Shown: positions 1-64,000 of the stretch, in pieces
Position numbering within the stretch: the stretch's first letter is position 1
How the letters are laid out: each line of letters starts with the position of its first letter
Origin: Methylocystis sp. ATCC 49242
GTDB lineage: Bacteria; Pseudomonadota; Alphaproteobacteria; Rhizobiales; Beijerinckiaceae
DNA: 64,000 nucleotides
Direction: 5' to 3'
NCBI RefSeq assembly: GCF_000188155.2
Contig: NZ_KE124774.1
Coordinates: forward strand, 594,736-658,735
Translations under genes and position numbers: made by a program
Notes under the pieces: model-generated
Database searches by the model: none
Seen by the model: the letters and a program-made list of their open reading frames with translations, nothing else
What the model was told of the DNA's origin: nothing

Positions 1-1452
<1,452 letters not shown>

Positions 1453-1574
1453 TGAGTAACCTTTGGGAGGCGCACGAACGGGACCATCCCTCGGAACGCT
1501 CCGGTCATTTAGGGTAATTTAGGCGCGCCCCCGTTCCTTGCCAAGATAGGCGGGCGCAGCGAGCGTCTCCGCCG

Positions 1575-2579
1575 TCAGCTTCGGGGTTTCTGCTTGAAGC
1601 GGCGCGGCGGCGCGGGGCGCAACGTGACATGTGCGCCCTGCGCGTCCAGTAAAAGATCGGCGATGGTTAACCGCAGCTTCGCGCCGTCGGCTAGGGCCGC
1701 GACCAGGCGGCGCGCGGCCCGTTCGAGCCGTTCGAGACGCAGTGGCGCGAGCGGCGCCAGTCGCGCGATTTCCCCAGCGAGCAGCCGCTGGACGATCTCC
1801 GGGGGGAGTTCGCGAAGCGCCGCCGCATCGAACCGCGCCGTCTCCGAATCGACGTCGACAATGGCGCGCTCGCGAGCATTCTCCGCGCAGAAATTCAATG
1901 CCGCGTCGGCGTGAGCGGCGCGCTGACCGAGTCGCAGCAAGGCTTCGTCGTCGAGACCCTGCGCGGCGAGAAGCGGCCGTAACTTGCGCAATCGCGCCCG
2001 GGCGTAATGCTCGTCGATATTCGACGGATCGCGGAAATAATCGTGGTCGCAGCGTCGACAGATTTCTTCGAGCGCCGCTTTCCGCAGGCCCAGGAGCGGC
2101 CGCAGCAGCGCGACGCCGCCGCAGCGTGATTCGGCGGTCATGCCGGCAAGGCCCGCAACTCCCGAGCCGCGCGTGAGGCGGAACAGAATTGTTTCGGCCT
2201 GATCGTCCGCGTGATGCGCGGTGACAATCGCCCCGGCGCCGATCCGTCCAGCGCAATCCGCGAGCAGCGCGTAGCGCGCGGTCCGCGCCCGCTCCTGAAC
2301 GCGCGTGCGGGGCTTTTCGCCCTGCCAGGTCAGGACATGATGAGGAAAGCCGAGCGCATTCGCCCAGGCGCCGACCTGCTCGGCTTCTCGTCGCGCCTCC
2401 GGCCGCAGGCCATGGTCCACGGTCGCGACAGCAATGTCATGCGAGCGCCGGTCCGGCCACTGCGCGGCGAGCAGCATCAGCGCGACCGAGTCCGGCCCGC
2501 CGGATACGGCGAGCAGCAGCGAACGATGCGGCGCCAGCAGCGCGAGCAGGTCGCTTTCGTTTTTCCCGCGCAAGCTCAA
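1575..2579 (-). CDS. tilS: tRNA(Ile)-lysidine synthase TilS
   Basis: Cytoplasmic enzyme that joins lysine to C34 of the CAU-anticodon tRNA-Ile, switching its decoding from AUG to AUA; it is essential in most bacteria. The 334-residue product has the N-type ATP-pyrophosphatase P-loop SGGPDS at residues 26-31, then VDHGLRPEA, TAHHADDQAET and a DPSN-containing segment, all typical of TilS. The C-terminal tRNA-binding part is short, as in many alphaproteobacteria. The start is a TTG at 2577-2579, about 20 bases after the cpoB stop, so the two genes are probably cotranscribed; ftsH follows about 120 bases further on. The exact start is less certain than the identity. Confidence 0.94.
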   Translation of the reverse strand: MSLRGKNESDLLALLAPHRSLLLAVSGGPDSVALMLLAAQWPDRRSHDIAVATVDHGLRPEARREAEQVGAWANALGFPHHVLTWQGEKPRTRVQERARTARYALLADCAGRIGAGAIVTAHHADDQAETILFRLTRGSGVAGLAGMTAESRCGGVALLRPLLGLRKAALEEICRRCDHDYFRDPSNIDEHYARARLRKLRPLLAAQGLDDEALLRLGQRAAHADAALNFCAENARERAIVDVDSETARFDAAALRELPPEIVQRLLAGEIARLAPLAPLRLERLERAARRLVAALADGAKLRLTIADLLLDAQGAHVTLRPAPPRRFKQKPRS

Positions 2580-2598
2580 CCCGCGCGGCGCAAAAGCG

Positions 2599-3603
2599 TC
2601 AGCATTGAATCTTCTTGCTCTCGCGCTGGGCGGCTTCCTTTATGCGCGCCGTCGCGTTGGGATATTTCACGCCGATCTCGCTGAAGGAGGCGCAGGCCTG
2701 CTCCTTTGCGCCCATGGCGCTCAGCGACTGGCCGAGGCGCAGCAGGGCGTCCGGCGCCTGCGCGGACTGGCCGTATTTGGTGGAAATTTCGAGATATTTC
2801 TCCGCCGCCTCGCGATGGCGCCCGCGCAGGAAGAAGCTCTCGCCGAGATTGAACGTCGCGGCGGGCGCGAATTTGCTCTTGGGGTTCTTGCTGAGAAATG
2901 TCGTCAGCGACTTCTCGGCCGCCTCGAATCTTCCTGCGCGCAGCGAGGAGACCGCCTCGTCGTATTCCTCCTTGGGGCCGGGCGGGGCGGCCGGTGGCGG
3001 CGGAGCGATTTCGGCCGGGGCGATGGGCTCGTCGCCGACGAGGCGACCGTGGGCGATGTCCAGCGGCTGGCCGACCTCGCGTACAGGCGGCGCGGTGGTG
3101 ACGGATCCGGCGGCGGTCTTTGGCGGGTTCGCAAGGGGCGCCGAGGGTTGGGTCGTGCCGAGTTGCCGCGGCGCGCCGGGGGCCGTCGGGTCCGTCGCCG
3201 GGTCGAAGGCGTCGCCGCGACGGCCCGCCGATGGCGCTGGCGCCGGCGTCGACGGGACGGCGGAGCGGGCAGGGGCGTCCGAGGCGCGCGGCGCCTCCGA
3301 CTTCGCGGCGCGCAGCTGGTCCTCGAGGACCTGAACCTTGTGCTGCAATTCCTCGTTCTGGCCGGTGAGACGCCGAAGGTCGCGCTCCAGCCGGTCCACG
3401 CGCATTGTCAGCGCGGCGGCGTCGGGTCCAGCCGGGCCGCCGATTTCTCCGGGGCCCTCGTCGATTATGTCGGCGGGGGGACGATTGTAGGTCTGCGCCG
3501 GCTCAACGTCGACCTCGGGCCGCGCGCCGCCATAAGGATCATAGGCCATCGCGGCGCCTGCGAAGAGCAGGGGGGCGACGGAGAGAACGATGCGAGAGAT
3601 CAT
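2599..3603 (-). CDS. cpoB: Cell division coordinator CpoB / Tol-Pal system protein YbgF
   Basis: Periplasmic protein that links peptidoglycan synthesis to outer-membrane constriction through the Tol-Pal complex. I chose the ATG at 3601-3603 because it opens a clean signal peptide (ISRIVLSVAPLLFAGAAMA); the longer frame back to 3726 adds only a basic, non-signal stretch. After a proline-rich linker there is a short coiled coil (MRVDRLERDLRRLTGQNEEL), a low-complexity Pro/Ala region and three C-terminal TPR-like repeats (for example ATFNLGESFFLRGRHREAAE). The length, 334 residues, fits the family. tilS and ftsH follow on the same strand, but no pal or tol genes lie upstream; the next gene is divergent. 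Confidence 0.92.
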   Translation of the reverse strand: MISRIVLSVAPLLFAGAAMAYDPYGGARPEVDVEPAQTYNRPPADIIDEGPGEIGGPAGPDAAALTMRVDRLERDLRRLTGQNEELQHKVQVLEDQLRAAKSEAPRASDAPARSAVPSTPAPAPSAGRRGDAFDPATDPTAPGAPRQLGTTQPSAPLANPPKTAAGSVTTAPPVREVGQPLDIAHGRLVGDEPIAPAEIAPPPPAAPPGPKEEYDEAVSSLRAGRFEAAEKSLTTFLSKNPKSKFAPAATFNLGESFFLRGRHREAAEKYLEISTKYGQSAQAPDALLRLGQSLSAMGAKEQACASFSEIGVKYPNATARIKEAAQRESKKIQC

Positions 3604-3827
3604 GGGGCTTTGTCGGGAAGATCGAAACCGCGCGGACCGCCGCGCCGATGGAGCACGAGGCGCTAGCATAGGCGCTGTTTCGGCCAAATTGCGGCGGAAG
3701 TCTTGCGAATGTGGACGCCCGAACATGGCTTTGCCTTAACTTTGACGGGATCGGGATTTTTGTTTCCGGAGACATGGGATCTGCAATCTATATTGCAATG
3801 CGGCGAGGACGTTTGAGCCAGAAGCGT

Positions 3828-4697
3828 ATGAACCTCGCGAGCGAGCGTCGCGCCGTGAGCCGAAAGAAGCCGATTTGGGCCTCGCTCCTTTATGCCCATT
3901 TGCTGAATATGCCTGCGGTCGCGCTTGCGTCAGCGCCGGAAACCGGCCCCTGTTCACTCGAAGCCACGGTTCCCGCCACGATCGCGGCGGTGGATGAGGA
4001 TTTCGACCTGCTGCTCGACGACGGCCGTCGGGCGGCGCTTTCAGGTCTCGAATTCCCTTCGTTGACAATGAGCGGACAGGGCTTGCGCGCGGATGCGCTG
4101 AAGCGGCTTTCGGAGTGGCTCGCCGGGCGTGACATATTCCTCGGCGCTCTGGCCGCCGGGCCCGACAGATGGGGCCGCCTCCCCGTCCGGCTTTTCGCCG
4201 CCAAAGGGGAGGGCGCGGATGCGCCGCTCATATCGGTCGGAGCCGCGCTCCTTGAGGCCGGCGACGCCCGCTTCCGTCCGGACCCGGCCGCCGCAGATTG
4301 CGCCCGGGACTATCTCCCGGCCGAGGCGCGCGCGCGGTCGGCGGCGCGGGGACTTTGGGCCGATCCCGAATCGCGGCCGGTGGATCCGGCGGCTCCTCAG
4401 GCGCGAGCCACGCTGCTTGCGCGCAAGGGAATGACGATCGTAGAGGGAACCATTCGTTCCGTGGGCGAATCTCGCGGGGCTATCTATCTGAATTTCAACG
4501 AAAAGCGCTGGGACAATTTCTCTGTCGTGATTTCGCGGCGCAATTTGGCTATGTTTGCAAAAGCGGGATTCGATCTGCTGACGCTGACCGGACGGCGGGC
4601 GCGTGTGCGAGGACTTATTGAAACAGGTTTTGGACCGCGCATGGAAATATCCACTCCTGCCGAGATCGAACTCATTGACCGCGCCAGTTCGCCTTAA
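3828..4697 (+). CDS. Secreted or anchored thermonuclease-fold (SNase-like) protein
   Basis: The product resembles the staphylococcal-nuclease fold family: an early beta-strand region (FDLLLDDGRRAALSGLEF), then RLPVRLFA and a C-terminal GLIETGFGPRMEI strand that looks like an added OB-like domain. The N-terminus carries a hydrophobic export-like segment ending ALASA. Nuclease activity is not assured, because I cannot place the full Arg/Glu/Arg catalytic set. The frame opens at 3711; I prefer the ATG at 3828, and a GTG at 3855 just before the export segment is an alternative. It is divergent from cpoB and its end overlaps the start of the M48 protease gene, so the two may be translated together. 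Confidence 0.6.
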   Translation: MNLASERRAVSRKKPIWASLLYAHLLNMPAVALASAPETGPCSLEATVPATIAAVDEDFDLLLDDGRRAALSGLEFPSLTMSGQGLRADALKRLSEWLAGRDIFLGALAAGPDRWGRLPVRLFAAKGEGADAPLISVGAALLEAGDARFRPDPAAADCARDYLPAEARARSAARGLWADPESRPVDPAAPQARATLLARKGMTIVEGTIRSVGESRGAIYLNFNEKRWDNFSVVISRRNLAMFAKAGFDLLTLTGRRARVRGLIETGFGPRMEISTPAEIELIDRASSP

Positions 4698-6150
4698 ATC
4701 CTGGGTTCGGGCGGTCTTCGTCGCGGCGTGCGCGCTGGCCGTTTCGGCCTGCGCCGAGCTCGAGCGGCAAGGGCAGGTTTTCACGGCGCCGATCCCGCCG
4801 ACCAAGCCGGCGCCGCCGCGCATGGACAACCGCAGCTCGGTCCAGCACAAGGAGCTCGTTGCGCAGTTCGGCGGGGAATATCAGGCGCCGGCCGCAGAGC
4901 GCTACCTGAACGAGATTCTCGTCAAGCTCGCGGGCGCGAGCGATACGCCCGGCCAGCCAGCCTACAGAGTCACGATACTCAATACGCCGGTGGTCAATGC
5001 TTTTGCTCTGCCGTCCGGCAACCTTTACGTCACCCGTGGTCTGCTGGCGCTCGCCACCGACGCTTCGGAGGCGGCGGCGGTGATGGCGCATGAGATCGCC
5101 CATGTCACATTGCGGCACAGCGCCCTGCGCGCCGAGCGCGAACGCGAGGCGGCGCTTATTTCCCAAGCCGCGACGGTGATCCAGAACAAGCAGAAAGGCG
5201 AGGAGGTTCGCTCCAGCCAGCGCCTCTCGGTCGCGAGCTTCTCGCGCCAGCAGGAACTGGACGCCGACGCGACCGGGGTGCGGGTGATCGCTCGCGCCGG
5301 TTACGATCCATATGGCGCCTCCCGCTTTCTCACCGCGCTCGGTCGTTCGACCGAGCTTCGCGCGGCGCTCTACGGAAAGAAAAAGAGCTCGCTGGACTAC
5401 GACATCATGTCCACCCATCCGTCGACGCCGGACCGCGTGGCCAAGGCGATAGCCGCAGCCCGCCAGATTGGCGCGCCGGGCGTGGGCACGCGCGACCGGA
5501 ACGGCTATCTCGCGGCGATCAACGGCGTGGCCTTCGGCGACGATCCGATGGAGGGCTATGTCCGAGACCGCAAGTTCACCCATCCGCGGCTGCGCTTCAC
5601 TTTCACCGCGCCAGAGGGCTTCCTGCTGGAGAACTCCAATGAAGCGGTCTTCGGCGTTCGCCAGGCCGACAATGAGGCGTTGCGCCTCGACAGTGTCCGC
5701 GATCCGCACTTCGAGTCCCTCGAAACCTATGTCGGATCGGGCTGGGTCGATGGGCTCATGCAGTCTTCGGTGAAGAAGATCGACGTCAATGGCCTGCCGG
5801 CGGTCACGGCGATCGCGCGCGCGGGCGAGTGGAATTTCCGCCTCGCCGTGATTCAGTCGGGAGATTTTCTCTATCGGCTGATCTTCGCCGCGAAGGCGCT
5901 GACGGACGAGGCGGACAAGAGCTTCATGGAATCGATCATGACCTTCCGACGAGTGACGCCGGAGGAGGCGCATGAGGCTCACGGGCTCAAGATTTCGGTG
6001 GTCGCGGCTGCGCCCGGCGACTCGGTGGAAACCCTTTCCTCCCGTATGGTTACGCCTAATCGACCAGTCGAATATTTCCGGCTTCTCAATGGCTTGGAGG
6101 ATGCGGACCCCGTGACGCCGGGAGAGCATTACAAAATTGTAACGGAATGA
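4675..6150 (+). CDS. M48-family metalloprotease, outer-membrane lipoprotein (BepA/YfgC-like)
   Basis: Periplasmic zinc protease of the BepA type, which in other bacteria supports outer-membrane protein assembly and removes misfolded intermediates. The zinc site HEIAH is in VMAHEIAHVTLRH, with the third ligand expected in the SRQQELDADATG segment. The N-terminus is a lipoprotein signal ending LAVSAC, which favours the TTG at 4675 over the track-length GTG at 4603. After the protease domain there is a C-terminal extension ending in a LysM-like module (APGDSVETLSSRM to GEHYKIV), which may bind peptidoglycan. It overlaps the upstream gene by 23 bases. Start codon uncertain; function fairly secure. 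Confidence 0.88.
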   Translation: MTAPVRLKSWVRAVFVAACALAVSACAELERQGQVFTAPIPPTKPAPPRMDNRSSVQHKELVAQFGGEYQAPAAERYLNEILVKLAGASDTPGQPAYRVTILNTPVVNAFALPSGNLYVTRGLLALATDASEAAAVMAHEIAHVTLRHSALRAEREREAALISQAATVIQNKQKGEEVRSSQRLSVASFSRQQELDADATGVRVIARAGYDPYGASRFLTALGRSTELRAALYGKKKSSLDYDIMSTHPSTPDRVAKAIAAARQIGAPGVGTRDRNGYLAAINGVAFGDDPMEGYVRDRKFTHPRLRFTFTAPEGFLLENSNEAVFGVRQADNEALRLDSVRDPHFESLETYVGSGWVDGLMQSSVKKIDVNGLPAVTAIARAGEWNFRLAVIQSGDFLYRLIFAAKALTDEADKSFMESIMTFRRVTPEEAHEAHGLKISVVAAAPGDSVETLSSRMVTPNRPVEYFRLLNGLEDADPVTPGEHYKIVTE

Positions 6151-6187
6151 AACGCAAAGGCGACGGAACTTCGCGCGCATAGGCGGG

Positions 6188-6209
6188 TTGAACAACTAGA
6201 GTTGTTCAA
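6188..6209. promoter_or_regulatory. Perfect 9-bp inverted repeat upstream of rpoH
   Basis: TTGAACAAC and GTTGTTCAA face each other across a 4-base loop, about 60 bases before the rpoH start and 40 bases after the protease stop. There is no T-run after it on either strand, so it is more likely an operator or mRNA structure than an intrinsic terminator. No factor can be named. Confidence 0.45.
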
Positions 6210-6269
6210 GAATGCGCGATTATCTCATCCGATATCAGTAAAGAGATAGCGCGCTGTGGAGACCTGACC

Positions 6270-7154
6270 ATGGCGTATCTTCCTGGCCTCGGCCGCGAAC
6301 TGATGAAAGCAGCGGCTGAGGCTCCCTTCCTGGAACGGGACGAGGAAAAAGCACTGGCCGTAGCCTGGCGCGACCACGGCGACCGGCGAGCGCTTCATAA
6401 ATTGACGGCGGCGCATATGCGTCTCGTGATCGCCCTTGCGGCGAAGTTCCGTCACTATGGCCTGCCGATCGCCGATCTCGTCCAGGAAGGCCATGTTGGA
6501 TTGCTCGAGGCCGCGGCCCGCTTCGCGCCAGAGCGCGACGTGCGTTTCTCGACCTATGCGACCTGGTGGATCCGCGCCTCGATCCAGGACTATGTCCTGC
6601 GCAACTGGTCGATCGTTCGCGGCGGCACCAGTTCCAGCCAGAAGGCGCTGTTCTTCAATCTGCGTCGCCTTCGCGCGCGCCTCGCCCGAGACCCCGACGC
6701 TTATGGGTCAGGCGACGCCTATCAGGCCATCGCCAAGGCGCTAGGCGTCTCGCGCGCCGACGTGGAAATGATGGATTCCCGCCTGTCCGGGTCGGACGTG
6801 TCGCTGAACGCGCAACTCGTCGACGACGATTCATCAGGGTCCGCCCAGCGCATGGATTTTCTTGTCGACGACCATCCGCTGCCCGACGAGGCCGTGCAGG
6901 AGACGATGGATTCGGACCGTCGCGCCCGATGGCTCAAGGACGCGCTCGCGATCCTCTCCGAGCGAGAATTGCGCATCGTGCAGGAGCGTCGGCTCACAGA
7001 CAATCTCGTGACCCTCGAGACCCTCGGCGACAAGCTCGGCATTTCCAAGGAGCGGGTACGGCAAATCGAAAGCCGCGCGCTGATCAAATTGCGCAAGGCG
7101 CTTTCCCGTATGCAGGACGGGGAGGGGACGGAAGAGAGCCTCCCGATCGCGTAA
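6270..7154 (+). CDS. rpoH: RNA polymerase sigma factor RpoH (sigma-32 type)
   Basis: Alternative sigma factor for heat-shock and stress promoters. The 294 residues contain sigma region 2 (HMRLVIALAAKFRHYGLP, then DLVQEGHVGLLEAAARF and FSTYATWWIRASIQDYVLR), the RpoH box QKALFFNLRR that separates this family from RpoD, and region 4 with the helix-turn-helix TLETLGDKLGISKERVRQIE. Alphaproteobacteria often have two or more RpoH copies; which one this is cannot be told here. The start has GGAGA about 8 bases upstream, and an intrinsic terminator follows the stop directly. FtsH and HflK/C, which control RpoH stability in other bacteria, are encoded in this same window. Confidence 0.95.
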   Translation: MAYLPGLGRELMKAAAEAPFLERDEEKALAVAWRDHGDRRALHKLTAAHMRLVIALAAKFRHYGLPIADLVQEGHVGLLEAAARFAPERDVRFSTYATWWIRASIQDYVLRNWSIVRGGTSSSQKALFFNLRRLRARLARDPDAYGSGDAYQAIAKALGVSRADVEMMDSRLSGSDVSLNAQLVDDDSSGSAQRMDFLVDDHPLPDEAVQETMDSDRRARWLKDALAILSERELRIVQERRLTDNLVTLETLGDKLGISKERVRQIESRALIKLRKALSRMQDGEGTEESLPIA

Positions 7155-7155
7155 T

Positions 7156-7187
7156 AAAAAAGCCCTCCTGTCGGAGGGCTTTTTCTT
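7156..7187. terminator. Bidirectional intrinsic terminator between rpoH and carD
   Basis: Stem AGCCCTCC / GGAGGGCT with loop TGTC, with a T-run after it on the plus strand and another on the minus strand. It sits between the convergent ends of rpoH and the CarD gene and can serve both. Confidence 0.9.
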
Positions 7188-7204
7188 TGGCGTATCCCGA
7201 TTGG

Positions 7205-8662
7205 TTACGCCGCAGCATCGACATCCGCGTCGTCGCCGTCGTCACCCACGTCGGCATCGGCTTTCTGGCCGCGGCGGGGGCCCTTCTGCAGGAAGGACTC
7301 GATCAGCTTCAGCGCTTCCGAATCGATCAGCTTGCGTACGGCCGCGATCTCGCGGGCCATACGGTCGAGCGCCGCCTCATAAAGCTGCCGCTCCGAGTAG
7401 GACTGCTCCGGCTGCGTGTCGGAGCGGTAGAGGTCGCGCACCACCTCGGCGATCGTGACGAGGTCGCCGGAGTTGATCTTGGCCTCGTATTCCTGCGCGC
7501 GGCGCGACCACATGGTGCGCTTGATGCGCGCGCGACCGCTCAATGTCGCCAGCGCCTTGTCGACGACATTACCCTCGGCGAGCTTGCGCATGCCGACGTT
7601 GGCGACCTTGCTGGTGGGCACCTTGAGGATCATCTTGTCCTTGATGAAGCTCACGACGAAGAGCTCCAGGCTGAATCCGGCGACCTCCTGTATCTCGACG
7701 CCGATGATCTGGCCGACGCCATGGGCCGGATAAACGATGAATTCGCTCTGTTTGAATCCATGTTTCTGACCGCCGGCTTTCGCCTTGCCGGCCGCAGGCG
7801 CGGCCTTGGAGACGACGGGCTTGGTCTCGATTGCGGGCTTGTCGGAGGCTTTGTCGCCGACGACAGGCGCCGCCGACGATGCGAGGTTCTCGGATTTCTT
7901 TGCCAATTCTTTTTCTTCGCCGGCTGTCGGGGGTTGCGTGGACTTTCCGACCACGGCGGGCGTTGCGGCTGCGACGCCCGTCGCGGGGGAGGCGGTTACG
8001 GACTCTCTTGCCGGCGTCGCCTTGACGGCGTTCGACGGAACGGGAGTCGTGGAAAGGTTCTTGGTCGGGGCAGGAGCCGGCTTCACGCTCTCTGCTTTTT
8101 CCCTGACGGCCGGAGGCGCTTGCCTCCCTGCCTTTGCCTTTTCGACGCTCGGCGCCTTGACGGAGGCCGTGTGCTCGGACGCGGCCTTTGCCGGCGACTT
8201 CGTCGGCGCTTTCGGCTCCTTGCCCGGCGCGGGGACTTTCGCCGCAGACGCCTTCACACTCGCCGTCGAGGCCGGCGCGCGGGCGGAGGCGGACGGGGCG
8301 CGACGAGACGTCGTCGCCGCCTTGGCGGGCGCCTTCTCGCTTGTCGTGGCGCTTGTCTTGGTCGCGGCCTTTGCCGCCGCTTTCGCCGCTACCTTCGTCC
8401 GCGTCGCCGCCGACGAGGACTTGCTCGAAGACGACGCCGTTGTCGCGGACGCCGTTGTCGATGACTTCGCCGCCGATTTTGGCACCCCAATGGATGGCGC
8501 CGTCTTCGCGCTGCCGCCGGGAGCGGCTGAACTCTTTGACGCTACTGCGCCTTTTCCGCGCACCGATTTTGGAGCCGATTTTTTTCCCGAGCCGCGCGAG
8601 GGCGCCGGAGCCGCGACAACGCCGGGCCCTTTCGTCTTTTCGTTCTTCCTGGCGGACGGCAT
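7205..8662 (-). CDS. CarD-family transcription regulator with a long Ala/Lys/Pro/Ser-rich N-terminal tail
   Basis: The C-terminal 170 or so residues are a complete CarD: RNA-polymerase interacting Tudor-like domain (EFIVYPAHGVGQIIGVEIQE) and the helical DNA-binding part (KLAEGNVVDKALATLSGRAR, then WSRRAQEYEAKINSGD). CarD binds the RNA polymerase beta subunit and stabilises open complexes. What is odd is the first 310 or so residues, a low-complexity run of Ala, Lys, Ser, Pro and Thr that looks like the tail of histone H1 or AlgP; ordinary CarD proteins are about 160-190 residues. The start at 8660-8662 has AAAGGAG about 10 bases upstream, better than the longer frame from 8719. The acidic C-terminal tail ends in repeated Asp/Ala. 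Confidence 0.9.
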   Translation of the reverse strand: MPSARKNEKTKGPGVVAAPAPSRGSGKKSAPKSVRGKGAVASKSSAAPGGSAKTAPSIGVPKSAAKSSTTASATTASSSSKSSSAATRTKVAAKAAAKAATKTSATTSEKAPAKAATTSRRAPSASARAPASTASVKASAAKVPAPGKEPKAPTKSPAKAASEHTASVKAPSVEKAKAGRQAPPAVREKAESVKPAPAPTKNLSTTPVPSNAVKATPARESVTASPATGVAAATPAVVGKSTQPPTAGEEKELAKKSENLASSAAPVVGDKASDKPAIETKPVVSKAAPAAGKAKAGGQKHGFKQSEFIVYPAHGVGQIIGVEIQEVAGFSLELFVVSFIKDKMILKVPTSKVANVGMRKLAEGNVVDKALATLSGRARIKRTMWSRRAQEYEAKINSGDLVTIAEVVRDLYRSDTQPEQSYSERQLYEAALDRMAREIAAVRKLIDSEALKLIESFLQKGPRRGQKADADVGDDGDDADVDAAA

Positions 8663-9114
8663 ACGCGGGATACTCCTTTGGCGTCCCGCTGTGGAGACGG
8701 GACGAATCACGCAGACCACTCGCTACATTGCCCGAACGACAACTGCCGATCAGGAGGCAAGCGGATTTTCATAAACCTTGGCTAGAGCCGCAGCGCGCTT
8801 ACGGACTCCCTTGGCCGCTGTTCCCGAGGCGCGCACCTTCTCATTGCTGGAGGCTGAACTTCGTCGTTGGGTCGTCGGTCGATGAGCGTGTATTAACAGC
8901 TCATATATCACGCCGCGGCGCGAAAATCAAAGATTACGCATATGCGTCAAATGGGCCGGGACCGGTCAAGTCCTAGCTAACAATATAGGATTGCTGAATA
9001 TTTGGTTGCGTTAAGGATGTGGAAACCTCTCGCCGCGCCCCCGCCGGCGCCGTTGGCGCGGGCGGGTAGATTCACCTGCGCAAAAACAGGGCGCCGTGCG
9101 GCGAAGCTCTCGAG
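8663..9114. other. Intergenic region, about 450 bp, no gene seen
   Basis: Lies upstream of the CarD gene and downstream of the ferredoxin gene. It includes an A+T-richer stretch near 8890-9005 that may hold the CarD promoter. The reading frames on either strand look like chance frames; no RNA gene or strong hairpin recognised. Confidence 0.5.
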
Positions 9115-9453
9115 TCAGTCCCCCTGGCCGGGCTCGGCGGAAAAATGCGCCTCGAATTTGCCGGGCTTGCCATCCCATTCCTTGGCGTCGGCGGGCGGTT
9201 CGCGTTTGATCGTGATGTTAGGCCAGTTCTGCGCCATGTCAGCGTTGAGCTTCAGCCACTGCTCGAGGTTTTCCTCGGTGTCGGGCTTGATCGCCTCCGC
9301 CGGGCATTCCGGCTCGCACACGCCGCAATCTATGCATTCGTCGGGATGGATCACGAGCATGTTCTCGCCCTCGTAGAAGCAGTCCACCGGACAGACCTCC
9401 ACGCAATCCATATATTTGCACTTGATGCAGTTTTCTGTGACGACATAAGTCAT
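9115..9453 (-). CDS. fdxA: 7Fe ferredoxin FdxA ([3Fe-4S][4Fe-4S])
   Basis: Small soluble electron carrier with one 3Fe-4S and one 4Fe-4S cluster. The N-terminal [17 protein letters not shown] and the following [12 protein letters not shown] carry the cluster ligands, and the aromatic C-terminal half ([18 protein letters not shown]) is typical of the FdxA group. 112 residues is the usual length. In many alphaproteobacteria this gene lies upstream of carD, and here the two are also neighbours on the same strand, with about 450 bp between them. Its physiological partner is not shown by the sequence. Confidence 0.95.
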
Positions 9454-9578
9454 GTGCGCGTCCCACTCCGATTGCTGCGCTAGCTAGCGTTTTTGCTGTC
9501 GTCATGCAAGGCATCGATGACATGCTATCCAGTTGCGCAGCGTTATCGCTGAGATAGTGATTCCAGGCAGGTTCGTCG

Positions 9579-10397
9579 ATGCCAGAATTCGAGGTTCAAC
9601 CCATCCTGCCCACGCGACAGGCCGTAACCGCCCGCGCCCTGCTGCTCGGCGAACGCATCGACACGGTTGGCCTCGAGCGCGCCGATCTCGTCTCTACCGC
9701 CCCGCTGGCCTTTCACACCGGACAGGCTGGCTTCGCCGTGCTCTATCGATTTGGCGTCGCGGTGCTGTTTGGCCTTTCGCCGCTGGAGGAGGACGAAATC
9801 CTCAAGAAAATCGGCGCGAGAGTCGCTGGCGCCTCGCGCGGCGATGACGAGACCCTGATCATCGAGACGACCCATGAGGGGGAGGAAAAGGCGCAATCGA
9901 ATGGCCGTTTGACGGTCAAGGACCTCTCCGAGGCGAGGCTCCTCGTCGTCGCCGACGCGCTTGCTAAAAGCGTGGCGCTGGCGCGGGACGAGCGGCGGGT
10001 CAACGCCGTCTTCGACACGATCGAGCCCTTCGCGGCCGAACTGGCGAGCAAGGGCCGTCCGCCGTGGAAACGCAAGTCGATGCTGGAGCTCATCGGCCAG
10101 ACGCTGCTCGTGCGTCATCGCGTCTCTGGGCGCGTTGCTGTCGAGGACAAGCCCGACGTATTGTGGGACCGGCCCGATCTCGAGCGCCTCTATGCGCGTC
10201 TCGAAGACGAATACGAACTGGAGGCGCGCGGCCGCACGCTCAACGCCAAGATTGACGTGATCGGGGAAACGGCGCGGGCGCTGACGGATCTCATCGACGC
10301 CGATCGTTCCGTGCGCCTCGAATGGATCATCATCGTTTTGATCGCCACAGAGATCGCGCTGACGCTGCTCCAGATGTTCCTCATGCGAGGGCATTGA
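9579..10397 (+). CDS. RMD1/YagE family (DUF155) membrane-anchored protein
   Basis: Matches the RMD1/DUF155 family: soluble N-terminal domain with FAVLYRFGVAVLFGLSP and a long alpha-helical middle (SLARDERRVNAVFD-like and LYARLEDEYELEARGRTL), then one C-terminal membrane helix (IIIVLIATEIALTLLQMFLM). The yeast and plant relatives are mitochondrial or plastid proteins; the bacterial role is not established. The 3' end overlaps the end of miaA on the other strand by 17 bases. No partner gene is evident. Confidence 0.8.
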   Translation: MPEFEVQPILPTRQAVTARALLLGERIDTVGLERADLVSTAPLAFHTGQAGFAVLYRFGVAVLFGLSPLEEDEILKKIGARVAGASRGDDETLIIETTHEGEEKAQSNGRLTVKDLSEARLLVVADALAKSVALARDERRVNAVFDTIEPFAAELASKGRPPWKRKSMLELIGQTLLVRHRVSGRVAVEDKPDVLWDRPDLERLYARLEDEYELEARGRTLNAKIDVIGETARALTDLIDADRSVRLEWIIIVLIATEIALTLLQMFLMRGH

Positions 10398-11301
10398 GCG
10401 CCGCATTCAACTCCGCTTCCGGCGCGGCACCCGACAACCATTGAAAACCCGGGAGCTGATGTCGCGCGAAAGTGAATTGACGCTTGGCGTAGCGGCGCGT
10501 GTCGAGCTTGCCGCGCATGACCGCCTCTTCCAATTTCATGCGGCCATCGAGAAAAGCGACGAGATGCGGAACGCCATGCGCGCGCATGGCGGGGAGCGCA
10601 GGGTCGAGACGGCGATCGCGCAGAGCGGCGACTTCGTCGAGCGCGCCTTTTTCCATCATGCGATCGAAGCGGGCGTCGATGCGCGCGTAAAGGCTCTCGC
10701 GTTCGGGCGCCAGGAAAAAGGAGGGGCAGGCGGAAGCGTCCAGCAGCGGCGCGCTTCGCGGGCCCTGAAAAGAGGCGAGCGGTTTGCCTGTCGCCGTCAG
10801 AACTTCCAGCGCACGCAGGATGCGTTGTGGATCGGTCGGCCGCAAACGCGCCGCGGTTTCCGGATCGCGCGCGGCGAGTTCGGCGTGAAGCTCCTGCGGA
10901 GTCTTGCCGGCGGCGACGGTGCGAACCCGCGCGCGGACTTCCTCCGGCACGGCCGGGATGTCGGAAAGGCCGTAGAGCGCGGCCTTGAAATACATGCCGG
11001 TGCCGCCCGTGATGACCGGCGTCACGCCTCGCGCGTCAAGATCCATCAGCGTGGCCGCGAAATCGGCAAGCCAGCGGCCGACGGAGTAATTCACGGCCGC
11101 GTCGACGTGGCCGAAAAGAAGGTGCGGGACAAGGCGCTCTTCCTCCGGCGTTGGACGCGCGGTGATAACGCGAAGATCGCGATAGACCTGCATCGAGTCG
11201 GCGTTGAGGACCGCGCCGCCGATGCGCTGCGCGACGGCGAGGGCGAGCGCGGACTTGCCCGAGGCGGTTGGACCTGCAATGAGAATGGCGCGTGGCGGCA
11301 T
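10381..11301 (-). CDS. miaA: tRNA dimethylallyltransferase MiaA
   Basis: Adds a dimethylallyl group to N6 of A37 in tRNAs that read codons starting with U. Residues show the P-loop GPTASGKS, the substrate-binding DSMQVYRD, VGGTGMYF-like TGGTGMYFKA and the C-terminal RYAKRQFTFARHQ signature. The ATG at 11299-11301 is preferred to the frame start at 11319, because it starts directly before the P-loop strand. The divergent serB gene begins only 18 bases away, so the two promoters must overlap. Confidence 0.96.
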   Translation of the reverse strand: MPPRAILIAGPTASGKSALALAVAQRIGGAVLNADSMQVYRDLRVITARPTPEEERLVPHLLFGHVDAAVNYSVGRWLADFAATLMDLDARGVTPVITGGTGMYFKAALYGLSDIPAVPEEVRARVRTVAAGKTPQELHAELAARDPETAARLRPTDPQRILRALEVLTATGKPLASFQGPRSAPLLDASACPSFFLAPERESLYARIDARFDRMMEKGALDEVAALRDRRLDPALPAMRAHGVPHLVAFLDGRMKLEEAVMRGKLDTRRYAKRQFTFARHQLPGFQWLSGAAPEAELNAALNALA

Positions 11302-11319
11302 CAGGCTATTGCCGCGCAA

Positions 11320-12222
11320 ATGGACGAGATGTCAAAGCCGATTCGATTTGTCGCGACCTTTGTCGCGGGGCAGGAAACGACATTCGACGACGCCACGGTC
11401 GAACGGGCGCTGCGCGAGGCGGGCGCGACGGCGACGTGCATCGACTGGCTCGCGCCGGGCGTCGCGGCCGATGCTTTTCTCGCTGGCGAAGGCAACGCCG
11501 CGTTTCGCTTCCGCCAGCACGAGGCGCTGGCGGGCAAGCCCATCGACGTCGTCGTTCAACCGTTGGAAGGACGCCGAAAGGCGCTGCTCGTCGCCGACAT
11601 GGACTCGACGATGATCGAGCAGGAATGCATCGACGAACTCGCCGATTTCGCCGGCATGCGCGATCGCATCTCCATCATCACCGAGCGCGCAATGGCGGGC
11701 GAACTCGCCTTCGAGGCCGCGCTGCAGGAACGCGTCGCGCTACTTGCAGGCGTGACGCTCGAACAGATCGAGACGCTCGTGGCGCGCATTACATTGACCC
11801 CGGGCGCTCGCACGCTCGTCGCCACGATGCGGGCGCATGGCGCGCATACAGCGCTGGTGTCGGGCGGCTTCACGCAATTCACGCAGCCGGTCGCCGCGCG
11901 CATCGGTTTTCACGAAATGCGCGCCAACAGACTCGAAATTGCAGACGGCGCGCTGACCGGCGTGGTGCTTGCGCCAATTCAGGGGCGAGAGGGCAAACGC
12001 GCGGCGCTCGCGGAAATGCGCGAGGCGCGAGGATTGTCACACGGGGCGACGCTCGCAATCGGCGACGGCGCCAATGATCTCGACATGCTGCGGGAGGCGG
12101 GGCTGGGCGTCGCCTACCACGCCAAGCCGAAAGTGGCGGAAGCCGCGCATGCGCGGATCGACCATGCCGATTTGACGGCGCTGCTCTACGCCCAGGGGTA
12201 TCGGCGCGAGGAGTTCGTTTGA
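11320..12222 (+). CDS. serB: Phosphoserine phosphatase SerB
   Basis: Last step of serine synthesis, hydrolysis of O-phosphoserine. The catalytic motif DMDSTMIEQECIDELA (nucleophile Asp and general acid Asp of the haloacid dehalogenase fold), the second motif SGG and the third GDGANDLDML are all present. The first 80 or so residues form the regulatory N-terminal extension. The frame is open far upstream (to 10441), but that part is the antisense of miaA; two in-frame ATGs at 11320 and 11329 start the real protein. Serine is an intermediate of the serine cycle used for C1 assimilation in type II methanotrophs, though this enzyme itself is the general biosynthetic one. Confidence 0.95.
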   Translation: MDEMSKPIRFVATFVAGQETTFDDATVERALREAGATATCIDWLAPGVAADAFLAGEGNAAFRFRQHEALAGKPIDVVVQPLEGRRKALLVADMDSTMIEQECIDELADFAGMRDRISIITERAMAGELAFEAALQERVALLAGVTLEQIETLVARITLTPGARTLVATMRAHGAHTALVSGGFTQFTQPVAARIGFHEMRANRLEIADGALTGVVLAPIQGREGKRAALAEMREARGLSHGATLAIGDGANDLDMLREAGLGVAYHAKPKVAEAAHARIDHADLTALLYAQGYRREEFV

Positions 12223-12241
12223 GGAACGGCGGGCGCGCGGA

Positions 12242-12718
12242 TCACTCGCCGCCATAGGCTCGTTCGAGAGCGTCGATATCGAGCTTCACCATCTGCAACA
12301 TGGCTTCCGCAACGCGCCTGGCGCGCGATCGGTCCGGGTCTTTCATCATCTTTCCGAGCGCCGTGGGAACGATCTGCCAGGAGACGCCGTAGCGATCCTT
12401 CAGCCAGCCGCATTGCTCGATTTTCCCGCCCTCCGACAGCGTCGACCAGAGGCGGTCGATTTCTTCCTGATCCTCGCACTCGATCATGAGCGATATGGCG
12501 TGGTTGAAGGGTTCGAATGGTCCCGCGCTCATGGCCATGTAAGGCTGTCCAAGGAGCGTGAACTCGACGACCTTGACCGAGCCCGCCGGTCCGCTGGGGC
12601 TTTCAGCCGGCAGGGCGGTGACGCTGTCCACTCTCGAATCGGGAAGCAGCGAGGCGTAGAAGGCGGCGGCTTCGTCCGCCTTTTCGGAATACCAGAGGTT
12701 GGGGATTATTCTTTGCAT
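12242..12718 (-). CDS. VOC-superfamily protein (3-demethylubiquinone methyltransferase-like / PhnB-like fold)
   Basis: The protein starts MQRIIPNLWYSEKADEAAAF and contains two beta-alpha-beta-beta-beta VOC repeats, with NHAISLMIECEDQEEIDRLW and KDRYGVSWQIVP in the second half. These are the signatures of the small VOC proteins often annotated as PhnB or 3-demethylubiquinone-9 3-methyltransferase, but the real substrate of this subgroup is unknown. The ATG at 12716-12718 is used because it starts the first VOC strand; the upstream extension from 12745 adds nothing recognisable. Function assigned by fold only. Confidence 0.75.
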   Translation of the reverse strand: MQRIIPNLWYSEKADEAAAFYASLLPDSRVDSVTALPAESPSGPAGSVKVVEFTLLGQPYMAMSAGPFEPFNHAISLMIECEDQEEIDRLWSTLSEGGKIEQCGWLKDRYGVSWQIVPTALGKMMKDPDRSRARRVAEAMLQMVKLDIDALERAYGGE

Positions 12719-12787
12719 CGTCGACTCCGCGCAAGGGCGGCGCATGAAGCCGCCGGGTCAGCGTAATGGGGGCGCGCAGTCGCGGTC

Positions 12788-12823
12788 AAAAAAATCCTCC
12801 TGCGAAACTTTCCGCAGGAGGAT
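12788..12823 (-). terminator. Intrinsic terminator after degP
   Basis: An 11-bp perfect stem (ATCCTCCTGCG / CGCAGGAGGAT) with an 8-base loop, followed on the minus strand by seven T residues. It lies 23 bases past the degP stop. Confidence 0.92.
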
Positions 12824-12845
12824 GATCAAGATGACGATGGGTCGA

Positions 12846-14342
12846 TTACTCGACCGGCAACGCCACGAAATGCGCGTCGCCCTGGCCGTTGGCGACGATG
12901 AGCAGCGCAGTCTTTTTGCCGGCGTCTTTCAGCGCCTTGATCTTCTTCACTGCGTCGGCGGGATCGTTCACGGCCTCCTGATTGACCTCGAGAAGAATTT
13001 CGCCGGCTTGCAGGCGCTTCTCGGCCGCGTCGGAACGCGGATCGACCGCCGTAATGAGCACGCCGCTCTTCACCGTGTCCTTGATCTGGAAGCGCGCGCG
13101 GAGCTCGTCGGTTAGGCGCGAGAGTTCGAGGCCCAGCGTCGTCTGGGACGAGGGGCCGCTCGTGTCCGGCTTGTCCTTGTCGCCCGCGTCGCGCGAGGCG
13201 ACCTTCTCGCCGTCCTCGAGGCGGCCGAGCTTCACTGTCTTGGACTGCTCCTTGCCGCCGCGCACGATGACGAGCTCGACGTCCTTGCCGACCGGCGTCG
13301 CCGCGACGAGCTTCGGGAGATCGCGGGATTCCTTGATCGGCTTGCCGTCGAACTTGATGATGACGTCGCCGGCCTTGAGTCCCGCGGGCTTCGACGGTCC
13401 CTTGTCGTCGACGCCGGCGACCAGCGCGCCGCGCGTGGCGCCCAGATTCAGCGTCTCGGCGATGGCGTCGTCGACGTTCTGAATTCTCACGCCGAGCCAG
13501 CCGCGACGGGTTTCGCCAAATTGCTGGAGCTGTTCGATCACCGGCTGCACGGTGTTCGCCGGCGTGGCGAAGCCGATGCCGACAGACCCGCCCGAGGGCG
13601 AGAGAATGGCGGTGTTGATGCCGATGACCTCGCCGTCCATGTTGAACAGCGGGCCGCCGGAATTGCCCTTGTTGATCGAGGCGTCGGTCTGGATGTAGTT
13701 GTCATAGGGGCCGCTGTCGATATTGCGATTGCGCGCCGACACGATGCCCGCCGTCACCGATCCGCCAAGACCGAAGGGATTGCCGACCGCAAGCACCCAG
13801 TCGCCGACCTTCGCCTTGTCGCTGTCGCCGAATTTCACCGCCTTCAGCGGCTTCTCAGGCTTCACCTTCAGCACGGCGACGTCGACCTTCTGGTCTTTGC
13901 CCAGAACTTCGGCTTTGAGCTTCTGGCCGTCATTGAAGATGACTGTCACTTCATTGGCGTCGGCGATGACGTGATTGTTGGTGATGACGATTCCCGACGG
14001 ATCGATCACGAAGCCCGAGCCGAGCGAACTGGATTTGCGCTGGCGCGGCATGTCCGGCATGCCCTGGCCCTGACCCTGGCGGCGCTTGAAGAATTCCTCG
14101 AAGAGATCGTCGAAGGGCCCCCCCGGACCCATGCCCGGCGGCAGGCCCGGCATGTCGCCGCCCTTGCCGCGTTTGGTTTCGACGGTCTGTGTCGCGGAAA
14201 TGTTCACGACCGCGTCGGAGACTTGCGCCGAGAGTTCGGAGAGTGAATCGGGGCCTTTGGCCGAGGCTGGCGCGGCGGCGAGCCACAGGGCGGACGCCGT
14301 CGCGAGGGCGAAGCGCGCGGCGCGACGAAATGCGGATGTCAT
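12846..14342 (-). CDS. degP: Periplasmic serine protease Do (DegP/DegQ/MucD family)
   Basis: Trypsin-like protease and chaperone of the envelope. A signal peptide (FALATASALWLAAAPASA) is followed by the protease domain with His in ITNNHVIADA, Asp in KVDVAVLKV and nucleophile Ser in NKGNSGGPLFN. Two PDZ domains follow: RRGWLGVRIQNVDDAI through GLKAGDVIIKFDGK, and TLGLELSRLTDELR through RLQAGEILLEVN. A Gly/Pro/Gln-rich loop near residues 70-105 matches the LA loop position. ATG at 14340-14342 has AGGAG 9 bases upstream. It is the last gene of hflK-hflC-degP, a classical alphaproteobacterial operon, with a strong terminator after it. Confidence 0.96.
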   Translation of the reverse strand: MTSAFRRAARFALATASALWLAAAPASAKGPDSLSELSAQVSDAVVNISATQTVETKRGKGGDMPGLPPGMGPGGPFDDLFEEFFKRRQGQGQGMPDMPRQRKSSSLGSGFVIDPSGIVITNNHVIADANEVTVIFNDGQKLKAEVLGKDQKVDVAVLKVKPEKPLKAVKFGDSDKAKVGDWVLAVGNPFGLGGSVTAGIVSARNRNIDSGPYDNYIQTDASINKGNSGGPLFNMDGEVIGINTAILSPSGGSVGIGFATPANTVQPVIEQLQQFGETRRGWLGVRIQNVDDAIAETLNLGATRGALVAGVDDKGPSKPAGLKAGDVIIKFDGKPIKESRDLPKLVAATPVGKDVELVIVRGGKEQSKTVKLGRLEDGEKVASRDAGDKDKPDTSGPSSQTTLGLELSRLTDELRARFQIKDTVKSGVLITAVDPRSDAAEKRLQAGEILLEVNQEAVNDPADAVKKIKALKDAGKKTALLIVANGQGDAHFVALPVE

Positions 14343-14402
14343 GCGTGTTGTCTCCTGCAGGGACAAGAAAATGTCGCGCGCCCTAACGGGCGCGCTTGCG
14401 GA

Positions 14403-15329
14403 TTACCGCTTTTGATTTGGTTCCGGAGGGTTCGGGTCCGCGCTCGGCGCGGGGCTCCCCTCCGGACCCGAGAAAAAACGGAAAAATTCCGAACGCGGAC
14501 TGACGAGAAAACGCGTCTCGCCGGGTTTGAAGGCGGCTTCATAGGCCTGCATCGAGCGATAGAAGGCGAAAAAGTCGGGATCCTTCCCGAAAGCTTCGGC
14601 AAAAATACGGTTGCGCTCAGCGTCGCCTTCGCCCTTGATCTGGTCGGCCTTCTGTTGCGCCTCCGCTTTCAGCACCACGACGTCGCGATCGGCCCTGGCG
14701 GTGATTTTCTGCGCCTGCTCGGCGCCTTGCGCGCGATACTCGGCCGCCTCACGCTGGCGCTCCGTCTGCATGCGGCCATAGACCTTCTCGGAGATCTGCT
14801 GCGGAAGGTCAACACGGCGGATGCGGGCGTCTACTACCGCGACCCCGAATTTTCGCGCCTCTCTGTCGGCCTGCTCCTTGATCTTGACCATGAGAGCGGC
14901 GCGCTCGTCCCTGACGATCTGCTGCTGATTGGCCTCGCTGAGCACGCGGCGGACCGCCGAGTTCAGCACCGACGCGAGCTGGTTGTTCGCGCCGAGCACG
15001 CTGTTGACAGATTGATAGAAGCGCAGCGCGTCGACGATGCGATAGCGGATGAAGCTGTCGACTTCGAGGCGCTGGTTGTCGGCCGCGAGAACCTCGAGGT
15101 TCGGGCTTTCGACGTCGAGAATGCGGTTATCGAAAGTCACGACATTCTCGATGACCGGAAGCTTAAAGTGAAGACCCGGCTCGGTGATGAGGCCGCGCCC
15201 GGGGACCGGCTCGCCGAAGCGCAAAACCAGCGCCTGCTCGGTCTGCTCGACGGTGAAGAGCGCGCCGCCTGCGGCGACGACCGCGATCAGCAGGGCGATG
15301 GCGACAGTGAAGAGGAGGCCGGACTTCAT
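14403..15329 (-). CDS. hflC: FtsH modulator HflC
   Basis: Band-7/SPFH membrane protein that forms the HflKC cage around FtsH and limits its access to substrates. One N-terminal membrane helix (FTVAIALLIAVVAAGGALF), then the SPFH domain (VLRFGEPVPG, DSFIRYRIVDALRFY) and a long helical region (QTERQREAAEYRAQGAEQAQ). The ATG overlaps the hflK stop by 4 bases (ATGA), so translation is coupled. A Pro/Ser-rich tail of about 15 residues closes the protein. Confidence 0.96.
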   Translation of the reverse strand: MKSGLLFTVAIALLIAVVAAGGALFTVEQTEQALVLRFGEPVPGRGLITEPGLHFKLPVIENVVTFDNRILDVESPNLEVLAADNQRLEVDSFIRYRIVDALRFYQSVNSVLGANNQLASVLNSAVRRVLSEANQQQIVRDERAALMVKIKEQADREARKFGVAVVDARIRRVDLPQQISEKVYGRMQTERQREAAEYRAQGAEQAQKITARADRDVVVLKAEAQQKADQIKGEGDAERNRIFAEAFGKDPDFFAFYRSMQAYEAAFKPGETRFLVSPRSEFFRFFSGPEGSPAPSADPNPPEPNQKR

Positions 15330-16474
15330 TTGCGGCCTCCCTGGAAGGGAGCGAAGGAGGGCAGGGGCACAAAGGGGGCGACGCTCGCGCCACCCTTCGA
15401 CGGATCGTCCAGTATCACTTTTTCCGCGCCGCCCAACACGCGCTCCATGGTCTCGATGTAAAGCCGCTGGCGGGTCAGCGCCGGCGCGTTCTTGTATTGC
15501 TCGTAAATCTTCTCGAAGCGCGCCGCCTGACCGCGCGCCTCGGCGACGGTCTGCTCGCGGTAGGCCTCCGCCTTCTGGAGGATTTCCGCCGCGGCGCCGC
15601 GCGCCTCGGGCACGACCCGGTTCGCGTAAGCCTCTGCTTCATTGCCGAGGCGCTGCAGGTCCTGCTGCGCGGCGGTCACGTCGCGGAAGGCCGCGATGAC
15701 GGACTGCGGCGGGTCGACGGACAGAAGCAGCACCTGCAGGACCATGACGCCGCTGTGGTAGTCGTCGAGCACTTTCTGCATCAGCGCCTGGCACGCCGGC
15801 TCGATGAGCTTGCGGTCGGCGGTGAGGATCTTCTGGATCTGGGACTGGCCGACGATCTCGCGCATGGCGCTTTCCGCTACGGCCTTCACGGTCAACGGCG
15901 GATTGGCGACGTTGAAAGCGTAGTCCTCGGGCTTCGCCGGGTCGATCTGCCAGACGACGCGGAATTTCACATCGGCGATATTTTCGTCGCCCGTGAGCAT
16001 CAGGCTTTCTTCCGGCGCCTCGGGCCCGCGCGCGACGACATTACCCGGCGCGCGGCGGCGGCCTTCGGCCGGCGCCTCCTCGCGGAACCCGACGTCCGTG
16101 ACGTTGCGGTCCGTGACGGCGAGCTTGATCACCGAGCCGATGGGCGAGGGGAGGTTGTAGTTCAGGCCCGCCTGCGTCTTGCCGCGATATTTGCCGAAGA
16201 TGAGATTCAGACCGATCTCGTTGGGGCCAACCGTGTAGAAGCCCGACAGCAGCCAGGCGAGCAGGGTAAGCAGGACGAGAATAGCGAGTCCGCGTCCGCC
16301 GAAGCCGGACGGCAGAATCTGCTGAAGCCCCTCCTGGCTGCGTCGCAGAAGCTCCTCTAGGTCGGGCGGCTGCTGTCCTCCGCCCCCCCCCGGGCCTTGT
16401 CCCCAAGGGCCGCCTTGCTGTCCCCAAGGATTATTATTCTGGTTGCGCGGGCCGCCTTGATCACTCCAGGGCAT
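15326..16474 (-). CDS. hflK: FtsH modulator HflK
   Basis: Partner of HflC in the HflKC cage. The start at 16472-16474 gives the usual Gly/Gln/Asn/Pro-rich cytoplasmic N-terminus (MPWSDQGGPRNQNNNPWGQQ), a single membrane helix (ILVLLTLLAWLLSGFYTVGP), and the SPFH domain with FGKYRGKTQAGLNYNLPSPI and RVVWQIDPAKPEDYAFNVAN. The upstream part of the open frame, back to 16765, is antisense to the next gene and is not coding. hflC follows with a 4-base overlap. Confidence 0.96.
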   Translation of the reverse strand: MPWSDQGGPRNQNNNPWGQQGGPWGQGPGGGGGQQPPDLEELLRRSQEGLQQILPSGFGGRGLAILVLLTLLAWLLSGFYTVGPNEIGLNLIFGKYRGKTQAGLNYNLPSPIGSVIKLAVTDRNVTDVGFREEAPAEGRRRAPGNVVARGPEAPEESLMLTGDENIADVKFRVVWQIDPAKPEDYAFNVANPPLTVKAVAESAMREIVGQSQIQKILTADRKLIEPACQALMQKVLDDYHSGVMVLQVLLLSVDPPQSVIAAFRDVTAAQQDLQRLGNEAEAYANRVVPEARGAAAEILQKAEAYREQTVAEARGQAARFEKIYEQYKNAPALTRQRLYIETMERVLGGAEKVILDDPSKGGASVAPFVPLPSFAPFQGGRK

Positions 16475-16612
16475 TTCGTCTCGAGACTGTTGGTGTGGCC
16501 TCCCGCGGCGATTCCGCCGCGATCCGCCAATATAATAGGTACTCGCCGCGGCCGCGGCAATGACGGGGTGGGCGCGCTGCCAGAGCCTTGGCGGCAGCGG
16601 AGGATTTTTCGG

Positions 16613-16996
16613 ATGATACGCGATTACGCCAATATCGCCGCCAATGAACGCACCTTCCTCGCCTGGGTCCGGACGGGGATAGCCGTCATTGCGCTCGGGT
16701 TCGTGATCGAGCGGTTCAATCTGTTCCTGCTCACGATCGCCGGCGCGGTCGGCGATGACCAACACCTCGCCCGGCTACATCGCCTTGGGAGCCCGACGGG
16801 CCGCTACGGCGGCGTCGCCCTGGTCGCGGCGGGCGTCGTTCTTATCGTTGTCGCGACGCTCCGGTTTCTGCACACCGCGCGGCTTCTCTCCTCCGACGCG
16901 CCGCACTCGCCGCGCGCCACACATCCGAGTCTCGTCGTCCTTTCGGTTCTCGTGCTCGGCGTCGCGGTGTTCAGCGCCTATCTCGCGTTTGGCTGA
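16613..16996 (+). CDS. YidH/DUF202 family small inner-membrane protein
   Basis: 127 residues that begin MIRDYANIAANERTFLAWVR; the NERTFLAWVRTGIA segment is the signature of the DUF202/YidH family. Three membrane helices can be seen (GIAVIALGFVIERFNLFLL, GVALVAAGVVLIVVATLRFL, LVVLSVLVLGVAVFSAYLAF). Function in bacteria is unknown; a related domain occurs in yeast VTC proteins. GGAGG lies about 10 bases before the ATG. It is divergent from hflK. Confidence 0.85.
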   Translation: MIRDYANIAANERTFLAWVRTGIAVIALGFVIERFNLFLLTIAGAVGDDQHLARLHRLGSPTGRYGGVALVAAGVVLIVVATLRFLHTARLLSSDAPHSPRATHPSLVVLSVLVLGVAVFSAYLAFG

Positions 16997-17006
16997 GACG
17001 ATCGCG

Positions 17007-17099
17007 TCACTGGGTCCAGACGAAATAGAAGGAGACAAGCAGGGCCAGCGCGAAGCCGATGAGAGCGTTCATCAGGAAGCCGCCGCCGAATTCATTCAT
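17007..17099 (-). CDS. 30-residue single-span membrane microprotein
   Basis: A short frame of 30 codons encodes one amphipathic start (MNEFGGGFLM) followed by a clear membrane helix (ALIGFALALLVSFYFVW). AGGAG sits 8 bases before the ATG, a strong ribosome site for a frame this short. It is convergent with the DUF202 gene, with 10 bases between stops. I do not recognise the family. The Shine-Dalgarno match plus perfectly hydrophobic core make it a likely real small protein rather than a chance frame. Confidence 0.6.
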   Translation of the reverse strand: MNEFGGGFLMNALIGFALALLVSFYFVWTQ

Positions 17100-17239
17100 G
17101 TCAGTCACTCCTCGCGCCGCGTTCCGAGCATGCGCCCCGAAGAAGGGGAACGGCGTCTTCGCCAGAGCTGCGTCGGATGCGCATATCAGCTTGACTTATC
17201 TAAGCTCGATTCAGCCGGACGTTCAACTGCCCCCGCCTT

Positions 17240-18463
17240 TCAGGACGCGTGTTGATCCTGAAGAACGCGCGCCTCCCTCTGCGCCAGCTTTGCGAGACGC
17301 GCGGCGCGCGGCAGGCCCAGAGTCTCCCTCAGATTGAGGAACCGCTTTTCGATCCCGAAGAAGGAAAGCGCCGCCACAGCGAAGGCGAGCGGAACGGCGA
17401 AGGCGACGGATCCGATTTGCCCGAGCAGGGCGACCGGAGTCAGAACGAAGATCGGCATGTGGTAGAGATAAAGTCCGTATGAAATCTTGCCGATCCAGAC
17501 CATGGGACGCCATCGCAGCAAGGCGAGCAGCGGCGCCGGCGGCGCCGAAAGCAGAACTGCGATGAACAATGCTGTCGCAACAGAGACATAGGCGTAGAAG
17601 AAATAGAAAATGCTGGCGCCGTAGAGTCCGCTTTCCTGAATGCCCGGACCATAGTGGAGGATCGCGAGGAGCGTGAGAGCGCAAAACCAGCCTGTGGCCT
17701 TGATTTGCGTGGCGTAGCGGCCCGGGTCCGGCAACCAACCCCAATGGGCGACGAATGCGACCATGGCGCCGCAGAGCAGTCCGTCGGCGCGCGCGAAGAT
17801 CAGATGGTTGGCCGCCCCGAACAGCGGCCACGCGTAAAAATGCCAGAACGCGGCGTGCAGGACGGCGCGAAGCCCCAGCGTGAAAACGATCGCGATCAGG
17901 ATGAATTTGACGACAGAGGCCCGACTCGCCGTGACCAGCCGCGACATGATTAGCGGCCATATAGAGTAGAACTGTTCTTCGACCGAAAGCGACCATGTGG
18001 GGGTAAGCATCCCGAGGATGAGGCCGCCGAAGATGAGGGCGAAATTCGACACATAGAGCGCAGAATAGAGAATCGCCCACCAGTCGAAATTCCCGCTGTG
18101 TCCGCCCGAGAGCAACAAATAGGCGGCGCAACCCGCAAGCGTCATCAGCATCGCGGGGGACAGGCGCAGGATGCGGCGGATATAGAAGGCCTTGAAGTCG
18201 ATCTGCCGCCAGGAGGCGTATTCCTGAAGCAGCAGGGTGGTGATGAGGAAACCGCTCAGCACGAAGAAAATATCGACGCCGAAAACGCCGCCGTGAAAGC
18301 CGAGCGCGCCGGTGGCGAGTTTCGGCCCCATGAGATCGGCGCCCGATCCGATCAGGGTCGAATGTCCTCCCAGAACGGAGACGATGGCAATCGCCCGGAT
18401 TCCGTCGAGCTCCGGCCGGTAGCCCAGCTTGAATGACCGAGTTTCGGATTGCGTCGCCGCCAT
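17240..18463 (-). CDS. Acyltransferase 3 family membrane protein (OafA/YrhL type)
   Basis: Integral-membrane O-acyltransferase that moves acetyl or other acyl groups to surface sugars or lipids. The first cytoplasmic segment has YRPELDGIRAIAIVSVLGGH with the family catalytic His replaced in position by GGH, then GFHGGVFGVDIFFVLSGFLI, the hallmark motif. About ten membrane helices follow, and the C-terminus is basic. ATG at 18461-18463 is chosen as it starts shortly before the first motif. Substrate unknown; no glycan cluster is nearby. Confidence 0.88.
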   Translation of the reverse strand: MAATQSETRSFKLGYRPELDGIRAIAIVSVLGGHSTLIGSGADLMGPKLATGALGFHGGVFGVDIFFVLSGFLITTLLLQEYASWRQIDFKAFYIRRILRLSPAMLMTLAGCAAYLLLSGGHSGNFDWWAILYSALYVSNFALIFGGLILGMLTPTWSLSVEEQFYSIWPLIMSRLVTASRASVVKFILIAIVFTLGLRAVLHAAFWHFYAWPLFGAANHLIFARADGLLCGAMVAFVAHWGWLPDPGRYATQIKATGWFCALTLLAILHYGPGIQESGLYGASIFYFFYAYVSVATALFIAVLLSAPPAPLLALLRWRPMVWIGKISYGLYLYHMPIFVLTPVALLGQIGSVAFAVPLAFAVAALSFFGIEKRFLNLRETLGLPRAARLAKLAQREARVLQDQHAS

Positions 18464-18721
18464 ATGCCGATCCTGTCCTTGACGTCCGCACGCCGGTAGC
18501 TCGGGACGGCGGCGCCGACGTCCCTGCGCGGGGCAGTCCGTGAAGGAGGGAATTGATCCCCGGCTACGCCGCCCGGCAAAGGAATAGGGATTATCGCAAA
18601 TGCGGAGCGAGCAAAAGCTCAACGATATGATAGAGGACGCCGCCGTGAGCGAAGCGGAAAAGGCGCAGCAGCGCAGGGACTGACGGATCAGCCCGGCCGC
18701 TGCGCCGTTGCATGGACGCGA

Positions 18722-19624
18722 TCAGTACTGCGCGATGACCGGGGCCGAAGCCCAGTTGAAATGATAATTCAGACCCGCGCGCACGATATTGCCGTTGAAC
18801 CGGACCCGGGTCGAAGGCAGTGAGGCGGTCTCCGCTCCAAAGAGCGTGCTCGTCACCACCAGCGGGCTGGAGTTGTAGGTCACCGAACCGAGATCATAAT
18901 ACAGATACTCGACCTTGGCGCTCCAGTTCGACATGAACATCCATTCTATCCCACCGCCGGCCGTCCAGCCCACGCGCGTATCCGAGAAGGCGCCCGTGGA
19001 GCCCCACGGAACCGCCGTGTCGATGAAGCTCGCGGACTGCGATATCGTGGCGCTGGAGCTCACGCCGCCATAGGCCAGACCGCCCGTTCCGTAAATCAGC
19101 AGGGTCGGGGTGGCGAGATAGCCGATGCGGCTCCGGACCGTGCCGAGATAGTCTAGGCTCTTCGACGTTCCCACGACAGTCGCGACATGGGAAGGAACGA
19201 GCGCGCCAGCAATGGCTGCGACATTCGCCGAGGAACCGGCGCCGCCATTGCCCGCAATTCCTTGAATGTCGGCCTCGATGCCCGTGACGAAGCTTCCGGC
19301 GATCCGCCAATTATAGCCGATCTGGCCGCCGCCGATGAAGCCGCCGGCGTTGGCGGGGTTATAGGCGCTCGCAGAAATCGCCGACGCGCCCAGAACGTCG
19401 CCGTTGAGTCCGGGAAGGGTCCAGAAAGGAGCGGAAGCGACATTTGCACTATTGCTGTTCGACCACGTTCCACCTGCGTTCAGACCGACATAGAAGCCTG
19501 TCCACATGGGCGGCGGCGGCGCGGGAAGCGGGTCGTCCTTTCGTGACGGAAGATCGGCGGCGACCGCCGATGCGGTCATAAGGACCGCAGTCATCACGAC
19601 GACGCAAAAATGGCGCGTTTTCAT
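18722..19624 (-). CDS. Omp25/RopB-type outer-membrane beta-barrel protein, paralogue A
   Basis: Small 8-stranded porin-like barrel of the OmpA-like/Omp25 family. A signal peptide ends SAVAADLPSRKD, followed by the Pro-rich PLPAPPPPMWTGFYVGLNAG. Conserved turns such as GYNWRIAGSFVTGIEADIQG and VGWTAGGGIEWMFMSNWSAK and the C-terminal VRAGLNYHFNW are shared with three more copies in the window. The terminal residue is Tyr rather than Phe, with APVIAQY. The role is usually envelope stability or adhesion; no more specific function can be read. Confidence 0.9.
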   Translation of the reverse strand: MKTRHFCVVVMTAVLMTASAVAADLPSRKDDPLPAPPPPMWTGFYVGLNAGGTWSNSNSANVASAPFWTLPGLNGDVLGASAISASAYNPANAGGFIGGGQIGYNWRIAGSFVTGIEADIQGIAGNGGAGSSANVAAIAGALVPSHVATVVGTSKSLDYLGTVRSRIGYLATPTLLIYGTGGLAYGGVSSSATISQSASFIDTAVPWGSTGAFSDTRVGWTAGGGIEWMFMSNWSAKVEYLYYDLGSVTYNSSPLVVTSTLFGAETASLPSTRVRFNGNIVRAGLNYHFNWASAPVIAQY

Positions 19625-19901
19625 TCGGCATTGTCCTTGGAGAATATCCGTGGCGGTCCTTCCACGGATTGGAGGTTCGAAGCTTCAATGAGAAGCATTC
19701 GCTGATTCGCTATGCAGGACAATGGCCGCACCGATTTATCTCGGTTGCAGGCGCGCGTTTCTGCAATTGTGTTGCTGTTTTACAATACGAACATCAACCA
19801 AGCGCATGAGGAAAGATAGTTCTGTTCGGTCTCTCCAGCGGACATTTGGTGTAAAATGAAGCGGACCGGACTCAATTGTCCGGTCCGCAAGCGCATGTCG
19901 A

Positions 19902-21194
19902 CTACTGTGAATATTTGATCAGCAAAAATCCGCGCGTCCACGTCAGCCTGGTGGCGTCGGTTTTCGGATCCTGGTCGGGTAGCGCCTTGATCAGTCTGGA
20001 AGGCTGTGACCTGAAGATTCCGGTCGTGGGATCGAAGAGAACCGTATTGAGATAGGTCCCATTCGGGCAGGCGAATTGGGCGAAGTCGTCCGTCTCGATG
20101 TTCGGCCAACTCTTGTAAGTATGACAAAGACTGAGTTTTCGCATGAGTTGGCTCGGAGCGTTGACGGCGCCGAAATCCTTGAGCGTGAAATAGGCGCCCG
20201 ACACGCCAACAAAATTGGCCGTGGTGTCGGCCAGGTTCGGCGCGCCATTTTTCGCAAGGATCGTCGAGATTGTTCCGTTGAAAAGCGTGCTGCAGGGTTT
20301 CGAGTAGAGATTATAGCCCCCGTTGACTTTCAGCTTCGGGTATCTGGGATCGCTTTCTCCCAGATCCCATTGATAGGGAAAACCTGTCGCCCAGCAGTTT
20401 TGCGGCGCCTGCGTCTCGCGAACATATTTCCTGGCGTCGTCGAGGCCCAGTCCGAGATAGGTGCGGGAGAAAACATTATACTTCCTGTTATTGATCCGAA
20501 CTTCATACACATTCTGATCCGGATTGGGCTGCTGCCGGCTGGGATAGGCAATCTGCGCCGAGGAACCTCCGACTTCGAAGTTGCCGACAGGCGGCGTCGC
20601 CGTTTTGAAGACATTGAAATAGACGTCGTTCAAATTGGCCCATGTCCAGACGCCTTCTTCCGCATTGCCATTTGTCGTTCGTACTTCGCCGACCGAAAAT
20701 CCTTTGGTTCGAACGCCAGCGCGGATAAATGCGTATAGCCTGTCGACCGCAGCCTTTCCGCAGAGCGCTTGCGCCGTCCGCATCCCGGCGGTCGCAAATA
20801 AATTGACAATCACACGATCCGCCGGGACCGGCGGGCTGATATTCGCGATTTTTGAACTGAGCTCCTGAAGCAGCGGATCGATCACCTGCGGCACGACTTT
20901 CGCGGGCGGCGCATAGTCCGGGTTGTTGCAGACGAAATTGTTTATGCCGTCTTCCTTTTTGCCGTTCGGCTGCACTTTCCTTTCAAAGTTGTCGATCAGC
21001 ATCTCGATTTGCGCGTAAGGCCCGGGCGTAACCTTGTAAAAGAAGAGCCTTGTGCCGCTACTGCCGGCGTCGATGACGGCAGTGTAAACAGGCGGAATGG
21101 CCTGGGCATGCGCAGCGCCCCCCGTGCTGAAGAAGCTTGCGGCCACGGCCAGCAGGCAACACAGTTTTTGCAAGTTGGCTCTCAAGATTTTCAT
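19902..21194 (-). CDS. Secreted GDA1/CD39-family nucleoside phosphatase (apyrase-like)
   Basis: 430 residues with a signal peptide (LLAVAASFFSTGGAAHAQA) and the apyrase conserved regions in order: ACR1 VIDAGSSGTRLFFYK, ACR2 FATAGMRTAQ, ACR3 EEGVWTWANLNDV and ACR4 NFEVGGSSAQIAYP. The catalytic Glu of ACR3 and the phosphate-binding loops are present, so an active ecto-NTPDase acting on nucleoside di- or triphosphates outside the cytoplasm is likely. This family is mainly eukaryotic and sporadic in bacteria (for example Legionella). No neighbour suggests a pathway; the gene is flanked by an A+T-rich region. Confidence 0.88.
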   Translation of the reverse strand: MKILRANLQKLCCLLAVAASFFSTGGAAHAQAIPPVYTAVIDAGSSGTRLFFYKVTPGPYAQIEMLIDNFERKVQPNGKKEDGINNFVCNNPDYAPPAKVVPQVIDPLLQELSSKIANISPPVPADRVIVNLFATAGMRTAQALCGKAAVDRLYAFIRAGVRTKGFSVGEVRTTNGNAEEGVWTWANLNDVYFNVFKTATPPVGNFEVGGSSAQIAYPSRQQPNPDQNVYEVRINNRKYNVFSRTYLGLGLDDARKYVRETQAPQNCWATGFPYQWDLGESDPRYPKLKVNGGYNLYSKPCSTLFNGTISTILAKNGAPNLADTTANFVGVSGAYFTLKDFGAVNAPSQLMRKLSLCHTYKSWPNIETDDFAQFACPNGTYLNTVLFDPTTGIFRSQPSRLIKALPDQDPKTDATRLTWTRGFLLIKYSQ

Positions 21195-21660
21195 ATTGAG
21201 TCTTCTCGATTTGTTCCGACGCGCTTCAGGTGTGTCATACTATCTTAGCCTAACTTGGTTGCGATCAGTAAACGAGATAATTCGAATGACAACTATCGAT
21301 TATTGCCGACAAGCGTTTATAATTTGCAATTGCAAACAGGCCTCTTGCTGTCGACATAACTATAATTATTTTAATAGTAATTACTGCTAATATAATTCGA
21401 AATCAGTTCGGCGATGTCGCTGCGATTTCGATTGGCCGAGGCGACTTCGGAAAAGCATTGGTCATGGACGGTTTTGCGCGCTTACCCACGGTCGAGAGTG
21501 AATCCGGGCCGTCTGCGATCGAGATTCTGAGGTCCCGTCTCGCTGACCGCGACAGCGCGAGACCGTTAGGTTTCGGTCGGGCTTGTGGGCGCTGAGGCGT
21601 CGCTCGATCACGCGACGCGCGTTTTCGTAAATCAGCTGCCGGCGAGCGATTTCTTGATTC
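21195..21660. other. Intergenic region, 466 bp, A+T-rich
   Basis: The stretch 21240-21400 is strikingly A+T-rich for this genome (runs such as TATAATTATTTTAATAGTAA). It lies upstream of the apyrase gene and may hold its promoter. No coding frame or RNA recognised. Confidence 0.5.
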
Positions 21661-21750
21661 TGGCGGAGACGGTGGGATTCGAACCCACGATAGGGTTTCC
21701 CCTATAACGATTTAGCAAACCGTCGCCTTCAGCCTCTCGGCCACGTCTCC
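21661..21750 (-). tRNA. tRNA-Ser(GCU)
   Basis: The reverse strand folds into a class II tRNA: acceptor GGAGACG / CGTCTCC with discriminator G and encoded CCA, D-arm TGGCCGAGAGGCTGAAGGC, anticodon loop TTGCTAA (GCT), a long variable arm (TTATAGGGGAAACCCTAT) and T-loop GGTTCGAATCC. Reads AGC and AGU codons. Confidence 0.97.
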
Positions 21751-22120
21751 GCATATCGGTCCGCGTTACCGCGAACGGCATGCGTCATATGCCAAAGCAG
21801 CCCGGTCTTGGCAAGCAGCGAGATGGCTGTCGTTGAAGCGGATTGTGGGGCAGGGGTGGCTCGCTCATTCCTCGGGCGGAAAATCCGTAAACGGGCGTTA
21901 AGGACCGATCGCCCGAGCCAGCTTGATCTGTGGCATAATTGCAACTCCGTGCGCGAAAGAGCGTAGCGGCAGGGCAAATGTCGACATTCGGCGTTGACCC
22001 TACGCAAGCGTGAACTCTACTTTGCGGCGAGGATGGTCGGAAGACAATCCAGGCTTCTGCATTCTCCCGTGCAGGCGCTGGCAAACATGATCCACGCGAT
22101 CCGCTTTTAGATACGAGGCC
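21751..22120. other. Intergenic region, 370 bp
   Basis: Between the tRNA-Ser and the Omp paralogue B gene. No coding frame stands out; it presumably holds the tRNA promoter and the promoter and leader of the porin gene. Confidence 0.4.
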
Positions 22121-23008
22121 ATGATGAAGTTCACCTCCGTTTCCGCCGCCGTTCTGGCGCTGGCGCTGACCGCCGGATCGGCTCTCGCCGCCGATCTCCC
22201 GTCTCGCAAAGCCGCTCCGGCCTATATTCCGCCGCCGCCGCCGCCGCCGATGTGGACCGGCTTCTATGTCGGTCTGAACGCGGGCGGCACTTTCGGCGCC
22301 TCGGGCGGCACGAGCACGGAGAGCTGGGGCGTTCTCAACGGCGGTTCGCCGATTCACGGCTGGGCCGCCGGCCTGAGCGCCACTTCCGCGCCGACAAGCA
22401 ACAACAACAGCGGCTTCATCGGCGGCGGCCAGATCGGCTACAACTGGCAGTTCATGAACAGCTTCCTCGTGGGCGTGGAAGCGGACATCCAGGGCGTCGC
22501 CGGAAACTCGGGCAGCCAGAACATCTTCGGCGCGTCGTCCGATCCCTTCACCGGGACGACCTTCGCGACCTTCGGAACGCGCAGCAGCCGCCTCGATTAC
22601 CTCGGCACCGTTCGCGGCCGCCTCGGCTGGCTCTTCACCCCGACGCTGCTGGTCTATGGCACGGGCGGTCTGGCCTATGGCGGCGTTTCGACGAACAGCT
22701 CCTTCGTGACCAGCGAGCTTGGCATCGGTCTGTCTTCGGTCGGCGGCACGACCTTCGCCGACACGCGCGTCGGCTGGACGGCCGGCGGCGGCTTCGAATG
22801 GATGTTCATGCCGAACTGGAGCGCCAAGGTCGAATACCTGTATTATGACCTGGGCACGGTCTCCGCTTCCGGCGCCTCGATCGAGCCGGTTGTCGGCGAC
22901 TGGGGCTTCTCCACGACGACCCGCACCCGCTTCGACGGCCATATCGTGCGCGCGGGTCTGAACTACCACTTCAACTGGGGTTCCGCTCCGGTCGTCGCAA
23001 AATACTGA
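22121..23008 (+). CDS. Omp25/RopB-type outer-membrane beta-barrel protein, paralogue B
   Basis: Signal peptide MMKFTSVSAAVLALALTAGS with cleavage after ALAA, then DLPSRKAAPAYIPPPPPPP and MWTGFYVGLNAGGTFG. The barrel strands are close in sequence to paralogue C, which follows directly 300 bases downstream in the same direction, so this is a tandem duplication. ATG codons at 22121 and 22124 are both possible starts. A strong intrinsic terminator follows 25 bases past the stop, so B and C are separate transcripts. Ends VVAKY. Confidence 0.92.
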   Translation: MMKFTSVSAAVLALALTAGSALAADLPSRKAAPAYIPPPPPPPMWTGFYVGLNAGGTFGASGGTSTESWGVLNGGSPIHGWAAGLSATSAPTSNNNSGFIGGGQIGYNWQFMNSFLVGVEADIQGVAGNSGSQNIFGASSDPFTGTTFATFGTRSSRLDYLGTVRGRLGWLFTPTLLVYGTGGLAYGGVSTNSSFVTSELGIGLSSVGGTTFADTRVGWTAGGGFEWMFMPNWSAKVEYLYYDLGTVSASGASIEPVVGDWGFSTTTRTRFDGHIVRAGLNYHFNWGSAPVVAKY

Positions 23009-23325
23009 TCGACTCATTCTGCTGTCGCGAGAAGCCCGGCCATCATGGCCGGGCTTTTTGTTTTTGTGCCGCTCATCGACCCTATTCGTCGCTGGGGCGC
23101 CTGTTTTCTTCGCAGATGCAAACGAAAATGTTGCGGCGGCGCCACAGTCGCAGAAATAAGGCCTTTACAGCTGCGTCTCAGCTCGGGATTGCGTTGACGG
23201 ATTATGTCAACCGCTGATTGATTGGGTCAGGTAACGACGGGCTGGTCCCCGGCTCGGAGTGAAGTGGAGCAGAGGCCGTACTGGCGCCCTTCCTGACTGG
23301 TTTTACGAAACACGAGGCCATCGAT
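23009..23325. other. Intergenic region, 317 bp, between tandem porin genes
   Basis: Contains the intrinsic terminator of paralogue B at 23032-23065 and then the promoter and leader of paralogue C. No other gene seen. Confidence 0.5.
23032..23065 (+). terminator. Intrinsic terminator after Omp paralogue B
   Basis: 12-bp perfect stem AAGCCCGGCCAT / ATGGCCGGGCTT around a single C, followed by TTTGTTTTTG. Confidence 0.93.
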
Positions 23326-24201
23326 ATGAGAAAGATCGCTTTTTCCGTCGCCGTTCTGGCGCTCACGGCTGGGTCGGCGCTCGCCGCCGACCTTCCCTCG
23401 CGCAAGGAAGCCCCCGTCTACGTTCCGCCGCCGCCGCCCCCGATGTGGGTTGGTTTCTACGTCGGTCTGAATGCTGGCGGAACCTGGGCCGCTTCGACCA
23501 ACTCCGCCTCGGATGCGTGGGGCCTCGCCAATGGCGGCACGCCGATTCACGGCTGGGTCGCCGCCGCCAGCGCTGCGTCCTGGCAAAATGGCGGCAACAA
23601 CAGCGGCTTCATCGGCGGCGGCCAGATCGGTTATAACTGGCAATTCATGAACAGCTTCATTGCCGGTGTGGAAGCGGACATCCAGGGCGTCGCCGGCAAT
23701 TCGCCGAACCGCGACATCTTCGGTTCTTCCTTCGATCCGATCAGCGGCACGAACATCGTCACCTTCGGCAATCGCAGCAGCCGCCTCGACTATCTCGGCA
23801 CGGTTCGCGGCCGCCTCGGCTGGCTGTTTACCCCGACGATGCTCGTTTACGGCACAGGTGGTCTTGCCTACGGCGGCGTTTCCACCAGCGCCACCTTCGT
23901 GACGAGCGAAATCGGCTTCCCCTTCAACTCGGTCGCCAGCGCCTCCTTCGCCGATACACGCGTCGGCTGGACGGCCGGCGGCGGCATCGAGTGGATGTTC
24001 ATGCCGAACTGGAGCGCCAAGGTCGAGTACCTCTACTATGATCTCGGCACTGTTTCCGCCACGGCGGTCGCCGTCGAGCCGACGGTTGTCGATTGGGCCT
24101 ATTCCACCACGGTCCGTCAGCGCTTCAACGGCAACATGGTCCGCGCCGGCCTCAACTATCACTTCAACTGGGGCGCGGCTCCGGTTGTCGCCAAATACTG
24201 A
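23326..24201 (+). CDS. Omp25/RopB-type outer-membrane beta-barrel protein, paralogue C
   Basis: 291 residues, signal peptide MRKIAFSVAVLALTAGSALA then ADLPSRKEAPVYVPPPPPPM. Very similar to paralogue B through the whole barrel (GGNNSGFIGGGQIGYNWQFM, FADTRVGWTAGGGIEWMFMP) with differences concentrated in the extracellular loops, as expected when duplicated porins diverge under surface selection. Ends APVVAKY. Its own terminator follows. Confidence 0.92.
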   Translation: MRKIAFSVAVLALTAGSALAADLPSRKEAPVYVPPPPPPMWVGFYVGLNAGGTWAASTNSASDAWGLANGGTPIHGWVAAASAASWQNGGNNSGFIGGGQIGYNWQFMNSFIAGVEADIQGVAGNSPNRDIFGSSFDPISGTNIVTFGNRSSRLDYLGTVRGRLGWLFTPTMLVYGTGGLAYGGVSTSATFVTSEIGFPFNSVASASFADTRVGWTAGGGIEWMFMPNWSAKVEYLYYDLGTVSATAVAVEPTVVDWAYSTTVRQRFNGNMVRAGLNYHFNWGAAPVVAKY

Positions 24202-24222
24202 TCAGACAAGCTAGCGATCGTG

Positions 24223-24252
24223 AAAAGCCCGGCCTTTGGCCGGGCTTTTTTG
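24223..24252 (+). terminator. Intrinsic terminator after Omp paralogue C
   Basis: Stem AAAAGCCCGGCC / GGCCGGGCTTTT with a TTT loop and a T-run. Confidence 0.93.
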
Positions 24253-24343
24253 TTGCCGCGCATGTGATTCGCTGCGGAGAGGCGAAACAGGGCTGTGATG
24301 AATTTTGGGATAGCGGTTGCCTGAGCGGCCAGGGCGCACTACC

Positions 24344-25147
24344 TTGAACTTGTCCATTATCAAACCTTTGGCCGATCACGTGCATTCGGATGATTTCTTT
24401 GATCTGATTGACCGGCTGGCGCGCGCCGACCGCGTAGAAGCCGCATCCGATATCATCACCGGCTTTACGAATGCGTGGGGGCTTCACAACGTCGCCTACG
24501 CGGCGCTGAACATGCCGAGCCCCGGCGCCGCGCGGCCGCTGTTGTCGATGACCTATTCGGTGGAATGGCAAAAGCATTACGCCCAAAGCGGTTACGTTGA
24601 CATCGACCCGATCGTCCGCTCGGGCCTCGGCGGCATTCTTCCGATCGACTGGTCGGAGATCGACCGCGGCGATCCGATCATTCGCAAGTTCTTCGGCGAG
24701 GCGCAGGAACTCGACGTCGGCGCTAATGGAATGTCGATACCCATCCGCGGCCGCCACGGGGAATTCGCCCTTTTCACCGTGACATCGAACGAAAATGCGC
24801 TCGAGTGGCGCGCGATTCGCCGCGATCTGATTCGCGACCTGATGGTGGTTGCATGGAATTTCCATGCTGCGGCGCTGCGCTCATGCGGGGAACTGGCCGA
24901 ACCGGGCGACGTGCATCTGCCGCTGCGTGAGGCGAGTTGCCTGCGGTGGAAGGCGCTCGGCAAAACCGACGAGGAAATCGGAAGAATTCTCGTTATAAGC
25001 CCGCACACCGTGCGCTTTCATCTCGAATCGGCGCGCGCGCGGCTGAACACGGCGAATACCACGCACACGGTAGCGAAGGCGCTTGCTCTGGGACTGATCA
25101 ACATGTCCTATGAGCCGACCCATCTGATGCCCAAAAAACGTAAATGA
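24344..25147 (+). CDS. LuxR-family acyl-homoserine-lactone-responsive transcription regulator
   Basis: Quorum-sensing receptor. The N-terminal domain carries the ligand-pocket residues of the TraR/LuxR family: Trp and Tyr in EWQKHYAQSGY, Asp in VDIDPIV, Trp in PIDWSEI and Gly in NGMSIPI. The C-terminal GerE/LuxR helix-turn-helix is LREASCLRWKALGKTDEEIG then VISPHTVRFHLESARARL. Start is uncertain: no ATG opens the domain, and TTG codons at 24317 and 24344 are candidates; I used 24344, which has AGGG about 10 bases before. The luxI-type gene follows 81 bases downstream. Confidence 0.9.
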   Translation: MNLSIIKPLADHVHSDDFFDLIDRLARADRVEAASDIITGFTNAWGLHNVAYAALNMPSPGAARPLLSMTYSVEWQKHYAQSGYVDIDPIVRSGLGGILPIDWSEIDRGDPIIRKFFGEAQELDVGANGMSIPIRGRHGEFALFTVTSNENALEWRAIRRDLIRDLMVVAWNFHAAALRSCGELAEPGDVHLPLREASCLRWKALGKTDEEIGRILVISPHTVRFHLESARARLNTANTTHTVAKALALGLINMSYEPTHLMPKKRK

Positions 25148-25228
25148 CCCCCCCATTTTCGGGAGGTGATAACACACTGAAAGTCCTGCAAGTTTTCCAA
25201 ATCACCAACTGATATGGGGATTTGCAGG

Positions 25229-25876
25229 ATGATCAAAATCATACCGGGAGAATGGCGCGCGCGTTTTCCGCGACTGATCGACGAAATGCACAAGCTTCGG
25301 CGCAATGTCTTTCACGAGCGCCTCAAGTGGCAGGTGACTGTCATCAACCGCTGGGAAATAGACGGTTACGATGCGCTGGACCCGCTCTATGTGCTCTCGC
25401 TGGACGAAAATGAGCGGGTGATCGGCGGGCTTCGACTTCTGCCGACCACTGGCTTCAACATGCTCAACGATACTTTTCCGCAGCTTTTGCCAGACGGCGC
25501 GCGCATAGAAAGCCCGCTGATCTGGGAGTCGAGCCGCTTCACCGTCAGAATGACGGGCGACAGCCGCGTCGACGCCCCGGTCATCAGTCGCGCCACGGCG
25601 GAGCTCGGACTCGCCCTCAATGAAATCGGCAAGGCCGCCGCCCTCAGCCATATCGTAACGGTTTATGACCGCGCGATGCATCGCATGCTCATGCGCTGCG
25701 GTTGCGCTGGAGAACCGCTTGGCGCGCCCCAGATGATCGGCGGCGTCGAGACTTACGCCGTGCTCTACGAAGTCGGACCGGAGTGGGACGCGCGCGTCAG
25801 ATGTCTCGCGGGGCTGGCCGGCCTCTACCTCGATCCGGCAGTCGTCGACACGATGCGGGCAAGACTGGCGTCATGA
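25229..25876 (+). CDS. Acyl-homoserine-lactone synthase, LuxI family
   Basis: Makes the acyl-homoserine-lactone signal from S-adenosylmethionine and an acyl donor. Counting from the ATG at 25229, the family-invariant residues fall where expected: Arg24/Arg25, Phe28 and Trp34 in the RRNVFHERLKW helix, Asp45 and Asp48, then the arginine of GGLRLLPTTG and the glutamate and arginine of WESSRFTV. The upstream ATG at 25214 is rejected because GGGGA spaces better to 25229. Which acyl chain is used cannot be told by eye. The next gene starts on the ATGA of its stop. Confidence 0.93.
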   Translation: MIKIIPGEWRARFPRLIDEMHKLRRNVFHERLKWQVTVINRWEIDGYDALDPLYVLSLDENERVIGGLRLLPTTGFNMLNDTFPQLLPDGARIESPLIWESSRFTVRMTGDSRVDAPVISRATAELGLALNEIGKAAALSHIVTVYDRAMHRMLMRCGCAGEPLGAPQMIGGVETYAVLYEVGPEWDARVRCLAGLAGLYLDPAVVDTMRARLAS

Positions 25877-26352
25877 ACGGCGCAGAGCCAATCGAGACGC
25901 GAGAGGGAATTGCGCGGCGTGGCCGTCGTCGCGCAATCGCTGCGGATGTCCCCGCAGCACACAATATAGTGAAGCCTAAGGGGGCTCAGATGATTCATAT
26001 TGTCACCCGAGAGAATTTTTCTCTCTTGGACTCTGAGATCGAGCTGCTTTATCGACGAAGATGCGAACGTCAGGATCTTGCCGCGACCTGCGCTTTCTTG
26101 CGAAATCTCGCGAAAGACATTGCGCTGCTCCGCGCGGTCCGGGATGCGCAGCAAAGGGTCGACGACAATGCGGCCTGGTTCGGGCGCCTCGCGTCCGACA
26201 TGGATCGGCTGGCGAAAACTTCCGATCGCAGCGCGTCGCGCGCGTCCGACGCAAGTCGCCGCCGTACGTCTCGTCCGGTTGCTGCGAATACGAAAAAGCT
26301 ACGTGTTCCGGAGGCTGTGACCGCAGCGCCTCGCAGGCGGGCCGTGCGCTAA
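25873..26352 (+). CDS. Hypothetical protein translationally coupled to luxI
   Basis: A 159-codon frame starts with an ATG whose last two bases plus one form the luxI stop (ATGA), a typical coupling arrangement. A second in-frame ATG at 25990 opens the best-looking protein part (MIHIVTRENFSLLDSEIELL), a mostly helical, Arg/Ala-rich polypeptide with a basic tail. I do not recognise the family. Its place in the operon suggests a role in, or control by, the quorum-sensing circuit; that is inference only. Confidence 0.55.
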   Translation: MNGAEPIETREGIARRGRRRAIAADVPAAHNIVKPKGAQMIHIVTRENFSLLDSEIELLYRRRCERQDLAATCAFLRNLAKDIALLRAVRDAQQRVDDNAAWFGRLASDMDRLAKTSDRSASRASDASRRRTSRPVAANTKKLRVPEAVTAAPRRRAVR

Positions 26353-26442
26353 GCGCGCCGACGACGCGCGTCTCGTGAGGGACACGCGTCGTATCCCATT
26401 GATGCGACGAAGGCGGCGACCGGCCCGTCGCGCCTCTTGTCG

Positions 26443-26526
26443 TCAGGCGTTGACGAAAGCCGTAATCGCGAAGGTCACGGCTGCGGCGGCGGCGAAAATC
26501 GACAAAATGGCGGTGATCGAGTTCAT
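26443..26526 (-). CDS. 27-residue single-span membrane microprotein
   Basis: Frame of 27 codons encoding MNSITAILSIFAAAAAVTFA and ending ITAFVNA, which is almost one continuous membrane helix. AAGGGGA stands about 6 bases before the ATG. It sits alone between the luxI operon and the LOV regulator. Family not recognised; the ribosome site and the hydrophobic core argue for a real small protein. Confidence 0.5.
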   Translation of the reverse strand: MNSITAILSIFAAAAAVTFAITAFVNA

Positions 26527-26796
26527 GGCGTCTTCCCCTTTGACCCTGGCTGGGCCGCTGCCCGACTGCCTTGTTTAGCGGATTATGTTCTGGTCTCAGT
26601 CGGCGCGACAAAATTACGCATTGCATTTGGCTAATGCGCAAGAAGGAAAAGATTTTGCGTCGCACGCGAAAAGGCGTCGCAAAATCGGGCGCATTGTCGA
26701 GCTGGCGATCGAAAGTTAATTTGCATTAATGATTTGTGAGACTGCGCGCGGCGCAATGACGATCGCTTTCAGCGCAGTCTCGGAATATGACGCGAA

Positions 26797-28269
26797 TCAA
26801 GCCAGAGAGTGAAGCTTGGCTTTGAGGTCGCCGATCTCCGTTTCCGCGCGGATCTGGTCCGTGACGTCATATTGGACGCCGAGGAAGTAGATGAGCTGAC
26901 CTTGCGCGTCGAAAAGCGGCGTAATGTTGAGCTTGTTGTGAAACAGCGCGCCATCCTTGCGGTAGTTGCGCAGAGTCACTTCGATTGCCTGTCGGTTGCT
27001 GATGGCCTCGCGCAGTCGACGAAGCCCCTCTTGGTCGCGATCTTGCCCCTGCAGGAAACGGCAATTGCGGCCGATGATCTCGGCGACCGAATAGCCCGTG
27101 ATGTCCTCGAATCGCTTGTTCGCGTAAACAATTGGCGCATCTTCTAGATCGGGGTCGGTCAGGGTGACGCCGTTGACGCAAGTATCCAGGATCGTCGTCA
27201 AAATCTCGGGGATGATCTCCGAATCCTTGCGAACGGAAAACATCTGCGCCTTGTCCTGGCTCTTCGATTTGGCCCAGACCCGATAGGCGCTCGGCGCCAT
27301 GTCGGTGAAGCGGCGGAATGCGCGGCGGAAGCTCGCCTCGTCGATAAATCCGGCGCTGGCCGCCAGCTCCTTCACGGGCTTGACGCTGGTTTCCAGCAGC
27401 ATTCGGGCGGTTTCGACGCGGATGCGGTCGATGAAAGTCTTGGGCGACTCGCCGCAGGCCTGTTTCAGCCTTCGGTGCAGCGTGCGCTCCGACGTAGAGA
27501 GCGCCCGCGCGAGATCCTGAGCGTTGAAGGCGGCGTCAGATTGCCGGACGATTCGCTCGGCCTCGGAAAGAAACGAATCGGAGCTGTCGCCGAGCACGCT
27601 CACATTGTAGGCGGCCCCGCGTATGCCGCCCTTCGCGGGCGCCGATTCGCCAAGAGTGAAGTCAGCTGCGATTCGGCCCGCGTCCGGTCCACAGAGCGTC
27701 CGGATCACGTGCAGCGCCACGTCGATCCAGGAGAGAGGTCCCGCCGCCGTGACGACTCGGCGATCGTCGATCAACCTTGCGCCCCAGGCCGTGTCGGCTC
27801 TCGGATAGCGCTGCTTCAGCTCCTCGTGGTGCCATCGGCTGGTCGTGCAACGACGTCCTTCGAGCAACCCCGCCTCGCCGAGAAGGAAGACGCCAGAACC
27901 GCAACCCCCGATAAGAGCGCCGCGGGAATGATGCCGGCGCAACCATGCTGCGGCTGCGGCGTGGGCCGACATGTCCGGCGGCTTGCCGTTGGGATCGGGC
28001 GCGAAACTCGGCACGATAACGGCGTCGCATGTCGTGACTTCCTCGAAAGAGGTCTCGACCTCGAAAGTCGCGCCCGAGCCGTCCCGCACGGGACGCCCGG
28101 TCGCGCTGGCCGTGACGACGCAGAAGTCCGCGTCTCCGCCGCCGGAGTCCTGATCGGATGGAGCCAAAGCGCCGCCGATCGCCCGCCGCGCGAGCGTCAG
28201 AAGATCGGTCAATCCGAGAAAAGCGGAGCCCAGACAGCCGTCCAGGCCGGCCACGACGATCTTGTGCAT
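26797..28269 (-). CDS. DJ-1/PfpI-like + AraC-type + LOV-domain fusion: putative blue-light-responsive transcription regulator
   Basis: 490 residues in three parts. Residues 1-195 are a GlxA-type DJ-1/PfpI domain, with the nucleophile-elbow Cys at 123 (GGCGSGVFLL). Residues 225-335 are an AraC helix-turn-helix pair (DLARALSTSERTLHRRLKQA and ELAASAGFIDEASFRRAFRR). Residues 355-475 are a full LOV/PAS domain with the photoactive motif GRNCRFLQG: Cys403 is the flavin-adduct cysteine, Asn402, Arg404 and Gln407 follow the flavin-binding pattern, and Asn435, Asn445 and Gln466 match the other flavin contacts. A short helical tail (AETEIGDLKAKLHSL) may be a J-alpha-like linker. GlxA-type regulators are normally about 320 residues without a PAS part. 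It is divergent from ftsH2. Confidence 0.9.
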   Translation of the reverse strand: MHKIVVAGLDGCLGSAFLGLTDLLTLARRAIGGALAPSDQDSGGGDADFCVVTASATGRPVRDGSGATFEVETSFEEVTTCDAVIVPSFAPDPNGKPPDMSAHAAAAAWLRRHHSRGALIGGCGSGVFLLGEAGLLEGRRCTTSRWHHEELKQRYPRADTAWGARLIDDRRVVTAAGPLSWIDVALHVIRTLCGPDAGRIAADFTLGESAPAKGGIRGAAYNVSVLGDSSDSFLSEAERIVRQSDAAFNAQDLARALSTSERTLHRRLKQACGESPKTFIDRIRVETARMLLETSVKPVKELAASAGFIDEASFRRAFRRFTDMAPSAYRVWAKSKSQDKAQMFSVRKDSEIIPEILTTILDTCVNGVTLTDPDLEDAPIVYANKRFEDITGYSVAEIIGRNCRFLQGQDRDQEGLRRLREAISNRQAIEVTLRNYRKDGALFHNKLNITPLFDAQGQLIYFLGVQYDVTDQIRAETEIGDLKAKLHSLA

Positions 28270-28445
28270 CTCCCCCCGTCTTTTTGGCGAATTATGGACT
28301 GAATTTGGCTATTTCGCCATCCTGACCTAGATTGGTTCCAATCACACATTGGACAAGGCGAGGGCATCCGTCCTCCGTCCAATGACGATTTAGCAAGGGG
28401 AGGACGCTCCAGTCGTCGGAAGCGTTTGTTCCTCGGGAGGTGAAA

Positions 28446-30371
<1,926 letters not shown>

Positions 30372-30391
30372 TCCGGCTTCGGCACGACAGG

Positions 30392-30425
30392 AAAGGCCCG
30401 GCGCAAGCCGGGCCTTTTTCTTTTT
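30392..30425 (+). terminator. Intrinsic terminator after ftsH copy 2
   Basis: Stem AAAGGCCCGGC / GCCGGGCCTTT, loop GCAA, followed by a T-run. Confidence 0.93.
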
Positions 30426-30595
30426 GGCTTCAAGGGTTTCCTTGTCGCGAGGCGCAAAGGAGCCCGGCACCTGTAATGGCGGATTTTGCCCCCAGTTTGG
30501 CGACAAAGTCACTGTTGTCTTGTGTGGTACGAGGCAAGATGTGACAGCTGCGAGGGTCATGACCTCGAGCGAAAAAACATGGAGGAATAATTCAT

Positions 30596-31366
30596 ATGAG
30601 CTCGACGACAAGCGCGGCTGCTGGCGCAGCTGCAGAAGTAGAATCCGTAGTCGATCTGCGTGGCATGTGGATTGGCCTCGTATTGCTGAACGTGTTTTAT
30701 CTGATCGTTCGCATTTACGAGCAGGTCTTTGGCTGGCGCGCGGGTCTGGACTCGTTCGCTCCGGAGTTCCAGACGTATTGGATGTCGATCCTGTGGACGG
30801 AGATTCCGCTTGAGCTGGTTTCGGGCCTCGGCCTTGCCGGCTATCTGTGGAAGACCCGCGACCGCAACGTCGACGCTGTTACGCCTCGTGAAGAGATGCG
30901 TCGTCTCGTTGTCCTGGTTCAGTGGCTTGTCGTTTACGGCATCGCCATTTACTGGGGCGCTTCGTTCTTCACGGAGCAGGACGGCACCTGGCACATGACG
31001 GTGATTCGCGACACGGACTTCACGCCGTCGCACATCATCGAGTTCTACATGAGCTACCCGATCTACTCGGTTATCGCGGTTGGCGCGTTCTTCTATGCGA
31101 AGACCCGCATTCCGTATTTTGCTCATGGCTACTCGCTGGCGTTCCTGATCGTCGCCATCGGCCCGTTCATGATCATCCCGAACGTTGGCCTGAATGAGTG
31201 GGGCCACACCTTCTGGTTCATGGAAGAGCTGTTCGTTGCTCCGCTTCACTGGGGCTTCGTGTTCTTCGGCTGGATGGCTCTGGGTGTGTTCGGCGTCGTC
31301 CTTCAGATCCTGATGCGCATCCATGCCCTCGTCGGCAAGGAAGGCGTCAAGCTCCTGACCGAGTAA
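30596..31366 (+). CDS. pmoC: Particulate methane monooxygenase subunit C (orphan copy)
   Basis: Membrane subunit of the copper enzyme that oxidises methane to methanol. 256 residues with six or so membrane helices. The metal-site residues known from methanotroph structures are all here: Asp129 and His133 in QDGTWH and His146 in TPSHIIEF (the Asp156/His160/His173 set of Methylococcus numbering), and Asn200, His204 and His218 in LNEWGHTF and PLHWGF (the Asn227/His231/His245 set). No pmoA or pmoB follows; a terminator stands 10 bases after the stop. GGAGG lies 8-9 bases before the ATG. Type II methanotrophs are known to carry single pmoC genes outside pmoCAB; codon use here is high-T compared with neighbours, as in highly expressed pmo genes. 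Confidence 0.96.
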   Translation: MSSTTSAAAGAAAEVESVVDLRGMWIGLVLLNVFYLIVRIYEQVFGWRAGLDSFAPEFQTYWMSILWTEIPLELVSGLGLAGYLWKTRDRNVDAVTPREEMRRLVVLVQWLVVYGIAIYWGASFFTEQDGTWHMTVIRDTDFTPSHIIEFYMSYPIYSVIAVGAFFYAKTRIPYFAHGYSLAFLIVAIGPFMIIPNVGLNEWGHTFWFMEELFVAPLHWGFVFFGWMALGVFGVVLQILMRIHALVGKEGVKLLTE

Positions 31367-31375
31367 TGACGATGG

Positions 31376-31406
31376 CCGCCCGCGCCGAGCGCGCGGGCGG
31401 TTTTCT
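31376..31406 (+). terminator. Intrinsic terminator directly after pmoC
   Basis: Stem CCGCCCGCGC / GCGCGGGCGG with loop CGAGC and TTTTCTC after it, 10 bases past the pmoC stop. Confidence 0.88.
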
Positions 31407-31426
31407 CTAAAAGGAGGTGAAACGCG

Positions 31427-31540
31427 ATGGTTTTAAACGCACTTCTCGTGGCGTCCTTACTTTCGCCGTTGGCGTTCTGGTTTGCGGCGCCCCGCCGGGT
31501 CACCGCTCCGGTTCGGGTCCGCTGCAGGGCGAAACTTTAA
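31427..31540 (+). CDS. 37-residue putative membrane microprotein behind orphan pmoC
   Basis: Short frame with an almost perfect ribosome site: AAAAGGAGGTGA ends six bases before the ATG. The product begins MVLNALLVASLLSPLAFWFA, a membrane helix, then a basic tail (PRRVTAPVRVRCRAKL). It lies after the pmoC terminator, so it would be expressed by read-through or its own promoter. I do not recognise the family. The ribosome site, best of any in the window, is the main reason to list it. Confidence 0.55.
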   Translation: MVLNALLVASLLSPLAFWFAAPRRVTAPVRVRCRAKL

Positions 31541-31735
31541 AGCTGATCCGTCTCGAACCTCCCATCGAGCAACGGGCTACCCGCCGATGCCGCTGACCAG
31601 CGGCGCCGTGCGGGTTAGCTTTTACAGAGTTTACAATCCTGAATTTGTAACTGTGCATTGTAATTTCATTCATGTGGTCTAGATCGAACCCTGCGGCGCG
31701 CGATCATCGTCGTGCACATAAGCAGGAGAGCGCTC

Positions 31736-32233
31736 ATGAATGATCTTCTCGTTATTGCTTTTCCGTCGGAGGAGAAGGCCGAGCAGGTCCGGCAAAAGCT
31801 TTTTACGATGCAAAAGGAATATTTGATCGAAATGGGCGACGCGGTCGTGGCCGTCAAAGGCGCCGACGGTGAAATCAAGCTCAATCAGCTGTTCAACACG
31901 ACAGCGATCGGGGGCGTTTCCGGCGCCTTCTGGGGCGCGCTTATCGGCCTGATCTTCATGATGCCGCTTGCCGGCGCGGCGCTCGGCGCGGCCTCGGGCG
32001 CGGTGTCCGGCGCGCTGACCGATTTCGGCATCGACGACAAGTTCATGAAGGACGTCGCAGGAGCGATTCCGCCGGGCGGAGCGGCGTTGTTCGTGCTCGT
32101 TCGCAAAATGACGACGGACAAGGTTCTCGAGGGGCTCAAGGGCGTCGGCGGCGTGGTGCTGCGCACGTCTTTCGAGAAATCCAAGGAAGACGCCATTCGT
32201 GCGGCGCTTTCCGCGCAGGCTCCGTCAGCCTGA
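31736..32233 (+). CDS. DUF1269-family membrane protein
   Basis: 165 residues starting MNDLLVIAFPSEEKAEQVRQ, with the DUF1269 pattern: an N-terminal ferredoxin-like part with KGADGEIKLNQLFNTT, a Gly-rich double membrane hairpin (GGVSGAFWGALIGLIFMMPL and the AGAALGAASGAVSGAL repeat), and a C-terminal soluble part (FVLVRKMTTDKVLEGLKGVG). Function unknown; the family is linked to stress and storage conditions in several bacteria. AGGAG lies 8 bases before the ATG. It is convergent with the next gene across a shared hairpin. Confidence 0.85.
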   Translation: MNDLLVIAFPSEEKAEQVRQKLFTMQKEYLIEMGDAVVAVKGADGEIKLNQLFNTTAIGGVSGAFWGALIGLIFMMPLAGAALGAASGAVSGALTDFGIDDKFMKDVAGAIPPGGAALFVLVRKMTTDKVLEGLKGVGGVVLRTSFEKSKEDAIRAALSAQAPSA

Positions 32234-32241
32234 CACAAAAA

Positions 32242-32274
32242 ATGCGCGCCGGGTTGTAATGACCCGGCGCGCAT
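32242..32274. terminator. Bidirectional hairpin terminator
   Basis: 13-bp perfect stem ATGCGCGCCGGGT / ACCCGGCGCGCAT with a 7-base loop, flanked by an A-run on the plus side (a T-run in the minus direction). It separates two convergent genes. Confidence 0.8.
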
Positions 32275-32288
32275 GGAGCTTTATTCAA

Positions 32289-32957
32289 TCAAGCGATTGT
32301 TTCTTCCCCGGCTTTACGCCGATGCGAGTGAAGCGTCATGTAGAAGCTGACGACAACGAAACCAATGCCCAGCAGCGCGACGATGATGAAGAGCGACGTC
32401 CTCTGAATGATCGCCATCGCTGGCACGAAGATGGCGAGGATGAGGCCGACGACGCAGATCTGCCATGCCTCCGCGTGCACGCCGGCGACGAAAGTCGCGA
32501 GCGCGAGAAGCGTCATGAGGTTCAGGCCGGTGGCGTTGACGTCGACGAGGGTGCGGATCGTCGGCGAGTAAATCAGCCACATGGCCGCGAGGAACGCCGC
32601 CCAATGCAAGATTTGCGTCCAGATGAGTTTGATTCGCTCCTGTCGCGTGTCCGCGTGGCGCCAGCCGACGTAAATGCAGATCGCGCAATAAACAGGGGTC
32701 AGCAACTCCCAGTAATAGCCCGACGGCTCGCCCGTGAAAGTGACGAGGCCGATGCCGAAAACCGCCATCGACAACATGATGATGTAGGGAAGATCGATCT
32801 TGACTACATCGAGGAAGAGAACTTCCGCAGGCTGCGTCCGGATCTCCTCGATCCCTTCTTCGAGCGCTTCCACCCAGCCGTGCTCATGAGGCTTTTGGCC
32901 TTCGGTGGCCGGGCCGGCGGTGACGTTCGTTTCGGCCTGGTCGGGGCTGTTCGACAT
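32289..32957 (-). CDS. Multi-span membrane protein, family not recognised
   Basis: 222 residues. A soluble N-terminus of about 50 residues (SPDQAETNVTAGPATEGQKP then EALEEGIEEIRTQP) precedes about six membrane helices, starting with LPYIIMLSMAVFGIGLVTF and ending with SLFIIVALLGIGFVVVSFYM. Several acidic residues near the membrane borders are conserved-looking but no transport or enzyme motif is visible. It is convergent with the DUF1269 gene. No function proposed. Confidence 0.75.
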   Translation of the reverse strand: MSNSPDQAETNVTAGPATEGQKPHEHGWVEALEEGIEEIRTQPAEVLFLDVVKIDLPYIIMLSMAVFGIGLVTFTGEPSGYYWELLTPVYCAICIYVGWRHADTRQERIKLIWTQILHWAAFLAAMWLIYSPTIRTLVDVNATGLNLMTLLALATFVAGVHAEAWQICVVGLILAIFVPAMAIIQRTSLFIIVALLGIGFVVVSFYMTLHSHRRKAGEETIA

Positions 32958-33157
32958 GAATGGGGTTCTCCCTCGCCTTGGTGCTGAAATAGGCGCGCCC
33001 TATCTTGTCAAATTTCGAGAGAGCCTATCTGGCGCGAAGATAGTGCCTGGAGGGGGCCTCGGCAACCTTCGTTGCGCCGCCGCCAACCGCGCCGGTTTCG
33101 TTGCCCGGGCCTGACCTTTGGTTTAAAGCTGCGACGATCCGGACCTGTGGTGGAAAC

Positions 33158-33328
33158 ATGAAAAGAACGCTCATTGCCTCAGCTTTCCTGCTGATGATCG
33201 GCTTTGGTCTTTGGTCCCTCTATTTCGCAAGCCGTTATCAGGCCTTGTGCGAACTCTCCTATTGGTCTGCAAGCTCCGCTGAGCTGAAGCTCTGCGACGA
33301 GCGCCTGTCGGAACTCAGAGGTCGCTAA
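33158..33328 (+). CDS. Small secreted or membrane-tethered protein (56 residues)
   Basis: Starts MKRTLIASAFLLMIGFGLWS, a signal or anchor helix, followed by about 35 residues with two cysteines (ALCELSYWSASSAELKLCDE). No family recognised. The ATG at 33158 follows a weak ribosome site. The hydrophobic start and the tidy Cys pair make it more likely real than a chance frame, but evidence is limited. Confidence 0.45.
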   Translation: MKRTLIASAFLLMIGFGLWSLYFASRYQALCELSYWSASSAELKLCDERLSELRGR

Positions 33329-33835
33329 GGGCGAAGGTATAGCCGCGCGTTCTGGGGGCGGCGCTTCCGCGCGTTTACGCCTTTGATCAACGGATGATGA
33401 CTCTTCTCAGCCTGAACAGATGTCTAAAGGCGAGCGCCGGCGCTTCGCCGCCTTTTTCCGGCTAATTCGGTTGCCGCAGGCGAAGAAGCGGATTCAGCTC
33501 GCTCCGCTGGCCGATAATCGCCGCTGATCGCCCGGGCGAAGCGCGCTTTTCGATGACGCGGCTCGCCATATAATGGCCGCTCGACAGACAACACGATCAG
33601 TGTTTTATGCCTCTTGCTCGCGTTTAGCGTCATGTTAGGCCATGCTGCAGCTCCCTCGCAGCATGGCGTTTGGGGGCTGCACAATGAAGACGCAGAGCGG
33701 GAGAACAAACAACATTGTTCGCGTTGCCGGGAGCTTTCGTGTAAGCCGGTCTTGTTACAATAGCGGCGGCGCAAGCTACACTGCTCTGCATAGAACTGGT
33801 TTGCTCTTCTCTGTAAGCAATTTGGAAATCGTCTA
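33329..33835. other. Intergenic region, 507 bp, left of the insertion sequence
   Basis: No coding frame on either strand has the codon use of the neighbours; the open frames are Arg/Ser-rich shadows. Nothing else recognised. Confidence 0.45.
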
Positions 33836-34700
33836 GAGGGTGTTATGTACTTTGGTGATTGATTGTCTTAGTAGAATCGGATGTCTCCGATTCGCAAACC
33901 TTATCCGTCTGACGTCAGCGACGAAGAATGGTCGCTGGTTGCGCCTTATCTGACGCTCATGGACGAAGGCGCGCCGCAGCGTCAACATTCGCTGCGCGAG
34001 CTGTTCAACGGCCTGCGTTACGTGCTGCGCTACGGCATCGCCTGGCGCGCCATGCCCAACGATCTGCCGCCATGGTTCGCCGTGTATCAGCAATCGCAGC
34101 GCTGGCTGTCGGCGGGCGTGTTCGAGGCGCTTGCGCAGGATCTGCGCGCCCAGTTGCGCGTCGCTTCCGGGCGGGCGGCGGAGCCGACGGCGGCGATCAT
34201 CGACAGCCGCACCTTGCGCTCGACCCCTGAGAGCGGCCCACGAGCGGGCTATGACGGCGCGAAGCGAAAGCGCGGCTCGAAGCTGCACATGGCAGTCGAC
34301 ACATTGGGCCATTTGCTGGCGTTGCATGTCACGCCGGCGAATGTCGATGACCGCGCCGAGGTCGGCAAGCTCATCGCAGCCGTGCAGGATGTGACAGGCG
34401 AAAGCGTCGAACTCGTTTATGTCGATCAGGGCTACACCGGCGAAAAGGCGTCCGAGGCGGCGAAGGCGCAAGGCGCCGAACTGTGCGTCGTCAAACTTGC
34501 CGAAGCGAAGAAGGGCTTCGTGTTGCTGCCCAAGCGCTGGGTGGTCGAGCGTTCATTCGCCTGGGCGACGCGATGCAGGCGGCTCGTCAAAGACTACGAG
34601 CGCTATGCTCAGACCCTCGCAGGACTCCACGTCGTCGCCTTCGCATGTCTCATGCTCAAGCGCGCAGCAGATTTCATGATCCAAGGTGCATAACACCCTC
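33836..34700 (+). mobile_element. Complete IS5-type insertion sequence (IS427-like group)
   Basis: 12-bp perfect terminal inverted repeats GAGGGTGTTATG at 33836 and CATAACACCCTC ending at 34700 bracket a single transposase gene. The dinucleotide TA flanks both ends, fitting the TA target duplication of the IS427 group of IS5. The element is 865 bp and looks intact. Confidence 0.9.
33881..34693 (+). CDS. IS5-family transposase
   Basis: 270 residues. N-terminal DUF4096-type segment SDVSDEEWSLVAPYL, then the DDE domain: first Asp in AIIDSRTLR, second in VYVDQGYTG, and Glu in VVERSFAWATRCRRL, with the YxxR-E type spacing ending in KRWVVERSFAW. It is a one-frame IS5 transposase, unlike the frameshifted IS1031-type versions. 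The protein is complete and the element may be mobile. Confidence 0.93.
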   Translation: MSPIRKPYPSDVSDEEWSLVAPYLTLMDEGAPQRQHSLRELFNGLRYVLRYGIAWRAMPNDLPPWFAVYQQSQRWLSAGVFEALAQDLRAQLRVASGRAAEPTAAIIDSRTLRSTPESGPRAGYDGAKRKRGSKLHMAVDTLGHLLALHVTPANVDDRAEVGKLIAAVQDVTGESVELVYVDQGYTGEKASEAAKAQGAELCVVKLAEAKKGFVLLPKRWVVERSFAWATRCRRLVKDYERYAQTLAGLHVVAFACLMLKRAADFMIQGA

Positions 34701-35338
34701 TAGCGGATTCCTGTCTTGAGACGAGCGCAATAAATTGGGGGAGAGGAGTCATAGTCGAATATGAACTACAAAAGCCGCGTCCTTATTTGAATCGCTCCTA
34801 CAGACGCGAAGAAAGCGCTGCGCTGACGCTTCCGGGGCCTGTCTCTTTGAGCGGACACGGCTTTCAAATATTTCCATGGTGAGTAAGCCATTAGCGTCGG
34901 CGGCATAACGAGGCGCCATGCGAGGTCTGGTCGCGACAGGAAATGGCTCTGTATGCGTTCCGAAGCCAATCGGGCGAATTTCGCAGCATTCGATGTCTTC
35001 CCGCAATATTAGGGGGTCCATTCGTTTTTGTTCAGGTCCAGCAGCGTGGATGTGGAGTTCTACTCCAAGGCCGGTCACGCTAGCGCCGCACGCTGTAGCC
35101 TGCGCCTGGAAATATCGGCCTCGGCATGTATTGCAATATGACCGCAGCGCTTCAATTACATTTCAGATGGATTTCTGGGGTCGCGATTTTGCAAGCGGCG
35201 AGCGATTAATGCTTTCGCTGAGTGGATTTTCATTGCCAAATGAAATTTGGCGGACGCGTTATTGGGATGACATTACTTGTGTCGCGCAATCTGCTTTGGT
35301 TTCTGCGGCGGAGACCAAACATGATTCAAAACGGTACT
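34701..35338. other. Region right of the insertion sequence, no confident gene
   Basis: 638 bp. A minus-strand GTG frame at 34749-35078 would encode a 109-residue product; its codon use is not clearly that of a gene and there is no ribosome site, so I do not call it. The plus-strand frame over 34918-35463 overlaps the next gene and is not coding. Confidence 0.35.
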
Positions 35339-36076
35339 ATGAACGAACGTTTGAAGCGCGCGCGCATATCGGCTGGATATCGAACCGCCAGCGATGCGAT
35401 CAGTCGTTTTGGCTGGAGGGGATCGACGTACCGCGCCCACGAGAACGGCCAGAATCATTTTGACGCTCAGACCGCGACTAATTATGCGCGCGCGTACGGT
35501 GTGAACGCGGGCTGGTTACTTACGGGCGATGGCGCGATGAGCGCGAAAGCGAAATTGCCGCGTCGGGCAGAGCTTGTTCAAACGAACGGCGATGGCCCGG
35601 ACGGACATGAAAAGGGGTCCAATATTCCTGTGTTGGGGGTAGCCGCTGCGGGCGTGTGGATGGAAGACGAGGTGCGCAGAATGACAAATGGAAGCGGCCG
35701 CACCCACCCGTTTCCTGCGGATCCGCGCTTCCCGGTAGAAGCCCAGTTCGACCTTGTCGTCGAAGGAACGTCGATTAACCGGTTTGCGCAAGCTGGCGAT
35801 CATATTCGATGCGTGGACGTGGAAGCTGCAGGAATTGACGTTGAAGATGGCGATCTGGTCATTGTCGAAAGAACCCGTGGGAATTCTCTGAAGGAGACAT
35901 CCGCGAGACGCGTTCGTCGAAGCGGCGAACATTACGAATTCTGGCCCGACTCTAGCGACCCGCTCTGGCAGACGCCCGTGATTGTGAAGGACGGTCATTC
36001 TGAGGAAAATGAGAATGTCCGTGTGATTGGATTGGTCATTTGGAAATTCAGGGACGCCTGCGATCGGGACGCTTAG
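35339..36076 (+). CDS. S24-type (LexA/CI-like) repressor with N-terminal helix-turn-helix
   Basis: 245 residues from the ATG at 35339 (a further ATG at 35321 adds six). N-terminal DNA-binding part MNERLKRARISAGYRTASDA, then a linker and a C-terminal S24 domain: auto-cleavage Ala-Gly in PVLGVAAAGVW, nucleophile Ser in VVEGTSINRF and Lys in RGNSLKETSARRV. Such proteins repress phage or SOS-type genes until self-cleavage with RecA-ssDNA. There are no phage structural genes around it. Context: alone beside an insertion sequence. Confidence 0.82.
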   Translation: MNERLKRARISAGYRTASDAISRFGWRGSTYRAHENGQNHFDAQTATNYARAYGVNAGWLLTGDGAMSAKAKLPRRAELVQTNGDGPDGHEKGSNIPVLGVAAAGVWMEDEVRRMTNGSGRTHPFPADPRFPVEAQFDLVVEGTSINRFAQAGDHIRCVDVEAAGIDVEDGDLVIVERTRGNSLKETSARRVRRSGEHYEFWPDSSDPLWQTPVIVKDGHSEENENVRVIGLVIWKFRDACDRDA

Positions 36077-36435
36077 GGTCGATTAGAGACTAAATTAGCT
36101 TCCAGTGGCGTTTTTTATTTGCGGCGTGTCCTCCTGCTTTGTGCCTGAAGGGTAGTAGGCTCCGCCCTTGACGCCTCATCCGCGGGAACGGCCGCCGCTT
36201 CGCCGAATTACGCCGATTTGCGCGACTTCAGACTGCGCCATCGTGGCGACTGCTTGGTCCCGGTTCAGATTTAATTTTTTCCGACTTCAATCCAGATTCC
36301 ATGTAAGCGTGAATTAATCCCGCTTTGGTGGCTCTCCGGAAGAGCACCCGCTCTCCTGGCGTGAAGGTCGGCGACGACGCGGCTCCGTCAAAAACAGCGC
36401 TTTTGCTCCCGCGCGCCGTCCGCTACAGCGTGAGA
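36077..36435. other. Intergenic region, 359 bp
   Basis: Between the repressor and the LRR-kinase. No gene seen; it probably holds the promoter of the kinase gene. Confidence 0.4.
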
Positions 36436-37776
36436 ATGCCTGTCTCCAAGACGACAACCGAACTGGAAGCCCTTCGCCGCGGCGATCTGGCCGGCGCAAG
36501 GCGGCTGCGTCTGCCGGGACTTGCCGAATTTCCGCGTGAGATATTCGGTCTAGCCGATACGCTCGAGGTGCTGGATCTCGGCGGCGGCGCGCTGAGCGAT
36601 CTTCCCGATGACATGGGCCGGCTCCACAAGCTGCGCGTGTTGTTCTGCTCCGGCAACAGGTTCGAGCGGCTTCCTGCATCGCTCGGCGATTGCGCGTCGC
36701 TGAGTCAGGTCGGCTTCCGGGGGACGGGGCTGCGCGAGATACCCGGCGAGGCGCTGCCGCCCCTGCTGCGCTGGCTTATCCTGACCGATAATCAGATCGA
36801 GCGGCTGCCCGACGCTCTCGGGGAGCGGCCGCATTTGCAAAAGCTGATGCTCGCCGGGAACCGTCTGCGGACACTCCCGCCAAGCCTCGCTGATACGGCT
36901 TCGCTCGAGCTTGTGCGGCTCAGCTCCAATCGCATCGAGATCCTTCCGCCCTGGCTCGCGAGTCTGCCGAGGCTCGCCTGGATCTCCTGGGCCGGCAATC
37001 CCATGGAGCGCGCGCTCGCTCCAACAGCGGCGACGATGGTTCATTGGGCCGACCTCGAAATCGGAGACCGGCTGGGCGAGGGCGCCTCGGGACTCGTGCA
37101 TCGGGCGTTCTGGCGTGTGGGCGGTTCGGATGAGGCGCTACCCGTGGCCCTCAAGCTTTTCAGGGGCGCGATGACCAGCGACGGTTTGCCGGAGCGCGAA
37201 ATGGCGACCTGTCTCGCCGCCGGCGAACATGCCAACCTCACGGCCGCCCTCGGTCGGCTGGCGGATCATCCCGAGGGTGCGGATGCGCTCCTGATGCCGC
37301 TGGCGCCGGCTCATTGGCGCACGCTGGCGGCTCCTCCAAGTCCCGAGAGTTGCAGCCGGGACGTCTATGATCCCGGGCTACGGCTTTCTCCGACGAGCGC
37401 GCTGCGCCTCGCGCGCGGGATCGCCTCCGCCGCCGCCCATCTTCACGCCCGCGAATTGATGCACGGCGATCTGTATGCGCACAACATTCTCTGGGACGGT
37501 GAGGCCGGCGAGGCGGCGCTCGGCGATTTCGGCGCGGCCTGCGTGCTTCCCGAGGGAGTTGAGGGCGACGCGTGGCGGCGGATAGAGGTCCGCGCCTTTG
37601 GATTGCTGCTCGGCGAATTGCTGGACCGATGCGCGTCGGAGCCCGCTGCGTTGACAGGATTGCGAGAACTCGAATGGGCCTGCGTGCAGCCCGATCGAGC
37701 GGCCCGCCCGTTGATGCAGGATGTGATCGGCATCCTCGACGATACGATGGAAGAGTGCGGCTCGTTTTTTTCATAA
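36436..37776 (+). CDS. Leucine-rich-repeat protein kinase (single-chain LRR + kinase)
   Basis: 446 residues from the ATG at 36436. Residues 1-190 hold about seven leucine-rich repeats (LRLPGLAEFPREIFGLADTL, then GRLHKLRVLFCSGNRFERLP and similar). A eukaryotic-type kinase domain follows: Gly-rich loop GDRLGEGASGLVHRAF, ATP-lysine in VALKLF, catalytic loop HGDLYAHNIL (HGD in place of HRD) and metal-binding LGDFGAA. All catalytic residues are therefore present. No membrane segment or signal peptide is visible, so it is probably cytoplasmic. The substrate is unknown, and no phosphatase is beside it. Confidence 0.9.
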   Translation: MPVSKTTTELEALRRGDLAGARRLRLPGLAEFPREIFGLADTLEVLDLGGGALSDLPDDMGRLHKLRVLFCSGNRFERLPASLGDCASLSQVGFRGTGLREIPGEALPPLLRWLILTDNQIERLPDALGERPHLQKLMLAGNRLRTLPPSLADTASLELVRLSSNRIEILPPWLASLPRLAWISWAGNPMERALAPTAATMVHWADLEIGDRLGEGASGLVHRAFWRVGGSDEALPVALKLFRGAMTSDGLPEREMATCLAAGEHANLTAALGRLADHPEGADALLMPLAPAHWRTLAAPPSPESCSRDVYDPGLRLSPTSALRLARGIASAAAHLHARELMHGDLYAHNILWDGEAGEAALGDFGAACVLPEGVEGDAWRRIEVRAFGLLLGELLDRCASEPAALTGLRELEWACVQPDRAARPLMQDVIGILDDTMEECGSFFS

Positions 37777-38005
37777 GCGCGCGCCGGTCGTTCGCGTTGA
37801 TGTCCGGCCTGCGGATGTAATTTTGTCCGCTTGTTCCTGCGCCGTCATGCCGTGGCGGATATGTCTCATTGGGCAACAATGTGAGGCAGGAAGCGTTACC
37901 GTTGCCGCAACTCTTGTTGACGCCCCCGGTCCCGGGCGTGAGGCTTGGAAGAATTCTGGCGCGTCTACAGCCGCAGCTGAGAATCAATGCATCGGGAATT
38001 GTCCA

Positions 38006-38920
38006 ATGAGAAAGATCGGCTTTGCGCTCACTGCGCTGACGCTTGCGGCTGGTTCAGCCTTCGCCGCCGATTTCCCTTCGCGCGAGTCTCCGCCTCCGGC
38101 ATACATTCCTCCGCCGCTGGTGTGGACTGGTTTCCACGTCGGTCTTAACGCCGGCGGAACATGGGACAGCAGCCAAAATGTCTCTATCGCTTCCGCTCCC
38201 CTTTTTCAGGGTGGAGCATTTGGCCCCGCTCCCTGGTCGGCGGCGGCGGCGCTCGGCGCGACGGGCGTGCTTGGCGCCAGTGGGAACGGAGGCTTCATCG
38301 GAGGTGGCCAGATTGGCTACACTTGGCAATTTCATCGGAACATCGTCGCGGGCGTCGAGGCCGATATTCAAGGAATCGCCAGCGGAGTAGGCGGCGGCTC
38401 CCTGACAACTACGGTTCCCGTCATGCTTCCCGCGGCGCCATTTCCATCGGCGAACACCGTCATGTCGGCTAGCAGGAGCCTCGACTATCTGGGAACAGTG
38501 CGGGGCCGCATCGGCTATCTCTTCAGCCCGACCTTGCTCCTTTACGGAACCGGCGGTCTTGCATATGGCGGCGTAAGCCTGAACGTCACCGGTTTGCAGA
38601 GCTTTACACTTGGCACTCCCGGTTTCATTACAACTGGCTTCGGCGGTAGTTCATTCTCCGATACGCGTGTTGGCTGGAGCGCGGGCGGCGGTCTCGAATG
38701 GATGTTCTGGCCGAACTGGAGCGCGAAAGCTGAATATCTCTATTACGATCTCGGTTCTGTCCGAACCAACGCCGGGTTGACTACGACAGTTTTGGCTACC
38801 GGAGCGCTCGTTTGGGCAAACGGAACACAGGCGCAGGCCCGTTTCGACGGGCATGTCGTGCGGGCGGGCGTCAACTATCACTTCAATTGGGGTGTTGATC
38901 CGACTGTCGCCAGCTATTGA
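38006..38920 (+). CDS. Omp25/RopB-type outer-membrane beta-barrel protein, paralogue D
   Basis: 304 residues starting MRKIGFALTALTLAAGSAFA, then ADFPSRESPPPAYIPPPLVW. Same barrel scheme as A-C but more distant (GYTWQFHRNIVAGVEADIQG, DTRVGWSAGGGLEWMFWPNW, VRAGVNYHFNWGVDPTVASY). The longer frame from 37823 adds a non-signal stretch and is rejected. It lies alone, 14 kb from paralogue C, next to the LRR-kinase. Confidence 0.9.
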   Translation: MRKIGFALTALTLAAGSAFAADFPSRESPPPAYIPPPLVWTGFHVGLNAGGTWDSSQNVSIASAPLFQGGAFGPAPWSAAAALGATGVLGASGNGGFIGGGQIGYTWQFHRNIVAGVEADIQGIASGVGGGSLTTTVPVMLPAAPFPSANTVMSASRSLDYLGTVRGRIGYLFSPTLLLYGTGGLAYGGVSLNVTGLQSFTLGTPGFITTGFGGSSFSDTRVGWSAGGGLEWMFWPNWSAKAEYLYYDLGSVRTNAGLTTTVLATGALVWANGTQAQARFDGHVVRAGVNYHFNWGVDPTVASY

Positions 38921-39089
38921 TCGGATGCTTTGCAGTCGCTGCTTAACAAAAACTTGCAAATCGAGCGGTTCGCTGGACCTCGCTGCGAAACTCGCTCGCG
39001 CCGGGAAAAGTATTCGTCATGTGGCTCTTCGCAACGCCGCCGCCATCAGCGCGGGTGACAACTTGGGCCGAAGCTGTCAGGACGGCGCC

Positions 39090-39548
39090 ATGACGATTAC
39101 AATCTACATCGACGCCGATGCTTGCCCCGTGAAGGATGAAACTTTCAAGGTCGCGGCTCGCTATGGACTGCGGACGTTCGTCGTATCCAACAGCTTTATC
39201 CAGATTCCCCAATCTCCGCTGATCGCCCGGATAATCGTCGATGCCGGCGCCGACATCGCCGACGATTGGATCGTCGAGCGGATCGTTCCGAATGATGTTG
39301 TCATCACCAGCGACATTCCGTTGGCCAGTCGCGTATTGGCGAAACAGGCGCACGCGATTGCGCCTTATGGCCGCGCTTTTACAGAGGACTCCATTGGTCT
39401 GGCTCTCGCGCAGCGATCGCTCATGGAGCATATCCGTTCCACGGGCGAAATAACCGGCGGTCCGCCGCCTTTTTCTTCCGCCGACCGTTCGCGGTTTCTC
39501 CAGACATTGGACCTCACGATCGCGCGGGAGCGGCGACGGCGGCATTGA
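39090..39548 (+). CDS. YaiI/YqxD family protein (UPF0178, DUF188)
   Basis: 152 residues with the family motif IYIDADACPVKDET at the start and VVITSDIPLASRVL and GGPPPFSSADRSRF further on. The fold resembles PIN/NYN nucleases and several Asp residues cluster as in those enzymes, but no activity has been established for this family. The longer frame from 38853 overlaps the porin gene and is rejected. Ends in a run of Arg with His. Confidence 0.92.
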   Translation: MTITIYIDADACPVKDETFKVAARYGLRTFVVSNSFIQIPQSPLIARIIVDAGADIADDWIVERIVPNDVVITSDIPLASRVLAKQAHAIAPYGRAFTEDSIGLALAQRSLMEHIRSTGEITGGPPPFSSADRSRFLQTLDLTIARERRRRH

Positions 39549-39818
39549 AAATATCGCACCGGCCATGCGGAGCCGCGCGTGCTTTTGAGGGCGCGGTCTG
39601 CGTATTCAAATTTGACGCATTTGTCTGTCGAAAGCAGACGGGGAAGGGGGCGGAACCGACGACGGAGAGGCTCCATAGCCTTTTGAAATCTCCATTCGCC
39701 GCATGAAATGCGCCGCTCAAGCTTGTTTGTATGTCGATTTTTCGCCGGATTCGTTTACAAAATATGAATCGCGAGACGAGCTCGACGCATCGATTCGAGC
39801 GACGGAGGAGGGATCTCG

Positions 39819-40349
39819 ATGGAATGGCTCGAGTCCGATCAAGACGTGAGCGAAATGAACTCCGTCAATGAGACGCCATCAACGGCGGCGTCTGTAGTGA
39901 ATTTCCCGACCCGCCAGATTTCCTCCGGCGGCGACAACGCCGCCGCGGCCCTGAACCTCGTCGCGGAAGCCGCGGCTGCAATCAAGGGACTGGAGGAGCA
40001 AGCGGCCGAAGCGGTAGCGCGCGCTCACAATGTCGCTGACGCCGTCGTCAGGAAGCTTGAACTCGCCGATGCCCGCGCGGAGCGAGCCGAAATAGCGCAG
40101 CTCGAGGCCGAGGCAAAGATCGTCGAACTCACAGCAGCGCTCGAGGAGACGCGCAACGCATTCGATATGCTGCAATCGCGGCTCGCTGCAAAAGAAGCCG
40201 AGTTGATAAGGGTGGAGCAGCGCGCGAGCCTCGCGGAACGCCGCGCGGACGAAGCAAATGTCGCCATCCAGAGCATTGTCGAAGCGATCCGGACGCAATT
40301 GCCCGTCAGAACCGAGCTCGATCCGGATGAAGCCGGAACCGCAGCCTGA
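39819..40349 (+). CDS. Coiled-coil protein, family not recognised
   Basis: 176 residues, almost wholly helical: a disordered start, then a long coiled coil of Ala/Glu heptads (AEAAAAIKGLEEQAAEAVAR and ERAEIAQLEAEAKIVELTAA) and an acidic tail. A strong ribosome site (GGAGGAGGGA) stands before the ATG. No signal peptide or membrane helix. Could be a structural or scaffold protein; no function claimed. Confidence 0.7.
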   Translation: MEWLESDQDVSEMNSVNETPSTAASVVNFPTRQISSGGDNAAAALNLVAEAAAAIKGLEEQAAEAVARAHNVADAVVRKLELADARAERAEIAQLEAEAKIVELTAALEETRNAFDMLQSRLAAKEAELIRVEQRASLAERRADEANVAIQSIVEAIRTQLPVRTELDPDEAGTAA

Positions 40350-40449
40350 GCCCTTTATTTCCGGGCCGAATTTATCGTTTTGTACGCCGGTGAAAATGGT
40401 CTGAACACGGGTGCGCTCGCATGCTCGTGCATGAAAGTGCACCCGTGTT

Positions 40450-41301
40450 TCAGCGCGTCCCCACGTTTGTCAGGGACCCGCTCACGTCGTCGACCGGTCC
40501 TGACCCATTGCCACGGATGAAATTGTCGCCGGCGCTTTCGGCGGCGGTGAAGAGATAGACGCCTTTGCCGCTGTTTCCGGTTGCAGTCGAATGCGTAAGG
40601 CGGAGAATTGCCCCGATCTCGCTTCTGAAGCCGACAAGGTTATTGTTGGCCTCGCTGTCGACGACCATGAGTCGCGTGTATCCCTGTATCATCACGCCCG
40701 CGCCGGAATTGTTTATCGCCGACGCTTGTTTGAGGACGCCCTTCGCCGAGCCGCCGTTCGTTGTGATATTGAAGCCGTCGCCGCCGTTATTCGATGAAAT
40801 TATGTCCGTCAGCAAAAATTTCAGATTTGCCGTTGGACGAAGATATACGCCGACGCCGGTGAAATTCTGAACGGCGCAGTTTCTGATCGAAAGCGAACCA
40901 GCTGAATTTAGCTTGATTCCATTCGTCGCGGATTTGAGCCCGTCGATCGTAAGGCGTGAGATATTCACGCTGTCGTTCGCCCCGGCATTGATTGTTATTG
41001 CGTCGCCTGCGCTGGCGCGAACGACGCCGGCGCCCTCGGCGCCCGTTATCGTGATCGCCTTATTTATGTTCAAAGGACCATAATTTCCGGGGCTAAGCGC
41101 CTTTATCTCGCCGCCAGCCAAAGTCTGGTTCAAGGCGTATTGGAATGTGAGGCAGGGATTGGCCGAGGATGCGCAGTTTCCCGTATTGACGCCCTTGCTC
41201 GAGACAAAGGAAACGGCGGCTGCCTGCGCAGGGATGACCATGAGGCTGGCGGCGATCGACATGAAGCCGGCGGCGACCGGCATAGACAAAATCCTGGACA
41301 T
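40450..41301 (-). CDS. Secreted right-handed beta-helix protein
   Basis: 283 residues. A signal peptide (SMPVAAGFMSIAASLMVIPA) is followed by repeated Asn-rich turns typical of pectate-lyase-like parallel beta-helices (GDAITINAGANDSVNISRLT, NGIKLNSAGSLSIRNC and others). No catalytic residue set of a known lyase is evident. ATG at 41299-41301 has GGGGGAAG before it; the frame back to 41529 is not coding. It may be a surface or periplasmic sugar-binding protein, which is inference only. Confidence 0.8.
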   Translation of the reverse strand: MSRILSMPVAAGFMSIAASLMVIPAQAAAVSFVSSKGVNTGNCASSANPCLTFQYALNQTLAGGEIKALSPGNYGPLNINKAITITGAEGAGVVRASAGDAITINAGANDSVNISRLTIDGLKSATNGIKLNSAGSLSIRNCAVQNFTGVGVYLRPTANLKFLLTDIISSNNGGDGFNITTNGGSAKGVLKQASAINNSGAGVMIQGYTRLMVVDSEANNNLVGFRSEIGAILRLTHSTATGNSGKGVYLFTAAESAGDNFIRGNGSGPVDDVSGSLTNVGTR

Positions 41302-41562
41302 GAATGACTTCCCCCGCTGGAGATGAGGCGGCAAAGATCGCTCCTGCAGGAGTGATCTAGCGAGTTTCATCATGAACTGCGTTGTGGAAACGCACAGCGG
41401 GTTGCAGCAGCCATATCGCGATACGCGGGTTTTGCCCCGCATCCGATATTGCTCATGAAGCCGGTCACGCCTGATAGTGTGAACCGGCCGGGTAGCAGCA
41501 GCCATAGCATGAACGCAGCGCCGGATCATTGTGCATCAAGGATCCGACGCCGCCATCCCTCG

Positions 41563-41859
41563 TCAGTAGTAGTGACGCCGCGCGTAGTGGCGCCGGTAAT
41601 AGTAACGGGGCGTCGGAGCGGTGGCTGCGCCAATGAGCGCGCCGCCGGCCGCCCCGATTGCGCCGGCGGCCAATGTCGGGCCAGCGAGGCCGCCCGAAGC
41701 CAGAGCGCCAATTCCCGCGCCGCCGAGGCCGCCGATTACGCCTCCTCCCAAGGCGCGTTCGCCGGGAGTGTAGCAGCCGTATAGCGGGAGAGAAGCCGTC
41801 AGTAGCGCGGCAAGAACAATGACCTTTTTTACGGGGCGGGCGACAACCAGACTTTGCAT
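41563..41859 (-). CDS. Glycine-zipper lipoprotein
   Basis: 98 residues: export signal with lipobox-like LPLYGC, then a Gly/Ala zipper (GERALGGGVIGGLGGAGIGA and following), and a Tyr/Arg/His-rich C-terminus. Such proteins occur widely in alphaproteobacterial envelopes and have no assigned function. It starts at the ATG at 41857-41859. Confidence 0.75.
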   Translation of the reverse strand: MQSLVVARPVKKVIVLAALLTASLPLYGCYTPGERALGGGVIGGLGGAGIGALASGGLAGPTLAAGAIGAAGGALIGAATAPTPRYYYRRHYARRHYY

Positions 41860-42189
41860 TGACGAGACCTCGGTTCGGTGCGTTTGACTGATCATCCCGA
41901 ACGGGAATCGCCCGGGAAATCAAACCTCAAAATGAACCAGCTTTAAGCCTTAACGATGGCCTCGGCTCCGCGCGTCACGACGAATTCCCGCAGTATTGCC
42001 CCAATGCGAATATTTCTCAATTTTTGCCGCCCAAAAACGAAACGCCGCGACGCCATATTCCTTTCGGCCGAGCGCCAATAAAGGTCGTCGTGACGTCCTC
42101 CGGACAGGCCTCCACGAAAATCACCCCTGCCGTCATGCCAAAGCTGGCGCTGTCTCTTTGGCGGCAAAGCCTGGGGCGCCGGCGGAGAA
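41860..42189. other. Intergenic region, 330 bp
   Basis: Between the glycine-zipper lipoprotein and the next minus-strand frame. Frames on both strands look like shadows. Nothing recognised. Confidence 0.35.
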
Positions 42190-42480
42190 TCAAAGCTCCT
42201 CGGCGAAATATGCTCTAGTAGCAGCGAACGCCTCAACGAGCATGCGCCTGTCGGTTTCGTGCTGCTCGAACCAGGTGATGTCGTTGTCGTCGCCCTGCGG
42301 CTGATCCAGTCCCCAACAGCAAATGCACTTGTCAGCCAGTTCTTCGTCACTGGATTCGTTTAGCGCCGATATCAGGTATTGGCATGACCCGTTGCTGCAT
42401 CTCGTCAACCAGCGCACGGCGATGTCGATGCATCTTTCCCACCCTCTGGGCGAGGCGCCGGTCTGCAGATAGCTCCTCAT
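42190..42480 (-). CDS. Hypothetical small protein
   Basis: From the ATG at 42478-42480 the product has 96 residues with six cysteines and many acidic residues (NESSDEELADKCICCWGLDQ near the middle). A GAGAAAG-like site precedes the ATG. I do not recognise a family. Codon use is compatible with a gene, but the support is modest; the longer frame to 42582 is a further possibility. Confidence 0.4.
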   Translation of the reverse strand: MRSYLQTGASPRGWERCIDIAVRWLTRCSNGSCQYLISALNESSDEELADKCICCWGLDQPQGDDNDITWFEQHETDRRMLVEAFAATRAYFAEEL

Positions 42481-42696
42481 CGACGCTTTCTCGGATTTGT
42501 CTCTGCTCGATGCAAAGCGCTTATATGAATGAGATAGAACCCGCCTCCTGCAACGCAAGGCTTTGCAGATAAGTTCCCGCAACGAAATGCGGCGTCACTT
42601 CACGGATTTGACCGATGCGCGTCGGAACCATGACCAGTCTATCGACGTTTAAGAGTCGGGTCGGTGAAACCTGATTTTGCAGGTCGGTGACATCAG

Positions 42697-43122
42697 ATGT
42701 CTAACCTTACGGACAGGCCGACGACTGACGTTGATCTCACGAGCGGAGATACCGCGCGGAAGGTTTCGGCGCCGAGCGCCGCGACGAAGCCTGTCGAAGG
42801 AAATGACTCTCTGGAACTTCGGGAAAACGCCCGGGGAACGAACGACCCCGAGAAATGCGTCGTGACGGAGGTTGTCGGCAAAATCCTACAATCCGGCTCA
42901 AGCGATCAGCTGAGGGGATACGCGAACGAGGCGGTGGGGAAAACGAAGCTTGCTCTCGGCCTCGCCGTACAATCACCCGAGCTTGCCGTCGCCGGGATTG
43001 CGCAAAGCGCTCTTGGCGAAGTGCAGAAATTCGTTGGCGAAGCGAAACTGGCGGAGGAAATGGCCCAGACGGTCGACGAGGATCGAAATTCGGCTGAACC
43101 CCCGAGCGGCGCAGGTTTATAG
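42697..43122 (+). CDS. CsbD-like stress protein
   Basis: 141 residues with a disordered start and a CsbD-type helical hairpin (GSSDQLRGYANEAVGKTKLA). CsbD-like proteins are small general-stress proteins of unknown mechanism, common in bacteria. It precedes the large GH94-like gene in the same direction, 334 bp away. The assignment rests on the helical pattern and should be treated as moderate. Confidence 0.6.
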   Translation: MSNLTDRPTTDVDLTSGDTARKVSAPSAATKPVEGNDSLELRENARGTNDPEKCVVTEVVGKILQSGSSDQLRGYANEAVGKTKLALGLAVQSPELAVAGIAQSALGEVQKFVGEAKLAEEMAQTVDEDRNSAEPPSGAGL

Positions 43123-43456
43123 CCAGCGCAATTGTCGCCGTCGATCAGGGTTTAGACCCGGCAAACTGGCGAGACGCGCGGCCGCGCCTCACGTTGGCGG
43201 GCAATCTGCATCCATTTCAAGCCTGCATCCGATCGCAAGGACTCGGGTCACTCATCCGACGATCCGAAGCGAATGGCCGTCGCCGGACGATGGCGCGCGC
43301 AGCGAGGTGAAGGATCAGACCGCCTCTGCGCGATTTTCCCGAGAATCGCTTTATCATGTCGCCAGGCTCGAGCTCGAGGGCGTCCGGTCTCGTGTTTTTC
43401 TGTCGCCGTAACCGCAAAGGTCGTCGGGACAAGAGGCCATTGTCGAAGGACAGGGA
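43123..43456. other. Intergenic region, 334 bp
   Basis: Lies between the CsbD-like gene and the GH94-like gene. Overlapping frames on both strands look like shadows. No terminator or RNA recognised. Confidence 0.4.
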
Positions 43457-46400
43457 ATGTTGCAAACGCCAGCAGAAAATATCACGACGCCGCGCATGGA
43501 CGATCTTGGCCTGTCACGAATCGCCAACAGGGCAGGGGTCTCGATCAGCCTGTTGCCGAACGGCGCGGTCTTCGCGATCGAACATGTGCGGGACAACCGC
43601 CGTATCATGATCAACCAGACGCTCGCGTCGCCGATCGCCGATGGGATGGGCGGACTTTATCTGCGAACCGGGGGCGCCGACCCGGTGATCCTCCCCGTCA
43701 TCGGCCCCAATGCGAGATGCCGTGTCGGCGTGGGGGAGGACCGCTTTGTGTGGGAGGGCGTGCAGAAGGGCTTGCGACATCGCGTCAGCCTGTGGCTGCA
43801 TCCGGACTTGAACCTGTGGCTATGGCGAGTCGAGGCGCACAACCTGCGAGACCGGGAGATCTCCTGCGACGCCATCTTCATTCAGGATATCGGCCTGGGC
43901 GAACCGGCCTTCCTGATGAACAATGAAGCCTATGCGAGCCAATATCTAGATCATTTTGTCGCGACGCATCCGCGAATGAATTTTGTTTTGATGAATCGCC
44001 AGAATCTTTGGCAAGCCGGCGCGCATCCCTGGGTCGCCCATGGTTGCCTCGACGGCGCAGAAGGCTACGCAACCGATTTCCGCCAGCTGATGGGGCCTGC
44101 CTACCGCGACGCCGACCAGATTGACTTCAGCTTTGGGACCACGCTCCCTTCCCACCGTCAGCAATACGAAACAGCTTGCGCTGCGCTGCAATCCGGCCCT
44201 GCCGCGCTGGCGCCTGGCGCCGAGGCCGCGTGGACGTTTTTCGGATTCTACACGCCAGACCATCCGGCGGCTTCGAGCGCCGCCGATCTCGCGTTGATCG
44301 ATATCGCCGAACGCGCCGGCGCGAACTGGAAGCCGTGTAAAGCCGCGTTGTCTCTGCCGCTGCGGACTCATTTGCATGACGCCTCGCCGCTCATCGCCCG
44401 CAACCTCGATGAGAGTGCGATAGGTGCGCTTTATCCACAACGCACGCATGTCGAGCAGGCGGGCGGCGAGTTTCTGTCGTTCTTTACGCCCGATAAAACC
44501 CACAGCAGGCATATCGTCTTGCGCGAAAAGGAGCACATTGTGGCGCGCCGCCATGGCGCCTTGCTGTTCAGCGGCGCCGAGATGTTGCCGAGTGACGATA
44601 CCTTGTGCGCCACCTGCTGGATGCACGGCGTTTTCGGCGCGCAACTCACCATCGGCAATACATCTTTTCACAAGCTCTTTTCCGTTTCGCGTGATCCCTA
44701 CAACATCACGCGGGGTAACGGGTTGCGCATGCTGGTCGAAATCGGGAATCGATGGCGATTGCTGGCTACGCCGTCCGCATTTGAAATGGGCTTATGCGAT
44801 TGTCGCTGGATATATCAACTCGAGGACCGAACCATTGCGGTCTCCGCGGTTGTCTCCGGCGAAGAGCCTGCGATGCAGTGGCGAATTACCGTCGAGGGCG
44901 CCCCCTGTCGCTTGCTTATTTTCGGCCACCTCGTCATCGGCGAGCATGAATTCGCACATGCGGGTAGGATGGAAATCGACGCGACGAAAAATCAGTTCAC
45001 CTTCCGGCCGGATGTGGATGGCATGTGGGCCCGGCAATATCCGCAGGCGGTCTTCCATCTGGTAACAAGCGCGCCCGAGCAAGTCGAAGCAGTCGGCGGC
45101 GACGAATTGCTTTACGTGGACAACAGACGGCGCAGCGGCGCGTATGCAGTGATGCGAACTTGTCCCACGCGCGAATTCGTATTCGCGGTCGTCGGTTCGC
45201 TGACGGATGCAAAGCGAGCGGAGTCGTTGGCGGCGAAATATCGCGGGCTAGTCGGCCACGAAGCGATGCTGGCCAAATCCACGCATTACTGGCGCAACAT
45301 TACGCGCGGGCTGCGTCTGGAGGGTCCCGCGCCTGATGCCGAGGTCGAGGCCATCAACACGATCTTTCCCTGGTTCGCACACGACGCCATGGCGCATCTC
45401 ACAGTGCCTCATGGCCTCGAGCAATATTCGGGCGCCGCATGGGGAACGCGCGACGTTTGCCAGGGCCCGATGGAATTGCTCCTGTCACTCGAGCACGACG
45501 AGCCCGCCAAGGCGATTCTCCGGATCGTTTTTTCCCAGCAGCACGAAAAGCGGGGCGATTGGCCGCAATGGTTCATGCTGGATCCCTATTCATCGATAAG
45601 GGACAGCGAAGCGCATGGGGACGTTATTATCTGGCCTCTGAAGGCCCTGTGCGATTACGTCGAAGCGACCGGGGATTTTGCTTTTCTCGACGAGCGGGTC
45701 GCCTGGAGGCGTGGAGATACTTTCGAGAAGACGGCCTATTCGGACTCCGTTGCGACGCATGTGGAAACCCTGATCTCTAAGGTGCGCGAGCGTGTCATCC
45801 CTGGCACGCATCTCATCCGCTACGGGAACGGCGACTGGAACGACTCTCTTCAACCTGTCGATCCCGAGAAGCGCGACTGGATGGTAAGTAGCTGGACTGT
45901 CGCGCTGCTCTATCAACAATTGCGCCGCTACGCCGAAATCCTGCGGCGGATTGGGCGCAATGAGGCCGCTGATGAGCTTGGGTCCATCGCCGCGGGCATG
46001 CGGGAAGATTTCAATCGCTTCCTCATTCGCGACGAGACGCTGGCCGGCTATGCCTTGTTCAAGCCGGACGGCGACATGCCGGCGCTGCTGCTCCATCCGA
46101 GCGCCGATGCAATCGGTCCTGCTTACTCGATGCTTCCGATGGTGCAAGCGATAGCCGGAGGAGTCTTCACTCAGGAGCAGGCGCAGCGTCATCTCGACCT
46201 TGTCAGAAATTACCTGCTGTTTCCCGATGGGGCGCGCCTCATGGACAGGCCGATAGCCTATCACGGCGGCCCTGAAACGACTTTCCGACGAGCGGAATCC
46301 GCCGCCTTCTTCGGCCGGGAAATTGGCCTGATGTATACGCATTCACACTTGCGTTATGCGGAAGCCATGAGCATCCTCGGCGATCCCGATGCGCTTTGGG

Positions 46401-46735
46401 AGGCGCTGCTTGTCGCCAATCCAATCGCCGTCACCGATCGATTGGCTCATGCGTCCTTGCGGCAACGCAACGCCTATTTCAGCAGCAGTGACGCGGCCTT
46501 TGCGGATCGGTGTCAGGCAAGCGCCGAATGGTCGCGCGTCAGGGCCGGGACTATTTCGGTCGACGGCGGATGGCGTATCTATTCAAGCGGACCGGGTCTT
46601 TACACAAATATGCTGGTGCAGCACGCTTTCGGAGTGCGGCGGATTTTCGGAGCGCGTAGCGTGAAACCTTGCCTGCCGACTTCCAAGGAAGGCTTGACTT
46701 TAACGTGGGCGGATCGCCATGTCGTCGCCTCGTGA
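43457..46735 (+). CDS. GH94/GH36-like large carbohydrate-active protein (cellobiose-phosphorylase-like)
   Basis: 1092 residues. An N-terminal beta-sandwich (LPNGAVFAIEHVRDNRRIMI) is followed by middle segments and an (alpha/alpha)6 barrel near the C-terminus, with the GH94 hallmark GNGDWNDSLQPV, where the Asp is the general acid, and ARGNGDW-like context in TREVC-like WGTRDVCQGPMELLL. Such enzymes phosphorolyse beta-glucosidic bonds, and in cyclic beta-glucan synthases similar domains act in chain-length control. The exact substrate is unclear. No signal peptide is visible, so it is probably cytoplasmic. Neighbours are stress-type small genes, not a sugar operon. Confidence 0.75.
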   Translation: MLQTPAENITTPRMDDLGLSRIANRAGVSISLLPNGAVFAIEHVRDNRRIMINQTLASPIADGMGGLYLRTGGADPVILPVIGPNARCRVGVGEDRFVWEGVQKGLRHRVSLWLHPDLNLWLWRVEAHNLRDREISCDAIFIQDIGLGEPAFLMNNEAYASQYLDHFVATHPRMNFVLMNRQNLWQAGAHPWVAHGCLDGAEGYATDFRQLMGPAYRDADQIDFSFGTTLPSHRQQYETACAALQSGPAALAPGAEAAWTFFGFYTPDHPAASSAADLALIDIAERAGANWKPCKAALSLPLRTHLHDASPLIARNLDESAIGALYPQRTHVEQAGGEFLSFFTPDKTHSRHIVLREKEHIVARRHGALLFSGAEMLPSDDTLCATCWMHGVFGAQLTIGNTSFHKLFSVSRDPYNITRGNGLRMLVEIGNRWRLLATPSAFEMGLCDCRWIYQLEDRTIAVSAVVSGEEPAMQWRITVEGAPCRLLIFGHLVIGEHEFAHAGRMEIDATKNQFTFRPDVDGMWARQYPQAVFHLVTSAPEQVEAVGGDELLYVDNRRRSGAYAVMRTCPTREFVFAVVGSLTDAKRAESLAAKYRGLVGHEAMLAKSTHYWRNITRGLRLEGPAPDAEVEAINTIFPWFAHDAMAHLTVPHGLEQYSGAAWGTRDVCQGPMELLLSLEHDEPAKAILRIVFSQQHEKRGDWPQWFMLDPYSSIRDSEAHGDVIIWPLKALCDYVEATGDFAFLDERVAWRRGDTFEKTAYSDSVATHVETLISKVRERVIPGTHLIRYGNGDWNDSLQPVDPEKRDWMVSSWTVALLYQQLRRYAEILRRIGRNEAADELGSIAAGMREDFNRFLIRDETLAGYALFKPDGDMPALLLHPSADAIGPAYSMLPMVQAIAGGVFTQEQAQRHLDLVRNYLLFPDGARLMDRPIAYHGGPETTFRRAESAAFFGREIGLMYTHSHLRYAEAMSILGDPDALWEALLVANPIAVTDRLAHASLRQRNAYFSSSDAAFADRCQASAEWSRVRAGTISVDGGWRIYSSGPGLYTNMLVQHAFGVRRIFGARSVKPCLPTSKEGLTLTWADRHVVAS

Positions 46736-46947
46736 ACGCATGGCGGAAGCTGCGCCCGGATAGGGCTCGCCTGCTCATCGCGTCGGTTCGTAAGCGCGAT
46801 GGTTCACGCGACGCGGCGATGAATGAGAGCGCAACGGCCCGAAAGCAAGACGGTTAATCAGAAGAACGCCCCAACCGCTGGAGAGCGTTCAGGAAAAGTG
46901 TAGGCGGTTTTCCGTTTGAACGCGCGACAAGATAGCAAGCGTGAGCG

Positions 46948-46975
46948 ACTTCGGCGAATTCGAATTCGCCGAAGT
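46948..46975. promoter_or_regulatory. Perfect 28-bp palindrome
   Basis: Both strands of ACTTCGGCGAATTC / GAATTCGCCGAAGT meet with no spacer. It lies between the GH94-like gene stop and the end of the small Cys-rich gene on the other strand. No T-run follows on either side, so an operator or a stem-shaped 3' end is more likely than a standard terminator. Confidence 0.5.
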
Positions 46976-47010
46976 TGTTCTCGTGTAACGATCGCGCGCT
47001 CTTGATCGAT

Positions 47011-47241
47011 TTACCAACAGGGCCGACACCAGCAGCGCCACGGACCACAAGTGCGCACATAGCCAGGTCTGCACCAGCGTCCCCACCCGCGGCACGCAGC
47101 CGCGTCGACAGGACTGAAATTTTGTGTTGCCGAGAGAACGCTTGCTGCGCCGCGCAGCGTTTGCGCCTCTGATTGAGATATGAATGGGCCGAAGCTCAGA
47201 CTGGCCATGACGACCATGCATATGAAAATGCGATTTTGCAT
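47011..47241 (-). CDS. Small secreted Cys/Trp-rich protein
   Basis: 76 residues. A signal peptide (MQNRIFICMVVMASLSFGPF, cleaved near SEAQ) is followed by a C-terminal motif that alternates Cys, Trp and Arg (CRGWGRWCRPGYVRTCGPWR and CWCRPCW). This resembles small proteins with GCG/CRPN-type repeats described in alphaproteobacteria, though I match the style rather than the sequence. GAGGAG is 7 bases before the ATG at 47239-47241. Function unknown. Confidence 0.65.
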   Translation of the reverse strand: MQNRIFICMVVMASLSFGPFISQSEAQTLRGAASVLSATQNFSPVDAAACRGWGRWCRPGYVRTCGPWRCWCRPCW

Positions 47242-47397
47242 GAATGATCTCCTCGAGGACGGCCTCCAACAAGGAACATGCTAGGGCGGCAAATATGAAA
47301 AATCCAGCCGCGGCCCGACAAACATGGGAACTCAGCCGCGGGCGAAGCAGCGAATCCTGCATCGCCCGCGCTCGTGAGATTTTCGTTCAGACGTTGT

Positions 47398-47559
47398 CTA
47401 CATGAACGATCCCAACACCGCTCCGCCCATACCGCCGATAATGGTGCTCGCGAGCGCCGCCGGGAAGCCTATCGTCGCGCCACCCAATGCTGCGCCGAAT
47501 GCGGCTCCTATAATCGCAAGCACAACAGTCATTGCGATGTGTTCCTTGTAAGTAACCAT
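47398..47559 (-). CDS. Small glycine-zipper membrane protein
   Basis: 53 residues: MVTYKEHIAMTVVLAIIGAA then a Gly/Ala zipper (GGATIGFPAALASTIIGGMG) ending AVLGSFM. Two helices can be drawn. AAGGAG stands 8 bases before the ATG at 47557-47559. Family not named, but glycine-zipper proteins are often envelope stress proteins. Confidence 0.65.
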   Translation of the reverse strand: MVTYKEHIAMTVVLAIIGAAFGAALGGATIGFPAALASTIIGGMGGAVLGSFM

Positions 47560-48112
47560 CGCGCTACTCCTTGGCTGCATTGTAACCCGCTTCCTTTACG
47601 CGCCGAAGCCGGCGCATGCGGGCTTGCCAATTCAACTTCTGGATGGCGCATGGTGTTCCCATGCCATGCAAGATCGTTGGAAAGCCCGGCTGCGTTCAAG
47701 GCGCTGCGCGCCAGCGCAGAGATATGTTGCTTAAAGGCGGCTTCATCGCGCCGGTCACATTCGCCCGCGCTGGCGAGTTCGGCGCAGGGAACGCGAACCG
47801 AGGAAAGGCGCAACTCCGCCGATCGCCGCCGGTAGGGACGATCCGGGCGAAAGTAACCAAAATCCCTTGCCGGAGCCGGCGCGTGGCGGTCGACGCAAGA
47901 CGCGTTCGCCGCGGCGCTATGACGGCTGACTTGACCTGCTGGTTGGGTGGCCAAGGGCCTGCATGCCGCCTTGCTCACTCCTTAACCTCGACGTTGCACT
48001 TTCTATAGATTCATCCAAGATTCCGGGGGCTATCGGGTTAGCGTTGGTTGATGATACGCCCGATGCGGCGCGTTGGCGGAACGCGGCGAGAAAAGTAGCA
48101 GGAGGCCACAAT
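47560..48112. other. Intergenic region, 553 bp
   Basis: Open frames on both strands are shadow-like. The last 100 or so bases must hold the promoter of the next gene; no clear -35/-10 pair was found. No RNA recognised. Confidence 0.4.
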
Positions 48113-49873
48113 ATGTCACTGATCGACCGGTTTTTTCGGCGTGATGAAGGATTCACTGCGGCAGGCCCGAATTCGGCGGCCGGGGCTGCGGGGGCGCGCA
48201 GCGGCAGCGTTCGCAAGCGCAAAAGCAATTCCTCGCTCTACAGGTGGGCCTTCGTCATCCACAAATGGGCCGGGTTGATCGGCGCCGCATGGCTCGCCGT
48301 GCTCGGGCTGACGGGCTTCTTCCTGAATAACGACGACTGGCGATGGCTGCAGCAGGTGACGGCGCCGCACTGGCTGGTCAGCGATTCCGTCAGCATGAAC
48401 GCCGCGCGAAATGTCGTACGTTATCTCCAGATCGATCCGAATGACGCCACGAGGCGGCTCGCCGCCGGTCCGCGCGGCCTCTGGCGAAGCGACGACGGCG
48501 GGGCCAATTGGCGGGCGACACAATTCAAGGACAATGCGCATCCGCAGGTGTTCGCCATCGAGGCCGATCCTGCGCTCGGCTGGAAGCGGCTGTGGATTGG
48601 GACAGACATGGGTCTCTTCGCAACAAGCGATAGAGGCGATACGGCGGAGATCGCGGGACTCGCGGGCGAACGCGTCACGGCTCTCGCGCAAGGCGCGACG
48701 CCGAACGAAATGCTTGGCGTCATCGACAAGTCGCGCGTCTTTCGCTTCGACCCGGAGTTGGCGTCGAGGGCCGAAATACTCGATATTGCGCCGCTGCCAG
48801 ACGACGCGCGTCCGCTGGGCGTTCGTCTCCATCGCTTCGTCCGCTCGATCCATTTCGGGCGCGGTTTGTTCGAGGAGAAGACGTCGCGGCTCCTCAATGA
48901 TCTCGGCGGACTTGGAATGCTGACTCTTGCCATGACCGGCCTTCTCTACTGGGGTTTCGACAAATGGTGGCGCGTGCAGGCGAAGGCGGGCGTTCGCGGC
49001 ATGTCGCCGGAAGCCAAGCGCGCGACGACAAGCTGGCTATACCGCATTCACGGTGCGACGCTCGGCCTCATCGCCGCTCCCGTCCTCCTTTATCTCGCCC
49101 TCACGGGCATCGTGGTCGACCACGATCAGGAGCTCGGCGGGCTGCTGCGTAGCATCAGCACCCCGACCGCGCTGCTGACCCCGGCCTTCCGCCTGAACAG
49201 TTGGGATCGCCACATCGATGCGATCGTCGGCTATCCAGACGCGCCGGGAGCGTTCTCCGTTGGCAATTTCCTCGGCATGTTCACGACTGCCGACGACGGG
49301 AAGACATGGGCGCGCGAGAGCAACGCCGATGGCCAGCCGATCGGCGGCGCCAACCGCATGCGGCGCATCGGCGACAGGGTTGTCATCATGTCGGGCATGG
49401 GTTCGACGGCGATCATCCGCGGCGACGACTATGCATTCCATGAGGCTGCGCTGGCGCCTGCCGATCCCGGCATGGGCGAAAGAATGGATCGGGGCTCCGG
49501 CCGGGAGCAAGGCGCAGGGTCGGGGGGCATGAGGCCGCAGGGCGCGTCGCAGTCGGCGCGGCCGATGTCGATGAGCATGGGCGCCTTCTCCCGCGGATTT
49601 GCGCCCTCTGACGTCACCGCTTTCGAGGGTGGGCTACTATGGCGTACCAGCGCAAAACTCGTCTTCACGAGCCTTGATGGCGCGCGGCTCAAAATGTTTG
49701 AGCCGACGAATCCCGACTCGCCCGGCGTCCCGATGTTCATGTGGTTGCGCAGCATCCACACCGGCGCGCTGTTCTGGAGCGAATGGCGCTGGGTGAACGA
49801 TATCTTCGCGACGTTCGCTCTCTTCCTGATCGGGACCGGGCTTATTCGCTGGTGGCGTCAGAAGTGGATGTAG
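48113..49873 (+). CDS. PepSY-associated-like inner-membrane protein with embedded Asp-box (BNR) repeats
   Basis: 586 residues. Membrane helices: WAGLIGAAWLAVLGLTGFFL, then GMLTLAMTGLLYWGFDKWW, TLGLIAAPVLLYLALTGIVV and, at the end, IFATFALFLIGTGLIRWWRQ, the layout of PepSY-associated proteins that sit next to metal and siderophore receptors. The soluble parts contain beta-propeller Asp boxes (RSDDGGANWR, TADDGKTWAR). A Met/Gly/Ser-rich loop near residue 460-500 could be unstructured or metal-binding. AGGAGG is 8 bases before the ATG. The receptor gene follows in the same direction 845 bp later, across a permease relic. Confidence 0.7.
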   Translation: MSLIDRFFRRDEGFTAAGPNSAAGAAGARSGSVRKRKSNSSLYRWAFVIHKWAGLIGAAWLAVLGLTGFFLNNDDWRWLQQVTAPHWLVSDSVSMNAARNVVRYLQIDPNDATRRLAAGPRGLWRSDDGGANWRATQFKDNAHPQVFAIEADPALGWKRLWIGTDMGLFATSDRGDTAEIAGLAGERVTALAQGATPNEMLGVIDKSRVFRFDPELASRAEILDIAPLPDDARPLGVRLHRFVRSIHFGRGLFEEKTSRLLNDLGGLGMLTLAMTGLLYWGFDKWWRVQAKAGVRGMSPEAKRATTSWLYRIHGATLGLIAAPVLLYLALTGIVVDHDQELGGLLRSISTPTALLTPAFRLNSWDRHIDAIVGYPDAPGAFSVGNFLGMFTTADDGKTWARESNADGQPIGGANRMRRIGDRVVIMSGMGSTAIIRGDDYAFHEAALAPADPGMGERMDRGSGREQGAGSGGMRPQGASQSARPMSMSMGAFSRGFAPSDVTAFEGGLLWRTSAKLVFTSLDGARLKMFEPTNPDSPGVPMFMWLRSIHTGALFWSEWRWVNDIFATFALFLIGTGLIRWWRQKWM

Positions 49874-50434
49874 CGCCAGCGCGAAGACCTCGCGCGTAAT
49901 GCGAGGCGAGCCCGACAGCGATCAGCAGCAACGCCGCGATCGCCGACCCCGGGCGCATCTTCAGCGCGGTGAAGGAAATCGCCGTCGCTTCGGTAAGAAA
50001 CAAGGCGCCGGCCGCAACGAGCAGCGGCCGGGGCCGGTGCGCGGCGGCGAATTCCTGACGCAGCCAGCCAATGACCACCATGGCGGCCGAAAGGCTGAGC
50101 GTTACGCCCACGAATTCGAGCAGGTTGCGCAAGCTCGCGCTCCACACGACCACAAGACAGAGGGCGCCCTGTGCAAGGATTGCGATGCGCGGATGGTCGC
50201 CATGCAGTCGGCCGAGAATTGCGGGCAGTGCGCCATCCTGCGCCATGCGCGCATAGACGCGCGGGCCGCTTCTGGCCCTCGCGTGTGCGGCGTCGCTCGT
50301 ATTCCAGGCGATGCTCTCGCCGCTGGTCGCTCCGGGGACGTCCTCGCAAAATACCGAAACTGTCGCGGCGGCGGCGATGTTCCTCGCGAGCCCGTTCTGC
50401 CATGACGACGCCGGGAACCCATCGGGGAAAGCCG
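49842..50434 (-). pseudogene. Relic of an APC-type amino acid permease
   Basis: The minus-strand frame reads RSGPRVYARMAQDGALPAIL, then ILAQGALCLVVVWSAS and further membrane-like helices, matching the region around helix 8 to the C-terminus of APC permeases. The upstream half is missing: the frame meets a stop near 50434 and no start of an intact gene follows. Its end overlaps the neighbouring gene by 32 bases. It lies between two genes of the TonB locus. Confidence 0.55.
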
Positions 50435-50717
50435 GTCATTCGCAGCACGATTGCTGCCTTCTTTGTCAGGGGCAATCGCGAGACGCCATGGTCGTCCTCG
50501 CTTTCGTCCTTGCGACGCTGACCCTCGATCCCGCGCGCGAGGCCCGGGAACCGGCCTACGCCAACTACGATGACGCGTCGCCACGCCTGATCGGCTGGGC
50601 GAGCAGTTGGTCGTCCCGCGCGCCGCCTTTCTTCTCCTGACAGCGTGACTGCGGCGCCTCGCGCGCCGCGCCGATAATCCCGCACGCGCGGCCCTGACAA
50701 GCCGCAGGAGAATTCCC

Positions 50718-53072
50718 ATGACCTTACCGCGTTTTCTGCGCGGCGGCGCGTCCGTCGTCGCCCTTCTTTGCGCCTTCGATTCCATCGCTTACGCCCAGCA
50801 GGCGCTGCCGACCATCAGCATCGGTCCGGCGCGTCGGGGTCTTTCTCGCACACCCTCGGCCGGTCATAGCGGGGGCTCCGGAACGCACGGATCGGGGCCG
50901 TCTTCCGCGTCCGCCCAGCCGGTGCAGGAAAAGGAGATTATCGTCGAGACCGCGACGCGCACACAAAAGAAGGTGAGCGAAGCGCCCGGCGATCTTACTG
51001 TCTTCAGCGAGAATTACATCCAGCGCCGCGACGCTCCGCGCATTGGCGCCATTCTGCGCGACGCGCCGGGTATTTATTCCTGGGGCGCGAGCCTCGGCTA
51101 TACGGCGCCCTCGGCGAACCGCGCGAGCCGCTTCTCGTTCCGCGGCATTTCAGGCACGCAGCGCACGCTGTTCCTGATGGACGACCAGATCATGAACGAC
51201 CCGATGTTCGGGACGTTCAACTTTTCCCAATATTTCATGGACGACATCGAGCGCATCGAGACTCTGCCCGGCGCGTCATCGGCGCTTTATGGCGCGAAAG
51301 CCTATGGCGGCGTCGTTCGCGCCTTCAGCAAGATTCCCGAGAAGCGCGAGGTCATCGCCCGCGGCGAGTCGACGTTCGGCGAGTTTTCGCGCCAGGCGGG
51401 CAACATCATCTATCGCGACCGGCTCGCGAATGGCGTCGGCTGGAGCGCCGGCGGCCGCTGGGAAGGCAGCGAGGGCTTCCGCGACAACATCATCCAGCGC
51501 ACGCTCGTTCCGCCCTATATCGCCGGCGCCGTTCCGACCGTCACCGCGCAGGGGCAGCCGATCTGGTATCTCGGCGCGCAGGGGCAGGCCAAATGGCGGG
51601 CCGTGAATTCGCATCTCAAGCTCTATTACGATTACGATCAGGCGACGAAATTCGGCGCGGGCGTCACCTATTTCCTCAACAATTCGATGCAGGGGCTGTT
51701 CGACAGCTACGCACCGCTGTCGAGCTATCTCGGCTACAACGCCTCCGTCGCGCCGCCGAACCGCATCACGCCCGCCGCACTGCTCGGCGCCGGCCTCGCC
51801 TATGAAACGACGCTGACGAGCTATTTCTTCGCAAAGCACAAGTTCTCCGATGACTCGGAGATCAAGCTCAACGTCAACAACATGGCGCGCGTCTACCGCT
51901 TCACGACGCCTTCCGTCGCGCCCAATTCAAACGCCTTTGCGGCCGGCGGCGCGGGCGTCTACAACAACTATCCGCAGAATCTGCTCAGCGCGAACGTCCA
52001 ATACAGCTTCTCGCCGAAGTTCATCCCCTTCTTCGCGCATCATGTCACGACGGGTGTGGGCGTCGACCGGGGCACGGCGGCCTTTCAGGCGTTCAACGTC
52101 AACAACTGGACGAACTTCGGCTCGTCGACGGCCTTCACGAGCAGCATGCAGGCCGAGTCGCGTTTCGTCTGGGGTTTCGCGCAGGACGAAATCAAGGTGA
52201 CGCCCTGGCTCACCGCCTATCTCGGCGGGCGTGTCGACTGGTGGCATACGAGCGGCATACGCTCCGGCGCGGGCTTCTACGACAATTTCAGCGGCCAGGA
52301 CGTCGTCAACTTCAACCCCAAAGTGTCGCTCGTCGCCAATATGCCCTGGGAGGACGGCGTGCTGCGGGCGTCGGCCGGCCGCGCCTTCCGCGCGCCGGTG
52401 CTCAATGCGCTCTACGTCGACAGCACGCGTGGCAACGTGCGTTCCTTCTCCAATCCCAATCTGAAGCCGGAGACTGCGATTTCCTGGGAAGTCGGCTACG
52501 AGCAATATTTCAAGCAGACGGGAACTTTCGCAAAGGCGACTTTCTTCGAAAGCTGGCTCTCCGACTATAATTCCGTGAAGCGCCTGCCAGCGCCCACCAT
52601 CATTCAGACATGGTCGACGACGGTGAATTCGGGCGAGGCGCTCGTGCGCGGCTTCGAGATCACGGGTTCGCAGACGCTCACCGACTGGCTGACCGCTTAC
52701 GTGACTTACACTAATGTCTTCGACGCCTTGACGCTGGAGGCGCCCGACCAGCCCGACACGGTCGGTAAACGCCTTCAAAACGCGCCGCGCCATCTTTTCA
52801 ACGCGTCGCTAGAGGCGAACTATCAGGATTGGACCGGCACGCTCACCGGGCGCTACACGGCGGACAGTTTCGATCTCGCGACCAACACGGACTTCGTGCG
52901 CGGGGTCTACGGCAGCTTCGACCGCTTCTGGCAGCTCGACGCGCGCGTCTCCTGGAAACCGACGCAATACACCGAGCTCTATGTCGCGGGGAACAACATG
53001 CTCGGCCGCTACTATCAGTTCACAGTCAATCCGGGCGCCTATTTCACGGCGGGGCTGAAGTTGACCTACTGA
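50718..53072 (+). CDS. TonB-dependent outer-membrane receptor
   Basis: 784 residues, signal peptide (FLRGGASVVALLCAFDSIAY then AQQ), a Ser/Gly-rich linker, and a plug domain with EIIVETATRTQKKVSEAPGD, then RFSFRGISGTQRTLFLMDDQ and YGAKAYGGVV, followed by a 22-strand barrel that ends in GAYFTAGLKLTY (terminal aromatic). A TonB box cannot be fixed by eye. The receptor imports a specific substrate, often a metal chelate, with energy from TonB. AGGAG is 7 bases before the ATG. The next gene starts 54 bases after the stop, so they are likely cotranscribed. Confidence 0.93.
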   Translation: MTLPRFLRGGASVVALLCAFDSIAYAQQALPTISIGPARRGLSRTPSAGHSGGSGTHGSGPSSASAQPVQEKEIIVETATRTQKKVSEAPGDLTVFSENYIQRRDAPRIGAILRDAPGIYSWGASLGYTAPSANRASRFSFRGISGTQRTLFLMDDQIMNDPMFGTFNFSQYFMDDIERIETLPGASSALYGAKAYGGVVRAFSKIPEKREVIARGESTFGEFSRQAGNIIYRDRLANGVGWSAGGRWEGSEGFRDNIIQRTLVPPYIAGAVPTVTAQGQPIWYLGAQGQAKWRAVNSHLKLYYDYDQATKFGAGVTYFLNNSMQGLFDSYAPLSSYLGYNASVAPPNRITPAALLGAGLAYETTLTSYFFAKHKFSDDSEIKLNVNNMARVYRFTTPSVAPNSNAFAAGGAGVYNNYPQNLLSANVQYSFSPKFIPFFAHHVTTGVGVDRGTAAFQAFNVNNWTNFGSSTAFTSSMQAESRFVWGFAQDEIKVTPWLTAYLGGRVDWWHTSGIRSGAGFYDNFSGQDVVNFNPKVSLVANMPWEDGVLRASAGRAFRAPVLNALYVDSTRGNVRSFSNPNLKPETAISWEVGYEQYFKQTGTFAKATFFESWLSDYNSVKRLPAPTIIQTWSTTVNSGEALVRGFEITGSQTLTDWLTAYVTYTNVFDALTLEAPDQPDTVGKRLQNAPRHLFNASLEANYQDWTGTLTGRYTADSFDLATNTDFVRGVYGSFDRFWQLDARVSWKPTQYTELYVAGNNMLGRYYQFTVNPGAYFTAGLKLTY

Positions 53073-53126
53073 GCGGCTGCGCTAGCCTGAAGCCAGACAA
53101 AGTGCGGCGGTATTGAGGAGGCTATC

Positions 53127-54482
53127 ATGCGTGCATTGGAATTTGGACCATATGCGGCCATAGTCAAAAACGCGCGGCTTGCGTCGATCGCAGTCGCGGC
53201 GGCGTTGATCGCGGCGCCGGTCCTCGCCCAAGAGGCGCGGCCGGCGGGGGAACCGCCTCCCGCCGCCGCGGGAGCGGCGCCCGCGGCGCAACAGGGCGCC
53301 GGCGGCGACCACGCCAGGCATGTCATGCGCCTGCCTGACGGCGTGGTCAGCCTCGACGTCGTCGCCGACGGCGCGAAGCTGCATCTCCTCACCGGCAAAC
53401 ATTCGGGAAGCGGGACGACGATCTGGCACCAGATTTCGACCGACGACGGCAAGAGCTGGTCGAAGGAGGCCGAGGTGCAAGGGCCGCCCGGCGCTGGCGC
53501 GACAGTGACGCGTGGCTCCGACGCGCGCCTCGCTTCGGTCAACGGCAAGCTCGTCGCCATGTGGATGAGTCATGTGGCGGACAATTCGCACGGCGGGGCG
53601 GGGCCGATGATCGCCGCGCGCTCCGAGGACGGCGGCAAGACCTGGACCCCGCTCGCCGGTCCGGCGGACTGGCCCAAGGGGCCGCATGCCTTCTTCACCC
53701 TGTCGTCCGACGGCAGGACGCTGCATGCGGCCTGGCTCGACAGCCGTGACGGGCCGCCGCCTGCGCCGGGCGCGCAGGGCCTGCGCTACGCCTTCTCGAC
53801 CGACGCGGGCGCGAGCTGGTCAAAGAACCTCACGCTCGACATCGCCTCCTGCGCCTGCTGCTGGACGACGAGCAAGGCCGACGCCGCCGGCAATCTCTAT
53901 GTGCTTTACCGCGACAAGCAGCCCTCCGACATGGCGATCGGCGTCGTCGACCCGAAGAGCCGTCAATGGACTCGGCTCTCCACGGTCGGCGCCTTTGGCT
54001 GGGATTTCGCCGGCTGTCCGCATATTGGCGGGGGTCTTGCCATCCGGGGCGGCAAGACCCCTGAAATTCACGGCGTCGTCGGAACGCGCAAGAAAGAAAA
54101 CGCCGGCTTCTATCACCTCAAATCCGCCGGCGGCGGCAAGAGCTGGTCGGAGCCGCAACGGCTCGGCGATGAATCCGCGACGCATGGCGACATTGCGATC
54201 GGCAAGGACGGCCGGCTCGCCGCGGTGTTCGACATGGTCGATCCGGAAGCGAGTGACGGCACGCTCGCCATCTACGCAGCGACCTCCTCCGACGACGGCG
54301 CCAGCTGGACGGAGGCCAAGCGTCTGTCGCCGCTGAAAATCACCGCCACTCATCCGCGCGTCGTGGCGACGAAATCCGGCTTCCTTGCGCTATGGACCGA
54401 GCAGCTCGCGCCCAATGAGCAGCGGCTTGCGATGAAGGCAATCGGCAAGAATCTCGAACTCGGCCAGGCAGGGGCGCGATAG
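53127..54482 (+). CDS. Periplasmic Asp-box (sialidase-like) protein with clustered cysteines
   Basis: 451 residues with a signal peptide (LASIAVAAALIAAPVLAQE). Five Asp boxes of the beta-propeller type are seen: STDDGKSWSK, SEDGGKTWTP, STDAGASWSK, GGGKSWSE and SSDDGASWTE. Sialidase catalytic Arg/Tyr/Glu residues are not in place, so glycoside cleavage is not expected. Cys242, Cys244 and Cys245 (SCACCWTT) plus Cys297 (FAGCPHI) form a likely metal or disulfide site. It follows the TonB receptor at 54 bases with GGAGG before the ATG. A substrate-capture role for the receptor is inference. Confidence 0.7.
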   Translation: MRALEFGPYAAIVKNARLASIAVAAALIAAPVLAQEARPAGEPPPAAAGAAPAAQQGAGGDHARHVMRLPDGVVSLDVVADGAKLHLLTGKHSGSGTTIWHQISTDDGKSWSKEAEVQGPPGAGATVTRGSDARLASVNGKLVAMWMSHVADNSHGGAGPMIAARSEDGGKTWTPLAGPADWPKGPHAFFTLSSDGRTLHAAWLDSRDGPPPAPGAQGLRYAFSTDAGASWSKNLTLDIASCACCWTTSKADAAGNLYVLYRDKQPSDMAIGVVDPKSRQWTRLSTVGAFGWDFAGCPHIGGGLAIRGGKTPEIHGVVGTRKKENAGFYHLKSAGGGKSWSEPQRLGDESATHGDIAIGKDGRLAAVFDMVDPEASDGTLAIYAATSSDDGASWTEAKRLSPLKITATHPRVVATKSGFLALWTEQLAPNEQRLAMKAIGKNLELGQAGAR

Positions 54483-54649
54483 CCGATCCTCCAAAATGAG
54501 CCAATGCTCAGGCTCACATGACGATGTAAGTTACGATTAGAACAAGATGCGCCAGCGATTCCAAAAATCGTTGGCGCGCCGCTGTGAGCAGCACTGGTCA
54601 CCAAGGAGAAATTGGCGCTCTTTCTGATTTCATAATTTATTGATTTCAT

Positions 54650-54699
54650 TGGTGCCGGTTGAGGGATTCGAACCCCCGACCTACTGATTACAAATCAGG
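54650..54699 (-). other. 3' half of tRNA-Thr(UGU): probable integration (att) scar
   Basis: Reverse strand reads anticodon arm with TTTGTAA loop (anticodon UGU), T-arm (CGGGGGTTCGAATCCCTC) and acceptor strand ending in ACCGGCACCA. The expected D-arm side is absent: upstream there is GCCGGGAC but no GCTCAG-type D-arm. Next to it, 160 bases away, a tyrosine integrase begins, so this is best read as one end (attL) of an integrated element, with the intact tRNA expected at the far end outside the window. Confidence 0.8.
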
Positions 54700-54860
54700 A
54701 AAGACATTTACCTTCTAAGTCCCGGCGGATCACAAATATCTTATATTCTAAGTAATTATGCAAAGGCGAGGTCCTCCAGTACCCTTCTTTGGGTTGCTAT
54801 TTCCCTCCATTCTGCTACCTATATTGCGTCCAGGTAGCACTCGCAACGCAAGAGGACCAG

Positions 54861-56045
54861 GTGCCGGTCTGCCGCTTAAGCAAAAATGTGATCGACTCTC
54901 TATCGGGCAGCGACACAGACGTTATTTGGTGGGACGATACGCTGAAGGGTTTCGGCCTGAAGGTCACGCCGAAAGGTCGAAAGGTGTTCTTAGTCCAATA
55001 CCGTCCGAAGGTCGGGGGAGGCAACGCCCGCAAGTACACGATCGGGCAGTACGGCAAGCTCACCCCCCAGCAGGCGCGAGCCGAGGCCATGCGCGTCCTT
55101 GCGGAACGGGAGGGTGGTCGCGACCCTCAGGCTGAACGGCAGGCGAAAAAACTCGAGGTGATGTCCCAGAGGGTTGAGGACCTGGTAGATGACTTCATAA
55201 ACAGGCATGTCAGTCAAAACAGGTCGGCGTCCGAAACGATACGCATCCTCCGGCGCGAGGTGCTACCCGATTTCGGCACGCGCGCTGTATCAGAACTCTG
55301 CAGAGCGGACGTTGACCGCTTAATACACAACATTCAGGCGAGGGGGGCGCCGATCATGGCAAATCGCGCCTTTGCGGCCATCCGCAAGTTTCTTGCCTGG
55401 TGCGTGGGTCGTGGTATTCTCGAAAATTCGCCATGTGAGGGGATGCGAGCTCCCTCGAAGGAAAGATCTCGGGAGCGAGTCCTTTCCGATGAGGAACTGA
55501 AATCGATCCTGGTTGCCGCAAGGACTATGGGCCACCCATTCGGTTCGATCGTTCAAGTGCTGGGACTAACAGGGCAACGGCGTAATGAAGTGGGCCTCAT
55601 GACCTGGGCCCAATTGGATTTATCGAATGGGCAGTGGGTTATCCCAGCAGAGCGTGCGAAAAACGGCAAGTCCCACGTCGTTCATTTGTCGGAAGAAGCG
55701 AAAGCCCTAATAAGCAGTTCGCCAAGGTTGGGCGATCTGGTTTTTTCGAACGATGGTAAACGCCCCTTCCAAGGTTATTCTAAGTGCAAATCAAGATTGG
55801 ACCAAGTCTCGGGCATAAATAATTGGACCTTGCACGACTTGCGCCGGACGGTTGTTTCGGGAATGGCTCGCCTGGGCATTCCGCCGCACGTCGCCGATAA
55901 AATACTCAATCATCAATCTGGCAGTATTGGAGGAGTCGCAGCGATCTACCAGCGTCATGAGTTTCTCGACGAGCGTCGTGACGCGTTAGAGATATGGGGG
56001 CGGCATGTGGCCGCCCTCTTAGGGATTGCTGAACACGCAGCCTAA
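54861..56045 (+). CDS. Tyrosine recombinase / integrase of a genomic island
   Basis: 395 residues from the GTG at 54861 (frame open to 54789). N-terminal arm-binding domain (GFGLKVTPKGRKVFLVQYRP, IGQYGKLTPQQARAEAMRVL), core-binding domain, then the catalytic set: Arg in LGLTGQRRNEV, His and Arg in LHDLRRTVVSGMA, His in KILNHQSGS and Tyr in AAIYQRHEF. This is the P4-type arrangement typical of islands that enter tRNA genes. Its last bases overlap the end of the opposite-strand gene by 4. Confidence 0.93.
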   Translation: MPVCRLSKNVIDSLSGSDTDVIWWDDTLKGFGLKVTPKGRKVFLVQYRPKVGGGNARKYTIGQYGKLTPQQARAEAMRVLAEREGGRDPQAERQAKKLEVMSQRVEDLVDDFINRHVSQNRSASETIRILRREVLPDFGTRAVSELCRADVDRLIHNIQARGAPIMANRAFAAIRKFLAWCVGRGILENSPCEGMRAPSKERSRERVLSDEELKSILVAARTMGHPFGSIVQVLGLTGQRRNEVGLMTWAQLDLSNGQWVIPAERAKNGKSHVVHLSEEAKALISSSPRLGDLVFSNDGKRPFQGYSKCKSRLDQVSGINNWTLHDLRRTVVSGMARLGIPPHVADKILNHQSGSIGGVAAIYQRHEFLDERRDALEIWGRHVAALLGIAEHAA

Positions 56046-56830
56046 CTTACGCGCGATTTTGCTGGAGGCGGGGTGGGCCGGATGCGAGACGGGGTTGGCC
56101 GGTTGCGACGGTGAGCTTTGGCCGAGATTTTCCTAGGTTTAACGGGATTTCCCTTTAAACGGGCGAGCTTGAGTAGTATGTCTCTCACGAATGCCTCGTT
56201 GTCCTTGTTTTTCGGCAACGTTACCCTTTCTGAGAAACCGTCCCCTTTGAATTCGATGATTATATCGTCGGTTGCTCGCGCCTCCTCATGGGGATTGGCC
56301 TCGTGCCCCTCTCCAATCTCATCGCACCCAGGACGATGCTTCTTGCGAGCCCAGGCGTCCAATCCTTGCCCTTTTTCTAAAGCCTTCTGCACGACTTCGC
56401 TGGGTCGGATTTTCTCGGATTTAAGATACTCAGCCGCCTGAACGTCTCGGCTATATAGCTTTTCGGCTTTTCGATGATCTTCACCATAGTGCATCAATGT
56501 TTGCATACAGAGACGTAGGGGGTGCGTCTTTTCGGTCAGCTTCAGGCGACACTTGCTTGCAAGTTCGAAGACAAGTTCTCGGGTATTTGGGTGACAGCAG
56601 ATATGAATCCAAAGCGCGTAAGCATACGCGAATGCGCGGTAATGCTGCTCGCGCGACGCTTTAGCGACGGTCAAGGCGCTTTCAGTTAGGCGAGAGACGT
56701 CTTGGGGGCGAACGGCATAAGGGTCTTTCGGAATTCCCAGGTCATCCAAAAAAGTAGCCGCGTCATCGATAAGCTCTGATGAGAATCTAAATGGCTCACG
56801 ACCTTTGGGGGATTTAACGTGCGGAGGCAT
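56042..56830 (-). CDS. Island protein, family not recognised
   Basis: 262 residues, convergent with the integrase. A mixed helical N-terminal part (FSSELIDDAATFLDDLGIPK) with His/Cys-containing HICCHPNTRELVFELASKC, and a basic Pro-rich tail. AGGAG is about 6 bases before the ATG. Lower GC than the core genes around 50000. No motif found. Confidence 0.6.
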   Translation of the reverse strand: MPPHVKSPKGREPFRFSSELIDDAATFLDDLGIPKDPYAVRPQDVSRLTESALTVAKASREQHYRAFAYAYALWIHICCHPNTRELVFELASKCRLKLTEKTHPLRLCMQTLMHYGEDHRKAEKLYSRDVQAAEYLKSEKIRPSEVVQKALEKGQGLDAWARKKHRPGCDEIGEGHEANPHEEARATDDIIIEFKGDGFSERVTLPKNKDNEAFVRDILLKLARLKGNPVKPRKISAKAHRRNRPTPSRIRPTPPPAKSRVS

Positions 56831-57044
56831 TGATCGCTCCTATGTCTGTTTAACAGATATATATCCTGTCCTTCAAAAAGTTCAAGAGTAGCGCTGCGCG
56901 TTGGGCGATGGCGTTGGCTTATTGAAAGGACGCATTGCTGATGCAGTTTCGAATTTTGCGACGCTGATTTGGACCGCCGGTCGAAGCTCTTGCTGCGCGT
57001 GCAAGCGAGCTCAGTGCGCTCCGTAAAGACTAGTTGTCAACACA

Positions 57045-57329
57045 ATGGAGATCGCCGTGACGACTAGAAAACGCGAACCCAAAAACGCAGCTAATTCCGA
57101 GAAAGCTGTCAGACCGGAAGCATCGTGCGACGAAAGGCTCCTCACGGAGTTTGATGTCGCTCAACGCCAGGGTAGGGCGGTGAAGACGCTCCGTAACCAG
57201 CGCCTCAACGGTGGAGGAATTCCCTTCTTAAAACTAGGGCGGAGTGTGAGGTATCGCCTCTCCGATGTTCTTGCGTGGGAGCAGGCGCACTATAGAACGA
57301 GCACCAGCGATCGTGGGGGCGTGCAATGA
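57045..57329 (+). CDS. AlpA/excisionase-type helix-turn-helix protein
   Basis: 94 residues; LLTEFDVAQRQGRAVKTLRN then GGGIPFLKLGRSVRYRLSDV is the MerR-like winged helix used by AlpA and excisionases. Such proteins control integrase expression or island excision. The ATG at 57045 has no ribosome site; a GTG at 57057 with GGAG six bases before it may be the real start. Confidence 0.75.
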   Translation: MEIAVTTRKREPKNAANSEKAVRPEASCDERLLTEFDVAQRQGRAVKTLRNQRLNGGGIPFLKLGRSVRYRLSDVLAWEQAHYRTSTSDRGGVQ

Positions 57330-57574
57330 AACTCCGCTGGCTCTCGTCGAAAAGCGACAGGCAACGGAGAATTATGACGATGGTAGGTTGCTGCGGAGCG
57401 AGGTTGCCGCTAACACCTCCAAATTCATGATAAACGTTGCCGTGAGAGGGGACCGCGACAAAAATTCAGGTGCCGGTCCCCTATTTTGCCGATATGACGA
57501 TCAAGCGCCTCAGAATCGAAGCTTCTTCGAATTGAAGTTCTGAGCACCTGATTCCTCGCAGGAGCAAGGAAATA

Positions 57575-57610
57575 AATAAGCGACGAGACGAAATCGTCTC
57601 GTCGCTTATT
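57575..57610. terminator. Bidirectional hairpin, 16-bp perfect stem
   Basis: Stem AATAAGCGACGAGACG / CGTCTCGTCGCTTATT with loop AAAT. It lies just after the end of the minus-strand gene beginning at 58249 and downstream of the AlpA gene, so it may end transcription from both sides. Confidence 0.8.
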
Positions 57611-57625
57611 CGAAATGGCTTGCGA

Positions 57626-58249
57626 TCATGGAATCTCGCTTAATGCCCGCGGAAGGATTAGCATTTCGTCATGCGAAACCCGACCGGTCTTGAAAGCCTT
57701 CATTGTGTAATCGGTCGCGCGCCCGATACTTTCAGTTATCGGCTTGGCGTGTGCCCGGATAAGGGGGAGTTTTCCCCGAACGTAGAAAGCCGCGTTTTCA
57801 TCAAAATGCTTGTCCAGAGGCTGCGCGAGCCTTGATTTCGGCGGCATCAGACCGACGCCCTGAAAATGGATTCCGTCGTTCACCGTGACATCCCTTACGA
57901 GCTGCTTTTCCCGTTTCCAAACCGGGTAATCTGGGCAGACGATCCAAACCGGATGCATGCCCACGCTCCCGGCGGAAGTTGGTCTTCGAATTACGCGCGT
58001 TAGCAAGGTCGCATAAACCCGCTCTACCTCTTTGCTCATTTCATCGATCATTCGCCGACGAGAGCCTCCTATCTGCCGATATTGGAAAGTGAGCAAGTAC
58101 GGCGTCCAGCCATCATTTACTTGGGTCTCGATATAGCGGCCCCAGTGAGCCACAATTTCCCGTCTACCTGCTGCCGACGCCCAGCTGTTCGTGTTATCGT
58201 ATCTATGGGTATGGCTGGTCGATTTGACTGTTGTATGTTGGTCTACCAT
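57626..58249 (-). CDS. Island protein, possibly replication-initiator-like
   Basis: 207 residues. Pattern FQYRQIGGSRRRMIDEMSKE then VRDVTVNDGIHFQGVGLMPP and TESIGRATDYTMKAF resembles the layout of small Rep-like or phage replication proteins, but the HUH metal motif is not intact (only one His of the pair is clear, in GIHFQG). A ribosome site AAAGGTG precedes the ATG. I therefore give only a loose guess. Confidence 0.5.
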   Translation of the reverse strand: MVDQHTTVKSTSHTHRYDNTNSWASAAGRREIVAHWGRYIETQVNDGWTPYLLTFQYRQIGGSRRRMIDEMSKEVERVYATLLTRVIRRPTSAGSVGMHPVWIVCPDYPVWKREKQLVRDVTVNDGIHFQGVGLMPPKSRLAQPLDKHFDENAAFYVRGKLPLIRAHAKPITESIGRATDYTMKAFKTGRVSHDEMLILPRALSEIP

Positions 58250-58479
58250 CGTTCAATCACCTTTCGGGCATGGGGGTCCAACTACGAGTCCCGAATTTCA
58301 CGGTCCCCGTATTGGTTAGTGCCGATAAGGTAGCTTCGACATGCGAGGCGCATCCACTGCCTGCCGGTTCGCTACGACTACAATTGGTATTTACGGCGCA
58401 CGTTTTGACGTCGATCCGCGACACGCTTGACCCCTGCTATTCGGGCGATGCTACGAGCGTGCTCGAAAGGCGAAATTGA

Positions 58480-59487
58480 ATGCGACGCTTCAATCCTGAT
58501 TGGGGGTTCGTCCTTCACGTCACGCGCCCCGCGGTGTTACTCGCGCCACGGAGTTATCTCGACGAGATCGCCGCAGGTCTGCGCGAAGCGGGCGTTCAGG
58601 ACGCGGTGAAGCAGCGCGATAGCGAGCCGATTTTCGATTGGCTGACGAGGCTGATCTCGCTCCAAGGGATCACCGACGCGGTTGCCTTCGGCTTCGACGC
58701 CCGGCATGGCGGCGTTCGATTTGCCGACGTCGAAAGGGCGCTTCGCCACGTCCCGATCTGTCCGCGACTGCGCTGCTACTGGGCCTTCGACTCTTGCGGC
58801 TATCGGAAGGGGGCGGGAACCTGCGCCGAGCCTGGCCTCCTGCCGTTTTGCCCGCTTCCCAAGCATCGACTGCGAAAAGGCGCGCTGAACGTCGCCGCCT
58901 ACAGCCTGTTCCTTTTCATCCGGGACGTTTGCGACGGCGATTTTGTCGGCTGGATTGACGAAAGGCTGGCGGCTGCCGACCCCGGCGTCGGGGTTTCAGG
59001 GCGCGCCGTGCTCATGCAAGCCTCTCTCCTCGATCCGCTACGCCATATCGACGGCGTCGGCCCGAAACTGTGGAACATGATGCTGGCCGACCTTCTGCTC
59101 GCGGGCGACCCTGAGCGGGAACGATGGATGACGACCGGCGCAAACATGATCGCCATCGACACCCTCGTTCACAACTTTCTGCACCGGACCGGGGTGCTGC
59201 GGCGGTTCAACGCCGAACACGCCTACGGTCCCGGCTGCTATGCGCCGAACGGCTGCGCCGAGATTATCATGAGCCTGGCCCAGCGCATCGACGCCCGCGA
59301 ATTCAACCCTGCAAATCCCGCCGTCTTCCCCCGCTTCGTCCAGCACGCGCTTTGGGGCTTCTGCGCAGCCTGGGGTTGGAACATCTGCAACGGCAACCGG
59401 ATCGTCGACCGTCGTCGCTGCGAAAACACGCATTGCCCCTCCTTTGCCGATTGCGATCGCGTGCCGCTCAAGGACGCTCGCGATTAG
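58480..59487 (+). CDS. Helix-hairpin-helix protein with two cysteine clusters (endonuclease III-like)
   Basis: 335 residues. Helix-hairpin-helix IDGVGPKLWNMMLADL at 190-205 followed by Asp227 in AIDTLVHNF, the place of the catalytic Asp in the HhH-GPD DNA glycosylase fold. Near the end, Cys303, Cys314, Cys319 and Cys325 (CENTHCPSFADC) resemble, with other spacing, the 4Fe-4S loop of endonuclease III. A second set of cysteines at 94, 99, 106, 115 and 124 lies in the N-terminal half. No Lys in the canonical nucleophile position was found. It is the largest island gene after the integrase. Confidence 0.65.
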   Translation: MRRFNPDWGFVLHVTRPAVLLAPRSYLDEIAAGLREAGVQDAVKQRDSEPIFDWLTRLISLQGITDAVAFGFDARHGGVRFADVERALRHVPICPRLRCYWAFDSCGYRKGAGTCAEPGLLPFCPLPKHRLRKGALNVAAYSLFLFIRDVCDGDFVGWIDERLAAADPGVGVSGRAVLMQASLLDPLRHIDGVGPKLWNMMLADLLLAGDPERERWMTTGANMIAIDTLVHNFLHRTGVLRRFNAEHAYGPGCYAPNGCAEIIMSLAQRIDAREFNPANPAVFPRFVQHALWGFCAAWGWNICNGNRIVDRRRCENTHCPSFADCDRVPLKDARD

Positions 59488-59801
59488 GCCCGACCGAAAG
59501 GCGACGGCTGTTGGCGCGGGATAACGAAAATGGCTGTCCAGTTTCCCGGCCGTTTTGCTCGCCGACATTGCGCCGGTTTCAGACGATGGCGGGGCGGCGA
59601 AGATCGCCTTATGCCTTGATCTTGACAATAGGAAAATAGTCCTATATAATGGCCGTGCCGGGCCATTGTGGCCACGGCTCAGCTTTTGGGAAAGCTCATG
59701 ACAAACCCTTGTCGGCCGCCGCTGCGGCCACCACACGCGCCATCGATCATTCAACCGAAACGGGGGCCTCTGGCCCCCTTCGTCGTTTCTGGGGGGTCAC
59801 G
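59488..59801. other. Intergenic region, 314 bp, with consensus promoter and structured leader
   Basis: Holds the -35/-10 pair at 59622-59650 and a hairpin at 59762-59778 (GGGGGCC / GGCCCCC) in the predicted leader of the next gene. Confidence 0.6.
59622..59650 (+). promoter_or_regulatory. Consensus sigma-70 promoter with an embedded palindrome
   Basis: TTGACA and TATAAT are both perfect and 17 bases apart. Between and partly over them lies ATAGGA ... TCCTAT (59628-59645) with a six-base centre, an inverted repeat where a repressor could compete with RNA polymerase. The target gene starts about 150 bases downstream at 59802. Confidence 0.8.
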
Positions 59802-60395
59802 ATGAGCGCCAAGCCAAAACACGCAGCCCAAGACAATGGTGAGCCCGTACTCGTGGTCATGGGGCTGGACGACACCCGCAAGCCGCACGCCTCAACCTTC
59901 GACGAAGCGGATGCAAAATTGGCCGCCAAGGCGGCGGGGCTGATGGGCATGCGGGTAGTGAAGCTCGACACGGCTGAGCTAAAGGCGCTTGCGGCCAAGC
60001 TGCCCCGGGGCAAGGTGTTCGCCAGCGGCCGGGCTTTCGTGCCCTTCGTCAAGGCCAGCCTGTATGCGTCGATCGTCGCCGCCGCCGGCTTACCAGCCAA
60101 AAGCCCCAAGCCCGCCCGTATGGCCACGGCTAGCCCGCCTGACGGCCATTCGGGGGCCGGGGGCGGCGACCAGCCGCCCGATACGGCCGAGGCAACGCCT
60201 GCCAAAGGCTGGGGCGATATCGGGGCGGGTAGCCTCGTGCTCGCCACCACCGGCCCGAACGAAGGATGGTACGAGGCGGTCGTCATCGAGGTTCATGGCG
60301 ACCTGCTGAAACTGCAGTGGTGGTCCTGGCCCGACGAACCGCTGTTCGCGCGGAAGATTTCCCAAGTCGGGCTGCTGCCGCGGGACCCCGCATGA
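59802..60395 (+). CDS. Island protein with C-terminal SH3-like segment
   Basis: 197 residues. N-terminal half mixed alpha/beta (VLVVMGLDDTRKPHASTFDE), a Pro/Ala/Gly linker, then a compact beta-rich C-terminal part (GSLVLATTGPNEGWYEAVVI) that looks like a small SH3-like or Tudor-like barrel. GGGGGG stands about 5 bases before the ATG. No function known; expression is from the strong promoter above. Confidence 0.6.
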   Translation: MSAKPKHAAQDNGEPVLVVMGLDDTRKPHASTFDEADAKLAAKAAGLMGMRVVKLDTAELKALAAKLPRGKVFASGRAFVPFVKASLYASIVAAAGLPAKSPKPARMATASPPDGHSGAGGGDQPPDTAEATPAKGWGDIGAGSLVLATTGPNEGWYEAVVIEVHGDLLKLQWWSWPDEPLFARKISQVGLLPRDPA

Positions 60396-60477
60396 GCGAA
60401 CGGCCCGGGCGTCTACGAAACGCCCGGGCCTCGCTCCCAGAAATTCACTGACAACGTTTTGACCGAGGGGACCTGAG

Positions 60478-60819
60478 ATGGGCGTCGCCAAGAAAATCTT
60501 GTTCGGTTTTGCCGCGCTCCTGCTGCTGAGCTTTCCGATCGCGACGCGCGGCGGCGCGAAAGTCGGTTGTGGCCATCCAGCCGTTATCGCGCAAATCGAA
60601 AGCGGTCTTCGCGCCCTTCCTTTCACCGCCGAAATGTTCGGGACCGGATTCAACGCGCGCGAGATCACGACCGTGAATGAACGCGGAAGCCGATCATTGT
60701 GCCAATGCAGCATCGGCTCGACGAGCCAGACCGCTTTCACCCTGCCGGTTCGTTACACGGTGACTCGCGCGGATGACGAGAAAACGTTCCGAGTCGAAAT
60801 CACCCAAATTGGGCGGTGA
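60478..60819 (+). CDS. Small exported protein, family not recognised
   Basis: 113 residues; a signal or anchor helix (KKILFGFAALLLLSFPIATR) is followed by a short domain with three Cys (VGCGHPAVIAQI, SLCQCSIG). GAGGGG site before the ATG at 60478. The gene overlaps the upstream part of the next frame, but the next gene's likely start lies beyond it. Confidence 0.6.
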   Translation: MGVAKKILFGFAALLLLSFPIATRGGAKVGCGHPAVIAQIESGLRALPFTAEMFGTGFNAREITTVNERGSRSLCQCSIGSTSQTAFTLPVRYTVTRADDEKTFRVEITQIGR

Positions 60820-60937
60820 CAACTCGCCCTGCGCCCTTCGCCCGGGGCTGACCGCGCCAGCCACCCTCACGAAAACCCGACACAGGCTGCGTTCCTCGGC
60901 TGCGGATGCGCAACCGACCAACGACGGAGACACTGCT

Positions 60938-61285
60938 TTGCCAACAGAAGCCCCCGAACGACGGACCAACTGCATCCGCCGCCGCAACGATGCGTTTCGC
61001 CGCCATGGAATTGGCGCCGGCGAATTCTTGATGACCGCAGGCGTCGCCAGCCTGCCTTTGGCCGACCAAGCGGCAATCGTTCGCAAGGTGATGCGCTTCG
61101 ACGCATTCACGCCCGACAATGACCCTTACGGCGAGCATGATTTCGGGGCGTTCGAGCACAAGGGCCAAAAGTTCTTCTGGAAAATCGATTATTACGCGCC
61201 CAACATGGCGCATGGCTCCGACGATCCCGCCGACCCGGCTCAGACGATCCGTGTCCTAACCATCATGTTTGCGGACGAATACTGA
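60938..61285 (+). CDS. DUF3768-family protein
   Basis: From the TTG at 60938 (GGAG nearby) the product has 115 residues with the family motifs RRRNDAFRRHG, FDAFTPDNDPYGEHDFGAFE and FFWKIDYYAPNMAHGSDDPA then RVLTIMFADEY. The frame back to 60773 is not coding. DUF3768 genes are mostly on plasmids and integrative elements of alphaproteobacteria; the role is unknown. It supports the mobile nature of the region. Confidence 0.85.
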   Translation: MPTEAPERRTNCIRRRNDAFRRHGIGAGEFLMTAGVASLPLADQAAIVRKVMRFDAFTPDNDPYGEHDFGAFEHKGQKFFWKIDYYAPNMAHGSDDPADPAQTIRVLTIMFADEY

Positions 61286-61422
61286 TCTGCGCGATAGGCG
61301 CCTCCCCACAGGCGCTACCTGCGGGCTCAGCGTCGAGTCGTGAGGCGACGCTTAACAGCCCGTTGACGAAGTCGGGTCCGACTGAATCCTTTTTCAAGTG
61401 AGATTCGGCTGAGGTTGGTTCG

Positions 61423-62809
61423 ATGGTGAGACGGCGTGAGACCGGGACGCAGGGGGATCTAGTTATCGGCTGGGCCGAGCTAACGCGCTCTCCGGGGCAC
61501 GCATTTTACGACGAGCTTCAGAACGTTTTGCTGGACGCGGGCTTCGACGTTTTCGTCGAGAACGCCTGCAAGCCCTGCTACGCGGCGAAGATGGGCGCGC
61601 CGTCGTTGTCACCAGGGCGCTATTTCCGCAAGCACATGGTCGGCTACTTCGAAGGGCTCGACAGCGAACGCGGCATCGTATGGCGCTGCGCGGACTCTTA
61701 TTCGTTGCGGGATTTTTTGCGCCTGTCGACGCGCGAGAAAGTTCCGGATCATTCATGGCTGTCGAAGACGCGATCGCGTCTGCCGCACGAGGTTCACGAG
61801 AAGGTATTCGGTTTCGTCTTGAAGCTCGTCGCCGAGCGCGGCCTCGTGAAGGGCGAGCGCATCGGCGTCGACGGTTCGACCATGGAGGCGAACGCGGCGC
61901 TGCGCAGCATCGTGCGGCGCGACAATGGCGAGACCTATCGCGCAATGCTCGAGCGCATGGCGAAGGAAAGCGGGATCGCGACGCCGAACGCCGAGGATTT
62001 GGCGCGTTTCGACCGTAAGCGCAAAGGCAAAAAGCTCTCGAACGACGACTGGACGAGCGCCACGGACGCCGAGGCGAAGATCGCGCGGATGACGGACGGG
62101 ATGACGCATCTCGCCTACAGGCCGGAACATGCGGTCGACCTCGACACAGGCGTGATCATCGCCGCGCCGATCCACGAGGCGGACAAGGGCGATAGGACGA
62201 CGCTCGGCGACACGCTGGAGACGGCGAAGGCCAATCTCTCGGCTGTCGGCCTCGCGCCGACGCCGGACGATCCTTGCGAAATCATCGCGGACAAAGGCTA
62301 TCATTCGCGCGAGGTTTTGAAACGACTCGACGACGGCGAGTGGAAGAGCCGGATCAGCGAGCCTTTGCCGGCGAAGGGCTATTTGCGCTGGCAGTGACAC
62401 AAAGAAGCGCGCGACGCCGTTTACGCCAACCGCGCACGGCTGAAATCGGGCGTTGGACGCGTCGCCATGCGCAAGCGCGGGGAGCTGGTCGAACGCAGCT
62501 TCGCTCATGTGCTGGATCGCGGCGGCATGCGCCGGGCCTGGCTTCGGGGGCCGTGAGAACATCGCCAAGCGTTATCCGATCCACGTCGCCGGCTTCAATC
62601 TTGGCGTCCTGATGCGCGCCCTCATGGGCTACGGGACGCCGAGAGAACGCGCCGAGGCCACCAGAAACGCCTTTTTGTTCGTCATTCGGACGGATAGCGC
62701 GATGGCCATCGTCATGATCACGGACATCGGCGGCGCGCTGGCATGCTCGCCGTCATCGCCGCTCCGGAACCCAATTAATCAAGCTGCGACTTCGTCACCG
62801 CGCTGCTAG
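61423..62809 (+). pseudogene. Transposase pseudogene (IS1182/IS5-like DDE), interrupted twice
   Basis: The frame starts MVRRRETGTQGDLVIGWAEL and has DFLRLSTREKVPDHSWLS and GVDGSTMEANAALRS, typical of DDE transposases of this group. It stops at TGA 62395-62397, after which the same frame continues as a normal transposase sequence (EARDAVYANRARLKSG, VERSFAHVLDRGGMRR). A run of five G at 62546-62550 (four expected) then shifts the frame, and the last part continues ENIAKRYPIHVAGFNLGVLM. So at least two lesions. Ends of the element were not found. Confidence 0.85.
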
Positions 62810-62998
62810 GGCTCGCGAGAAATGTTCGCCGCCCCGCCGGCTGAAAATCTCACCTTCGTTGACAACCTACCAAAATTCGGAGCCCTCGAACCGAACCAGA
62901 ACTGACCAGGTCGGTTGAGTTTGACTGATCGCTCGTTAGCAATTTATGCTATGGATTATTATAACCCTTGCCGTAGCTTTATTGGGGGAGGCGACGCG

Positions 62999-64000
62999 AT
63001 GGGCTGGAATTTCAAACGAGCACTTTGCCGTCTCGCTGTGGCTTTACTTTTCTCGGGCATATCCGTTTCGTATGAAACGTCCACTGGAGGAACGAACTGG
63101 CGTCTATCTGGAGCGACCACTGCTCATGCGCAGGCTGTCGTACAGCAAGTATTACGCGGCGTAGCTAAGCCCATTGCTCTTGAAAGTGGTACTTGCACAA
63201 TTAACGGAACCACGCACTCTTTAAGAGGCCGAATTGTAACTCCTCCTCAATACGGGACACTGACGATACAAAGCGGGCTATTCTTAATTTGTCCTCAGTC
63301 ACAAATTGCGACTAAAGTTTGGGCCTACAGGTGGACGAGCGTTGATAGAAATGTAACAACTGATCGAGTTGTCGTCACTCTTACGGCAACCTATTGCGAT
63401 TCTACCGGGTGCCGTGACATGCCACCTGTCACAAGTACTGTCAACATTGTGTTAGAACCATCCAAAAAATGCGAACCATGCGCTCCTGCCTGCGGAACTG
63501 GATGCGACGAAGGCAATCCCATCAGCGCCGCAACCGGCAACAAATTCCAGGTCGAAACTGACCTGACTGATGGGAAGTCGACGGGAATATCTCTCACGCG
63601 TTATTACAACAGCTTGATCCCGACGAGTTCAGCGTTTGGGACTAATTGGGGCAGCACATGGGGCCGCCGCTTGCTTGTGGGGAGCGGGATAGTGCAAGCG
63701 GTTAGAGCGACTGGCCGTAAGGATACATTTCGACTGAACCCGGCGACAGGGGCATATGACGCGGACCCTGACGTAAGAATGGTCTTGTCGACCGCGGCGG
63801 GGGGGTGGAAGCTGGTTACGGAAGATGACACCATTGAAAGCTACACGTCCGCAGGCATTCTCAGCACGATCACGACGCGAGCGGGCCGTGTCACCAGGCT
63901 CGCATACGACTCCAGCAATCGTCTGACCCAGGTGACGGGCCCCTTCGGCCACCGGCTCAGTTTTGCGTATGACCCCAACAATCGCGTTCGCCAGATGACG
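62999..64000 (+). CDS. RHS-repeat-type secreted protein, N-terminal part (cut by window edge)
   Basis: Open from the ATG at 62999 to the window end (334 codons). GGGGGAGG is 7 bases before the ATG. A signal peptide (LCRLAVALLFSGISVSYE) is followed by a Thr/Ser/Val-rich beta domain, then a Cys-rich hinge (KKCEPCAPACGTGCDEGNPI) and the RHS-type start GNKFQVETDLTDG, with RYYNSLIPTSSAFGTNWGST and repeats such as YDSSNRLTQVTGPFGHRLSF. RHS proteins carry C-terminal toxins in competition systems; the toxin end lies beyond this window. Confidence 0.85.
   Translation, partial: MGWNFKRALCRLAVALLFSGISVSYETSTGGTNWRLSGATTAHAQAVVQQVLRGVAKPIALESGTCTINGTTHSLRGRIVTPPQYGTLTIQSGLFLICPQSQIATKVWAYRWTSVDRNVTTDRVVVTLTATYCDSTGCRDMPPVTSTVNIVLEPSKKCEPCAPACGTGCDEGNPISAATGNKFQVETDLTDGKSTGISLTRYYNSLIPTSSAFGTNWGSTWGRRLLVGSGIVQAVRATGRKDTFRLNPATGAYDADPDVRMVLSTAAGGWKLVTEDDTIESYTSAGILSTITTRAGRVTRLAYDSSNRLTQVTGPFGHRLSFAYDPNNRVRQMT

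Follow-up and report, generated by a model that had tools for sequence, protein, structure and literature searches.

A LOV-domain regulator of the AraC type facing an ftsH-pmoC gene pair in Methylocystis

Results

Organization of the locus

The stretch of DNA analysed here, referred to as the window, comprises 64,000 nucleotides of Methylocystis sp. ATCC 49242 (contig NZ_KE124774.1, positions 594,736 to 658,735 of the forward strand). It contains a gene for a 490 aa protein, LOV-TF, that is divergent from a second copy of ftsH (ftsH2), which in turn is followed by a lone pmoC gene. The features, numbered from the first nucleotide of the window, are as follows:

24317..25876, plus strand: luxR (24317-25147) and luxI (25214-25876), frequent neighbours, convergent with LOV-TF
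26797..28269, minus strand: LOV-TF (DJ-1/PfpI, AraC-type HTH and LOV), 490 aa; ATG-start ORF, Pfam domains, orthologues
26836..27201, minus strand: LOV domain, approximately residues 357-478; PAS_9, solved LOV structures, invariant flavin-contact residues
27061..27063, minus strand: codon of the adduct cysteine C403, within GRNCRFLQG; read from the sequence, kept in 21/21 orthologues
27280..27513, minus strand: AraC-type DNA-binding domain (HTH_18), residues 253-330; Pfam, E 3.6e-23
27700..28131, minus strand: DJ-1_PfpI domain, residues 47-190; Pfam, E 7.7e-14
28284..28319, plus strand: operator-like element TTGGCGAATTATG-N8-TTGGCTATTTCGCCA in the LOV-TF/ftsH2 intergenic region; conserved, 36 bp
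28305..28333, plus strand: weak sigma70-like hexamers TTGGCT-17-TAGATT directed towards ftsH2; read from the sequence, 4/6 and 4/6 matches
28446..30371, plus strand: ftsH2, ATP-dependent membrane zinc metalloprotease; TIGR01241, Peptidase_M41, AAA, start context
30596..31366, plus strand: lone pmoC, methane monooxygenase subunit C; PF04896
31712..32233, plus strand: DUF1269 protein, the conserved next gene, start uncertain; Pfam, synteny
32289..32957, minus strand: conserved 222-aa protein with no Pfam match, at the edge of the syntenic block; synteny

For ftsH2 we use the ATG at 28446, the listed ORF beginning at a GTG at 28440. The second ftsH and the adjacent quorum-sensing operon named in an earlier sequence-only reading of this DNA are both present, the latter as a neighbouring luxR-luxI pair, as judged by matches to domain or family profiles. 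Elsewhere in the window there is a nucleoside phosphatase gene of the GDA1/CD39 type (19902-21194), and an IS4/5-type transposase gene (33881-34693) lies near the edge of the conserved block. Apyrases of the GDA1/CD39 type are better known from eukaryotes.

Domain structure of LOV-TF

All three domain matches in LOV-TF exceed the Pfam gathering cut-offs. The HTH_18 match identifies the two-HTH DNA-binding domain of the AraC/XylS family, and the PAS_9 match covers residues 367-471 (E 9.6e-22). The solved proteins that best match the C-terminal part are 3sw1 ('Sensory box protein', E 1.5e-30), 2pr5 ('Blue-light photoreceptor', E 2.4e-29) and 2v0u ('NPH1-1', E 6e-28), which we take to be the P. 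putida LOV protein, YtvA and oat LOV2 respectively. This part has the PAS core of a LOV domain together with the adduct cysteine in GxNCRFLQ and the flavin-contact residues N, N, Q and R. The 21 LOV-TF orthologues are identical at N402, C403, R404, Q407, R411, R420, N435, N445 and Q466, presumably the adduct and flavin-contact positions, and the earlier assignment of Cys403 and the other flavin contacts is confirmed; one further arginine-contact position is L416 in the protein of the window and R in 12 of the 21.

Purifying selection is evident on each of the three domains (dN/dS 0.00 to 0.18 in six pairs), and HTH_18 is 75-91% identical to that of the 20 other orthologues. An AlphaFold2 model (mean pLDDT 63.7; 25-65 by blocks in the LOV part) is too poor for use. 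Taken together, the Pfam domains, the matches to LOV structures, the invariant residues and the dN/dS values confirm, far beyond chance, the three-domain protein at 26797..28269, and LOV-TF almost certainly combines a blue-light receptor and an AraC-type regulator in one fused protein.

Relation to known regulators and photoreceptors

The N-terminal two-thirds of LOV-TF match the GlxA/FtrA-like regulators, with DJ-1_PfpI followed by an AraC-type HTH, although the match to the NCBIfam FtrA model (E 1.3e-40) falls below the cut-off of that model. Compared with these regulators LOV-TF has an added C-terminal LOV domain, and its nucleophile cysteine is displaced or lost. At the DJ-1 nucleophile elbow all 10 aligned LOV-less sister regulators (described below) and an Erwinia relative have [SA]C[NS]G, whereas the motif in LOV-TF is GCGSG. 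Among the 21 aligned orthologues none has the cysteine at the place it occupies in the sisters: all have Gly there, with Cys one residue before the usual position in 19 and Ala in two. The label of a GlxA-type DJ-1 domain given in the sequence-only reading thus stands as a domain match and fails as regards the nucleophile cysteine. The replacement of the elbow cysteine by Gly suggests that an older chemical cue may have been abandoned as the LOV domain entered.

In EL222 the LOV domain comes first and is followed by a LuxR-type HTH, and LOV-TF is not of this type, as its HTH is AraC-type and its LOV domain C-terminal. LOV-TF would nevertheless resemble EL222 (named in PMC9614035) and other LOV-HTH proteins in being a one-component blue-light transcription factor. 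In the BLADE proteins, as described there, an AraC-type DNA-binding domain is joined to LOV, one version being AraC-VfLOV; BLADE is man-made, whereas LOV-TF is natural and has a DJ-1 domain in front (PMC9614035).

The closest published counterpart is the Methylocystis McLOV-TF (McLOVn-TF) of El-Arab, Pudasaini and Zoltowski (2015), in which an amidotransferase/AraC region and HTH are joined to LOV (PMC4416707). We liken the two by architecture and length: the order of the amidotransferase/DJ-1-type domain, HTH and LOV is the same, the 490 aa of LOV-TF equal the length implied by the McLOV-TF construct (residues 337-490), and there are short LOV proteins in both genomes. In the account given by those authors the full-length protein is insoluble; for the LOV domain in isolation they show flavin binding, a 390 nm adduct that decays in 130 s and a dimeric state (PMC4416707). 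For Methylocystis, then, the architecture has been in print since 2015, as has the photochemistry of its LOV domain studied in isolation. In the available text of the paper none of the words ftsH, pmo, methane, operon and quorum appears, and targets are not addressed.

Distribution and origin of LOV-TF

Full-length LOV-TF occurs in 21 of the 39 genomes of its own genus, and a further genome, G034, has two pieces at contig ends. A wider scan of contigs turned up 10 copies that are full-length or close to it (L009-L017, L021) and a single fragment (L018), in records labelled Methylocystis, Methylocystaceae and once Hyphomicrobiales, some of which are genomes of the 39-genome count. Outside the genus, searches of 298 family, 385 class and 398 phylum genomes yielded no full-length fusion, these draws being overlapping and the family draw including members of the genus itself; as at most 3-5 candidates per genome were scored under strict E-value limits, fusions could be missed. 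Among plasmids, none of 1560 matching records covers 80% of LOV-TF. Within this scope, the earlier description of the arrangement as uncommon holds.

In a tree of LOV domains those of LOV-TF form one clade (98/92) among the short LOVs, and in a tree of regulators the N-terminal parts form one clade (100/97) that is sister to the LOV-less regulators of the genus (97/96). Both trees have midpoint roots only. The LOV tree leaves out an 85-residue remnant from G005, and the regulator tree leaves out pieces with stops or fewer than about 280 aligned residues and has one row (L078_4018) labelled 'other' though it is divergent from pmoC. Given a single LOV-TF clade in both trees, one fusion event would be the simplest account of these sequences.

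Conservation of the ftsH2-pmoC pair

The ftsH2 gene is divergent from LOV-TF in all 21 full-length loci (distances are tabulated for 12 of them), which, being orthologous, represent one inheritance and not 21 independent events. The divergent ftsH2 is a plausible target, as proposed earlier. Wherever the contig of a full-length locus runs past ftsH2, pmoC follows (10/10: G000, G002, G003, G008, G009, G010, G012, G014, G018, G024), with about 5 kb between the two genes in G002 and with pmoC cut by the contig end in G024. In G034, where contig ends interrupt LOV-TF itself, ftsH2 is again divergent, and no pmoC was found in the next 7.8 kb.

The PmoC protein encoded in the window is identical to two others of its own genome (C6:1016838 and C6:2442495), the genes for which are each followed by pmoA and pmoB, with one pmoB reading in two frames. 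Its DNA differs from each cluster copy at 2 of 771 bases, while the flanks diverge at once, exact identity stopping 2 bases upstream and 41 bases downstream; on this pattern the coding part of pmoC looks to be under concerted evolution. In the second of the pmoCAB clusters (L107:1514-2843) the pmoB region is divided between two ORFs that overlap in different frames and each match a portion of Monooxygenase_B, and in the first pmoB is a single 442-aa ORF. The split pmoB is either a broken copy or a sequence error.

The sequence-only reading had also put forward the quorum-sensing operon as a target, for which the case is weak. luxI lies near LOV-TF in 16 of the 21 loci and was not seen in G014, G016, G019, G023 and G037 (about 1.5 kb downstream is visible in G016 and G023). 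It is convergent and has no promoter region in common with LOV-TF. Given this orientation and the five loci in which luxI was not seen, we set quorum sensing aside as the main target and do not judge luxR-luxI to be part of the LOV-TF unit.

LOV-less sister regulators

The genome of the window has three LOV-less relatives of LOV-TF (50-52% identity), and in the genus 42 near full-length LOV-less sisters are listed (48-56% identity), two short fragments (G011:C22 and G002:C4) having been left out. Of the 42, 23 are divergent from pmoC at a distance of 164-210 bp, five have pmoC just downstream and 14 are without pmoC within 600 bp in the tables; by tblastn two of those 14 (G028, G031) have a cut-off pmoC just downstream, which makes seven downstream in all.

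In five genomes (G000, G002, G007, G017 and G018) the gene order is regulator, pmoC, ftsH, the reverse of that at the LOV-TF locus, so that regulators of this family, PmoC and FtsH are brought together in two arrangements. The trio is on a named plasmid contig in G007 and in a 3.6 Mb contig in G018, while the pair of G000 lies across the two ends of contig C4, which we assumed to be circular. Only decayed pieces of ftsH follow at the sister locus of G024, and there is no ftsH near the sister-regulator pmoC in L065, L080 and L082-L084.

The helices that would contact DNA are also similar. In the first, LOV-TF has SERTLHR[RK]LK and the six aligned pmoC-divergent sisters SERTLHRRLK or one change from it. 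The second, DE[AT]SFRRAFRR, is common to LOV-TF (changed in G012 and G014) and the chromosomal pmoC-facing sisters L065, L080 and L083; elsewhere it reads DQ[AT]SFRRAFLR in two aligned plasmid-type sisters and DATSFRRAFQR in G004.

In G127, a genome from a different genus of the family, a LOV-less relative has neither pmoC nor ftsH within 12 kb. We rejected a link in other taxa, as the plasmid-borne relatives in Enterobacter and Pantoea adjoin a small monooxygenase and alcohol dehydrogenases instead. An 'antibiotic biosynthesis monooxygenase' adjoins LOV-less relatives lacking an adjacent pmoC in two Methylocystis plasmids and one Enterobacter plasmid (L122:5602-5907, L123:8609-8917, L120:5570-5875), and this neighbourhood is maybe the ancestral context.

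The intergenic element

The element between LOV-TF and ftsH2 is recognisable at all 21 LOV-TF loci, more weakly in L032, L045 and L046, and has a single match within the window (0 in 100 shuffles). Its right half overlaps the sigma70-like hexamers, although a promoter scanner gave nothing above threshold in the LOV-TF/ftsH2 spacer. If the hexamers are used, the overlap could be read as the position of a class II activator.

A weight matrix of the 14-bp core, made from 8 distinct sites, was scored in 15 regulator/pmoC spacers against 300 shuffles of each. No shuffle was as good for the G000 chromosome, G003, G006, G007 and G009, and 2, 5 and 14 of the 300 were for G033, G035 and G022; in G004 the core is weak (45/300), and in six plasmid-type spacers it is unsupported (80-146/300). 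Among the aligned sisters this split tracks the second DNA helix of the facing regulators. The core is not specific in its own genome, with 48 matches at one mismatch or fewer, two of them exact (5 for the reversed control).

We also considered the core as a feature of pmoCAB operons. It was not found before the two clusters of the same genome, in which pmoA and pmoB were confirmed (171 and 177 of 200 shuffles as good), nor before three presumed pmoCAB operons (193 in G022, 85 in G009 and 38 in G001, of 200). A sixth region (12/200) was ruled out as a pmoCAB operon, the next two ORFs being neither pmoA nor pmoB.

Discussion

Proposed control of ftsH2-pmoC

From the established domains, residues and conservation, the fixed linkage to ftsH2 and the single clade, we infer binding at the element 28284-28319, the operon regulated, the sign of regulation and the physiological purpose along the following lines. 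LOV-TF, the counterpart of McLOV-TF, would be a dimer that is both blue-light receptor and transcription factor, and in it blue light would give rise to a short-lived Cys403-flavin adduct. The resulting change in the LOV domain may alter the seating of the AraC-type domain on the paired element beside the ftsH2 promoter, and so the expression of ftsH2 and of pmoC behind it. FtsH would clear damaged or surplus subunits of the particulate methane monooxygenase (pMMO), and the complex would be replenished from the extra supply of identical PmoC, light thereby setting pMMO quality control. Our best reading is accordingly that blue light might tune the FtsH protease and the supply of PmoC as upkeep of pMMO. 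That LOV-TF acts on ftsH2-pmoC we regard as somewhat probable, a confidence lowered by the G034 locus and by the contig end in G006; that its purpose is the upkeep of light-damaged pMMO is a tentative suggestion.

Whether LOV-TF would act alone at the element is a different matter. The element is kept without LOV-TF in G006, G007 and G022, and in G005 with a LOV-TF remnant, and was not found in G001; the presence of the element in four genomes without an intact LOV-TF means that it is not used by LOV-TF alone, and we rejected an exclusive LOV-TF operator. The remnant in G005 (L070:6694-7005) is a single short frame that holds an N-terminal piece together with one from the C-terminal LOV domain. 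As ftsH2-pmoC is kept in G005, G007 and G022 (the G006 contig ends before pmoC), the operon works without LOV-TF. An alternative, which we consider unlikely though the best of those weighed, is that a LOV-less sister owns the ftsH2 element, or that both regulators compete for it, LOV-TF modulating expression as, for example, a light-dependent competitor at shared operators. Each of G006, G007 and G022 has a LOV-less sister facing pmoC, G001 has neither LOV-TF nor a sister, and the chromosomal sisters match LOV-TF in their DNA helices and share the 14-bp core. On the other hand, the element persists in G005, for which no close sister is listed, though the remnant there suggests a recent loss of LOV-TF, and the element accompanies every one of the 21 full-length LOV-TF genes.

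A further alternative is that LOV-TF regulates mainly itself or distant genes, such as luxRI or those for short LOV proteins, and that its adjacency to ftsH2-pmoC is a frozen neighbourhood. Autoregulation is common among divergent regulators, the syntenic block keeps DUF1269 and other genes also (with luxI near in 16/21), and G001, G005, G007 and G022 have the ftsH-pmoC pair without LOV-TF. Yet ftsH2 is missing at none of the 21 loci, the lux genes are convergent and unseen at five, and elsewhere a sister regulator stands with pmoC and ftsH in the opposite gene order, and we find this explanation improbable. As methanotrophs do not need light, the LOV domain might also be a flavin-based redox or dark sensor to which light is incidental, a reading that is in our view very improbable given that the adduct residues are invariant in 21/21 orthologues. 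El-Arab et al. did raise sensitivity to oxidative stress through conserved N-cap cysteines, which speaks for a redox role, although in their published isolated LOV domain the adduct chemistry is intact and fast-cycling (PMC4416707).

Returning to control of ftsH2-pmoC by LOV-TF, a more specific and speculative form is a light-gated repair cycle of pMMO, in which blue light raises the FtsH that clears photodamaged PmoC while the identical spare PmoC refills the complex. LOV-TF would read blue light before damage builds up, and it might have arisen from a sensor linked to pmoC and FtsH in which the DJ-1 cysteine disappeared and a short LOV domain was acquired, light taking the place of a chemical cue. 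We liken this to the repair of photosystem II in cyanobacteria, which involves D1 and FtsH.

An ftsH gene adjoining a monocistronic pmoC was described by Dam et al. (2013) for Methylocystis SC2 (BN69_0853/BN69_0852) and, with the order reversed, for strain Rockwell; the authors speculated on a check for properly folded pMMO (PMC3794950). The locus of the window shares this gene pair with that of SC2, and in the available text of the paper neither 'AraC' nor 'blue light' occurs and no regulator is linked to the pair. Lone PmoC proteins are subject to regulation, as a plasmid-borne one of SC2 falls to log2 -4.8 at 50 mM ammonium in the text available of PMC9600857. The accessible parts of two papers on lone pmoC copies (PMC10171618 and PMC7285482) have no ftsH or AraC. 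No other paper joining a regulator of the LOV-TF kind to the ftsH-pmoC pair was found in the open-licence literature, and in that literature a LOV-TF facing ftsH2-pmoC was not found in print. No target came with the photoreceptor when it was published in 2015, and no regulator with the gene pair in 2013; joining them gives both a testable role. The fixed place of LOV-TF on the FtsH-PmoC pair, together with its pmoC-linked sisters, offers a direct and testable target for an orphan photoreceptor. Light inhibition of methanotrophy is referred to in a paper on a lake methanotroph (PMC12211021, in the text available), and a blue-light regulator with a fixed position beside pmoC would provide a means by which a methanotroph responds to light. 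It would also supply optogenetics with a natural AraC-LOV architecture.

Short LOV proteins

El-Arab et al. proposed competitive dimerisation of McLOV-TF with short LOV proteins (PMC4416707), and the genome of the window encodes two short LOVs (62-66%). Among 15 genomes of the genus in 20 contigs or fewer, intact short LOV genes occur in seven of the nine with LOV-TF (not in G008 and G014) and in none of the six without it (G001, G004, G005, G006, G007 and G022). The rule is not strict, as five fragmentary genomes (G028, G030, G031, G033, G036) have a short LOV and no LOV-TF was seen in them. This co-occurrence, in counts that ignore the relatedness of the genomes, agrees with a working link between LOV-TF and the short LOV proteins. 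In G005 the short LOV is a remnant too, of 85 residues.

At 19 of the 22 short LOV loci examined in the family (L067:4938-6962, L068:5794-7783, L124-L133, L135, L137-L140, L142 and L143) the short LOV gene forms a trio with genes of the SRPBCC/Polyketide_cyc2 and fatty-acid-hydroxylase families. L134 and L136 lack it (L136 is near a contig end) and L141 is a remnant. The trio may have a function in lipids or membranes that is linked to light.
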